DNA from: Caproiciproducens sp. MSJ-32
GTDB lineage: Bacteria; Bacillota; Clostridia; Clostridiales; Clostridiaceae
Assembly: GCF_018918055.1 (NCBI RefSeq)
Contig: NZ_JAHLPS010000028.1
Coordinates: 1 to 39,823 of the forward strand
Direction of reading: 5' to 3'
DNA: 39,823 nt
Part shown: positions 1-39,823 of the stretch, in pieces
Position numbering within the stretch: position 1 is the first letter of the stretch
Layout of the letters: every line of letters starts with the position of its first letter
Made by a program: the position numbers and the translations under genes
Notes under the pieces: generated by a model
What the model was told of the DNA's origin: nothing
Database searches by the model: none
The model's input: the letters and a program-made list of their open reading frames with translations, nothing else

Positions 1-66
1 TTAAAGCCTAAATTTTTTCCAGTAAAAATCGGAATTTACATATTTCAATTATTATTCATCTAAACC

Positions 67-780
67 TTGACATATCAAGGGGCTACGCCCTATTTATTTT
101 TTAATCTGCGAAACTTCTGCTTTTCTATCATAATGATTGCCTTCTTTGTTTCCTCTAGCCTATTATCAAAGTTTAAAAAGATAAACAAAGATAAATTAGA
201 AAAGATAAATGAAAAGGGTGAAAATCGTGACTTTATGCAGGTAATTGCAAATGGCGGAGTTGGACTTATCGTGGCAATTATATATTATTTTAATCAAAGT
301 TCTATATATTTATTAGCCTATGGAGTATCCTTTGCCGTTTCTACAGCGGACACCTGGGCTTCAGAAATTGGAGTGTTAAGCAAAAGAAAGCCTATAAATA
401 TATTAACCCTAAAACCCTTAGAAACAGGAATGTCTGGTGGAATTAGTCTTTTAGGAACAAGCTTTGCCCTATTAGGCTCTTCCTTCATTGCTTCAATACA
501 TTTTATATTAAATATATTTATTTATAAGGATCTTAAAGAAGGCTTGATCTATTCCAGCTACTGTTTCTTATTAGGATTTTTTGGGGCAATAATAGATAGT
601 TTGCTGGGAGCATCCCTTCAAGCTCAATATTATTGTGATGAATTAGATACTATAACAGAGAAAAGAGTTTATAAAGGAAAAACTAATAAACTTATTAAAG
701 GAATATCCTTTATCAATAATGATATAGTAAATTTAAGCAGCAATATAATTTCAAGCCTGTTTACATTTCTTATAATCTAA
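67..780 (+). CDS. DUF92 family membrane protein, probably 5'-truncated
   Basis: Hydrophobic protein of about 237 residues with the hallmarks of the DUF92 (TIGR00297) integral membrane family: the run VSSSLLSKFKK, the RDFMQVIANGGV segment, and the conserved stretch around STADTWASEIGVLSK followed by LKPLETGMSGGISLLGT. The C-terminal part ends normally. The molecular function of most bacterial members is not settled. The only usable start is a TTG at 67 with no good ribosome binding site, and a stop lies in frame at 61-63. Family members normally begin with about 30 more residues containing the first membrane helix (an LSGA-type segment). None of the three frames in bases 1-66 encodes this, so the gene looks truncated or rearranged at its 5' end rather than simply frameshifted. 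Family call is good; whether the gene is functional is uncertain. Confidence 0.7.
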   Translation: MTYQGATPYLFFNLRNFCFSIIMIAFFVSSSLLSKFKKINKDKLEKINEKGENRDFMQVIANGGVGLIVAIIYYFNQSSIYLLAYGVSFAVSTADTWASEIGVLSKRKPINILTLKPLETGMSGGISLLGTSFALLGSSFIASIHFILNIFIYKDLKEGLIYSSYCFLLGFFGAIIDSLLGASLQAQYYCDELDTITEKRVYKGKTNKLIKGISFINNDIVNLSSNIISSLFTFLII

Positions 781-787
781 AAAATAA

Positions 788-816
788 CTGTCCTACTAAT
801 ATATTTAGCAGGACAG
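788..816. terminator. bidirectional terminator between DUF92 gene and rex
   Basis: Inverted repeat CTGTCCTACTA / TAGCAGGACAG with a 7-base loop and one mismatch. An A-rich stretch on the left gives a T-tract on the minus strand and a weaker T-run follows on the plus strand. It sits between two convergent genes and probably ends both. Confidence 0.75.
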
Positions 817-921
817 CTCTATTTTAAATATATCATTCAGCTTATCAGTAGACTGAAAAAATACATAAATTCTGCACTTTATATTTGAATTGTGAATTTC
901 ACACAATTTTTGTGGGCTGTA

Positions 922-1554
922 TTAGTTTTCTTGATCGTGTAATAAGTATATTAATGTTAATAAACTTTCTGATAAATGTACGTTTTCTACCATTACGTCT
1001 TCTGGAATTACTAAATCAACAGGAGCAAAATTCCATATTCCCTTTACCCCGCCTTTTACTAGTTTATCACAAACAGCTTGCGCATTATTTCTTGGAACAC
1101 ATATTATACCTATATCAATTTTATTTTCCTCTAGAAAATTATCTAAATAATCAATATCTTTTATTTCTACATCTCTTATTTTTATTCCTATTAACTTAGG
1201 ATTAGCATCAAAAATAGCCGCAATATTTAAGCCATTTTCATTAAATCTATAATTGGCTATTGCCTGTCCTATATTACCTGCTCCAATTAAGACAGCAGTA
1301 TATTCTCTATCTAATCCTAAAATTAGTCCAATTTGATTATATAAATCTTTAACATTATATCCATAACCTTGTTGACCAAAGTCACCAAAATTATTTAAAT
1401 CTTGACGTATTTGGGAAGCTGTAAAACCTATCTTTTCTCCTAATTCCTTTGATGATATTCTTTCTACATCATTTTTAAGTAATTCTTTTAAATATCTATA
1501 ATATTTAGGAAGTCTTTTTATTACTGCCATTGATATATTTTTCTTTTTATCCAT
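922..1554 (-). CDS. rex: Redox-sensing transcriptional repressor Rex
   Basis: 210-residue Rex. Rex senses the NADH/NAD+ ratio and represses fermentation and respiration genes until NADH binds. The N-terminal winged helix (about residues 8-60) contains the family signature RLPKYYRYLKELL and the recognition helix FTASQIRQDLNNFGDFGQQGYGY. The Rossmann domain starts at 87 with GAGNIG at 91-96, and a C-terminal domain-swapped helix ends the protein. The length matches the family. The start is ATG with an AGGAG site upstream. In many clostridia rex precedes the crotonase/butyryl-CoA dehydrogenase operon; here it stands alone, convergent with the DUF92 gene. No Rex operator was recognised in front of it. 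Confidence 0.97.
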   Translation of the reverse strand: MDKKKNISMAVIKRLPKYYRYLKELLKNDVERISSKELGEKIGFTASQIRQDLNNFGDFGQQGYGYNVKDLYNQIGLILGLDREYTAVLIGAGNIGQAIANYRFNENGLNIAAIFDANPKLIGIKIRDVEIKDIDYLDNFLEENKIDIGIICVPRNNAQAVCDKLVKGGVKGIWNFAPVDLVIPEDVMVENVHLSESLLTLIYLLHDQEN

Positions 1555-1717
1555 ATTCTCTACTCTCCTATTTATTATTAGCTACTATATTTTATTTTAT
1601 CACTTTTCTTGCTTTTTTAAAACGCTTATATTAATACACTTTTTCTTTTAAACATCTTTTCCTTACTATAACTATATCAGCTTTTTTATTAAATTCAATT
1701 AAACAAATATAAAAAAT

Positions 1718-1759
1718 AAGACTTACATATAACTTAGCAGTTAGTTATAAATAAGTCTT
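1718..1759 (-). terminator. terminator after the YtvI-like gene
   Basis: Hairpin with outer stem AAGACTTA / TAAGTCTT extended inward through AACT / AGTT. On the minus strand it is followed by six Ts (A-run at 1711-1716). It lies in the 344-base gap between rex and the YtvI-like gene; apart from the rex leader nothing else was recognised in that gap. Confidence 0.7.
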
Positions 1760-1898
1760 TAAATCCGCACAAAGCTTTATAAAACTCTGTAATTAATATA
1801 AAGTATCGTATGCTTCCCTATGCCTGAAATTTTCAACCTCATTTATTATATTTAATTCGTAGAAATTTGTCAATAAGGGTAAATATATTTCCAGCTAT

Positions 1899-2972
1899 TT
1901 ATTTAAATAACTTTATCTTTCCAGATCTATTTAAGTTAATCAGTACAGTCATTGTTATTGGTAAAACAAAAATTCCTATAAAACCAAATAAATTTATTCC
2001 TAGATAGATACATATAAGCATAATAATTGGATGAAGCCCTACTTCTTTTCCCACTATCTTTGGTTCAATTATATTTCTTATTACTGTTATAAGAATATAC
2101 ATTAAGAATATTCCAATTCCTAAGAAAATTTCTCCTTTTATTAATTCAATAATTGCCCAAGGTATAAGAATTCCACCTGCACCAAGAATAGGAAGTATAT
2201 CAAATATTGCAATAATAAAAGCTATTGTTGCTGCTTTTTCTACTCTTAATAACATTAATCCCACAAATAATTCGAAGAAAGTTATGGTAATTATAATAGA
2301 ATAAGATTTTATAAACTTTAATATAGTTTTACCCAAACCTTCTTTAGCTTGAAATAATATATTTGCTGTTTTTTCAGGTAACTGCTTTTCAATAAATCCT
2401 GTTATTACCTTATAATCCAATGCAAAAAAGTAAGATGAAATAATTGAAAATAATACTATAATAAAAAATCCTGGAACTGCTGAAACTGCTGATGAAATTA
2501 CTTTAACAATTGTAGTAGATAAATTAGAAATTAAGCTTCCTAGTGAATTTACTAAAGATAAAAGAATATCTGTAATAGTCTTTACTAATTCTGGATCTAA
2601 CTTTGAAATTAAATTTTCTATATTATAGGTTATTTCATAAACTGCAGGTTCCACCTTTGTCATATATAAACTAGGTAATGCTAAAAATAAATCTTTAATA
2701 GACATTGACAACTTTATAATTAATAAAGTAATTAAAGCGCCAACTATTAAATAAAATAAGGTAACAAGAATTCCTGCAGTTAGTTTTCTACTAATTTTAT
2801 ATTTGTCTGATACCAGTGTTATTACTGGTTTAAGTATAAAGGCTACGGAAAATCCAATAACAAAAGGCATAAGCCATGGAATTGCATATTTAAAAATACC
2901 ATATACTATTGATACTAATGCTATTATATATATTACATTGATAATAAAATTCTTCTTTTTCTCAATACTCAT
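1899..2972 (-). CDS. AI-2E/PerM family membrane protein, YtvI-like
   Basis: 357-residue integral membrane protein of the AI-2E transporter (formerly UPF0118/DUF20) family. There are about eight hydrophobic segments, two at the N-terminus (residues 10-50), one at 60-85 and a dense C-terminal group from 165 onward. The C-terminal signature IVGKEVGLHPIIMLICIYLG followed by FGFIGIF is the family's most conserved part. Length and the short loop pattern resemble the sporulation membrane protein YtvI more than the AI-2 exporter TqsA, so export of autoinducer-2 should not be assumed. Start ATG with AAAGGAG upstream. It stands alone between two terminators. Family membership is sure; substrate and role are unknown. 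Confidence 0.88.
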   Translation of the reverse strand: MSIEKKKNFIINVIYIIALVSIVYGIFKYAIPWLMPFVIGFSVAFILKPVITLVSDKYKISRKLTAGILVTLFYLIVGALITLLIIKLSMSIKDLFLALPSLYMTKVEPAVYEITYNIENLISKLDPELVKTITDILLSLVNSLGSLISNLSTTIVKVISSAVSAVPGFFIIVLFSIISSYFFALDYKVITGFIEKQLPEKTANILFQAKEGLGKTILKFIKSYSIIITITFFELFVGLMLLRVEKAATIAFIIAIFDILPILGAGGILIPWAIIELIKGEIFLGIGIFLMYILITVIRNIIEPKIVGKEVGLHPIIMLICIYLGINLFGFIGIFVLPITMTVLINLNRSGKIKLFK

Positions 2973-3035
2973 CTTTACAACTCCTTTACTTAATTTAATT
3001 ATACAATATAAGAAATCTTTTTTAAATAAAAATAA

Positions 3036-3064
3036 GGTCGCTAAATTTCAAATTTTTAGCAACC
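3036..3064 (-). terminator. terminator after manC
   Basis: Minus-strand hairpin GGTTGCTAAA / TTTAGCGACC (one G-U pair) with a T-rich tail, 30 bases after the end of manC. Confidence 0.75.
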
Positions 3065-3093
3065 CTATTTTCAGCAAATGTTAATCAAACATA

Positions 3094-4164
3094 TTAAAGA
3101 TAATCTTCAAATTCTGGTCTTTCATTTAGTTCGTTTAAGAGATGTTTTATTTCTTGATCTTTATTCTTATCCATTATTAATATAACATCTCCTGAATCTA
3201 CTACAACTAAATCCTTTATCCCAAGACCTATAATTAAATTCCTATTTCCAAATATAGAACAATTTTCACTATCCTGTAAATATACCTTACTGCTCACTTT
3301 ATTATTTCCAATTTCCTCCATATACCTGCTTAAGGCTGAAAAACTTCCAATATCATCCCAAATAAAGTCGCTTTTTATTACAAAGCCCTTTCTTGTTTTT
3401 TGCATAATTCCAAAATCTATAGATATTCCATCTATTCTTGAATACTGTTCCTCTATAACAGACTCTTCATTTTCTTCACCAACACTTTTATAAATTTCCA
3501 TTAGAGCTTTATAAAGATCCGGCAAATACTTTTCTATTTCTCTTAAAATAACATCTGCTCTAAAAACAAACATTCCTGAATTCCATAAATAAGTTCCCTT
3601 TAAGATAAAATCCTTTGCCACTTCAACATTAGGCTTTTCAGTAAATCTGGTAACCTTAAAAGTTGGTATAGTCGATGATTGGATTCTTGGTCCCATTTCA
3701 ATATAGCCATAACCTGTTTCTGCTCTCGTTGGAGTAATTCCAAGGGTTACTATTCCCCTTCTTTTATTGGCTATTTCTACTGCTTGATTTAAGGTTTCCA
3801 AATATACCTTTTCACGCTCTATATGATGATCTGATGGCAAAACGACCATTACAGCATCTTTATCTTTTTTTAATAATTTTACGGCAGATAAGCCTATGCA
3901 AGTTGCCGTTTCTCGATTTTTCGGCTCAGTAAAAATATTATTAGGATCTATATTTTCTAATTCACCTTTTATTTTTTCCTTATATTCTTTATTAGTCACA
4001 ACATAAATATTTTCCTTATTTATCAAGGGAATTATTCTATCCACCGTATTTTGAAGGAAACTTTTATTATTTATAATTTTTAAAAACTGTTTCGGATTGT
4101 TTGATCTTGATAAGGGATAAAGTCTAGTTCCTTTTCCCCCTGCTAGTATCAGCCCGTATATCAA
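3094..4164 (-). CDS. manC: Mannose-1-phosphate guanylyltransferase
   Basis: 356 residues. Makes GDP-mannose from mannose-1-phosphate and GTP in the cytoplasm, for polysaccharide or glycan synthesis. The nucleotide-binding signature LAGGKGTRLYPLSRSNNPKQF (residues 7-27) and the downstream FTEPKNRETA, LPSDHHIE, ETGYGYIE and FTEKP motifs are those of the GMP/ManC nucleotidyltransferase family. The length matches the single-domain form, without the C-terminal isomerase half of type II enzymes. The start is TTG at 4164-4162 with GGAG ten bases upstream; no ATG fits. It is not part of a visible polysaccharide cluster: it is flanked by terminators and diverges from the Mn-riboswitch transcript. Confidence 0.95.
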   Translation of the reverse strand: MIYGLILAGGKGTRLYPLSRSNNPKQFLKIINNKSFLQNTVDRIIPLINKENIYVVTNKEYKEKIKGELENIDPNNIFTEPKNRETATCIGLSAVKLLKKDKDAVMVVLPSDHHIEREKVYLETLNQAVEIANKRRGIVTLGITPTRAETGYGYIEMGPRIQSSTIPTFKVTRFTEKPNVEVAKDFILKGTYLWNSGMFVFRADVILREIEKYLPDLYKALMEIYKSVGEENEESVIEEQYSRIDGISIDFGIMQKTRKGFVIKSDFIWDDIGSFSALSRYMEEIGNNKVSSKVYLQDSENCSIFGNRNLIIGLGIKDLVVVDSGDVILIMDKNKDQEIKHLLNELNERPEFEDYL

Positions 4165-4261
4165 TAACTTTCAACTCCACGTAGTACTTATGTATTATAA
4201 TATGCTTTCCATTTTTAATTTGTGATTTGCTAAAATATGATAAAAATTTTTATTTTTATGC

Positions 4262-4290
4262 TTGACAATTTTTTCTTATATCTTTATTAT
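4262..4290 (+). promoter_or_regulatory. sigma-A type promoter for the Mn riboswitch transcript
   Basis: Consensus -35 TTGACA at 4262-4267, 17-base spacer and -10 TATTAT at 4285-4290, about 30 bases before the riboswitch. Confidence 0.8.
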
Positions 4291-4324
4291 TAATACTATA
4301 ATTAAAATTTAATAACTTCTAAGT

Positions 4325-4407
4325 TAAAAGGGAGTAGTAAAAAATATAGCATCAACATACGCGGCTAAGGCCTGGTGTTATATACCTTAATGGTTACGAG
4401 ACTTTTA
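4325..4407 (+). promoter_or_regulatory. yybP-ykoY (Mn2+-sensing) riboswitch aptamer
   Basis: The leader carries the conserved blocks of the yybP-ykoY motif (RF00080) in order: AAAAGGGAGTAG at the 5' side, ATCAACATACG in the first arm, a short GC-rich stem, TACCTTAATGG in the second arm, and GAGACTTTT closing the basal stem. This aptamer binds Mn2+ at the junction where the two arms meet. The closing strand overlaps the terminator that follows, so ligand binding should free the gene from termination. The motif match was made by eye. Confidence 0.9.
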
Positions 4408-4453
4408 ATACAGTTTTTATTTCTTAAAAATTGTATTAAGGGTCTCTTTTTTA
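4398..4453 (+). terminator. regulated terminator of the Mn riboswitch
   Basis: Stem GAGACTTTTAATACA / TGTATTAAGGGTCTC (two G-U pairs) with TTTTTTATTT after it. Its 5' arm includes the GACTTTT strand needed for the aptamer basal stem, so the two structures are mutually exclusive. Confidence 0.9.
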
Positions 4454-4516
4454 TTTCTCTAGACCCACAAGTTATTAATGAAATTATAATTTTATATTTA
4501 GTTTGGAGGATTTTAT

Positions 4517-7180
4517 ATGAAGAAGTACTTTTCTAAAAGCTATGAGGAGACGTTGAAAGAATTTAACGTTTCAAAATCTGGTCTTAGTGAAAAGCAAGCA
4601 AAAGAAAATTTGGACAAGTATGGCTATAATGAACTTACCCAAAAGGAAAAAGCTACTGTTTGGGAAGTATTCTTTAGTCAATTTAAAGACTTACTTGTAA
4701 TAATCCTAATTATTGCAGCTTTAATATCAATGCTAACTGGAGATGCAGAAAGCACTTTAGTTATTATCGCAGTTATTACTTTAAATGCAGTTTTAGGAAC
4801 TGTACAACACTTTAAGGCTGAACAATCTTTAGATAGTTTAAAAGCTTTATCTTCCCCAACAGCTAAAGTTATTAGAGATGGAAAAAAGGTTGAAATTCCT
4901 TCTAAAGAAGTAGTTCCAGGAGATATTTTATTACTTGAAGCAGGAGATATGGTTGCAGCTGATGGTAGAATCATTGAAAACTTCTCCCTTCAAGTTAATG
5001 AAAGTTCCTTAACTGGTGAATCTGAAAGTGTTAATAAATTTGCTGAAGTAATTGAAAGTGAGGAAGTTGCTTTAGGTGATCAAAAAAACATGGTATTCTC
5101 AGGTTCCTTAGTTACTTATGGTAGAGCTTTAGTAGTTGTTACTTCTACAGGAATGAGTACTGAGATAGGTAAAATTGCTAACCTAATGGAAGAAACTCAA
5201 GAAAAAGCAACACCACTACAAGTCAGCTTAGATGACTTTAGTAAAAAATTAGCTATTGGTATTTTAGGAGTTTGTGTTATTGTATTCTTCCTAAGTCTTA
5301 GAACTAATAACATGCTAGATTCTCTTATGTTTGCTGTTGCTTTAGCTGTTGCTGCTATTCCTGAAGCCCTTAGCTCAATAGTTACAATTGTACTAGCTAT
5401 TGGAACTCAAAAAATGGCCAAGGAAAATGCTATTGTTAAAAAACTAAGAGCAGTTGAAGGTTTAGGATCAGTATCTGTTATATGTTCTGATAAGACTGGA
5501 ACCCTTACTCAAAATAAGATGACAGTAAAAAAAGTCTTTGTTAATAATAGATTTATTGATGGCGAAGAATTAAATATAGAAGATCCTGTTGAAAAGTATT
5601 TGCTAAAGAGTTCAATCCTATGTAATGACTCTACATGTAAAGAAGGAAAAGAAATTGGAGACCCAACTGAAGTTGCTTTTGTTAACTTAGGTCAAAAATT
5701 TTCACTATGTGAATTAGAGCTTAGAAAGGCTTATGAAAGATTATCGGAAGTTCCATTTGACTCTGATAGAAAGCTTATGAGTACTCTTCACTTCTTTGAT
5801 AACAAATATATAATGTTCACAAAAGGTGCATTGGATGTTATTTTAGATAGAACTAAATTCATAAAAACTCCTGATGGTGTTAGAAACATAAGTTATGAGG
5901 ATAAACAAAACATATTAAATGCCAATAGAGAATTATCTGAAAATGGCTTAAGAGTTTTAGCTTTTGCTTACAGAGAATTCCCTGAAAATAAAAATATAAG
6001 CATAGAAGACGAAGAAAACTTTACTTTTATAGGGCTTATATCAATGATTGACCCACCAAGAAAAGAATCTGCAGCTGCTGTTGCAGACTGTATATCTGCT
6101 GGTATTAAACCAGTTATGATTACTGGAGACCATAAGATTACCGCGTCAGCTATTGCTAAACAAATTGGTATTTTAAGAGATGGAGATAGAGCTATTGAAG
6201 GTATAGAATTAGATAAGATGTCTGATGAAGAATTAAGAAACAATGTAGAAAATATATCTGTTTATGCTAGAGTTTCTCCAGAGCATAAAATTAGAATAGT
6301 TAGAGCATGGCAAGATAAAAATCAAATCGTTGCTATGACAGGGGATGGAGTTAATGACGCTCCTGCTTTAAAGCAAGCTGATATAGGTATTGCAATGGGC
6401 ATAACTGGTACAGAAGTTTCAAAAGATGCTGCTTCAGTTATATTAACTGATGATAACTTTGCTACAATAGTTAAGTCTGTTGCTAACGGAAGAAATATTT
6501 ACAGAAATATTAAGAACTCAATTAAGTTCTTATTATCTGGTAATGCATCAGGTATTCTTTCAGTACTTTATACTTCACTTTTAGCATTACCAATGCCATT
6601 TAAGGCAGTTCACTTACTATTTATTAACCTACTAACAGATAGTTTACCTGCTATTGCTATTGGTATGGAACCAGCTCAAGGAGATTTATTAAAAGAAAAA
6701 CCTAGATCTAGAGATGCTGGAATTTTAGATAAGAAATTTGTTTTAGAATTAGCTTTTGAAGGTTTAATTATTGCAATATTTACAATGTTAGCTTTCTATA
6801 AGGGGCTTGGCAGTGATAATAATGCTGCAGTTGCTTCATCTATGGCTTTTGCTACATTATGTTTAGCTAGATTATTCCACGGCTTTAACTGTAGAGGAAA
6901 TAAATCAGTGTTTTCATTAGGCTTATTTGGAAATAAATTTAGCTGGTTAGCATTTATTGCAGGATTAATTTTCTTAAACTCAGTTTTATTTATACCAGCT
7001 TTAAGAAACTTATTTGAAGTTGCAGTATTAACAGGAAAGCAAATTGGATATATTTATTTATACGCATTCCTTCCAACTGTAATAATTCAAATTGCTAAAG
7101 TAATTATAGATTTTACAACAGATAAAAAGGAAAAAGCTGCAGAATCAAATTCTTCTGAAAATGTAGAAAAAGCAGCGTAG
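4517..7180 (+). CDS. P-type cation ATPase, probable Mn2+ (Mn/Ca) exporter
   Basis: 887-residue P2A-like ATPase with the full set of catalytic motifs: N-terminal cation ATPase domain (7-50), actuator TGES at 166-169, phosphorylation loop DKTGTLT with Asp325, hinge TGDGVNDAPALKQADIG, and a C-terminal membrane domain with NLLTDSLPAIAIG (Asn704, Asp708). Membrane helix M4 reads IPEALSSI rather than the IPEGLPAV of SERCA-type calcium pumps; this variant is the one I associate with Mn-exporting relatives such as YoaB. The leader carries a Mn2+ riboswitch with a terminator, so expression should rise when Mn2+ is high, which fits a detoxifying exporter. Start ATG with GGAGG ten bases upstream. ATPase identity is sure; Mn2+ as the ion is inferred from regulation and helix M4. 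Confidence 0.93.
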   Translation: MKKYFSKSYEETLKEFNVSKSGLSEKQAKENLDKYGYNELTQKEKATVWEVFFSQFKDLLVIILIIAALISMLTGDAESTLVIIAVITLNAVLGTVQHFKAEQSLDSLKALSSPTAKVIRDGKKVEIPSKEVVPGDILLLEAGDMVAADGRIIENFSLQVNESSLTGESESVNKFAEVIESEEVALGDQKNMVFSGSLVTYGRALVVVTSTGMSTEIGKIANLMEETQEKATPLQVSLDDFSKKLAIGILGVCVIVFFLSLRTNNMLDSLMFAVALAVAAIPEALSSIVTIVLAIGTQKMAKENAIVKKLRAVEGLGSVSVICSDKTGTLTQNKMTVKKVFVNNRFIDGEELNIEDPVEKYLLKSSILCNDSTCKEGKEIGDPTEVAFVNLGQKFSLCELELRKAYERLSEVPFDSDRKLMSTLHFFDNKYIMFTKGALDVILDRTKFIKTPDGVRNISYEDKQNILNANRELSENGLRVLAFAYREFPENKNISIEDEENFTFIGLISMIDPPRKESAAAVADCISAGIKPVMITGDHKITASAIAKQIGILRDGDRAIEGIELDKMSDEELRNNVENISVYARVSPEHKIRIVRAWQDKNQIVAMTGDGVNDAPALKQADIGIAMGITGTEVSKDAASVILTDDNFATIVKSVANGRNIYRNIKNSIKFLLSGNASGILSVLYTSLLALPMPFKAVHLLFINLLTDSLPAIAIGMEPAQGDLLKEKPRSRDAGILDKKFVLELAFEGLIIAIFTMLAFYKGLGSDNNAAVASSMAFATLCLARLFHGFNCRGNKSVFSLGLFGNKFSWLAFIAGLIFLNSVLFIPALRNLFEVAVLTGKQIGYIYLYAFLPTVIIQIAKVIIDFTTDKKEKAAESNSSENVEKAA

Positions 7181-7285
7181 TACAATTTTAAGTTTTCAGA
7201 TTTTAGTTTTCAACTTTCAATGAGCTGAAAATCTAAAAATTGTATGGATTTAATTAATATTATCGCTTAATTAAAAAATATAGAA

Positions 7286-7320
7286 AAGGTAGTTTGTTTT
7301 AGACAAGCTACCTTTATTAT
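7286..7320 (+). terminator. terminator after the Mn ATPase gene
   Basis: Stem AAGGTAGTTTGT / ACAAGCTACCTT followed by TTATTATTTAATTTT. Confidence 0.85.
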
Positions 7321-7597
7321 TTAATTTTAATTCCTAAATATATAAATTCTTTCATATTATGATATAAAATTTTTTTAAAATTTATTTTTAATAAAAGTGA
7401 TTTTTACTCTTTCTTTCTTATTAATAATCTATACACATAACAACTTTATTGGAAAATATAAGTTGTTAGTCACTATTTTTGTTATTCCTTCTACTTTATG
7501 CTTCAATTGCTAGTCATCTCATATTGGGCAGCCCCCCTATCTGTGTTATTATAAGTTCATCGGATGAAACAAAAAATTTCTGAGGAGGAATTAACAT
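7321..7597 (+). other. gene-free leader of the CAP-domain gene
   Basis: AT-rich stretch with one clear inverted repeat, AACAACTT / AAGTTGTT at 7439-7467, and a short GGGC-AG-CCCC block near 7530. Neither matches a riboswitch class I recognise. No strong promoter was identified. Confidence 0.4.
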
Positions 7598-8398
7598 ATG
7601 ATTAAATTAAAATTAATGTCACTTTTATTATCAGGATGTCTAACAACAGGTATTGGGGCAGGAACTTTACCTTCATGCCTTAATAATATAAAAATAACAG
7701 ATCAAATAAAGATTATTGAACAAATTTGCAATACATCAAAAGATAATTCAAATGTAATTATTGAAGAGGAAAATACAGCCGAAAACAACACTGGCAGCAA
7801 TTCTAATGAAAATACAAACAAAGAAGATAATAATTCTAAGGAAGACAATGGGACAAGCAATGAGGCTCCTATAAAAGAAGAAGATAAAAAAGAAGATACT
7901 GCTAAAGAAGAAACACCAGCAGCTCCTGAAGAAACAAATACAGGTAAGGAAAATAATAATTCTGAAGACAACACTCAAAAAGAAGCTTCAGATAAATTTA
8001 TAGCAGAAATCGAACAAGCTATCTTTACAAGAGTTAACAAGGAAAGAGCTGCAGCTGGTCTTACAGCATTACAATACAATGATACAATGGAACACTATGC
8101 AAGATTAAAATCACAAGATATGGGTGATAGAAGATACTTTGATCATAGAAATCCAGAAGGTCAATTAATAACTTCACAAATGCAGGCAGACGGGGTAAGC
8201 TATAGATCTTGGGGTGAAAATATAGCATATATTTCAGGTAGATCTGGAAATGCTGCTCTAGCTGAACAATTTATGAACAACTGGATGAATTCATCAGGCC
8301 ATAGAGCTAACATCTTATCAACTAACTTTACAAGCATTGGAGTTGGAGTTTACAAGGTAGGAACCACTTACTATGCAACCCAAGAATTCTATAGATAA
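7598..8398 (+). CDS. Secreted CAP-domain (SCP/PR-1, YkwD-like) protein
   Basis: 266 residues in three parts: a hydrophobic N-terminus (residues 1-25) that looks like a signal peptide, a low-complexity linker of roughly 80 residues rich in Glu, Asn, Lys and Thr (about 54-135), and a C-terminal CAP domain (about 138-266). The CAP domain shows VNKERAAAGL, LKSQDMGDRRYFDHRNPEG, SWGENIAY, WMNSSGHRANIL and IGVGVY, including the two His and Glu residues of the usual cavity. Bacterial YkwD-type CAP proteins are secreted or spore-associated and their activity is mostly unknown. The acidic linker suggests a wall-spanning spacer. Start ATG with GAGGAGG upstream. It is a single-gene unit ended by a strong terminator. 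Confidence 0.92.
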   Translation: MIKLKLMSLLLSGCLTTGIGAGTLPSCLNNIKITDQIKIIEQICNTSKDNSNVIIEEENTAENNTGSNSNENTNKEDNNSKEDNGTSNEAPIKEEDKKEDTAKEETPAAPEETNTGKENNNSEDNTQKEASDKFIAEIEQAIFTRVNKERAAAGLTALQYNDTMEHYARLKSQDMGDRRYFDHRNPEGQLITSQMQADGVSYRSWGENIAYISGRSGNAALAEQFMNNWMNSSGHRANILSTNFTSIGVGVYKVGTTYYATQEFYR

Positions 8399-8400
8399 AA

Positions 8401-8445
8401 CAGTGTGGAGTTACTAATGTGGAGTTAGGAGTTTGGAGTTGGCGA
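8401..8445 (+). repeat. degenerate GTGTGGAGTTTGGAG-type repeat
   Basis: Several imperfect copies of (A/G)TGTGGAGTT and GGAGTTTGGAG start three bases after the CAP gene stop. The same words occur at 26670-26725 after the sirtuin gene. This looks like a dispersed low-complexity expansion in a 3' flank. Confidence 0.55.
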
Positions 8446-8479
8446 TTACTGAATAAGCTCTTATAGAGCTTAATTAAAA

Positions 8480-8534
8480 GAAGCTGTATCAAAATGATTA
8501 TTAAAATCATTTTGAGCCAGCTTCCTTTTTATTT
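8480..8534 (+). terminator. terminator after the CAP-domain gene
   Basis: Long hairpin GAAGCTG..AAAATGATT / AATCATTTTG..CAGCTTC with a short internal loop, followed by CTTTTTATTTT. Confidence 0.9.
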
Positions 8535-8561
8535 TACTAACTTATAAAAAATAATACTTAT

Positions 8562-9263
8562 TTATACAGTTTTATAGTTTTCTAGGACATTGTAAGGAAT
8601 TTTAAATTGAGGCATCCCTGCTGCATAAGGTGCAATTTCATAATAAGCAAACTGGATTACTATATATCCATCTTCTATGTAAAAAGCTTGATTATCCTTT
8701 ATTCCTGTAAAGCCTTCTTTACCAGGAAAAAAAACTTCTTTATTTAAACTTATCTGACTTTCTATTTCTTTATTTATATATTCTTTGTAATCAAATCCTT
8801 CTTTAAATAAATCTTTAAGTTCTAAATTCTTACCTGTGTCCCTATCAATATTATATGTTTTCCTGATTGTTATCCCGTGAGCCCCACCACTATACTGATA
8901 ATAATCAATATAAAAACTCAAAATTTTCTCTTCATTAGTTACCTTATAACTTACAAAACTTTCATATGGAACTCCAGGCCTATTTGCTTCACTAGCACTT
9001 CTATTTTCCTCTACAAAATTATTTGTAAAATCAAGTATCTCCTTATTAATTTCTTCTTCCCTTTCTTTATTATTAAGACCTATAATTTGTGGAATTTTTA
9101 CACTAACTTTTAAATACTCTGAACTCTCTTCAAAGGATTTATCCACAACTAAATTTTCTTCTACTATTTTCCTGTTAATATTAATTAACAAATCTTGTGG
9201 ATAAATAATATTAAAATAATTAATTACTCCTATTATTCCAAATAACATTATCCTTTTTATCAT
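8562..9263 (-). CDS. Exported DUF4163/DUF3298 (RsiV/PdaC-like) protein
   Basis: 233 residues with an N-terminal hydrophobic segment (5-22) that acts as signal or anchor. A DUF4163-like part (about 40-115: SVKIPQIIGL, NKEILDFTNNF) is followed by a DUF3298 domain (about 115-230) with YQYSGGAHGITIRKTYNIDRDTGKNLEL and the C-terminal FAYYEIAPYAAGMPQFKIPY. This pair of domains occurs in the lysozyme-binding anti-sigma factor RsiV and in the accessory part of deacetylase PdaC. Here there is no cytoplasmic anti-sigma part and no sigma gene next to it, so it is a stand-alone envelope protein of unknown job. Start ATG with GGGAG upstream. The 5' part of the gene overlaps a cluster of DnaA boxes. Confidence 0.85.
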   Translation of the reverse strand: MIKRIMLFGIIGVINYFNIIYPQDLLININRKIVEENLVVDKSFEESSEYLKVSVKIPQIIGLNNKEREEEINKEILDFTNNFVEENRSASEANRPGVPYESFVSYKVTNEEKILSFYIDYYQYSGGAHGITIRKTYNIDRDTGKNLELKDLFKEGFDYKEYINKEIESQISLNKEVFFPGKEGFTGIKDNQAFYIEDGYIVIQFAYYEIAPYAAGMPQFKIPYNVLENYKTV

Positions 9264-9489
9264 ATAGTAATTCTCCCATCTCTAAAATTAGTCACAATTT
9301 TTGAAATATTAATAAAATATATATTTAATATTATCTACAATTTGTTTATATTTATTAATACTTATGTCAACATAATCTTAACAATTTATCAACAGGTTTA
9401 TGTGGATAATGTGCAAAAAAAGCATATTTTCGCATCTCACTAATAAAAATAATAGACCATTATAAAATAATCTTTAAAATTGTTGATAA
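9139..9489. promoter_or_regulatory. cluster of DnaA boxes
   Basis: Three perfect consensus DnaA boxes (TTATCCACA) lie at 9139-9147 (plus), 9196-9204 (minus) and 9401-9409 (minus). Two boxes with a single change (TTATCAACA) lie at 9386-9394 (plus) and 9481-9489 (minus). The first two are inside the 5' end of the DUF3298 gene; the others are in the 359-base AT-rich gap between it and rluF. The rest of that gap shows only AT-rich sequence and the rluF terminator. No dnaA, dnaN or other origin gene is nearby. Confidence 0.6.
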
Positions 9490-9566
9490 TTTCTATTAGT
9501 AAACTTTTAATTTTGATCGAATAATATGTAATTACATAAAAATAAGAATAAACTTCAAAGTGATAT

Positions 9567-9613
9567 AAAAGGAACATTATCAAATTCAAATAAGAATTCA
9601 ATAATGTCCTTTT
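9567..9613 (-). terminator. terminator after rluF
   Basis: Minus-strand stem AAAAGGACATTAT / ATAATGTTCCTTTT with one bulged base, ending in a T-run, ten bases past the rluF stop. Confidence 0.8.
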
Positions 9614-9622
9614 AATATAATA

Positions 9623-10381
9623 TTATAAATCTGCATCTTCAGTTTTTATTGAATTATTTATTAGAGAATTTAACTTAACTAATTCCTCCTTAGTTAAGTT
9701 TCTCCACTGACCTATTTTTAAATTTCCTAGTTTTATATTCATTATCCTTATTCTTTTTAACTTAATTACATTATAACCTAAGGCTTCACACATTCTTCTA
9801 ATCTGCCTATTCATACCTTGTGTTAATATAATATTAAAGGTATTCTCATTTATTTTTCTAACCTTGCATTTCTTAGTTATCGTTCCTAAAATCCTTACTC
9901 CATTAGACATATCCTTTATAAACTTATCAGTTATAGGCTTATCTACTGTAACTATATATTCCTTTTCGTGATTATTTCCTGCCCTTAATATTTTATTTAC
10001 TATGTCACCATCATTGGTAAGAAGAATTAATCCTTGAGAATCCTTATCTAATCTTCCTATTGGAAAAATTCTTTTTTCATGGCTAACAAAATCAACTATA
10101 TTCCCTTTTACTTTTCTTTCCGTAGTACATGTTATTCCTACTGGTTTATTTAAGGCTATATAAACTAATTCTTCAACTCTTTTTATAGGCTTTCCATCTA
10201 TTTTAACATTGGCATTTTCAGATACCTTAGTTCCCATAACTGCCCTTACTCCATCTACAGTTACCCTTCCTGCCTCTATTAACTTATCTGCCTCTCTTCT
10301 TGAACAAAAGCCTGTCTCACTTATAAATTTATTTAGCCTTATTTTATCTCCCCTGTCTTTATGAACTATAATATTTCCCAT
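9623..10381 (-). CDS. rluF: 23S rRNA pseudouridine synthase RluF
   Basis: 252 residues. Isomerises uridine to pseudouridine in 23S rRNA (position 2604 in E. coli for RluF). An S4-like RNA-binding domain is seen at about 15-62 ([24 protein letters not shown]). The RsuA/RluB/E/F catalytic domain follows, with the [17 protein letters not shown] motif bearing the catalytic Asp. RluF-specific stretches include [45 protein letters not shown] and [15 protein letters not shown]. Start ATG with AAAGGTGAT upstream. It is the last gene of a three-gene operon, 18 bases after the RsgI-like gene. Confidence 0.95.
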
Positions 10382-10399
10382 TTTATCACCTTTGTACTT

Positions 10400-11392
10400 T
10401 TATTCAGAAACCTTATTTTCGTCTCCTGAATTATTAAATTTAACTTCAAGTTTATTTTCTGCTATATATTCTTCTGTATCTTTTATATCTTTATCTTCTA
10501 AAGGCTTTCCAGTTACCTTTAAAACTATACCATTCCCTGGAATCATTTCATTATTAACAGCATATTCTAATATAGTTGTTAAAGCTAAGTCTACATGATT
10601 ATTTTTTATATCCAATTCTTTTAATATTTCCTTAACTTCTTCTGAATTACTAGAATAATTTATAATCTTATTAGATGAGTTTAATTCTAGGGTTATAGTA
10701 GAAGTTGTTTCAATCACTAAGGTTTTATCTGTATTATTATAATTATAATAAGCAATTAAAAATATACAGCCTATTAAACTAAAAAATATTACTATCTGTG
10801 TTTTATATTTCTTGAAAGAAATACTCTCTTTTGCTAAAACTTCTTCACCTATTTTTTCTTCCTTATTTGCTTTAACTTTTATAAATTCTCCCTTTGAACT
10901 TAAAATAATTGAAGAAAATTTTCCCTTGTGAAGAAGAATGCCTCTATGTTCCTCTGTATTCATATTTTCAAATATTTCTTCAGATCCAAGTACTTGTATC
11001 GCTTCAACAATCTGAAGATAGTCTTGCAAATAATGATAAGTTGGATCTGATAAAATGATAAAATATGTTATTATAAATTCCTTCCACTGCTCAAGAAAAT
11101 TTCTTTCTAATGAAGTATTTTCTAACAGTAATTTCATTGGAAATTTTTTATTTTTTACTAGATAATCATAAATTTCTATATTTTCTATTATAAAATAGGT
11201 TATATTTAATATTTTATTTCGAATATCATAAGAAGGTTTATCATAGACTAAGTCTTTAATAAGTATTTTATATTCCAATAAATCTTCTTTTAATCTATTA
11301 ATTTCTTCCTCCCTTTTTTCTATTACATCTTCCAATACTAAATTTATAGGGGGTTTAGTTGAAAATTTATATTTATACTGATGAAAGATCAT
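10400..11392 (-). CDS. RsgI-like anti-sigma protein fused to a SigI-C-like domain
   Basis: 330 residues in four parts. Residues 16-127 resemble the C-terminal region of sigma factor SigI: EKREEEINRLKEDLLEYKI.IKDLV, then DIRNKIL..TYFIIEN.EIYDYLVKNKKFPMKLL, EQWKEFIITYFII and the YLQDYL end. Residues 148-190 are an RsgI N-terminal domain (RGILLHKGKFSSIILSSKGEF.KVK...IGEE). One membrane helix spans 198-216. Residues 222-330 resemble the extracellular RsgI segment. RsgI proteins hold SigI at the membrane through the SigI C-terminal region, so here the partner domain appears fused in cis. The SigI ERNRKY recognition helix reads EQWKEF, and the DINPS cleavage region reads IETTST, so DNA binding and Asn-Pro self-cleavage look lost. 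The gene overlaps the sortase stop by ATGA. The RsgI part is well supported; the SigI part is by-eye inference. Confidence 0.8.
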   Translation of the reverse strand: MIFHQYKYKFSTKPPINLVLEDVIEKREEEINRLKEDLLEYKILIKDLVYDKPSYDIRNKILNITYFIIENIEIYDYLVKNKKFPMKLLLENTSLERNFLEQWKEFIITYFIILSDPTYHYLQDYLQIVEAIQVLGSEEIFENMNTEEHRGILLHKGKFSSIILSSKGEFIKVKANKEEKIGEEVLAKESISFKKYKTQIVIFFSLIGCIFLIAYYNYNNTDKTLVIETTSTITLELNSSNKIINYSSNSEEVKEILKELDIKNNHVDLALTTILEYAVNNEMIPGNGIVLKVTGKPLEDKDIKDTEEYIAENKLEVKFNNSGDENKVSE

Positions 11393-12000
11393 TGTTCTCC
11401 TCCGCCATTTAATTCCTTAGTTTCAATTAACTTTCCTTTAACTATAACTCTTTCTTTAGCACCAACTGTGCATGTAATTAATGTTATTGTTGCATCTTTG
11501 GTGTCATCTAATACTTCAACTCTATCTGGTTGAACAACAAAGTTATCCGTTACTTCATAAATGAATTTTTTACCCTTTGCCTTTACTATTATTTTATCTC
11601 CAACTTTTGTTTTATACAAATTAACAAAAGCCTCTGAATAATCTGAAATTCTATGTCCTGCAACTGCAAAATTTCCCCTTTCTCCAGGCATTGCAGAATT
11701 CTCAAAATGACCTAAATAATATAAAAGTATATCATCTGTTACCCCTTCAACTATTCCTTGAGAAAGATTTATACTAGGTATTTCTAATAATCCTATAGGC
11801 TTATACCCCTCACCTACAGTAAAACTGTCCTCATTATTCTCAGGCTCATCTATGTCTTCATTTATTACTTCTTCTAAAATATTTCTAAGTTCCTCTTGCT
11901 TTTTTTCTGTTTCAATTTTCTTATAAATAATAGATATAATTATAGTAATACCTATAATTATTAAAATAAGCCCTATTAATCTTCTAATTCCCTCTCTCAA
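11389..12000 (-). CDS. Sortase, class D type
   Basis: 203 residues from the preferred TTG start at 12000, which has GGAGGT six bases upstream; an ATG 21 bases further out has no ribosome binding site. One N-terminal membrane helix (8-25), an acidic linker (30-60) and a sortase domain (66-192). The catalytic triad is visible: His116 in AVAGHRISDY, Cys177 in TLITCTVG and Arg184 in KERVIVKGKL. Size, the TLITC motif and the short C-terminus fit class D sortases of clostridia and bacilli, which anchor LPxTG-type proteins. No sortase substrate is encoded next to it. It is the first gene of an operon with the RsgI-like protein and rluF. Confidence 0.9.
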   Translation of the reverse strand: MREGIRRLIGLILIIIGITIIISIIYKKIETEKKQEELRNILEEVINEDIDEPENNEDSFTVGEGYKPIGLLEIPSINLSQGIVEGVTDDILLYYLGHFENSAMPGERGNFAVAGHRISDYSEAFVNLYKTKVGDKIIVKAKGKKFIYEVTDNFVVQPDRVEVLDDTKDATITLITCTVGAKERVIVKGKLIETKELNGGGEQ

Positions 12001-12110
12001 CCCTATACCTCCAATAAACATTTAGGCTATTTTAACATATATTATAACATAAAGGATTTTGTATTTTAATAAGTTTGGATATTTTAGGCATTAATATTTA
12101 GGAGTTCTTT

Positions 12111-12287
12111 ATGAATAAAAAAATAATTTATGTTGATTTTGTTTTTAAACGCAGGAGAATTAAATCTAAGCCTATGTATTATATATATAAAATACAATAT
12201 TTAATAAAAATTATAAAAGAGAAAATATTTAAGAAAAAAGAAAAATATTACGAAAACAGTGAGTCCATTTTCAAAGAAATAATATAA
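12111..12287 (+). CDS. Small basic protein of 58 residues, unknown
   Basis: An uninterrupted small reading frame starting with ATG and preceded by TAGGAG at a six-base gap. The product is very rich in Lys, Ile and Tyr and lacks a signal peptide or a long hydrophobic stretch; the N-terminus reads MNKKIIYVDFVFKRRRIKSK. It ends 71 bases before ispF on the same strand. I do not recognise it. The good ribosome binding site supports translation; the extreme AT richness means chance cannot be excluded. It occupies most of the 337-base gap between the sortase operon and ispF. Confidence 0.5.
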   Translation: MNKKIIYVDFVFKRRRIKSKPMYYIYKIQYLIKIIKEKIFKKKEKYYENSESIFKEII

Positions 12288-12358
12288 CACTACTAGAAGT
12301 TAATATTAATATTAATTTATGGTAAAATAGTCCTAAATAATATTTTAGAGGTGGTAAT

Positions 12359-12838
12359 ATGAGAATAGGATTAGGATATGATGTCCATAAATTAGTAGAT
12401 AATAGAGAGCTTATAATTGGTGGTGTTAATATTCCTTATGAAAAAGGACTGCTTGGTCATTCCGATGCAGATGTATTATTACACGCAATATGCGATTCTT
12501 TGCTAGGTGCTGCAGCTCTTAGAGACATAGGCAAACATTTTCCTGATACTGATGAAAGATATAAAGGTATATCTAGCCTTACACTTTTAAAGGAAGTTGG
12601 AATATTAATTAAAAACAAAGGCTATAAAATTGGTAACATAGACGCAACTATAATTGCTCAAAAACCAAAAATGCTTCCTTATATTGAAACTATGAGGGAA
12701 AACATAGCAAAAACTCTAGAAATAGATATAGATCAGATAAATGTTAAAGCTACTACTGAAGAAGGTCTTGGATTTACAGGAAGTGGAGAAGGAATTGCTG
12801 CAAATAGCATTGCATTGCTATTTGCAATTGATAATTAA
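12359..12838 (+). CDS. ispF: 2-C-methyl-D-erythritol 2,4-cyclodiphosphate synthase
   Basis: 159 residues, the normal family length. IspF closes the cyclic diphosphate in the non-mevalonate (MEP) isoprenoid pathway, releasing CMP. The zinc ligands are visible as Asp8 and His10 (GYDVH) and His42 ([14 protein letters not shown]). Also present are the IGKHFPDT loop, the [12 protein letters not shown] strand and the C-terminal [17 protein letters not shown] motif. Start ATG with AGAGGTGG upstream. It is followed by a terminator, and no other MEP gene is in the window. Confidence 0.98.
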
Positions 12839-12862
12839 TAATTGAAAATCTACATTAAAATT

Positions 12863-12919
12863 AAAGGACTGTCGCAGAGTAATATCTTAATGATATTGAC
12901 CTCGGACAGTTCCTTTTTT
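12863..12919 (+). terminator. terminator after ispF
   Basis: Hairpin AAGGACTGTC / GACAGTTCCTT with an inner AATATC / GATATT stem, followed by TTTTTTAATT. Confidence 0.85.
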
Positions 12920-12987
12920 AATTCTTTAAACTACTTTCAGCAAGCTTTCCTATATTTTAAATTTTAACTTATTAATATGTACTAATT

Positions 12988-14265
12988 TTATTTATTTTTC
13001 CAATAAAAATAAATAAATATTATTGCACTAACCAGCATTAAATATGGATAAAATAAAAACTGCATTATTGCAAAAGGTGATATCGCTGCAAGACTTGCTG
13101 CTGATAATAATTGAGCTCCATAGGGTATCACTCCCTGAAATCCACAAGAGAAGATATCCATAATACCTGCAACTCTTTTTGCTTCTAATTCAAATTCATT
13201 TGAAATATCTTTAGCTATAGGCCCTACTGTTACTATTGCAATTGTATTATTTGCAGTACAAATATCTACTAAACTTGTTAAAACTGCAATACCATATTCT
13301 GCTCCTCTTTTACTTTTAAAATTTCTTAATCCCTTATTAAGAATGAAATCTATTCCGCCATTAAACTTTATTATTTCTATAGTTCCTGAAATAAGTAATG
13401 AAATTATTATAAGTTCACTCATTGAAGCTATTCCATTTGATATTGAATTAAAAAGCCCTATTAAATCAAAGCTTCCGTATATAACACCAATTAGTCCTGA
13501 AAGTCCTAATCCAAGTAATAAAACTATTATTACATTTAATCCTATTAATGATGTTATTATTACTAAAACATAGGGTAATATTTTAAATATATTAAACTCT
13601 AAAGAATCTAAATTTATTACAGCTGTATTTCTTGTTAAAAATATAAATATAATTGTTGTAATTATTGCAGCTGGAAGAACTATCATAAAATTCATTTTAA
13701 ATTTATCCTTCATCTCACAACCTTGAGTTTTAGTTGCTGCAATAGTTGTATCTGATATTACTGAAAGGTTATCACCAAACATTGCTCCGCTGACTACCGC
13801 TCCTACTGCTAAAGATGTTGATATAGCAGTTTTATCAGCTATTCCAATAGCTATTGGTACTAAAGCAACTATTGTACCCATTGAAGTTCCTATTGATAAG
13901 GAAATAAAACATCCAATAATAAATATCCCTGGTATTAGTAAACTGCTTGGAAGCAAATAAAACCCTAAATTAACAGTAGAATCCACTGCTCCCATATCTC
14001 TAGCTACCTGAGCAAAAGCACCTGCTAATATAAATATTAATATCATTAATAAAATATTTATATCTCCTGCCCCTTTACAAAATAGCTCTATTTTTTTATC
14101 AAGCTTTTCCTTCCTATTCATTAATAAAGCTGTTAATGCTGCTGCTAAAAATGGAATAATTACTGATACAGCATAAAAGCTTTTTGCTGCTATAGATATT
14201 CCCAAATAAATTACTATAAATACTCCTAATGGCAATAATGCAAAGCCCTTATTCTTATTTTCCAA
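12988..14265 (-). CDS. metT: NhaC-family transporter, probable methionine transporter MetT
   Basis: 425 residues and about 11 membrane helices. The sequence belongs to the NhaC Na+/H+ antiporter family (GTSMGTIVALVPIAIGIADKT, SGAMFGDNLSVISDTTIAATKTQGCEM, TAIVTVGPIAKDI-like C-terminal segment, GVIPYGAQLLSAA). The leader carries an intact SAM-I riboswitch with a terminator, so the gene is off when SAM is plentiful. NhaC-family proteins under S-box control were predicted by comparative genomics to import methionine and named MetT, which fits better than a sodium role. Start is TTG at 14265 with AAGGAG upstream; no ATG fits. The substrate is inferred from regulation. Confidence 0.85.
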   Translation of the reverse strand: MENKNKGFALLPLGVFIVIYLGISIAAKSFYAVSVIIPFLAAALTALLMNRKEKLDKKIELFCKGAGDINILLMILIFILAGAFAQVARDMGAVDSTVNLGFYLLPSSLLIPGIFIIGCFISLSIGTSMGTIVALVPIAIGIADKTAISTSLAVGAVVSGAMFGDNLSVISDTTIAATKTQGCEMKDKFKMNFMIVLPAAIITTIIFIFLTRNTAVINLDSLEFNIFKILPYVLVIITSLIGLNVIIVLLLGLGLSGLIGVIYGSFDLIGLFNSISNGIASMSELIIISLLISGTIEIIKFNGGIDFILNKGLRNFKSKRGAEYGIAVLTSLVDICTANNTIAIVTVGPIAKDISNEFELEAKRVAGIMDIFSCGFQGVIPYGAQLLSAASLAAISPFAIMQFLFYPYLMLVSAIIFIYFYWKNK

Positions 14266-14322
14266 GCCTTCTTCTCTCCTTCAAAATAATATATTGCTCC
14301 AATTGCTTAAAGTTATGTAAAA

Positions 14323-14354
14323 ACAAAAAAACTTCTGCAAGAATACAGAAGTTC
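14323..14354 (-). terminator. regulated terminator of the metT S-box
   Basis: Minus-strand stem AACTTCTG / CAGAAGTT followed by TTTTTTTG, downstream of the SAM-I aptamer. Confidence 0.9.
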
Positions 14355-14383
14355 ATTTCCTTATAAAAAGTTATAATAAACTC

Positions 14384-14485
14384 CTTATCTTTCAGGATCC
14401 CCTGCAGGATTTAGCACCTTAAGAATCATTAAGATTCTCGGTTGCTGGGTTTCTCAGGGCCAGTCCCTCCACCGCTCTTGATAAG
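14384..14485 (-). promoter_or_regulatory. SAM-I (S-box) riboswitch of metT
   Basis: Read on the minus strand: P1 strand CTTATC, then AGAGCGGTGGAGGGACTGG, CCCTGAGAAACCC, GGCAACC-type loop (AGCAACC), GGTGCTAAATCC and the closing GATAAG at 14384-14389. These are the conserved S-box blocks in the right order, followed by a terminator. SAM binding should favour termination and lower metT expression. Confidence 0.96.
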
Positions 14486-14505
14486 TTCTTAAATTTTGCA
14501 TTAAT

Positions 14506-14534
14506 ATAGTATCAACTTAGACTTATAATGTCAA
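14506..14534 (-). promoter_or_regulatory. promoter for the metT leader
   Basis: Minus-strand TTGACA (14534-14529), 17-base spacer, TACTAT (14511-14506), about 20 bases before the S-box. Confidence 0.75.
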
Positions 14535-14654
14535 TAAGGAAAAGTGTACAGCACCTTTCAATTCACAATACACAGTGAATAATACACAGTTTGGTGGCTA
14601 TTACTCAGTAGTTTAATGCTTAAATATGAATTACGAATTCTTTAGTACAAACTA

Positions 14655-14690
14655 AAAAGAGAGATTAACCTAGGTTAATCTCTCTTTTTT
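14655..14690. terminator. bidirectional terminator after the tRNA Gly-Lys pair
   Basis: Perfect palindrome GAGAGATTAACC / GGTTAATCTCTC with T-runs on both sides. The 110 bases to its left hold only decayed CACAGT-rich sequence. Confidence 0.88.
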
Positions 14691-14694
14691 AATC

Positions 14695-14770
14695 TGGTGC
14701 GCCATCAGGGGGTCGAACCCTGGACACCCTGATTAAGAGTCAGGTGCTCTACCAACTGAGCTAATGGCAC
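14695..14770 (-). tRNA. tRNA-Lys (CTT)
   Basis: 76-base minus-strand cloverleaf. The acceptor stem GTGCCAT / ATGGCGC (one G-U pair) closes, the anticodon stem CCTGA / TCAGG holds the loop CTCTTAA with anticodon CTT, the T-loop is GTTCGAC, and the 3' CCA is encoded. Confidence 0.97.
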
Positions 14771-14774
14771 AAAA

Positions 14775-14848
14775 TGGAGCGGGTGATGAGAATCGAACTC
14801 ACGTAACTTGCTTGGAAGGCAAGGGCTCTACCATTGAGCTACACCCGC
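14775..14848 (-). tRNA. tRNA-Gly (TCC)
   Basis: 74-base minus-strand cloverleaf with acceptor GCGGGTG / CACCCGC, anticodon loop CTTCCAA (anticodon TCC), T-loop GTTCGAT and encoded CCA. It lies four bases upstream of tRNA-Lys and is co-transcribed with it. Confidence 0.97.
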
Positions 14849-14868
14849 AAATCTTATTGACAAATATT

Positions 14869-14898
14869 ATTATAATACTAGAAAAATAATTCTGTCAA
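14869..14898 (-). promoter_or_regulatory. promoter of the tRNA Gly-Lys unit
   Basis: Minus-strand TTGACA (14898-14893), 18-base spacer and TATAAT (14874-14869), about 20 bases before tRNA-Gly. Confidence 0.82.
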
Positions 14899-14916
14899 TA
14901 AGAAATTTCTATATTT

Positions 14917-15588
14917 TTATACTACATCTGTAAGAGATTTTGCTAAAATATTTCTAAATTTCTCGCCGTAAGTTTTATCAGTTTCTGCTTTTTTACATAT
15001 TTCCTTCCATTCATCAATAGTAACCCCAACTACTTTTTCAAATTCATTTCCTCTAATTATATAATTGGAGTTTATCACGAAATCTCCTAATTCGATAGGA
15101 CTATTAAATATCTTTAAATATAAAAACTCTCTATTATCTCCAACCCAGGTTTTATTAAAATCCCTGCTAAATTTTTTTAACCTTGCAAAGATTTTATTTT
15201 TTGGTAAAGACCAGCAAGATTTTATCATATTTATTTCTCTTCTCATATTATCTGCTTCTTCTTTTGTCAGCTTTTTATTCTTTTCTGCATCAGAAATTAT
15301 TTTTTCTACTCTTATATTAGGGACATTAACAATTAATTTTTCCTTTCCATATATCCACTTATAAAAGGCTTCTTGTAAAAATGAATATTGTATATATCCT
15401 AATAAAGTCTTTATATCAGGAAAGTAGCTCCATGTATTATCAATTCCGTTGTTTTTTCCAAAAACTAGGGTATGAATATAAATTGTATCCTTATTTGGTA
15501 ACGAATCCATAAACATATGACCTCTCAAAGTTTTGTTTTTATCTATCAGTTCTTCCCAATAATCGAAGGAATCGTAATTATGCCTCAC
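14917..15588 (-). CDS. Hypothetical protein, 223 residues
   Basis: I do not recognise a family. The product has no signal peptide and no convincing membrane helix, and looks cytoplasmic, mixed alpha/beta. Aromatic-rich stretches stand out: FDYWEELIDKN near the N-terminus, NTWSYFPDIKTLLGYIQYSFLQEAFYKWIYG at about 51-81, and a basic helix ARLKKFSRDFNKTWVGDNREF at about 134-155. A charged helical region (about 95-120, KKLTKEEADNMRREINMIK) could pair with a partner. The start is GTG at 15588 with AGGGTGAT upstream. It is transcribed toward the tRNA genes with no terminator seen between. Coding is supported by length and the start site only. Confidence 0.7.
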   Translation of the reverse strand: MRHNYDSFDYWEELIDKNKTLRGHMFMDSLPNKDTIYIHTLVFGKNNGIDNTWSYFPDIKTLLGYIQYSFLQEAFYKWIYGKEKLIVNVPNIRVEKIISDAEKNKKLTKEEADNMRREINMIKSCWSLPKNKIFARLKKFSRDFNKTWVGDNREFLYLKIFNSPIELGDFVINSNYIIRGNEFEKVVGVTIDEWKEICKKAETDKTYGEKFRNILAKSLTDVV

Positions 15589-15803
15589 TCTATCACCCTT
15601 TCTTCATTACCATAATATAATATATTATCTATATTTATATTATATAGTTTATTACACCATGTAACAATCGTTTTCAAGATATTAATAAAAATTTATTTTC
15701 TAAATTTTCTTAATATTATTATTTTAACCATAATCCTCTATTTGAATAAAATAAAGGTTTATTTTATAATAATATTAAGGATATATATAAGGGAGGCGTG
15801 AAT

Positions 15804-16214
15804 TTGCACCACTGTGAAATTTGTGGATCAAAGGCTGATATTCATCATATAGTTCATAAACATGAAGGTGGTTATGATATTAAATTAAATTATAAATATC
15901 TTTGTAATTACCACCATAGGGGAAAACTAGGCCCCCACAACTCTTTAGAAACAGATTTAAAATATAAGTTGGAACTACAAGAAAAACTTTTCAGCCTCTT
16001 ACCAAAAGATTATTATACCTTTAAGGAACTTGCCATTATTTTAGAAATACCAAAATCTACTTTTAAAAAAATTGTAAAAGACCTTAAGATGTATAAAGAA
16101 GGCTACTCAAAAATTGAACTAATAACAAAATTAATGGGAGGCAAACTATATTCCAAAAGTATGCTTCAAGAATTAGAATTAGAGCGCCTTTTTCACAATA
16201 TAAATATTGGTTAA
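15804..16214 (+). CDS. HNH-like zinc-binding protein with a C-terminal helical part
   Basis: 136 residues from TTG at 15804, chosen because GGAGG lies seven bases upstream; a GTG two codons earlier is almost on top of the ribosome binding site. The N-terminal 45 residues look like an HNH-type zinc ribbon: CEICG, then DIHHIVHKHEGG, then CNYHHRGKLGPHN. This arrangement of a Cys pair, a His-His and a Cys-x-x-His-His is that of small HNH nucleases. The second half (about 65-136) is helical and could be a DNA-binding winged helix (YYTFKELAIILEIPKSTFKKIVKDLKMYKEGYSKIELI). It may therefore be a nuclease or just a zinc-finger regulator. It stands alone; no phage or restriction genes are near. Function unproven. 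Confidence 0.78.
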   Translation: MHHCEICGSKADIHHIVHKHEGGYDIKLNYKYLCNYHHRGKLGPHNSLETDLKYKLELQEKLFSLLPKDYYTFKELAIILEIPKSTFKKIVKDLKMYKEGYSKIELITKLMGGKLYSKSMLQELELERLFHNINIG

Positions 16215-16257
16215 TTTAGACTAAACAATTTAAATATTAATATAGATTTGCATAAAA

Positions 16258-16287
16258 AAGAATTCACATTATAATATGTGAATTCTT
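16258..16287. terminator. hairpin after the HNH-like gene
   Basis: Perfect stem AAGAATTCACAT / ATGTGAATTCTT. The T-tract is better on the minus strand (six Ts), with CTATTATT on the plus strand. It may end the HNH-like gene and back up the tRNA terminator. Confidence 0.6.
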
Positions 16288-16360
16288 CTATTATTAATAG
16301 TATTTTATTTTTCAGAAATATTATTCATAATAAAACAATATGTAATTTTATATATAAAAA

Positions 16361-16394
16361 ACTTCTAAAATCTAATTAATTAGACTTTAGAAGT
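16361..16394 (-). terminator. terminator after the tRNA Leu-Gly unit
   Basis: Hairpin ACTTCTAAA..TCTAATT / AATTAGA..TTTAGAAGT with six Ts following on the minus strand, just past tRNA-Gly. Confidence 0.82.
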
Positions 16395-16402
16395 CTTTAT
16401 TT

Positions 16403-16477
16403 TGGAGCGAAAGACGGGACTCGAACCCGCAACGTTCACCTTGGCAAGGTGACGCTCTACCATTGAGCCACTTCCGC
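16403..16477 (-). tRNA. tRNA-Gly (GCC)
   Basis: 75-base minus-strand cloverleaf: acceptor GCGGAAG / CTTTCGC (one G-U pair), anticodon stem TCACC / GGTGA with loop TTGCCAA (anticodon GCC), T-loop GTTCGAG and encoded CCA. Confidence 0.97.
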
Positions 16478-16494
16478 ATACTTTATTTAAAAGC

Positions 16495-16578
16495 TGGTGC
16501 AGATGAAGGGAGTCGAACCCCCACGCCAAAGGCGCTAGATCCTAAGTCTAGTGCGTCTGCCAATTCCGCCACATCTGC
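16495..16578 (-). tRNA. tRNA-Leu (TAG)
   Basis: 84-base class II tRNA with a long variable arm (GCGCCTTTGGCGT). Acceptor GCAGATG / CATCTGC, anticodon stem CTAGA / TCTAG with loop CTTAGGA (anticodon TAG), T-loop GTTCGAC and encoded CCA. First gene of a Leu-Gly pair. Confidence 0.97.
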
Positions 16579-16594
16579 ATCTCTTACATTTAAT

Positions 16595-16623
16595 ATTATA
16601 TATAAGCTTTTAAAATTTTTCAA
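16595..16623 (-). promoter_or_regulatory. promoter of the tRNA Leu-Gly unit
   Basis: Minus-strand TTGAAA (16623-16618), 17-base spacer and TATAAT (16600-16595). Confidence 0.75.
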
Positions 16624-16682
16624 TATTTTTATTATGACATTTTTCGTATTTTTAGTAAATTATTTTATTTTGTTTTGTTTTA

Positions 16683-16711
16683 TTGACATTAAAGTTTTTT
16701 ATATTTATAAT
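16683..16711 (+). promoter_or_regulatory. promoter of the thrS T-box leader
   Basis: TTGACA at 16683-16688, 17-base spacer, TATAAT at 16706-16711; the leader starts about 35 bases later. Confidence 0.82.
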
Positions 16712-16745
16712 TAAGAATAACATATTAGTAGAATACATTAAAACT

Positions 16746-16976
16746 ATGACGAGGACAGTAGACTATTAATCATTTTTCAGAGAGAGATACATTTGCTGAA
16801 AGTATCTTATTTGATTTTAGTTGAAAACCACCTCTGAGTGACTCTAATAAAGTCCGTTTATATCACGTTACGATATCTTAAGCGGCCTATTTTTAGGCAA
16901 TTAAGGGTGGAACCGCGGGAAGTTTGAATTTACTACTCTCGTCCCTTTCTATTTATAGAAAGAGACGGGAGTTTTT
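16746..16976 (+). promoter_or_regulatory. T-box riboswitch of thrS (specifier ACC)
   Basis: Classic T-box leader. The T-box sequence AGGGTGGAACCGCG is at 16904-16917, followed by the terminator stem ACTCTCGTCCCTTTCTA / TAGAAAGAGACGGGAGT and TTTTTT ending at 16976. The apical stem I sequences (GAGAGAGATACATTTGCTGAAAG region) are upstream. In the specifier loop the pattern GAAA-ACC-ACCTCTGAG puts the Thr codon ACC at 16827-16829. Uncharged tRNA-Thr should stabilise the antiterminator and switch on thrS. Confidence 0.96.
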
Positions 16977-17073
16977 TATTTTATTGAAATAAATATTTCT
17001 ACTAAAATAGTTTAACTTATAAGTATCTAGAAACTTACAATCTAAATAGAATTAATTAGAAAGGAAGATAAAT

Positions 17074-19011
17074 ATGATTAAGATCACTTTAAAAGATGGA
17101 TCAGTAAAAGAATTTGAATCAAGTATTTCTGTATTTGATATTGCTAAATCTATAAGTGAAGGTTTAGCAAGAAATGCTTGTTGTGGAATAGTTAATGGAG
17201 AAGTAGTTGACTTACGTTTTGTTGTTGAAAAAGATAGCGAAGTTGCTATATGTACTTTTGATTCTCAAGAAGGAAAAGATGCATTAAGACATAGTGTGTC
17301 TCATGTTTTAGCTTATGCTGTAAAAAGATTATACCCTGAAGCAAAACTAGCAATAGGACCAGCAATAAATGATGGCTTCTACTATGATTTTGACATAGAA
17401 CCAGCTTTCAACTCTACTCATCTTGAAAAAATAGAAGATGAAATGAGAAAAATAATAAAAGAAAATCCTTCAATTGAAAGATTTGAATTACCAAGAGCTG
17501 AAGCTATAAAACTTATGGAGGATGCTAATGAACCTTACAAGGTTGAATTAATAAATGATTTAGCAGAAGATGCTGTTATATCCTTCTATAAAATGGGTGA
17601 CTTTACTGACCTATGTGCTGGGCCTCATTTAATGTCATTAAAACCAGTAAAAGCTATTAAACTTCTTAGAGCTGCTGGTGCTTACTGGAGAGGCGATGAA
17701 AAGAACAAAATGCTTTCAAGAATCTATGGTACTGCTTTCTTAAAGAAATCAGACTTAGATGCTCACTTACAAGCTTTAGAGGAAGCAAAACTAAGAGATC
17801 ATAATAAACTTGGTAGAGAACTTAAATTATTTACTACTGATGAAAAAATCGGTCAAGGACTTCCTTTATTAATGCCAAAGGGAGCTAAAATAATTCAGCT
17901 TTTACAAAGATGGGTTGAAGACGAAGAAGAAAAAAGAGGATATTTATTAACTAAAACCCCACTTATGGCTAAGAACGATTTATATAAAGTATCTGGCCAC
18001 TGGGATCACTATAAAGATGGAATGTTCGTATTAGGAGATGAAGAAAAAGATGACGAAGTAGTTGCTCTTAGACCTATGACATGTCCATTCCAATATACTA
18101 TTTATAACTCAGAACAACACAGTTATAGAGAATTACCTTTAAGATATGCTGAAACTTCTACTCTTTTCAGGAATGAAGCTTCAGGAGAAATGCATGGTTT
18201 AATAAGAGTTAGACAATTTACTTTAGCAGATGGTCATATTGTTTGTACACCTGAACAAGTAGAAGAGGAATTCAAGGGTTGTGTTGAATTAATTGATCAT
18301 ATTATGACAACTTTAGGAATTGCAAATGATATAACTTATAGATTCTCTAAGTGGGATCCAAACAATACTGAAAAGTATATTAACAATCCAGAAGCTTGGG
18401 AAAAAACTCAAAATACAATGAGAGAAATATTAAACCACTTAGGAATTAATTATGTTGAAGCTGAAGGTGAAGCTGCTTTCTATGGGCCAAAACTTGATAT
18501 TCAATTTAAAAATGTTCATGGAAAAGAAGATACTATCATAACTATCCAAATTGACTTTGCCTTAGCCGAAAGATTTGATATGACTTATGTTGACAAAGAT
18601 GGTAACAAGAAGCGTCCATTTATAATCCATAGATCATCAATTGGATGTTATGAAAGAACTTTAGCTATGTTAATTGAAAAGTATAATGGTTCATTCCCAA
18701 CATGGCTTTCTCCTACTCAAGCTATAGTTCTACCTATTTCTGATAAATATAATGACTATGCAGAAGCTATAGTTAAAGAATTTAGAAATGCTGGTATAAG
18801 AATTACTGGGGACTATAGAGCTGAAAAAATAGGATATAAAATAAGAGAAGCTAGATTAGAAAGAATTCCTTATATCCTAGTTGTTGGTGAAAAAGAAGCT
18901 GCTAGCAATTCAGTTGCTGTAAGAAGCAGAAAGAATGGTGAAGAAGGAGCAGTTGATGTAACTGAACTTAAAAATAGGATTATTTTAGAAATTGCTAATA
19001 AAGAAATGTAG
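17074..19011 (+). CDS. thrS: Threonyl-tRNA synthetase
   Basis: 645 residues, full length. Charges tRNA-Thr with threonine. Domain order is standard: TGS domain (1-60), editing/SAD domain with HSVSH (His73, His77) and DLCAGPH, class II catalytic core (about 245-535) with RPMTCP (Cys337, a zinc ligand), the motif 2 region TSTLFRNEASGEMHGLIRVRQF and motif 3 (HRSSIGCYERTLAMLIE), then the anticodon-binding domain from about 540. Start ATG with AAAGGAAG upstream. The gene is governed by the T-box just upstream and closed by a perfect terminator, so it is a single-gene unit. Confidence 0.99.
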   Translation: MIKITLKDGSVKEFESSISVFDIAKSISEGLARNACCGIVNGEVVDLRFVVEKDSEVAICTFDSQEGKDALRHSVSHVLAYAVKRLYPEAKLAIGPAINDGFYYDFDIEPAFNSTHLEKIEDEMRKIIKENPSIERFELPRAEAIKLMEDANEPYKVELINDLAEDAVISFYKMGDFTDLCAGPHLMSLKPVKAIKLLRAAGAYWRGDEKNKMLSRIYGTAFLKKSDLDAHLQALEEAKLRDHNKLGRELKLFTTDEKIGQGLPLLMPKGAKIIQLLQRWVEDEEEKRGYLLTKTPLMAKNDLYKVSGHWDHYKDGMFVLGDEEKDDEVVALRPMTCPFQYTIYNSEQHSYRELPLRYAETSTLFRNEASGEMHGLIRVRQFTLADGHIVCTPEQVEEEFKGCVELIDHIMTTLGIANDITYRFSKWDPNNTEKYINNPEAWEKTQNTMREILNHLGINYVEAEGEAAFYGPKLDIQFKNVHGKEDTIITIQIDFALAERFDMTYVDKDGNKKRPFIIHRSSIGCYERTLAMLIEKYNGSFPTWLSPTQAIVLPISDKYNDYAEAIVKEFRNAGIRITGDYRAEKIGYKIREARLERIPYILVVGEKEAASNSVAVRSRKNGEEGAVDVTELKNRIILEIANKEM

Positions 19012-19016
19012 AAATT

Positions 19017-19045
19017 AAAGGATTTGCTTAAGCAAATCCTTTTCT
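19017..19045 (+). terminator. terminator after thrS
   Basis: Perfect hairpin AAAGGATTTGC-TTAA-GCAAATCCTTTT. Confidence 0.88.
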
Positions 19046-19089
19046 ATTTATTATACTTCTATTCATTCTTCTTATACATTTCTCATTAA

Positions 19090-19269
19090 TTAAACTTCCT
19101 TAAGAAGTTTGGCAAGCTTGTTTTGAAGAAGCCATACCTTTTTTTGCTTTCTATTATTAGCAACCATTTTATTTTTATTATTAACACTAGCTTCTAAATC
19201 CCTAGTAACCTTTTCTTCATATATTTTTAAGGCTTCATTTAATATTTCTAATTCTTCCTTATTAAACAA
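19090..19269 (-). CDS. Small charged helical protein of 59 residues, unknown
   Basis: A clean small reading frame on the minus strand. It starts with TTG at 19269, preceded by GGGAGGG at about five bases, a strong ribosome binding site, and ends TAA at 19090. The product is acidic at first (FNKEELEILNEALKIYEEKV) and basic later (NNRKQKKVWLLQNKLAKLLKEV), with no membrane segment; it is predicted by eye to be almost wholly helical. I do not recognise the family. It is convergent with thrS and 109 bases from metY. Codon use and the start site argue for a real gene. Confidence 0.65.
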   Translation of the reverse strand: MFNKEELEILNEALKIYEEKVTRDLEASVNNKNKMVANNRKQKKVWLLQNKLAKLLKEV

Positions 19270-19378
19270 GTTAACCCTCCCTTATAAAAAGTGCTAAGCA
19301 CTTATAATTCAATTTTGCTGCAAATTATTATAACAAAGAGGGTTGAAATTATCAATATAGATTTATATTCCTATAATC

Positions 19379-20656
19379 TTAAACTGCTTCTAAAGCTTGC
19401 TCTACATCCTTAATTATATCTTCAATGTCTTCAATTCCTATTGATATTCTTAATAAGTCTGTTGTTACACCAGCTCCTTCTAATTCCTTTTCTGAAAGCT
19501 GACTATGAGTTGTTGTTGCAGGATGTAATATACAACTTCTTGTATCTCCTAAGGTAACTGCTAGGGAAATTAATTTTAATGCCCTTTGAAATCTCTTAGT
19601 TCCCTCTATATCAGTATCTAATCCAAAGGTAAGAAGACCGCTTCCCCCGCCATTTAAATATTTTTTAGCTTTTTCATATTCCTTACTTGTTTCTAAATAT
19701 GGATAGTTAACCCACTTAACTTTTGGATGTTTTTCTAGCCACTTTGCCAAGGATAAAGCATTTTGTGAATGTCTTTCTATTCTTAAATGAAGAGTTTCTA
19801 ATCCTAAATTTGTTATATACGCATTAAATGGACTTAAACATGCTCCAAAATCTCTTGCTATAGTCACTCTAAGCTTAGTAATATAGGCAGCTTCTTTAAA
19901 TGCCTCTGTATAAACTAATCCATGATAACTTGGATCTGGTGTTGTAAAATCTTCAAACTTTCCATTACTCCAGTCAAAATTTCCTCCATCTACAACTATT
20001 CCCCCAATACTTTGAGCATGTCCATCAGCATATTTTGTTGTTGAATGTATAACAATATTAGCCCCATGTTCAAAGGGATTACAAAGATATGGAGAAGCTA
20101 CTGTATTATCAACTATAAATGGTACCTTAAGAATTTTTGCAGTTTCTGCAAATTTTTCAAAGTCTAAAATATTTAATTCTGGATTACCGATGGTTTCTCC
20201 ATATATAGCTTTAGTATTTTCCTTGGCTGCTGATAATATCTCTTCTTTAGAAGCCTCTGGACTCACAAAGGACACTTCAATTCCTAAGTTCTTTAAATGA
20301 ACTTTAAATAAATTCACTGTTCCACCATATAAACTTGAAGATGCTATAATATGATCTCCTGATTTACATATATTAATTATTGAATAAAGAATAGCTGCCT
20401 GCCCTGATGATGTGGCAACTGCCCCAATGCCACCTTGTAATTGGGCAAACCTTTCTTCAAATCCTGCAACTGTTGGGTTAGAAATTCTACTATATAAATG
20501 TCCCACAGCTTGCAAACTAAATAAATCCTCTAAATTACTAGGATCATCAAACTTATATGTTACACTTTGATAAATTGGTAACACCCTTGGTTCCCCTGCC
20601 TTTGGGCTATACCCTCCTTGAACACATATTGTTCCCTTTTTAAAATTGTTACTCAT
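19379..20656 (-). CDS. metY: O-acetylhomoserine aminocarboxypropyltransferase (sulfhydrylase)
   Basis: 425 residues, PLP-dependent Cys/Met metabolism family. Converts O-acetylhomoserine and sulfide to homocysteine in the cytoplasm. Seen: ICVQGGYSP start typical of MetY, YSRISNPTVAGFEERFAQLQGG, the SSGQAAILYSI phosphate-binding turn, and HSTTKYADGHAQSIGG carrying the PLP lysine. The length of about 425 with insertions separates MetY from the shorter cystathionine synthases and lyases. Start ATG with AAAGGAGG. An S-box lies just upstream, so the gene belongs to the methionine regulon together with the transporter at 12988. The homoserine-dehydrogenase-like gene nearby could feed the pathway. 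Confidence 0.96.
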   Translation of the reverse strand: MSNNFKKGTICVQGGYSPKAGEPRVLPIYQSVTYKFDDPSNLEDLFSLQAVGHLYSRISNPTVAGFEERFAQLQGGIGAVATSSGQAAILYSIINICKSGDHIIASSSLYGGTVNLFKVHLKNLGIEVSFVSPEASKEEILSAAKENTKAIYGETIGNPELNILDFEKFAETAKILKVPFIVDNTVASPYLCNPFEHGANIVIHSTTKYADGHAQSIGGIVVDGGNFDWSNGKFEDFTTPDPSYHGLVYTEAFKEAAYITKLRVTIARDFGACLSPFNAYITNLGLETLHLRIERHSQNALSLAKWLEKHPKVKWVNYPYLETSKEYEKAKKYLNGGGSGLLTFGLDTDIEGTKRFQRALKLISLAVTLGDTRSCILHPATTTHSQLSEKELEGAGVTTDLLRISIGIEDIEDIIKDVEQALEAV

Positions 20657-20699
20657 TTTAATGCCTCCTTTTTATATACTCATTGCTAAATTTATAAAT

Positions 20700-20731
20700 A
20701 AAAAAGGTTGCTTCTTAATAAGAAACAACCT
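20700..20731 (-). terminator. regulated terminator of the metY S-box
   Basis: Minus-strand stem AGGTTGTTTCTT / AAGAAGCAACCT (one mismatch) followed by TTTTTT, between the aptamer and metY. Confidence 0.88.
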
Positions 20732-20765
20732 ATAAATAACAAAATCACTGTATAAAACTAATATA

Positions 20766-20870
20766 CTTTATCTTTCAGATCTAATAATCTGCTGGATTTA
20801 GCACCACACTAAAGCTGTTAGTAGGTTGCCAGGTTTCACAGGGCCAGTCCCTCCACCATTCTTAATAAAG
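20766..20870 (-). promoter_or_regulatory. SAM-I (S-box) riboswitch of metY
   Basis: Minus strand: CTTTAT (P1), AAGAATGGTGGAGGGACTGG, CCCTGTGAAACC, GGCAACC, GGTGCTAAATCC, and closing ATAAAG at 20771-20766. The conserved S-box blocks are intact and a terminator follows. Confidence 0.96.
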
Positions 20871-20946
20871 CCTTCTTTCTATTTAATTATTTATTTTATA
20901 TAATATACTAAAACTTCTAAATGTGCAATAATATTTTTATACTTTT

Positions 20947-21525
20947 TTATATTCTACTTATAACTTCCTTATCTGTTATTATAAGATCCATCTTTATATC
21001 ATGTTCTTCACTTTCTATTTTATCTATAATTTGAAAATCATAGGCTAATACAACTTTATTATTTTTATATGCAATATCCTCTAAGTATCTATCATAATAT
21101 CCTCCACCATAGCCTATTCTATTAAATTCTCTATCAAAAACTGTTCCTGGAACAATTATTAAATCAATATCTTCTTTTTTTACAACAATACTATCATCAA
21201 TTGGTTCGAGGATACCCATATAATTTTCCTTTAATTCTCTAAGACTATCAATAAATATTGCATGCATTGTTTTTGTTTCTCTATAAGTTTTGGGAACTGC
21301 TATATTTTTTTTATCTTTAAAAGCTCTTTTAATAAGCTTTATTGTATTTATTTCATCTCCAAAGCTTATGTAGGTAAATATATTTCTTGCATTCTTATAT
21401 AAATTAGTTTCAAATAGTTTTTCTAAAATAATATTGTCTTTAAGTTCTTTTTCTTCTGCTTTCATTTTTGATCTTTTCATTAGCACTTCTTTTCTAATAT
21501 TTCTTTTGTATTCCTTTGTGTTCAT
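20947..21525 (-). CDS. 5-formyltetrahydrofolate cyclo-ligase (MTHFS)
   Basis: 192 residues. Converts 5-formyl-THF to 5,10-methenyl-THF with ATP, recovering folate for one-carbon metabolism. The N-terminal basic helix KRNIRKEVLMKRSKM carries substrate- and nucleotide-binding residues. The family motif VPGTVFDREFNRIGYGGGYYDRYL (about 127-150) contains the phosphate loop. Length is typical. Start ATG with GAGGAAGGG upstream. It begins four bases after the XRE-type regulator gene on the same strand, so the two are co-transcribed. Confidence 0.95.
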   Translation of the reverse strand: MNTKEYKRNIRKEVLMKRSKMKAEEKELKDNIILEKLFETNLYKNARNIFTYISFGDEINTIKLIKRAFKDKKNIAVPKTYRETKTMHAIFIDSLRELKENYMGILEPIDDSIVVKKEDIDLIIVPGTVFDREFNRIGYGGGYYDRYLEDIAYKNNKVVLAYDFQIIDKIESEEHDIKMDLIITDKEVISRI

Positions 21526-21529
21526 ATTT

Positions 21530-22114
21530 TTATCCCTTCCTCTTTGTTCGTAAATATAACTGAAAAATACTATCTAAAACAAATCCTAATAAGGGTCCTA
21601 TTATAATATACGAACTGTTATCTGTAATAAAATAAATAATCATACCTATAGTAGGGCCGATAAACATTAATTCACTAATGGCACCCTTATCTCCATCAAC
21701 ATCTTCTTCATCTTCTTCCTCAGCTTCTACAAAATTATTATCTTCTTTACTATCTAGCCTAAACATATTTATAATTTTTTTATAGAATTTTTCTTTTTCA
21801 TGACCTTCTTCATAAGTATTATTTATAGTATCTTCTTTTCTTTGATATTCTTTATCTTCTTGACTATCATTCTTTTTTTCTTCTGTTTTTTTATCTTCTA
21901 TATTTCTCTTAAGTTCTATATTATCTTTAACAAGTTCATCTACTGTAACGCTAAATATATCTGATAAAATAATAATCTTGTCTAACTCAGGAAAGCTTTG
22001 TCCTGATTCCCACTTTGAAACAGCTTGTCTTGATACATTTAACTTCTCAGCAAGGCCTTCTTGAGAAAGCCTTTTTTCTTTTCTTAATATCTGCAGCTTT
22101 TCTGAAAAATTCAT
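21530..22114 (-). CDS. XRE-family regulator with a membrane-bound C-terminus
   Basis: 194 residues from ATG at 22114, chosen because GAGGTG sits at proper spacing; a GTG three codons earlier overlaps that site. The N-terminal helix-turn-helix (residues 3-58: FSEKLQILRKEKRLSQEGLAEKLNVSRQAVSKWESGQSFPELDKI) is a standard Cro/C1 domain. A long acidic and lysine-rich linker (about 65-140) with no fold follows. Two short hydrophobic segments at the end (LMFIGPTIGMIIYFI and YIIIGPLLGFVLDSIF) suggest a membrane hairpin. This layout is common in Firmicutes. Target genes are unknown; it is co-transcribed with the MTHFS gene. Confidence 0.88.
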   Translation of the reverse strand: MNFSEKLQILRKEKRLSQEGLAEKLNVSRQAVSKWESGQSFPELDKIIILSDIFSVTVDELVKDNIELKRNIEDKKTEEKKNDSQEDKEYQRKEDTINNTYEEGHEKEKFYKKIINMFRLDSKEDNNFVEAEEEDEEDVDGDKGAISELMFIGPTIGMIIYFITDNSSYIIIGPLLGFVLDSIFQLYLRTKRKG

Positions 22115-22235
22115 ATTTATCACCTCAAGTATATTCTAAAAGATATATAAAAAATTAAAACCAACCAGCACTTGCAATTTGTCAACTGGCAGTTGCATCC
22201 TTGTAAACACTAGGATGATGCACTTGAAGCTGCTG

Positions 22236-22364
22236 CTATATATTTAATAACTTATTTATTTTTAAATCAATGTCACCTTCTGTTAAAGTTAGCACATGGC
22301 TTACTGATTGTACTGAATTACTTGATATAAAATGCTTTTTTAATTTTTTATAGGCATATTCCAT
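22236..22364 (-). other. possible gene remnant, 42-codon frame without ribosome site
   Basis: In the 345-base gap between hom and the XRE gene a 42-codon frame (MEYAYKKLKKHFISSN...) runs from an ATG to TAG but has no ribosome binding site and an in-frame stop just upstream. It could be the tail of a lost gene. The gap also has a small inverted repeat TGCATCCT / AGGATGATGCA near 22193-22221. Confidence 0.25.
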
Positions 22365-22459
22365 AATGAAAGTTTAGTTGACTCTGCAAGTTTTGCCACT
22401 CCCTTAAAATATGAAAAAATACCTGTATTTTTATTAATAAAATAGTATTGATAAATTTA

Positions 22460-23470
22460 TTATCTAATAATACCCATATTTACAATATCTCTTAATACTG
22501 AAGCAGCTGCATTTCTTGTTCCAGAAGCTCCTCCAGCTATTAGTATTTCTCCTAAGGTATCTGTATAATAACATATTCCTTTATCTTTACCATCTATAAA
22601 ATATAATTTATGATTTTTATCTATAAATTCTAATTTAACCTTAGCTTCTATCTTATTATTTTTCTTAATTATTGTCCCTATTAATTTAGGCCTATTTCCT
22701 TTTAATTTTTCTTCTAGTATCCTTTCTCTAGTAATCTTAGTTATTCCTTCTATTTCTATATCTTCTAAAGTTAAATTTGTATCTAATAAAGCATTTGAGA
22801 TTATTAACATTTTTGAAGCTGTATCATAGCCTTCAACATCATAACTATAATTTTTCTCTGCTATTTTTTCTTCTATTGCTTTCTCTAAAGCTATTTTATA
22901 ATTTAAATTATTTTCATACATTTCTGTAAGAATATAATTGCTTGTTCCATTTAAAATTCCTTCAATTTTTAATACTTCTGCTCCTGCAATGTCATATGTC
23001 CCAGCATTTAAAGTTGGCAAAGCTCCGCCTGTTGTACATCCAATTAAAAGTTTTACATTATTTTTATAAGCTATTTCCTTCAATTCCTTATATTTTAAAA
23101 CAATAGGGCCTTTATTTCCTGTAACTATATTTATTTTATTTTCTAAAGCTTTTTTTATATGACTTAGACCAGGCTCTCCATTTTCTAAATTTGTATTGGT
23201 TAGCTCAACCAAGGTATCTACATCTTTATTTTTAATTATAGTTTCAATATTGATACCTTCTCTAAATTTACTATGATAATTAAGCTTGTCACCAAGGCTT
23301 ATAATTTCTTTTAAATTTATTCCTTCCTCTACATATATTCCGCCACTGCTTCTTATTATATATTTTACTTTTATTTTAAAACCAAGCTTTTCTAAATAAT
23401 TTTCTTTATCTAATAATAAACTTATAAATTCCTTAGCAACTCCGCCATATTCTATTAACCCAATATCCAT
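22460..23470 (-). CDS. hom: Homoserine dehydrogenase-like oxidoreductase
   Basis: 336 residues. The family reduces aspartate semialdehyde to homoserine, the branch point for Thr and Met. Seen: a Rossmann N-domain, NKGPIVLKYKEL with a conserved lysine, GCTTGGALPTLNAG, the signature GILNGTSNYILTEM, and the DVEGYDTASKMLIISNALL helix. It lacks the C-terminal ACT domain, so feedback by threonine is not expected through that route. The dinucleotide loop, usually GFGxVG, reads EYGGVA, so two of three glycines are changed; cofactor use may be unusual. Start ATG with GAGGT upstream. It stands near metY and may serve methionine synthesis. Confidence 0.85.
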   Translation of the reverse strand: MDIGLIEYGGVAKEFISLLLDKENYLEKLGFKIKVKYIIRSSGGIYVEEGINLKEIISLGDKLNYHSKFREGINIETIIKNKDVDTLVELTNTNLENGEPGLSHIKKALENKINIVTGNKGPIVLKYKELKEIAYKNNVKLLIGCTTGGALPTLNAGTYDIAGAEVLKIEGILNGTSNYILTEMYENNLNYKIALEKAIEEKIAEKNYSYDVEGYDTASKMLIISNALLDTNLTLEDIEIEGITKITRERILEEKLKGNRPKLIGTIIKKNNKIEAKVKLEFIDKNHKLYFIDGKDKGICYYTDTLGEILIAGGASGTRNAAASVLRDIVNMGIIR

Positions 23471-23524
23471 TAAAATTACCTCAATCTAATTTAATTTTAT
23501 AATATTATTTTTATTATATCATAA

Positions 23525-23554
23525 TAAAAAAAGACGGATTCAAAACTTGAATCC
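23525..23554 (-). terminator. terminator after the PTS gene
   Basis: Minus-strand stem GGATTCAAG / TTTGAATCC followed by GTCTTTTTTT. Confidence 0.85.
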
Positions 23555-23570
23555 ACCTTTTATTAATATA

Positions 23571-25226
23571 CTAGTCAATTCCTAATATTCCTTTAATTTC
23601 GTTCTTGTAAGCATCTGCTTTTGCACCAAAGATCGCTTGAACTCCGTTACCAACTTCAACAACTCCTGATGCTCCTAAAGCTTTAAGTTTAGCCTTATCA
23701 ACAATTCCCTTGTCTTTAACTTCAACTCTTAATCTTGTTATGCAAGCATCAACACTTACTATATTGTCTGCTCCACCTAAAGCAGCTAATACTTCTGGAG
23801 CATTTTCCTTAATTTCATCTGATTTACCTGCTTCTTTTTTAGCATTGTAATCAGCTTTAGTATATAACTTAGTTTCAGCTTCATCTTCTTCTTTACCTGG
23901 AGTCTTTAAGTTGAACTTCTTGATTAAGAATGAGAATAAGAAGTAGTAAACTACTGCATATACTAGACCAACTAATATTAGTCTTAACCAGTTAGTTGGA
24001 ACTCCTGCTCCTGCTGGTAGTAAACCGAATAATGCGAAGTCAATAACCCCACCAGAGAATGTCATACCAATGAATACATTTAGTAAATCCATTAACATAA
24101 ATGATAAACCTGCTAGTAAGCAGTGAACTCCATATAATGCTGGTGCAACGAATAAGAATGTAAATTCAATTGGTTCAGTAATACCAGTTAAAGCTGCTGT
24201 AAATGCTGCTGATGCTAGTAATGATCCAACAACCTTTTTCTTGCTTGGTTTAGCTTGCTTGTACATTGCATATGCTGCAGCTGGTAAACCAAACATCATG
24301 AATGGGAATTTACCTGTCATAAATCTAGTTGTTCCTGAAACTATTCTTGACATTGTTTCTGCATCTGCTCCAACTAGGCTAGTCATGTTAGATAATTGAG
24401 TGAAGTATGCTGTGTTAGCTCCTGCAATTGTTTCCCATGCGCCATTTACTAATACGTCTGCATTAACGAATGAACCATACCAGAATGGTGTATAGAATAC
24501 GTGGTGTAATCCAAATGGAATTAATGCTCTTTCTATTACTCCGAATAAGAATGTTCCTGCTGGACCAGCATTTTTAACAACTTCAGAAAGTGCTGAAATA
24601 CCGTTTTGTACTACTGGCCATACGAATGCTAATATAGCTCCAACTACTGCCATTGCTAATGAAGTAACTATTGGTACAAATCTTGAACCTGCAAAGAAAC
24701 CTAAAGCTGGTGGTAATTGAATTGTATGATATTTATTGTGTAATATACCTGTTATAATACCTGTTATAATACCACCAAATACTGACATATTTAATGTGAA
24801 TATACCAACATTTGTAGTAACATAAGTAGCATAATCTCCAACGTTATCTGGAGTTACAACGCCTAATTGAGTTAATCCTAAAACAAGCATTGTAGAAATA
24901 ACTTTGTTCATTACTATGAAACCAAATACTGATGCAAGTGCTGCTGTTCCCTTATCTTTGTTAGCTAAACCTACTGCAACACCTACTGCGAATAATATTG
25001 GTAAGTTACCAAATATTATATCCCCAACGTCTTTCATTATAGTTAAAAGTGCTGTAACAAATGGAATATTAACAAAAGCCATTAATGGTTGATAAACTGC
25101 TGGTGCATTTTCTAAGCCTGCAATACCAAGTAAGGCACCACCTACTCCTAGTAAAATACCTGCGATAGGTAAAGCTGCTATTGGAAGCATGATGGCTTTA
25201 CCAATTTTTTGTAAAATTTGTAGCAT
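23571..25226 (-). CDS. PTS glucose-family (glucose/maltose type) IICB component
   Basis: 551 residues. Imports and phosphorylates a sugar at the membrane. The IIC part (about 1-420) has ten or so hydrophobic segments with the glucose-family motifs [47 protein letters not shown] and [15 protein letters not shown]. After a charged linker, the IIB domain (about 470-551) has the phospho-acceptor Cys495 in [12 protein letters not shown]. No IIA domain is fused, so IIA is supplied in trans. Start ATG with GGGAGG. The leader carries a RAT and terminator, a sign of BglG-family antitermination, so expression should follow substrate availability. Substrate is glucose, maltose or a related glucoside. 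Confidence 0.93.
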
Positions 25227-25319
25227 TAATAATACCTCCCTAAAATATTTATATTAATTTTGTAGTCCGTTACTAGTTTGCTCATTTTATGATTTAGTAT
25301 GAATAATATCGTAAAAAAT

Positions 25320-25405
25320 AAAAAAAGAACTAAAACCTATAGATAGTATAGCTCGAGTACATAGTACTCTAGTACTATCTATAATTCTTTTAGTCCTTGC
25401 CTGCA
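25320..25405 (-). terminator. large conditional terminator in the PTS leader
   Basis: Minus-strand imperfect stem starting AAGGACTAAAAG, continuing TATAGATAGTA and GAGTAC, folding back through GTAC, TACTATCTATA and TTTTAGTTCTT, then a T-rich tail (TTTTTTTATTTTTT). The 5' arm overlaps the 3' part of the RAT. Confidence 0.85.
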
Positions 25406-25421
25406 TTACCAGTAACACACT
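25390..25421 (-). promoter_or_regulatory. RAT: binding site for a BglG-family antiterminator
   Basis: On the minus strand: TGTTACTG, GTAAT, GCAGGCAAG, GACTAAAA. This matches the ribonucleic antiterminator consensus (GTTACTG ... GCAGGCAA.ACCTAAA) of SacY, LicT and GlcT targets. It overlaps the terminator arm, so bound RNA cannot form the terminator. The cognate protein gene is not in the window. Confidence 0.85.
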
Positions 25422-25442
25422 ACTTATTTATTTGTTGATTTA

Positions 25443-25471
25443 ATATTATCATAGCTTGTTCCCTTTGTAAA
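25443..25471 (-). promoter_or_regulatory. promoter of the PTS leader
   Basis: Minus-strand TTTACA (25471-25466), 17-base spacer, TAATAT (25448-25443), about 20 bases before the RAT. Confidence 0.7.
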
Positions 25472-25558
25472 GGTTTTTTTGAATATTTTTTTGATATTTT
25501 TTATTTTTTTATTTCTCCTTATTTAATTATATTACTCAAACCCTTTTGTATTCCATAT

Positions 25559-25772
25559 TTAAAGCCTTGCTTCACATAGCTTTAAATATACAGTTTCCCC
25601 TAGGACACTTAACTTGTAATATTTTCTTGGTTTAGTTCCGTCTGTATCCCAAAGGCTTTCTAATATTCCCTGTTTCTCAAGTCTTCTTAATAGTGGATAT
25701 AAGGTATTTGCTTCTAGATCAGATATTAATATTTTATGCTGCCTTAGGAATAATATTTTATAGACATATTTT
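25559..25772 (-). pseudogene. PadR-family regulator remnant, N-terminus missing
   Basis: Minus-strand frame ending in TAA at 25559. It encodes the second half of a PadR winged helix: LEANTLYPLLRRLEKQGILES, then TKPRKYYKLSVLGETVYLKLCE. This is the PadR recognition helix and wing. Normally about 30 residues with the first helices (a GYEI-type segment) precede it. Here an in-frame stop lies right upstream of YKILFLRQHKILISD, and no start codon with a ribosome site serves it. It is therefore a truncated gene, near the PTS promoter. Confidence 0.75.
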
Positions 25773-25855
25773 TATATCTGATAAATTATGTAATAATAAA
25801 TATAAAATAACCTATATAGATGCAGTTTAGTTAATATAGCTTGGAGGGGCTTATA

Positions 25856-26602
25856 ATGAATTATAAAAAATTATATGAAATAATAGATAATAGTAATAAT
25901 ATTGTATTCTTTGGAGGGGCTGGAGTTAGTACTGAATCTGGTATTCCTGACTTCAGAAGTGCAAAAGGTATTTTTAATGAAAAATTAAATAAAAATTTTT
26001 CTCCAGAAGAAATAGTTTCCCATAGCTTCTTTTATAGAAATCCTGAAGAGTTTTTTAAATTTTACAAGGAAAAATTAATTTATAGAGAGGCAGAACCAAA
26101 TAATGCACATTATGCTTTAGTAAAACTAGAAGAAATGGGAAAGCTTAAAGGAGTTATTACCCAGAATATTGATGGTCTTCATCAGATGGCTGGAAGCAAA
26201 AAAGTATTAGAACTTCATGGATCAATTCATAGAAATTACTGTACATCATGCAGGGAATTCTATGACTTAGAGGGATTTTTAGAGCTAGAAGGCCCTATTC
26301 CAAAATGTAAGAAATGTGGGGCTATAGTTAAACCAGATGTTGTTTTATACGAAGAAGACCTTGATGATAATATAATTAATGAAAGCATTAAATTAATCTC
26401 AAGCTGCGATACTTTAATTATTGGAGGAACTTCCCTTGTTGTATATCCAGCTGCTGGATTTATTAGATACTTTAGAGGTAAGAATTTAATTTTAATCAAC
26501 AAATCTAAAACTCAATTTGACAGCGAAGCTGATATAGTAATACATGATTCTATTGGTAAAGTTCTTTCAGAAACAATTAAGCAATTAACAGGCAACGATT
26601 AA
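25856..26602 (+). CDS. cobB: NAD-dependent protein deacylase, sirtuin (CobB/Sir2)
   Basis: 248 residues from ATG at 25856, with GGAGGGG upstream (a TTG before it overlaps that site). Removes acyl groups from lysines using NAD+. Seen: GAGVSTESGIPDFR at 21-34, QNIDGLHQMAG (103-113), catalytic His121 in LHGS, a zinc ribbon with Cys129, Cys132, Cys151 and Cys154, and GGTSLVVYPAA in the NAD-binding fold. Length is that of bacterial class sirtuins. A single gene, divergent from the PadR remnant; the 3' flank is repeat-rich. Confidence 0.97.
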   Translation: MNYKKLYEIIDNSNNIVFFGGAGVSTESGIPDFRSAKGIFNEKLNKNFSPEEIVSHSFFYRNPEEFFKFYKEKLIYREAEPNNAHYALVKLEEMGKLKGVITQNIDGLHQMAGSKKVLELHGSIHRNYCTSCREFYDLEGFLELEGPIPKCKKCGAIVKPDVVLYEEDLDDNIINESIKLISSCDTLIIGGTSLVVYPAAGFIRYFRGKNLILINKSKTQFDSEADIVIHDSIGKVLSETIKQLTGND

Positions 26603-26800
26603 CAATTAACGAGTAGAAATTAACAATTAAAGGGAAAATGAAGATTTCAGGTTTCAGGGTTAATTCAGTGTGGAGGAAGATTCAGTGTGGAGTTTGGAGT
26701 GTGGAGTTTGGAGCGTGGAGGACTGAGTTTAGTTTTCAGGGTTCAAGTTTCAGTTTATATGGTTAGCAGTTAGAAGACAATAGTACAGTGTAGTTTATTA
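26603..26800 (+). repeat. repeat-rich 3' flank of the sirtuin gene
   Basis: After the stop come runs of ATTAACAATTAAC-type words (26594-26632), then TTTCAGG/TTCAG words (26642-26668) and several GTGTGGAGTTTGGAG copies (26670-26725), then TTTTCAGGGTTCAAG. The mixture resembles the flanks at 7190-7240 and 8401-8445. No coding frame is convincing. Confidence 0.55.
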
Positions 26801-26817
26801 ATTTTAATAAAAAAGCT

Positions 26818-26860
26818 AATAGACTGTTGATTTTTTATCAACAGTCTATTTTTATTTCAT
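26818..26860. terminator. terminator between sirtuin and cadA
   Basis: Stem ATAGACTGTTGAT / ATCAACAGTCTAT with TTTTTATTT on the plus side and a TTAGCTTTTTT run on the minus side; it can serve both converging units. Confidence 0.88.
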
Positions 26861-26906
26861 AAATTATATTCTTCTCAAGTATTTTTTTGTATTTCAAGTA
26901 ATCTTA

Positions 26907-28751
26907 TTATAAATTCTTAACATTTAATGCTCTAAAAGAATTTAATATTGCCAAAATTGTTACTCCTACATCTGCAAAAATTGCTGCCCACATTGTAGTT
27001 AGTCCAAAGGCACTTAATATAAGAACTAATACCTTTATTCCAATTGCAAAAGCTATATTTTGATATGCTATATTTTTAGTCTTCTTAGAAATCCTTATAG
27101 CAGTAGCAATTTTAGATGGTTCATCTGTCATTATTACTATATCTGCTGCTTCTATTGCTGCATCTGAACCTAAAGCCCCCATTGCTATTCCAATATCTGC
27201 CCTGGCTAATACTGGAGCATCATTAATTCCATCCCCAACAAAAGCTAATTTACCCTTTTCAGATTTTTTTGAGAATAACTCTTCTAACTTATCAACCTTA
27301 TCTCCTGGTAATAATTCTGAATATACCTTATCTAATCCAAGATCCTTAGCAACCTTTACTGCGACACTTTTACTGTCTCCAGTTAACATTATTGTTTCTT
27401 TAATATTAGATGCCTTTAATTCTTTAATTGCTTTAACTGAATCTTCCTTAATTTCATCCGAAATAACAATGTATCCAGCATATTTATCATCAACTGCAAC
27501 ATGTACAACAGTTCCAATTACTTCTCCTTCATAATAAGGAATATTCATTTTTTTCATAAGCTTAATATTTCCAGCTGCAACCCTTTTTCCATTAACTAAA
27601 GCAGTAACACCATGACCTGGTATTTCTTCAATATCAGAAATAATACTATTATCTATTTCTTTAGCATAAGCTCTTTTTAATGATTGTGATATAGGATGGT
27701 TAGAATAACTTTCTGCATGAACAGTCAATTCTAATAGCTCATCTTTCGATATTCCTTCTGAATGTATTTCCTGAACATTAAATACTCCTTTAGTTAAGGT
27801 TCCTGTTTTATCAAAGACTACTATTTCTGTTTCTGCTAATGCCTCTAAATAGTTACTTCCCTTAACTAAAACACCTCTTTTTGAAGCCCCTCCTATTCCA
27901 CCAAAGAAGGTTAATGGAATAGATATTACTAAAGCACAAGGACAGGATACTACTAAAAAGGATAAAGCCCTATATAACCAATCTGAAAAACTTGCATCCT
28001 TAATAAGAAGAGCTGGTAGAAAAGCTAAAAGAACTGCAACAATTACAACTATTGGTGTATAATATTTTGCAAATTTAGTTATAAATTTTTCTGAATTAGA
28101 CTTTTTGCTGCTTGCATTTTCAACTAAATCAAGAATCTTACTAACTGTAGATTCATCATATTCCTTTGTAACTTCTACTGTAATAACTCCATTTATATTA
28201 ATGCATCCGCTTAATATTTCACTTCCTACTCCTATTTCACGAGGAACAGATTCTCCAGTAAGGGCTGATGTATCAACCATTGAATTTCCATCAATGACCT
28301 TTCCATCAAGAGGAACTCTTTCTCCTGCCTTAATTACAATAATATCTCCAACTTCTACTTCATCTGGATCTACTTTTATAAGTTCTTCTCCTCTTTTTAC
28401 ATTTGCATAGTCAGGTCTTATATCCATAAGGTCTGCAATTGACTTTCTTGATTTATTAACAGCATAGCTTTGAAAATATTCACCAATTTGGTAGAAAAGC
28501 ATAACTGCAACACCTTCAGGATATTCTCCAATTAGAAAGGCCCCTATAGTAGCAAGCCCCATTAAGAAACTTTCATCAAAAACCTTTGCTTTTCCAATAT
28601 TTTTAAAAGCTTTTTTAAGAACATCTCCACCTACAATAATATAGGTTATTAAATACAAAGCAAAATTTAACCATTCATTATTTAAATTTATAACTGCTGC
28701 AAATATATATAAGATAGCAGCTATTATTATTTTCCTAAGTCGCTTTTTCAA
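26907..28751 (-). CDS. cadA: Heavy-metal P1B-type ATPase (Cd/Zn/Co exporter, CadA type)
   Basis: 614 residues. Pumps divalent soft metals out of the cell. Actuator TGES (in SALTGESVPREIG), membrane metal site SCPCALVISIPL, phosphorylation loop DKTGTLTKG, and GDGINDAPVLARADIG are present. The CPC with a Zn/Cd-type context and the ArsR-type regulator upstream support Cd/Zn/Pb as substrates rather than copper. The usual N-terminal HMA domain is absent; a separate HMA gene lies 200 bases upstream. Start TTG at 28751 with GGAGGG upstream. A CadC-type operator is in front of the gene, so it may have its own regulated promoter. Confidence 0.94.
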   Translation of the reverse strand: MKKRLRKIIIAAILYIFAAVINLNNEWLNFALYLITYIIVGGDVLKKAFKNIGKAKVFDESFLMGLATIGAFLIGEYPEGVAVMLFYQIGEYFQSYAVNKSRKSIADLMDIRPDYANVKRGEELIKVDPDEVEVGDIIVIKAGERVPLDGKVIDGNSMVDTSALTGESVPREIGVGSEILSGCININGVITVEVTKEYDESTVSKILDLVENASSKKSNSEKFITKFAKYYTPIVVIVAVLLAFLPALLIKDASFSDWLYRALSFLVVSCPCALVISIPLTFFGGIGGASKRGVLVKGSNYLEALAETEIVVFDKTGTLTKGVFNVQEIHSEGISKDELLELTVHAESYSNHPISQSLKRAYAKEIDNSIISDIEEIPGHGVTALVNGKRVAAGNIKLMKKMNIPYYEGEVIGTVVHVAVDDKYAGYIVISDEIKEDSVKAIKELKASNIKETIMLTGDSKSVAVKVAKDLGLDKVYSELLPGDKVDKLEELFSKKSEKGKLAFVGDGINDAPVLARADIGIAMGALGSDAAIEAADIVIMTDEPSKIATAIRISKKTKNIAYQNIAFAIGIKVLVLILSAFGLTTMWAAIFADVGVTILAILNSFRALNVKNL

Positions 28752-28869
28752 AATAATCCCTCCTTATATAATGCACTAACAGCATTTAATACAAAGTAAC
28801 CATAATTATCTTAATTTATATAAGTCATAATTTTTCTTAATTATTCTATAAACTTTATATTTATACTAA

Positions 28870-28897
28870 TATGAACAATTGAATATTCATTCATATA
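28870..28897 (-). promoter_or_regulatory. CadC-type operator between the HMA gene and cadA
   Basis: The 26-base core (ATGAACAATTGA then ATATTCATTCATAT) matches the operator at 29645-29671 in 24 positions. It is a typical ArsR/SmtB-family imperfect inverted repeat with ATGAACA and TTCAT halves. Confidence 0.75.
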
Positions 28898-28953
28898 TTT
28901 TGCTAAAAAATATATATGATTTATTTTTTATTTTATTTTTATATAAATGCTAA

Positions 28954-29175
28954 TTAAGCCTTTTTCATAACAGTATCTGGTTCAAGATCTCTGATTATTT
29001 TTTCTGCTGCCTTTATTATTTCAGGCATTTTTTCATCTTCAGCTTCAATTACAAGCTTAGTTGTCATAAAATTAACTGTGGCTTCCTTTACTCCATCAAG
29101 CTTATTAATAGCAGCTTCCATTTTTGCTGCACAATTTGCACATTCTAAACCTTCTAATCTAAATTTCTTTTTCAT
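28954..29175 (-). CDS. Stand-alone heavy-metal-associated (HMA) domain protein
   Basis: 73 residues from ATG at 29175, chosen because GGAGG lies eight bases upstream (a TTG 15 bases earlier overlaps it). A single HMA domain: FRLEGLECANCAAKMEAAINKLDGV, with the metal-binding Cys pair in ECANC, then TVNFMTTKLVIEAEDE. It binds soft metal ions and probably passes them to the CadA-type pump, whose own HMA domain is missing. It lies between cadC and cadA on the same strand, so it looks like an HMA domain split off from the pump. Confidence 0.9.
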   Translation of the reverse strand: MKKKFRLEGLECANCAAKMEAAINKLDGVKEATVNFMTTKLVIEAEDEKMPEIIKAAEKIIRDLEPDTVMKKA

Positions 29176-29251
29176 AATCTCAGCCTCCAAATTATCTCTT
29201 TAAAATTATAATTTATTTTATGTTTCTAAATTAAATCCTCTAACTTATTTA

Positions 29252-29620
29252 TTACTTTTCATTTATATGATTTAATCCTTGGTCAAAAATACTCTTTACA
29301 TGGTCGTCATCTAAAGAATAATATACTACCTTACCCTCTCTTCTGTTTTTTACTAATTTAGCTTGCTTTAAAACTCTTAGCTGATGCGAAATTGCTGATT
29401 GTGTCATATCCAATAGGGCTGCAATATCACAAACACACATCTCAGCTTCAAATAAGGCACATAATATTTTAATTCTAGTTGAATCTCCAAATACTTTAAA
29501 TAATTCTGCTAAATCATAAAGAGTTTCTTCCTCTGGCATTTTTCCTCTTACATCTTTAACAACATCCTCATGGATTATATCACAATTACACTTTTCAATA
29601 GGTGTCAAATTTTTACTCAC
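29252..29620 (-). CDS. cadC: ArsR/SmtB-family metal-sensing repressor, CadC-like
   Basis: 122 residues. Represses the metal-efflux genes until a metal binds. Cysteines near the N-terminus (EKCNCDIIHED) and FEAEMCVCDIAALLDM form the alpha3N-type site with the CVC core. The winged helix is CDIAALLDMTQSAISHQLRVLKQAKLVKNRREGKVVYYSL. The C-terminal DDDHVKSIFDQGLNHI region is like the alpha5 site of CadC/SmtB. Start GTG at 29620 with GAGGTGAT. An operator lies upstream, downstream of the promoter. Confidence 0.94.
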   Translation of the reverse strand: MSKNLTPIEKCNCDIIHEDVVKDVRGKMPEEETLYDLAELFKVFGDSTRIKILCALFEAEMCVCDIAALLDMTQSAISHQLRVLKQAKLVKNRREGKVVYYSLDDDHVKSIFDQGLNHINEK

Positions 29621-29643
29621 TTTATCACCTCTTTTGCATACTT

Positions 29644-29672
29644 ACATGAACATTTGAGTATTCATTCATATG
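29644..29672 (-). promoter_or_regulatory. CadC-type operator of the cadC promoter
   Basis: Inverted repeat ATGAACATTTGA / TATTCATTCATAT between the promoter and the cadC start. It is almost the same as the copy at 28870. A weaker relative (TATGAGCA, TCATTCATT) is at about 29716-29735, just upstream of the -35. Confidence 0.8.
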
Positions 29673-29682
29673 TTATACTTTC

Positions 29683-29710
29683 ATTATATGCTAGTCTCCT
29701 AAAATGTCAA
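29683..29710 (-). promoter_or_regulatory. promoter of cadC
   Basis: Minus-strand TTGACA (29710-29705), 16-base spacer, TATAAT (29688-29683), directly followed by the operator, the expected layout for repression. Confidence 0.82.
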
Positions 29711-29752
29711 CAGTTATATGAGCAATCATTCATTTATCTGGATAACTTCTGT

Positions 29753-29783
29753 AAAAAAATGTAACGGGGTCAGCCCCCATTAC
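29753..29783 (-). terminator. terminator of the gatCAB operon
   Basis: Minus-strand stem TGTAATGGGG / CCCCGTTACA followed by seven Ts. Its 5' arm overlaps the gatB stop codon. Confidence 0.9.
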
Positions 29784-31219
29784 ATTAGCATTTCATCTAA
29801 AATTTCATTTATTACCTTTGGATTTGCCTTTTTTTCCGTAGCTTTTATTATCATTCCTACTAAAAAGCCTTTAACCTGTTTCTTTCCATTTTTATATTCT
29901 TCAACTACCTTTTCATTTTCCTTTAAGACTTTTTCCACAATAGGTTTAATTTTTTCAACAGAATTTTCTTGAATTAATCCCCTTTTCTTAATTATTACTT
30001 CTGGATTTTCATCCGATAAATTATTTACCATTTCTTCTAATACTTCTTTTGCAGCACTATTATTTATTTTTCCGCTTTCAACAAATTTAAGAAGCTTAGA
30101 CATTCTATCTGGCCTTACTGGAAATTTATCTATAGTAAGCTTATTTTCATTTATTAATCTTGAAATATCTGAAAGCAGCCAATTTGATGCTATTTTGGCA
30201 TTAACTCCTTTATTAACTAACTCTTCATAATACTTAGCAAGACTACTATCACCAACTATAATTTCTATTTCCTTTTCATTTAGTTTATAAAGATTTTTAA
30301 ATCTTTCCCTCTTTTCATTAGGTAATTCAGGAATACTTTCTTTGGCTTTTTCTATAATTTCATTCCTTATAAGGATAGGCAGAAGGTCTGGTTCCTTAAA
30401 GTATCTATAATCATTTATGTCTTCCTTAGTTCTCATAGATACAGTTTCTCCCTTAGAGCTATCAAATCTTCTAGTTTCTTGAATTATCTTATGGCCTTCT
30501 CCTAAAGCATATAATTTTCTTTGTCTTTCCTCTTCCTGCTCTATTGCTCTTTGAAGCTCCTTAAAGGAATTTAAGTTTTTTATTTCTACCTTAGTATTTA
30601 ATTTACTACTACCTTTTTCCCTTAAAGAAATATTCACATCACACCTTAAAGATCCTTCCTCCATTTTACAATCTGATATATCACAATACTCTAAAATTTC
30701 CTTTAAGGCCTTTAAAAAAGCCACAGCTTCTTCAGCAGATCTTAAGTCCGGCTCAGTAACTATTTCAATTAAAGGAATTCCTGCCCTATTATAATCTATT
30801 AAACTATAAGCTTCATTTTCTGAATGAATTAACTTACCAGCATCTTCTTCTATATGAATTCTATTTAATCTTACTTTCTTTATTTTCTCCTTACTGTTTA
30901 TTTCTATATAACCATCTTTGCATATAGGCAGATTAAACTGAGAAATTTGATAAGCCTTAGGTAAATCTGGATAAAAATAATTTTTCCTATCCATTTTACT
31001 TATTTGATTTATTTTACATTTTAAAGCTATTCCTGCTTTTACTGCTAAATTAATTACTTCTTCATTTACTACAGGTAAAGTTCCTGGAAGGCCTAAACAC
31101 ACTGGACAAGTATTTTCGTTTGGTCTTGAACCAAATTTTGTTGAGCAGCTACAAAAAATTTTTGTTTTTGTTTTAAGCTCCGCATGAATTTCAAGACCAA
31201 CTATAGTTTCATATTTCAT
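29780..31219 (-). CDS. gatB: Asp/Glu-tRNA amidotransferase subunit B
   Basis: 479 residues. Subunit B of the GatCAB complex that makes Gln-tRNA-Gln and Asn-tRNA-Asn from the misacylated Glu/Asp forms; B carries the kinase and tRNA-binding parts. Seen: ETIVGLEIHAELKTKTKIFCSC, the zinc cysteines (CSCS and CPVCLGLPGTLP), DLPKAYQISQFNLPICKDG, EVKNLNS-like VEIKNLNSFKEL, and the C-terminal helical YqeY-like tail (KGFLVGMIIKATEKKANPKVINEIL). The ATG overlaps the gatA stop by four bases. Confidence 0.98.
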   Translation of the reverse strand: MKYETIVGLEIHAELKTKTKIFCSCSTKFGSRPNENTCPVCLGLPGTLPVVNEEVINLAVKAGIALKCKINQISKMDRKNYFYPDLPKAYQISQFNLPICKDGYIEINSKEKIKKVRLNRIHIEEDAGKLIHSENEAYSLIDYNRAGIPLIEIVTEPDLRSAEEAVAFLKALKEILEYCDISDCKMEEGSLRCDVNISLREKGSSKLNTKVEIKNLNSFKELQRAIEQEEERQRKLYALGEGHKIIQETRRFDSSKGETVSMRTKEDINDYRYFKEPDLLPILIRNEIIEKAKESIPELPNEKRERFKNLYKLNEKEIEIIVGDSSLAKYYEELVNKGVNAKIASNWLLSDISRLINENKLTIDKFPVRPDRMSKLLKFVESGKINNSAAKEVLEEMVNNLSDENPEVIIKKRGLIQENSVEKIKPIVEKVLKENEKVVEEYKNGKKQVKGFLVGMIIKATEKKANPKVINEILDEMLM

Positions 31220-32658
31220 ACTTTAGCACCTCCCAAAAATGCTTCTGCTGCTCTTAATATTTTTCTTTCACTAAAATGATCTCCTATTATTTGAATTCCA
31301 ATAGGCAAGCCATTAGTACTCTTACCACAAGGTATTGAAATTGCTGGCAAACCTGCTAAATTAACATTACTCGTATAGACATCTCCAAAATTCATCTCTA
31401 ATGAATTTGATTTTTTCTCTCCTATTTTAGAAGGAAAATCTAAAGTAACTGGACTTAATATTAAATCATATCCTTCAAAAACCTTTTTAAATTCCCTGCT
31501 TAAATTTTCCCTAAACTTTAAGGCCTTTTTATAATAATCTTCATAGTAACTTGAAGAAAGAACAAGAGTACCAAACATTATTCTTCTTTTTACTTCCTCT
31601 CCAAAGGCTTCACTTCTACTCTTCACCATAAGTTCATAGACATCTTTAAATTCTTTAGTTCTATAACCATATCTTATTCCATCATATCTTCCTAAATTAG
31701 AGCTTGCTTCTGCTGAAGAAATAATATAATAGGATGAAAGTCCCCTATTAAAAACTGATAATGGTATGTATTCCACCTCTGCCCCTAATTCCTTAAACTT
31801 TTTAGCACTTTCTTCTATGGCATTTTTTATTTCAACATTTATATCTTGACTTAATAATTCTTCTGGAAGGACTATTTTCATTCCTCTTACTCCTGCATCT
31901 ATTCCTTCTAAATAACTAATTGTTTCCTGACTTTTAGAGCTAGTATTATCTTTAGGATCATAACCTGCAACAACATCTAAACATAAAGCACAGTCTTTTA
32001 CGCTTTTTGTAATTGGTCCTATTTGATCTAAGGAAGAAGCAAAAGATACAAGGCCAAACCTTGAAACTAATCCATAAGTCGGTTTTAAGCCTATAACCCC
32101 ACAAAAGGCTGCTGGCTGTCTTATAGAACCTCCAGTATCTGACCCTAAGCTTAATACTGCAATTCCTGATGCAACTGCTGCAGCTGATCCCCCTGAAGAA
32201 CCTCCTGGAACTCTCTCTAAATCATGAGGATTCTTTGTTATCTTAAAGGCGGAATTTTCTGTAGACCCCCCCATTGAAAATTCATCCATATTTGTTTTTC
32301 CTATTATTATTGCATCTTCTTCTTTTAATTTTTTTATAACACTTGCATTATAAGGAGGAATAAAATCTTCCAACATTTTTGAAGCACAAGTTGTTTTAAT
32401 TTCATCTGTACATATATTATCTTTTATAGCTATAGGTACTCCTGCCAGCTTTCCTAAAATTTTTTTATTTTTAACTTTTTCATCTACTTTTCTAGCATCT
32501 TCAAGGGCCCTTTCTTCACATAAAGTCAAATAGGCATTGATATCCTTATCTACTACCTTTATTCTCTTATATAATTTTTTAACTAGTTCTTCACAACTAA
32601 AGTCTCCCCTTATTATTCCTTCTCTTATCTCAAGCGCAGTTAATTTTTCTATTTCCAC
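31216..32658 (-). CDS. gatA: Asp/Glu-tRNA amidotransferase subunit A
   Basis: 480 residues, amidase-signature family. Subunit A hydrolyses glutamine to give ammonia for the complex. The Ser-cisSer-Lys triad is visible: Lys in VPIAIKDNI, the cis-Ser and catalytic Ser in PGGSSGGSAAAVASG, with GSDTGGSIRQPAAFCG in between. The C-terminal GLPAISIPCGKSTNGLPIGIQIIG is typical. Start ATG, preceded by GGAGGGAG. It lies 13 bases after gatC and overlaps gatB. Confidence 0.98.
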   Translation of the reverse strand: MEIEKLTALEIREGIIRGDFSCEELVKKLYKRIKVVDKDINAYLTLCEERALEDARKVDEKVKNKKILGKLAGVPIAIKDNICTDEIKTTCASKMLEDFIPPYNASVIKKLKEEDAIIIGKTNMDEFSMGGSTENSAFKITKNPHDLERVPGGSSGGSAAAVASGIAVLSLGSDTGGSIRQPAAFCGVIGLKPTYGLVSRFGLVSFASSLDQIGPITKSVKDCALCLDVVAGYDPKDNTSSKSQETISYLEGIDAGVRGMKIVLPEELLSQDINVEIKNAIEESAKKFKELGAEVEYIPLSVFNRGLSSYYIISSAEASSNLGRYDGIRYGYRTKEFKDVYELMVKSRSEAFGEEVKRRIMFGTLVLSSSYYEDYYKKALKFRENLSREFKKVFEGYDLILSPVTLDFPSKIGEKKSNSLEMNFGDVYTSNVNLAGLPAISIPCGKSTNGLPIGIQIIGDHFSERKILRAAEAFLGGAKV

Positions 32659-32671
32659 TATATCTCCCTCC

Positions 32672-32956
32672 TTACTCTATAAGCTTTGGAACTTCAATAT
32701 TTTCTTCTCTCATAGATTTTGTATTTCTAAAGAGCTTCTTCTTATCCTTAAAGACTTCTATTTCATCTTTTCTAAATTCACTATTAACTCTATCAAAATT
32801 ATCTAAATTTATATCTTCTAAATTTAAACTATCATTTGTATCAAAATTATTTAATATCTTTTCAAAATCCCTAGTCATTTTTTCAAGTTCATCTTCCTTA
32901 AAGATTAATTTTGCACAACTTGATATTTTTTTAATTTCATCTATTGTAATCTTCAT
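32672..32956 (-). CDS. gatC: Asp/Glu-tRNA amidotransferase subunit C
   Basis: 94 residues, the usual length. Small subunit that wraps the A/B interface and stabilises A. The family pattern I.EI.KI...AKL.F.E.ELE.M..DFEKIL is clear at residues 3-40, and the C-terminal LFRNTKSMREENIEVPKLIE is equivalent to the usual R.D......N.....GFF.VP end. First gene of gatCAB. The operon replaces a glutaminyl- or asparaginyl-tRNA synthetase, as is common in clostridia. Confidence 0.95.
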   Translation of the reverse strand: MKITIDEIKKISSCAKLIFKEDELEKMTRDFEKILNNFDTNDSLNLEDINLDNFDRVNSEFRKDEIEVFKDKKKLFRNTKSMREENIEVPKLIE

Positions 32957-33131
32957 TTCTCACACCCCTAAAATCTTTTAAAATATTATTCTTTCATGTT
33001 AATTTTTAACTTATCCTATTGCTTATGATATTTATTTATAGTAGAATTTAATTACTATTTTTTGCAAAACATCAACTAATTTCTACAATATTCTGAACTA
33101 AATTTATTATTTATTTGAAAGGATGAAACTG

Positions 33132-33668
33132 ATGGAAGAATATAAAAAACTTAGTCCCAAAGCAAAAACTTCTTGGTTTATCGCCAGAATACTTTTCACT
33201 TTAATTCTTTTTCTTGTTTCAATAACTTCTTATTTTTTCTTTAAAAACAAAATATCCTCCTCTTTTTTAAAAATAAGTTTAATTATATCTTCTGTATTAT
33301 TAATTTTATTACTTCTTAATGCTCTTATCTACCCTTGGTATGAATACAAGCAATGGAAGTATATGATTAGTGAAGATGATATTAGATTTTCTGAAGGTAT
33401 ATTTTTTACTAAAAATTTTATAATTCCTATTATAAGATTGCAGGAAATTAGGCTAAATCAAGGCCCTATAAATAAGAAGTTAAATCTATATGATGTTATT
33501 ATAAGTACCTCTAATATATCTCATAAAATTCCTAACTTAGAAGAAAGTGAAGCTTTAAAAATATCAGAGTTTTTATCAAAGAAAATAAAAGAAAAGGTTA
33601 ATAAGGAAATTTTAGAAGAGATAAACTCCAAAGAAAATATCATTAACTTAAATGAAACAGGTGAATAA
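33132..33668 (+). CDS. Bacterial PH-domain membrane protein, YdbS-like
   Basis: 178 residues from ATG at 33132, because GAAAGG sits right against an earlier ATG at 33123. Two N-terminal membrane helices (about 15-38 and 46-68) are followed by a bPH2 (DUF304) domain (about 75-165): YPWYEYKQWKYMISEDDIRFSEGIFFTKNFIIPIIRLQEIRLNQGPINKKLNLYDVIISTSN. The RIQ-type strand with QGPI.K.L.LYDV is the family signature. YdbS and YdbT are normally encoded as a pair, as here, with the next gene two bases later. Their exact role is unknown; the B. subtilis pair has been linked to resistance to certain bacteriocins. Confidence 0.9.
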   Translation: MEEYKKLSPKAKTSWFIARILFTLILFLVSITSYFFFKNKISSSFLKISLIISSVLLILLLLNALIYPWYEYKQWKYMISEDDIRFSEGIFFTKNFIIPIIRLQEIRLNQGPINKKLNLYDVIISTSNISHKIPNLEESEALKISEFLSKKIKEKVNKEILEEINSKENIINLNETGE

Positions 33669-33670
33669 TC

Positions 33671-35155
33671 ATGAATAGAATTAGAAATTCTAAAGTCTTT
33701 ATAATAAAAGATGCCTTAAAAACTTTAAAAAATACTTTCTTTATTTTCTTAGCAGCACTGATTGATATGAAATTTTATGATCTATTAATTATTTTAGCTA
33801 TTTTAAGTATCATACTAATTAAGAGCTTTATTGTATGGAAAAACTATTATATTTCTATTTTAGAAGATAGATTTATAATTGACCAGGGAGCTTTTTATAA
33901 GAAAAAAACAGAAATTTTTTATGATAAAATTCATACTATGGATGTCAAAAAAGATCTTTTTTGCAGGCTTTTTGATGTTGTCGAACTCAAAATAGATAAT
34001 GGAAGTACAGAACTAGGTAAGGCTGAAATATCTATTATACTGGGCGAAGATAAGATAAATAATTTTGTAGAAGTAGTTGAAAGCAGAAAAAATAATACTA
34101 ATATAATTGATAATATCAATGAACCATTGAAAGATGATAAAAAGCCTAAGGACACTAATTATCAAATAAGAAAAATAACAACTAAGGAGCTTATATTAAG
34201 TGCTCTTCTAAGACCTAATCTAGGAACCTTAATAATCGTAAGCACTTTCTTCTTTAATATAGGCGAAATATTAGAAGCCTTTAATTCTAATATCTTTATT
34301 CAGCTTGAAAGCATATTTAATAAATACATGGCTCAATTAGAATTATGGACTGCTATTTTATTGGGTACTATTTCTATACTGATTTTTAATTTTATTCTAG
34401 ATATTATAATTTCCTTAATAAGATATAGCAGTTTTACTCTTAGTGCCAACAAAGAAAATATAAAAATATCCTATGGCTTTATCACCTTAAAAGAATACAC
34501 AATACCAATAAATAAGATTAAAGCTGTTATTTTAAAACAAAGTTTTTTTCAAAAGCTTTTTGGTTATTATAGGGTTGAAATTAGAAACATGGGCTATGGG
34601 GATGAAAAAAATGAAATAGCTATTTTATTTCCTATATGCGATAAAGCTTTTATAGAGGAAACATTATTTAGACTTCTTCCTAGCTTTAAGTTTGAGGAAA
34701 AAGAATTAAATTTAAAAGAAGGAAAGGAATTTAATAAAATTTCAATAATCTATAGTTTTATTATAATGTTAGCAATTGCCTTAATATCTTTATTAGTCTT
34801 CTCTATATTTAAACTTATTGAATTTAAAATTTCCTTAATGATATTCTTAGCTTTAATATTATTATCTTTAATAGTTTGTTTTATTACTTATATGCAATAT
34901 AAGAGATATAAACTTATTATTAATAAAAATACTATTGTTTATTGTAAGGATTTAATAAATAAAAATATATTTATCATTCCAACTAAATCTATTGAATATA
35001 TAAATCTAAAACAAGGACCTATAAAGAAAAAATACAAACATTATTCCCTTTACCTTGATTTAGGTATAGGCTTAGCAAGAGGAAGCCTAATTGCTATTGA
35101 AAATATTAAAAAAGATTTTGCAGATAAAATTGATGCAGTAATTTATAAAGGCTAA
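33671..35155 (+). CDS. Bacterial PH-domain membrane protein with repeated domains, YdbT-like
   Basis: 494 residues with about six hydrophobic segments in three pairs (about 15-55, 190-260, 355-410). After each pair comes a bPH2 domain: NYYISILEDRFIIDQGAFYKKKTEIFYDKIHTMDV, SFTLSANKENIKISYGFITLKEYTIPINKIKAVILKQSFFQKLFGYYRVEIRN, and YKLIINKNTIVYCKDLINKNIFIIPTKSIEYINLKQGPIKKKYKHYSLYLDL. The triple arrangement is that of YdbT proteins. Start ATG with CAGGTG upstream. The two-base gap to the previous gene implies translational coupling; the two products probably work as a complex in the membrane. Confidence 0.92.
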   Translation: MNRIRNSKVFIIKDALKTLKNTFFIFLAALIDMKFYDLLIILAILSIILIKSFIVWKNYYISILEDRFIIDQGAFYKKKTEIFYDKIHTMDVKKDLFCRLFDVVELKIDNGSTELGKAEISIILGEDKINNFVEVVESRKNNTNIIDNINEPLKDDKKPKDTNYQIRKITTKELILSALLRPNLGTLIIVSTFFFNIGEILEAFNSNIFIQLESIFNKYMAQLELWTAILLGTISILIFNFILDIIISLIRYSSFTLSANKENIKISYGFITLKEYTIPINKIKAVILKQSFFQKLFGYYRVEIRNMGYGDEKNEIAILFPICDKAFIEETLFRLLPSFKFEEKELNLKEGKEFNKISIIYSFIIMLAIALISLLVFSIFKLIEFKISLMIFLALILLSLIVCFITYMQYKRYKLIINKNTIVYCKDLINKNIFIIPTKSIEYINLKQGPIKKKYKHYSLYLDLGIGLARGSLIAIENIKKDFADKIDAVIYKG

Positions 35156-35175
35156 AAGTGCTTTGCACTTTTAGC
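35151..35175. terminator. bidirectional terminator after the PH-domain pair
   Basis: Perfect stem GCTAAAAGTG / CACTTTTAGC, overlapping the stop of the YdbT-like gene. Flanking T-runs are modest on both strands. Confidence 0.7.
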
Positions 35176-35181
35176 AATCTT

Positions 35182-35667
35182 TTATTGAATTTCTTCTAAT
35201 TTATTTTTGTAATATTCCAAGTCTTTATCTACACTACCTTCTGTATATTCAGTATCAAAATCCTTATCTAATGCCTTAATTTGTTTTTTTATGCTAATAA
35301 GTTCTTCTAACTTAGCATTTTCATCTTCTTTTTCATTTTTTTCCTCTAATTCTTTCAATTTATTTTTATAATATTCTAAATCTTTATCAATATTGCCTTC
35401 TGTATATTGAGTATCAAATTCTTTATCTAAAGCTAATATTTGTTTCTTTATGCTTACCAATTCCTCTAATTTTTCATTTTCATCTTTATCGTTAGATGAT
35501 AGTTCATTTTTTACTCCATTTTGATTAGTTTCACTAGAATTCTCATTTTGTTTACTTCCACATGAAACACTTATTCCTATAACTAATAGTATAACAAGTA
35601 TACTTGCAATTCTTTTTCCCATCATACCTAAATTTAATGAATTCTTAAGTTTATTAATTCTTTTCAT
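35182..35667 (-). CDS. Envelope protein (probable lipoprotein) with a duplicated 46-residue repeat
   Basis: 161 residues. The N-terminus is basic then hydrophobic (GKRIASILVILLVIGISVSC), like a lipoprotein signal, although the -3 position before Cys is Ser instead of Leu/Val/Ile, so lipidation is uncertain. An Asn/Glu/Lys-rich linker follows. Residues about 64-107 and 117-161 are two copies of the motif KLEEL(V/I)SIKKQI.ALDK(E/D)FDT.YTEG..DKDLEYYKNKL. Each copy is helical and rich in heptad-like Leu/Ile. I do not recognise a function. Start ATG with AGGAGG upstream. It is a single-gene unit, convergent with the PH-domain pair. Confidence 0.75.
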   Translation of the reverse strand: MKRINKLKNSLNLGMMGKRIASILVILLVIGISVSCGSKQNENSSETNQNGVKNELSSNDKDENEKLEELVSIKKQILALDKEFDTQYTEGNIDKDLEYYKNKLKELEEKNEKEDENAKLEELISIKKQIKALDKDFDTEYTEGSVDKDLEYYKNKLEEIQ

Positions 35668-35811
35668 GTAAATTTCCTCCTTAACCCCTTTTTAAATCAG
35701 CCTATTATTACTAATTTACTATATTTTATCATATTAATGCTCTATTTTATATAACAAATTAATTTATTATTTTATGTATCAAATAAGCTATTGCCATATA
35801 TCACTCTTTTT

Positions 35812-36966
35812 CTATTTAAAATATTGAGTTAAATGGATGTATCTCTTAACTCCTGGATAGGTCAATATTGGTCTATTAAAAACATCATAACTTCGTGCTG
35901 CCACTGTAAGAGTATATAAATCACCTGAACCTTTTATGTAAGGCTGTACTACTACTGGCGAATGAGTAAATATACCATCATCATTAAAATCTATCTGTAT
36001 TACATCTCCAATTGTAACATTAAAAAAATCACTATCTACCCCATGAGGTCCTAAGCCATCATTATTAATTAAATAATCATATAAAAACATAACTCCAGTC
36101 CAAGAAGGGGAACGATTATTTAAACTATAGTAATACCATTGATACTTACCTTCACTATCCATAGGAGCACCACCAGCATGAATTACTTGTGATGTAAAAT
36201 TAGTACAATCTCCTCCTAAGTTTGTAAAATCATAAAAGGCCTTATTAGGATTATTATAATGTTTAAAGGCATATTCCCTCATTGCAGTCCTATTAAAATC
36301 ATAAGCCCTAAGCTCAGCTTTTTGGGAATTATATACTGAAATTATATTATCCGGATTTCCATTTAAACTGCTGCTATCCTGATCTATTGCTTTTTCTTCT
36401 CTTTTTATAAATTCATCAATATTTATAGCTTCATTTCTATTATTTTCATTATTAATTGCAAAATCCCAAATATCATTGGAAATACAGACCTTTATTAACC
36501 ACTCATTATTTACCTTTTCTAACTCTACTGAATAATCTATAATTTCATTTGTTTCCTCATCTAAAAACTTATATTTATATTCCTTTTCAACTCTTAAATC
36601 AACATTGGCTTTATTTCCGTTAATATCAATATTTAAATAAGCATATTTATGCTTATAATCATCTACATATAAATCAAACTTATCATATCGTCTATTAATA
36701 ATATATATCTTTTTAGATATAAACTGCTTAAAGCTTTCATCTGCTACATAATTTGATAAATCAACTTCTTCTCCTTTTAAAATTGCATCATCACATTTCT
36801 TTAAAAAATCCTCTGTTGTATTTTTTATGTTTTTTCTTTCAAATAGTAAACTGTTATTAGATAAGGTGAACATATTTGTAGAAGCACTCACCTTAATCAT
36901 TATTCTGTCAAATAATAAAATTGTTAATAGCACTAATTCTAAACTAACAATAACTCTTTTCTTCAT
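35812..36966 (-). CDS. Secreted protein with a putative amidase domain (Amidase_6)
   Basis: 384 residues with a signal peptide (1-29, ending near KVSAST). A wall-facing region of unknown fold follows (30-215), with an NTF2-like look in the middle (DLYVDDYKHKYAYLNIDINGNKANVDLRVEKEYKYKF). The C-terminal domain (about 218-384) is the Amidase_6 family: NRTAMREYAFKHYNNPNKAFYDFTNLGGDCTNFTSQVIHAGGAPMDSEG, then SPSWTGVMFLYDYLI and HSPVVVQPY. The catalytic Cys in GGDCTNF and His in THSPVV are those of the NlpC/CHAP-like fold. Substrate unproven, likely peptidoglycan peptides. Start ATG, preceded by GAGGTAGC. A single gene. Confidence 0.88.
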   Translation of the reverse strand: MKKRVIVSLELVLLTILLFDRIMIKVSASTNMFTLSNNSLLFERKNIKNTTEDFLKKCDDAILKGEEVDLSNYVADESFKQFISKKIYIINRRYDKFDLYVDDYKHKYAYLNIDINGNKANVDLRVEKEYKYKFLDEETNEIIDYSVELEKVNNEWLIKVCISNDIWDFAINNENNRNEAINIDEFIKREEKAIDQDSSSLNGNPDNIISVYNSQKAELRAYDFNRTAMREYAFKHYNNPNKAFYDFTNLGGDCTNFTSQVIHAGGAPMDSEGKYQWYYYSLNNRSPSWTGVMFLYDYLINNDGLGPHGVDSDFFNVTIGDVIQIDFNDDGIFTHSPVVVQPYIKGSGDLYTLTVAARSYDVFNRPILTYPGVKRYIHLTQYFK

Positions 36967-37177
36967 TTTTGCTACCTCTTTTAAATAAATCTTGTATATC
37001 TATTTAAAAGTATGTGCAAAAAATCATATTATATATCTCCATTTTTCCTTTATAATTTCAAAATTATTGTATAAAAAGAAAATACCTTATAGAAATATTT
37101 GTATTTAATCCCTCCTGAGCTTTAATTTATTTAATTATATTTTATAAGGGAATTTTTGTAAATAGATTGATAATATA

Positions 37178-37211
37178 AAAAGAAAAGCCATGATTTAAAT
37201 AAATCATAGCC
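37178..37211 (-). terminator. terminator of the MarR/nitroreductase operon
   Basis: Minus-strand stem GGCTATGATTT / AAATCATGGC with a T-rich tail (TTTTCTTTTT), 17 bases beyond the nitroreductase stop. The rest of the 262-base gap toward the amidase gene shows nothing recognisable. Confidence 0.75.
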
Positions 37212-37228
37212 ATCTTAGTATTTATATT

Positions 37229-37828
37229 TTATTTCTTAATTAATAATCTGTTTGAAAGATCCATATAATCTTTTTCCCCAGCTGCTGCTTCTATGCTTCC
37301 AAATGGCATTTGAGCTGTCATCTTCCAATTAGTTGGAATATCAAATTGCTTTTTAACTTCTTCTTCTATAAGTTCTGTATAATGTTGAAGAGAAGCTCCT
37401 ATTCCTTCTACTGAAAATCCTGTCCATACTAAATATTGAAGTATTCCTGTTGCCTGTTCTGACCAAATTGGGAAGTTATTTTTATATAATTCAAATTTTC
37501 CTTGTAAAGTTTTTATTACATTTTGATCTTCGAAAAATACAACTGTACCATAACCTGCCTTAAAAGAATTTATCTTAGCTTCTGTTGATGAAAAATTCTC
37601 TGCAGGAACTACTTTTCTTAAAGCTTCCATTGTAATATCCCATAGCTTATCATGAGACTTACCTAACAAAAGTAATACTCTTCCGCTCTGAGAATTAAAA
37701 GCTGTTGGTGCATGTATTATTGCATGTTCCACAATACCTCTTATCTTATCCTCTGCTAAATCTACATTCTTACCTATTGAATATATACTTCTTCTTTCCT
37801 CTACCGCTGTAAAAAAATCCTTACTCAT
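37229..37828 (-). CDS. Nitroreductase family protein, MhqN-like
   Basis: 199 residues, FMN-dependent nitroreductase family. Seen: the N-terminal FFTAVEERRSIYSIG with the Arg-Arg-Ser FMN contact, HAPTAFNSQSGRVLLL, and the ending QMPFGSIEAAAGEKDYMDLSNRL. Size and motifs fit the small Frm2/YdgI/YdfN-type group which reduce quinones and nitro compounds or handle lipid signals. It lies 44 bases after a MarR gene on the same strand. B. subtilis MhqR (MarR) controls a nitroreductase (MhqN) with a similar operator, so a role in quinone or electrophile stress is inferred. Confidence 0.9.
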   Translation of the reverse strand: MSKDFFTAVEERRSIYSIGKNVDLAEDKIRGIVEHAIIHAPTAFNSQSGRVLLLLGKSHDKLWDITMEALRKVVPAENFSSTEAKINSFKAGYGTVVFFEDQNVIKTLQGKFELYKNNFPIWSEQATGILQYLVWTGFSVEGIGASLQHYTELIEEEVKKQFDIPTNWKMTAQMPFGSIEAAAGEKDYMDLSNRLLIKK

Positions 37829-37872
37829 AATTATCTCTCCTTTTCATTGTTCTTAAAAAAGTTTCAAACTTA

Positions 37873-38295
37873 TTATTTCAATATTTTTCTCATTTTAATC
37901 AAATTAGTAAGCAAACTTCTTTTACTCTCTTCATCCATCTCTGATAAAAGGTCATTTAAAAATTCTTTATGCTTTTTAAAAACCTTTAATATAAGTTCTT
38001 CTCCTTCCTTAGTTAAGGAAACATAAAATATTCTCTTGTCTTTTTCGCATTTTTTTCTTATAACTAAATTTTTGCTTTCTAATTTATTTATTACATAAGT
38101 TATAGTTCCGCTTGTAACCAATATCTTATCTGCTATTTTTTGAACTGGCTGAGGACCTTGATTATAAATAAATTCTAAAACACCAAACTCACTTAAATTT
38201 AGTCCATTTTCCTGAACATTTTTTTCAATTTTAGAAATAAGACCATTATAAGTCCTAACCATAGCTAATACTATGTTTAAATTTATGTCCTTCAT
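37873..38295 (-). CDS. MarR-family regulator, MhqR-like
   Basis: 140 residues. The winged helix is at about 50-97 (PQPVQKIADKILVTSGTITYVINKLESKNLVIRKKCEKDKRIFYVSLTKEGEEL), flanked by dimerisation helices. The DKRIFYVSLT wing is typical of MarR. Two identical-type palindromes cover its promoter, so it is very likely self-repressing and controls the nitroreductase downstream. The operator resembles the ATCTCGAATTCGAGAT type of MhqR. There is one Cys (Cys81, in KKCEKDK), so a redox switch is not evident; the inducer is unknown. Start ATG, preceded by AAGGTGATT. Confidence 0.92.
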   Translation of the reverse strand: MKDINLNIVLAMVRTYNGLISKIEKNVQENGLNLSEFGVLEFIYNQGPQPVQKIADKILVTSGTITYVINKLESKNLVIRKKCEKDKRIFYVSLTKEGEELILKVFKKHKEFLNDLLSEMDEESKRSLLTNLIKMRKILK

Positions 38296-38317
38296 GCAAT
38301 CACCTTACAGTTATATT

Positions 38318-38366
38318 ATCTCGATTTCAAGATAATTATACAATAAATATATCTTGATTTCAAGAT
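38318..38366 (-). promoter_or_regulatory. twin MarR operators overlapping the marR promoter
   Basis: Two copies of a 16-base palindrome: ATCTCGATTTCAAGAT (38318-38333) and ATCTTGATTTCAAGAT (38351-38366), centres 33 bases apart. The promoter (minus strand TTGAAA at 38363-38358, 17-base spacer, TATAAT at 38340-38335) has its -35 in the distal copy and its -10 between the copies, so binding should block RNA polymerase. Confidence 0.88.
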
Positions 38367-38379
38367 GTATTTATAAAAC

Positions 38380-38407
38380 AAAAAAAAGCAGGACCGAAGT
38401 CCTGCTT
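38380..38407 (-). terminator. terminator after the alpha/beta hydrolase
   Basis: Minus-strand stem AAGCAGGAC / GTCCTGCTT with a tight CTTCGG-type loop, followed by eight Ts. Confidence 0.92.
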
Positions 38408-39335
38408 ATACCTGGGAATATGAAGTTGTATGCTGGAATTCATCATAAAAAAGCAAAATATCTTTATATACATCCAACTTTTTCTCTTCGTTGAGTATCT
38501 CATGACGCATATGTTCATACAGTTTGCTGCTGATATTTGTATAGCCCAGCTCCGATAAAAAAGAGATTAGCTGTTCAAATCGCTTTCTTGATCGAATAAC
38601 CGGGTCTTCCTCACCGGCAATGACAAGAATTGGCAAATGTGGGTTGCTTACATGCCAGTTTCTTTTCTCAAAAGCCGCTTTTTGCAGCCTCAAAAGGTTG
38701 ATAAACCCATTTGTGGTAAAGATAAATCCACATTTCGGATCTTGGTTGTATTGTGCAACATTGGCTTGGTTTTCTGAGAGCCAGCCATTCGGAATCGAAT
38801 TTCCGGCATTAAACTGCGAAAAGGCCATAGCATTCAACATTTTATTCGGAGCCTTTTCCTTAATGAAGGGTTTTGAAAGCCTGGCCAGAAGCAGACCAAG
38901 CCCCGCTGCCGCATTATAGGTCGGCGGACCGCACAGAACAACTTTGTCAATTTCCGAATCATATCTTTTCAGATAACCCCGGGCAACAAGCGTACCCATG
39001 CTGTGACTAAACAGAAATACAGGAAGGCCAGAATAGATATGTTTAATATACTTTGTAACGGTATGCAGATCCTCAATGATTGCCTGTTCATTCTCGGTAT
39101 AGAAAAAGCCATAATCCTCTGCCTTTTCCACACTTCCACCATGTCCACGATGGTCATGAATAACACACACATATCCATGATCGGAAAGATAATTCATGAA
39201 GTCGTAGTATCTCTCCTTGTGTTCAGCCATACCATGGGAAAACTGAATAACGCCTTTGGGATTCCCCTCTGGCACAATCACTGCGATTTCCAGCCCCAGT
39301 CCGTCAAACTCAGAAAGTATTTTTTCGATTCTCAT
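38406..39335 (-). CDS. Alpha/beta hydrolase (monoacylglycerol lipase/lysophospholipase type)
   Basis: 309 residues, serine hydrolase of the Hydrolase_4 group. The catalytic triad is visible: Ser112 in FSHSMGT (the usual G-x-S-x-G with the first Gly as Ser), Asp244 in AGEEDPV and His278 in EHMRHEIL. The oxyanion motif HGMAEH is at 34-39, and DHRGHGGS follows at 61-68. Likely substrates are monoacylglycerols or lysolipids, unproven. Start ATG with AAGGAGG upstream. Base composition is clearly richer in G and C than every other gene in the window, and codons such as CGG, GGC and CCC appear, pointing to acquisition from another lineage. It is linked to a truncated TetR gene upstream, the likely former regulator. 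Confidence 0.93.
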   Translation of the reverse strand: MRIEKILSEFDGLGLEIAVIVPEGNPKGVIQFSHGMAEHKERYYDFMNYLSDHGYVCVIHDHRGHGGSVEKAEDYGFFYTENEQAIIEDLHTVTKYIKHIYSGLPVFLFSHSMGTLVARGYLKRYDSEIDKVVLCGPPTYNAAAGLGLLLARLSKPFIKEKAPNKMLNAMAFSQFNAGNSIPNGWLSENQANVAQYNQDPKCGFIFTTNGFINLLRLQKAAFEKRNWHVSNPHLPILVIAGEEDPVIRSRKRFEQLISFLSELGYTNISSKLYEHMRHEILNEEKKLDVYKDILLFYDEFQHTTSYSQV

Positions 39336-39450
39336 GTTGCCTCCTTTTCGTTATAAGAGCGAAGAAAAACATCCACTCGGATTTTGTTACCATATTATCA
39401 ATCATTTTCAAAAACTTTCCACAGACACAGGGGGTAGGTTTGCCTAAAGA

Positions 39451-39628
39451 CTATGACCGCATTTTCTCACAACGGTCAATGAGATGCTCCAAATCACCGC
39501 ACTTTAATTCTAAAATCCGCCGAAACCGGGCCATAGCATTCGGGTTCATACCGGTTTCCAGCCAGCCCATGATCATACCGAAGCTGACACATTTCAGATA
39601 ATCTACAACGGTGGTATAATCCTCAGAT
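39451..39628 (-). pseudogene. TetR-family regulator, C-terminal remnant
   Basis: The frame on the minus strand ends in a stop at 39451 and encodes only the last 60 residues of a TetR-like regulator: EDYTTVVDYLKCVSFGMIMGWLETGMN, then a charged helix to ...LEHLIDRCEKMRS. The pattern YLKxxSFGxIxxWLxTGM is typical of the ligand-domain end of TetR proteins. The DNA-binding half is missing. GC-rich sequence stops near 39628 and AT-rich DNA with an IS-like end begins, so the gene was probably cut by the insertion. Confidence 0.7.
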
Positions 39629-39823
39629 ATTAATGCTAAAATAAAAATTAACAAGATTACAAATATAAAACTTAACAGAATTGCAAATGAAATAGTATAA
39701 TTATCTCCGACGTAAGGAGGTAATTAGCATGATAGAAACAATAAAGGCAGAACTGAACATTTTGAGGTGCTTAAATATGAAACCAAACTATAGTGACTTA
39801 GCAAGAAAATATGGAGTTTCAAG
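39629..39823 (+). mobile_element. left end of an IS21-like insertion sequence (runs off the window)
   Basis: From about 39629 composition changes abruptly to AT-rich. Two direct repeats, TTAACAAGATTACAAAT (39648-39664) and TTAACAGAATTGCAAAT (39672-39688), share 14 of 17 bases at a 24-base period. Repeated transposase-binding blocks of this kind are usual at IS21 ends. A transposase-like gene starts 40 bases later. The exact tip and any target duplication cannot be set from one end. Confidence 0.6.
39729..39823 (+). CDS. N-terminus of an IS21-type transposase (IstA-like), cut by the window end
   Basis: ATG at 39729 with AAGGAGG eight bases upstream. Only 31 codons are visible: MIETIKAELNILRCL, then NMKPNYSDLARKYGVS. 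The LKxNYSxLARxYGVS pattern is the start of the helix-turn-helix in IS21-family transposases. No stop is reached before the end of the window. The family assignment rests on this short stretch and the adjacent repeats. Confidence 0.65.
   Translation, partial: MIETIKAELNILRCLNMKPNYSDLARKYGVS

Follow-up and report, generated by a model that had tools for sequence, protein, structure and literature searches.

What could a protein do that carries both a sigma factor domain and the anti-sigma domain that binds it? The window analysed here, a stretch of 39,823 nucleotides from Caproiciproducens sp. MSJ-32, encodes such a protein of 330 aa (10400..11392, minus strand, as are all of its parts), composed of an N-terminal strand, a SigI C-terminal domain (SigI-C), an RsgI-N domain, a membrane helix and an RsgI extracellular domain. 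In known systems, RsgI-N holds SigI-C by a surface that also serves RNA polymerase (PMC10575876, in the part available), and SigI is released by autocleavage of RsgI followed by the action of RseP and then ClpXP (PMC12203970, again in the part available). The initial annotation of this locus had described a SigI-C-like domain fused to an RsgI-type protein, such that both halves of this interface would be found in one chain, and the profile matches and predicted fold set out below agree with it on both counts.

Architecture of the fusion and its apparent operon

The open reading frame of the fusion starts with an ATG preceded by GGAGGAG, and just 20 of its residues precede SigI-C. These include the motif FHQYKYKFS (residues 3-11; 11360..11386), with residues 8-10 modelled as a strand; 64 of 65 fusions have a [KR][YF]xF sequence among their first 60 residues, and F10 is invariant in alignments A2, A3 and A4. 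SigI-C itself spans residues 21-137 or thereabouts (10982..11332), as defined by both profile and fold. Residues 24-131 match ten SigI models in their C-terminal half only, the matches starting at model position 109 or beyond, and sigma region 2 is absent; hence the fusion is unable to work as a sigma factor. RsgI-N, likewise defined by profile and fold, comprises residues 146-192 (10817..10957), and its match to PF12791 over residues 149-185 is slightly over the Pfam cut-off (28.5 bits, the cut-off being 25). A single membrane helix (residues 193-219; 10736..10816) leads to an extracellular domain of the RsgI_M, periplasmic type (residues 220-324; 10421..10735), assigned from its fold and from a match over residues 233-320 that is also slightly over the Pfam cut-off. 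When compared with solved structures, a 32-row profile of the family matches SigI6, SigI1 and RsgI1-N, with 6ivs at 8.8e-5.

An AlphaFold2 model, which is confident, supports SigI-C, RsgI-N and the extracellular domain. The model of the cytoplasmic segment (residues 1-192) has a pLDDT of 91.7 and a pTM of 0.90, as against 0.63 for the entire chain, and in it SigI-C and RsgI-N are predicted to pack as one body in cis; this pTM speaks for packing, rather than for identity with the arrangement in the 6ivu complex. The tethered pair would also offer structural biologists a naturally occurring single chain in which to study the contact between SigI-C and RsgI-N. Mean-field DCA of 152 sequences (effective number 84) yielded an uninformative coupling signal, since the top 200 pairs contained 43 between SigI-C and the extracellular domain, which are physically impossible contacts, compared to 31 within SigI-C.

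The fusion appears to be part of an operon. Its reading frame overlaps by 4 bp with that of a sortase (11389..12021, minus strand), and 18 bp past its end there begins, on the same strand, a gene which we take to encode an RNA pseudouridine synthase of the rluB/rsuA type (9623..10381, minus strand). The three genes look like one transcriptional unit ending with rluB, because a promoter-like site with an extended -10 (12041..12069, minus strand) lies before the sortase and a lone terminator-like hairpin (9572..9609, minus strand) after rluB. The hairpin is the sole one of its kind between 9200 and 12500, where 0.5 would be expected; the promoter scan is weak, having returned 32 sites in the region against an expectation of 24.5 +/- 4.9.

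Pfam and profile searches identify the sortase (PF04203, 5.4e-33), which is the one Pfam sortase found in the window genome. Its His (in AGHRIS), Cys and Arg (in TCTVGAKER) are all present. The closest solved structure is that of C. perfringens SrtD (4d70, 1.2e-27), an enzyme with the same Cys-Arg spacing of 7, and the NCBIfam scores are 106 bits for class E (cut-off 160), 94.5 for SrtD (cut-off 140) and 72 for class D (cut-off 165). The C. perfringens enzyme is reported to share its operon with a surface protein bearing LPQTGS, unlike the window sortase, which accompanies the fusion; the paper describing it (PMC4498605) nowhere contains the word 'anti-sigma'. The first ATG of the sortase gene (12021) lies upstream of a GGAGGT sequence, the spacing of which suits a TTG at about 12000, hence the true start may be this codon, seven codons in.

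Release, sensing and DNA-reading features

The fusions were compared with proteins of the known systems in an alignment of 65 distinct fusions and 36 SigI-type proteins, the latter consisting of 33 ordinary SigIs, two decayed ones (L141 and L152) and one mini-fusion (L143). These 36 rows, and the 27 canonical RsgI rows used for the other half of the protein, derive from fetched loci, many of them best-scoring, and do not constitute a random sample.

At the position of the former Asn-Pro autocleavage site, the window fusion has Thr230-Ser231 (10700..10705). The Asn-Pro pair is present in none of the 65 fusions and none of eight short RsgI rows, as opposed to 23 of the 27 canonical RsgI rows; 49 fusions have Thr-Ser in its place, and 16 have other pairs. 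Taken alone this loss is undiagnostic, as four canonical rows also lack the site. Long sensor tails are missing too: the sequence past the domain match has a median length of 5 residues in the fusions and 133 in canonical RsgI, and the window protein terminates six residues after the extracellular domain, without a tail. The XAA motif that ClpXP recognises (PMC12203970, part available) was approximated by an Ala-Ala pair within the membrane segment, which is found in five of the 65 fusions as compared with 19 of the 27 canonical rows. Hence cleavage of the Asn-Pro type would seem to have been lost from the fusion, as judged from its sequence.

Deletions across the Asn-Pro region were also observed in two RsgI genes lying beside SigI genes of canonical type (L137:4148-4654 and L138:3064-4014), which indicates that a paired RsgI, too, can lose its cleavage site.

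The available part of PMC10575876, from which the SigI6 residue numbering is taken, places K170, H171, R172 and S174 of SigI6 in the minor groove; the residues in the major groove are R215, which is conserved, and neighbours of it that are less so. Position 172 is deleted in all 65 fusions and in none of the 36 SigI-type rows, whilst position 215 is K or R in all 33 ordinary SigIs but only 13 of the fusions, 23 of which have D or E instead. Most weight was put on these two sites. His171 is missing from every fusion, a loss that is undiagnostic by itself given that 14 of the 33 ordinary SigIs lack it as well. Position 222 is D or E in 53 of the 65 fusions and in no ordinary SigI, 27 of the 33 having K or R there; this was given less weight, since the residue is not one of the DNA contacts named in that paper (in the part available). 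The mean charge of the SigI-C domain is -0.6 in the fusions and +4.7 in ordinary SigIs, the corresponding values for the helix-turn-helix stretch being +3.7 and +6.9; the window protein itself has charges of -9 and +2 respectively. These differences suggest that SigI-C has lost DNA binding in the fusion. However, as the helix-turn-helix stretch is still net positive, and K or R is retained by 37, 38 and 40 of the 65 fusions at positions 214, 219 and 221 respectively, some DNA binding may remain. The initial annotation had considered both DNA reading and Asn-Pro release to be unlikely, and the wider comparison strengthens each of these opinions.

With the RsgI anti-sigma factors of B. subtilis (8t9n) and C. 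thermocellum (RsgI1, RsgI2, RsgI6 and RsgI9), the fusion shares the order of RsgI-N, helix and extracellular domain; it differs in having SigI-C in front, no Asn-Pro site, no sensor tail and, often, a host genome in which no SigI was found. Its SigI-C shares the fold of the C-terminal domain in SigI1 (6ivu) and SigI6 (8i24), yet it lacks sigma region 2 and position 172, has mostly lost the K or R at 215 and is anchored in the membrane. Another parallel is C. thermocellum RsgI9, which is also of RsgI type and is described as having no paired SigI, but for which no SigI-C domain is described in the available part of PMC12203970. The open-licence literature matches listed contained no account of SigI-C fused to RsgI. 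Each domain is known, and it is their combination, with the loss of most release and output features, that was not found in the literature searched. It would be wrong to classify such proteins as functioning RsgI or SigI, and the name 'anti-sigma factor' on those in Clostridium may mislead about their function.

Distribution, origin and gene neighbourhood

The fusion family is old and occurs in Clostridium and its relatives. Searching with the family alignment gave some match in 165 of 187 genomes of the family, and in 92 of these 187 a full-length fusion spanning both halves, counted as a listed match from position 26 or before to position 320 or beyond. Of the 58 genomes of the genus 57 contain such a fusion; the sole exception (G046) is an assembly of 1.5 Mb in which the match was weak. 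In an order-level search, for which 146 genomes were drawn, no full-length fusion was found in the 14 genomes of the order outside the family; one of the 14 (G200) has a partial match (26-272) with one stop.

A search for canonical SigI covered these 187 family genomes, many of which are draft assemblies. Within the genus, 30 genomes have a full-length SigI match free of stops and one (G022) has a match with three stops, whilst in 27, including G046, no full-length SigI was found. The fusion is consequently retained without a detectable full-length SigI in 26 of the 57 genus genomes that bear it. In the window genome, where no full-length SigI was found, seven sequences match the SigI models, the fusion best of all and, alone among them, only over the C-terminal half; the six others match TIGR02895, one of them (L003) resembling an ordinary sigma factor.

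The fusions have a single origin. They form one side of a branch with support of 98/96 in a tree of SigI-C (few columns, 103 rows), and a single clade, with an SH-aLRT of 97, in a tree of the RsgI half.

Several loci contain related arrangements. In L110, sigI, rsgI (with INPS), the fusion and rluB are consecutive on one strand. Five loci of genus g21 (L134, L135, L136, L137 and L138) combine sigI and rsgI with a further, short rsgI of 192-195 aa, with PP or SP at the Asn-Pro position. Two loci of genus g25 (L141:3339-4555 and L152:4915-6164) encode, close to ispF and a sortase, a SigI with weak model scores and a short RsgI that lacks Asn-Pro; the SigI scores are 84 and 102 bits, as against 179 for the SigI of L110, and residues of region 2 and those reading the -35 are altered, the switch apparently decaying here without a fusion. 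In the SigI-C tree these two are placed with canonical SigI, though placing them with the fusions is not rejected by an AU test (p 0.159); the tree of the RsgI half has them next to the fusions, with a support of only 20. It is plausible that the g21 triplets, the g25 pairs and L110 represent steps towards the fusion, the g25 pairs being either ancestral or parallel to it. Together, the L110 triplet and the decaying L141 and L152 pairs hint at a path leading from a duplicated switch to an adaptor. A further locus (L143:3796-4398) encodes a 200-aa protein of SigI-C, RsgI-N and a membrane segment, which lacks the extracellular domain and does not have the deletion at position 172; this is possibly a second, independent fusion, the test of which gave p 0.304.

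Gene order was compared across 61 loci, namely 60 selected from the 92 fusions and L146, some of the stretches ending at contig ends. A sortase is found directly upstream of the fusion on the same strand in 24 of these, and anywhere in the stretch in 28; rluB is directly downstream in 34, and ispF is no more than 1.5 kb away in 51. In 16 loci a gene for a polysaccharide deacetylase, identified by Pfam on L022, lies at most 300 bp away; this gene (L022:9033-10040 and similar cases) is convergent to the fusion in loci that lack the sortase. The loci of C. beijerinckii type among those compared have no sortase as neighbour. Envelope genes recur near the fusion, and no single one of them is a constant partner. 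Forty-one of the 58 genus genomes have a Pfam sortase match; the 17 without one all have the fusion, which, along with the adjacency in only 24 of 61 loci, rules out the sortase as an obligate partner.

Selective constraint and possible functions

Codon comparisons of the window fusion with four relatives (L062, L009, L013 and L064) gave whole-gene omega values of 0.13, 0.15, 0.17 and 0.40, those for the sortase being 0.17-0.25 and for rluB 0.07-0.15. In all four pairs, dN and omega are both lower for SigI-C than for any other folded part, with SigI-C omegas of 0.065, 0.089, 0.053 and 0.133 in the order above, the last two being rough owing to saturation of dS (4.8 and 3.4 for L013 and L064); the N-terminal stretch, of 20 codons, has an omega below that of SigI-C in the L009 and L064 pairs. 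Hence the domain apparently robbed of promoter reading seems to be the best-kept folded part of the protein, and such constraint argues for a function in binding. Since the features needed for switching on have apparently been lost from a protein that is nevertheless well conserved, it has probably acquired a new job. At this locus a sigma factor and its anti-sigma factor seem to have become a single natural polypeptide, in which the known signalling is disabled and selection continues; this suggests that SigI-C and RsgI-N may be retained for purposes other than transcription.

Our tentative preference is for a signalling pair turned constitutive, as an adaptor spanning the envelope, because a closed, uncleaved module fits best and the constraint argues for binding. 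A SigI-RsgI pair would have undergone a single fusion in an ancestor of some members of the Clostridium family, and would then have been stripped of signalling features, sigma region 2 included. SigI-C would have kept its fold, bound in cis by RsgI-N on the cytoplasmic side of the membrane helix, with a deletion and the loss of a conserved basic contact in what would have been its DNA-reading surface; the extracellular RsgI domain would similarly have retained its fold, with the Asn-Pro bond that starts release and the long sensor tail both gone. The outcome would be a closed membrane-spanning module, not cleavable in the known way, which could dock partners through its SigI-C face on the inside and its RsgI domain on the outside. 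The co-transcribed sortase may be one such partner in lineages such as that of the window.

It is possible, though on balance improbable, that the fusion is instead a switch that works without proteolysis, an extracellular signal reversibly opening the SigI-C/RsgI-N latch so that SigI-C can bind a cytoplasmic partner. An example of such a partner would be the flap-tip helix of RNA polymerase, which in known systems is bound by the same SigI-C surface as RsgI (PMC10575876, part available). That SigI-C is the slowest-changing folded domain, as a binding surface would be, and that the extracellular domain has been retained are both consistent with a switch; however, the sensor tail is gone, and the tether would keep RNA polymerase at the membrane. 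We know of no precedent for RNA polymerase tethered in this manner. In an unlikely form of the same idea, the sigma domain would serve as the permanent cytoplasmic head of a receptor, shown to a partner or to RNA polymerase when the latch opens without proteolysis; if true, a sigma factor domain would here be used, family-wide, for something other than transcribing.

A dedicated adaptor or regulator of the co-transcribed sortase seems doubtful. The overlapping reading frames in the window, and the sortases upstream or elsewhere in the stretch in other loci, would fit such a role, but the 17 genus genomes without a Pfam sortase match speak against it, as do those loci in which the fusion adjoins rluB or a polysaccharide deacetylase instead. 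The rewiring to the sortase that the initial annotation had entertained is not supported as a general function; the sortase link is local, and a partnership may exist in lineages with the operon, that of the window included. Its other suggestion, a decoy titrating the RsgI or SigI of a canonical pair, is very improbable: both halves of the interface are present, and 30 genus genomes do have a full-length SigI as well, but each half is predicted to be already taken up by the other in cis, and decoying fails as a general function because of the 26 genus genomes, that of the window included, which have the fusion and in which no full-length SigI was found.

We regard as similarly remote a self-cleavage by other chemistry at Thr230-Ser231, through an acyl shift to the Ser, by which release would be altered rather than lost; the predominance of Thr-Ser at this position would accord with it, but not the different pairs in 16 fusions, the rarity of Ala-Ala in the membrane segment, or the lack of an output domain to release. 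That the fusion is a decaying, functionless relic of a sigI-rsgI duplication is barely credible, for although most of the recognised signalling features are lost, full-length retention in 57 of 58 genus genomes and the low omegas of both the whole gene and SigI-C contradict it.

Other sequences of note were observed in the window genome. The sole Gram_pos_anchor match above the cut-off (L155, on G000:C13) has an LPSTGG motif, a helix and KNKSKK. Near the operon, at 7598-8398 and 8562-9263 of the window, are encoded two proteins with signal-like N termini, the second of which often stays near the fusion in relatives.
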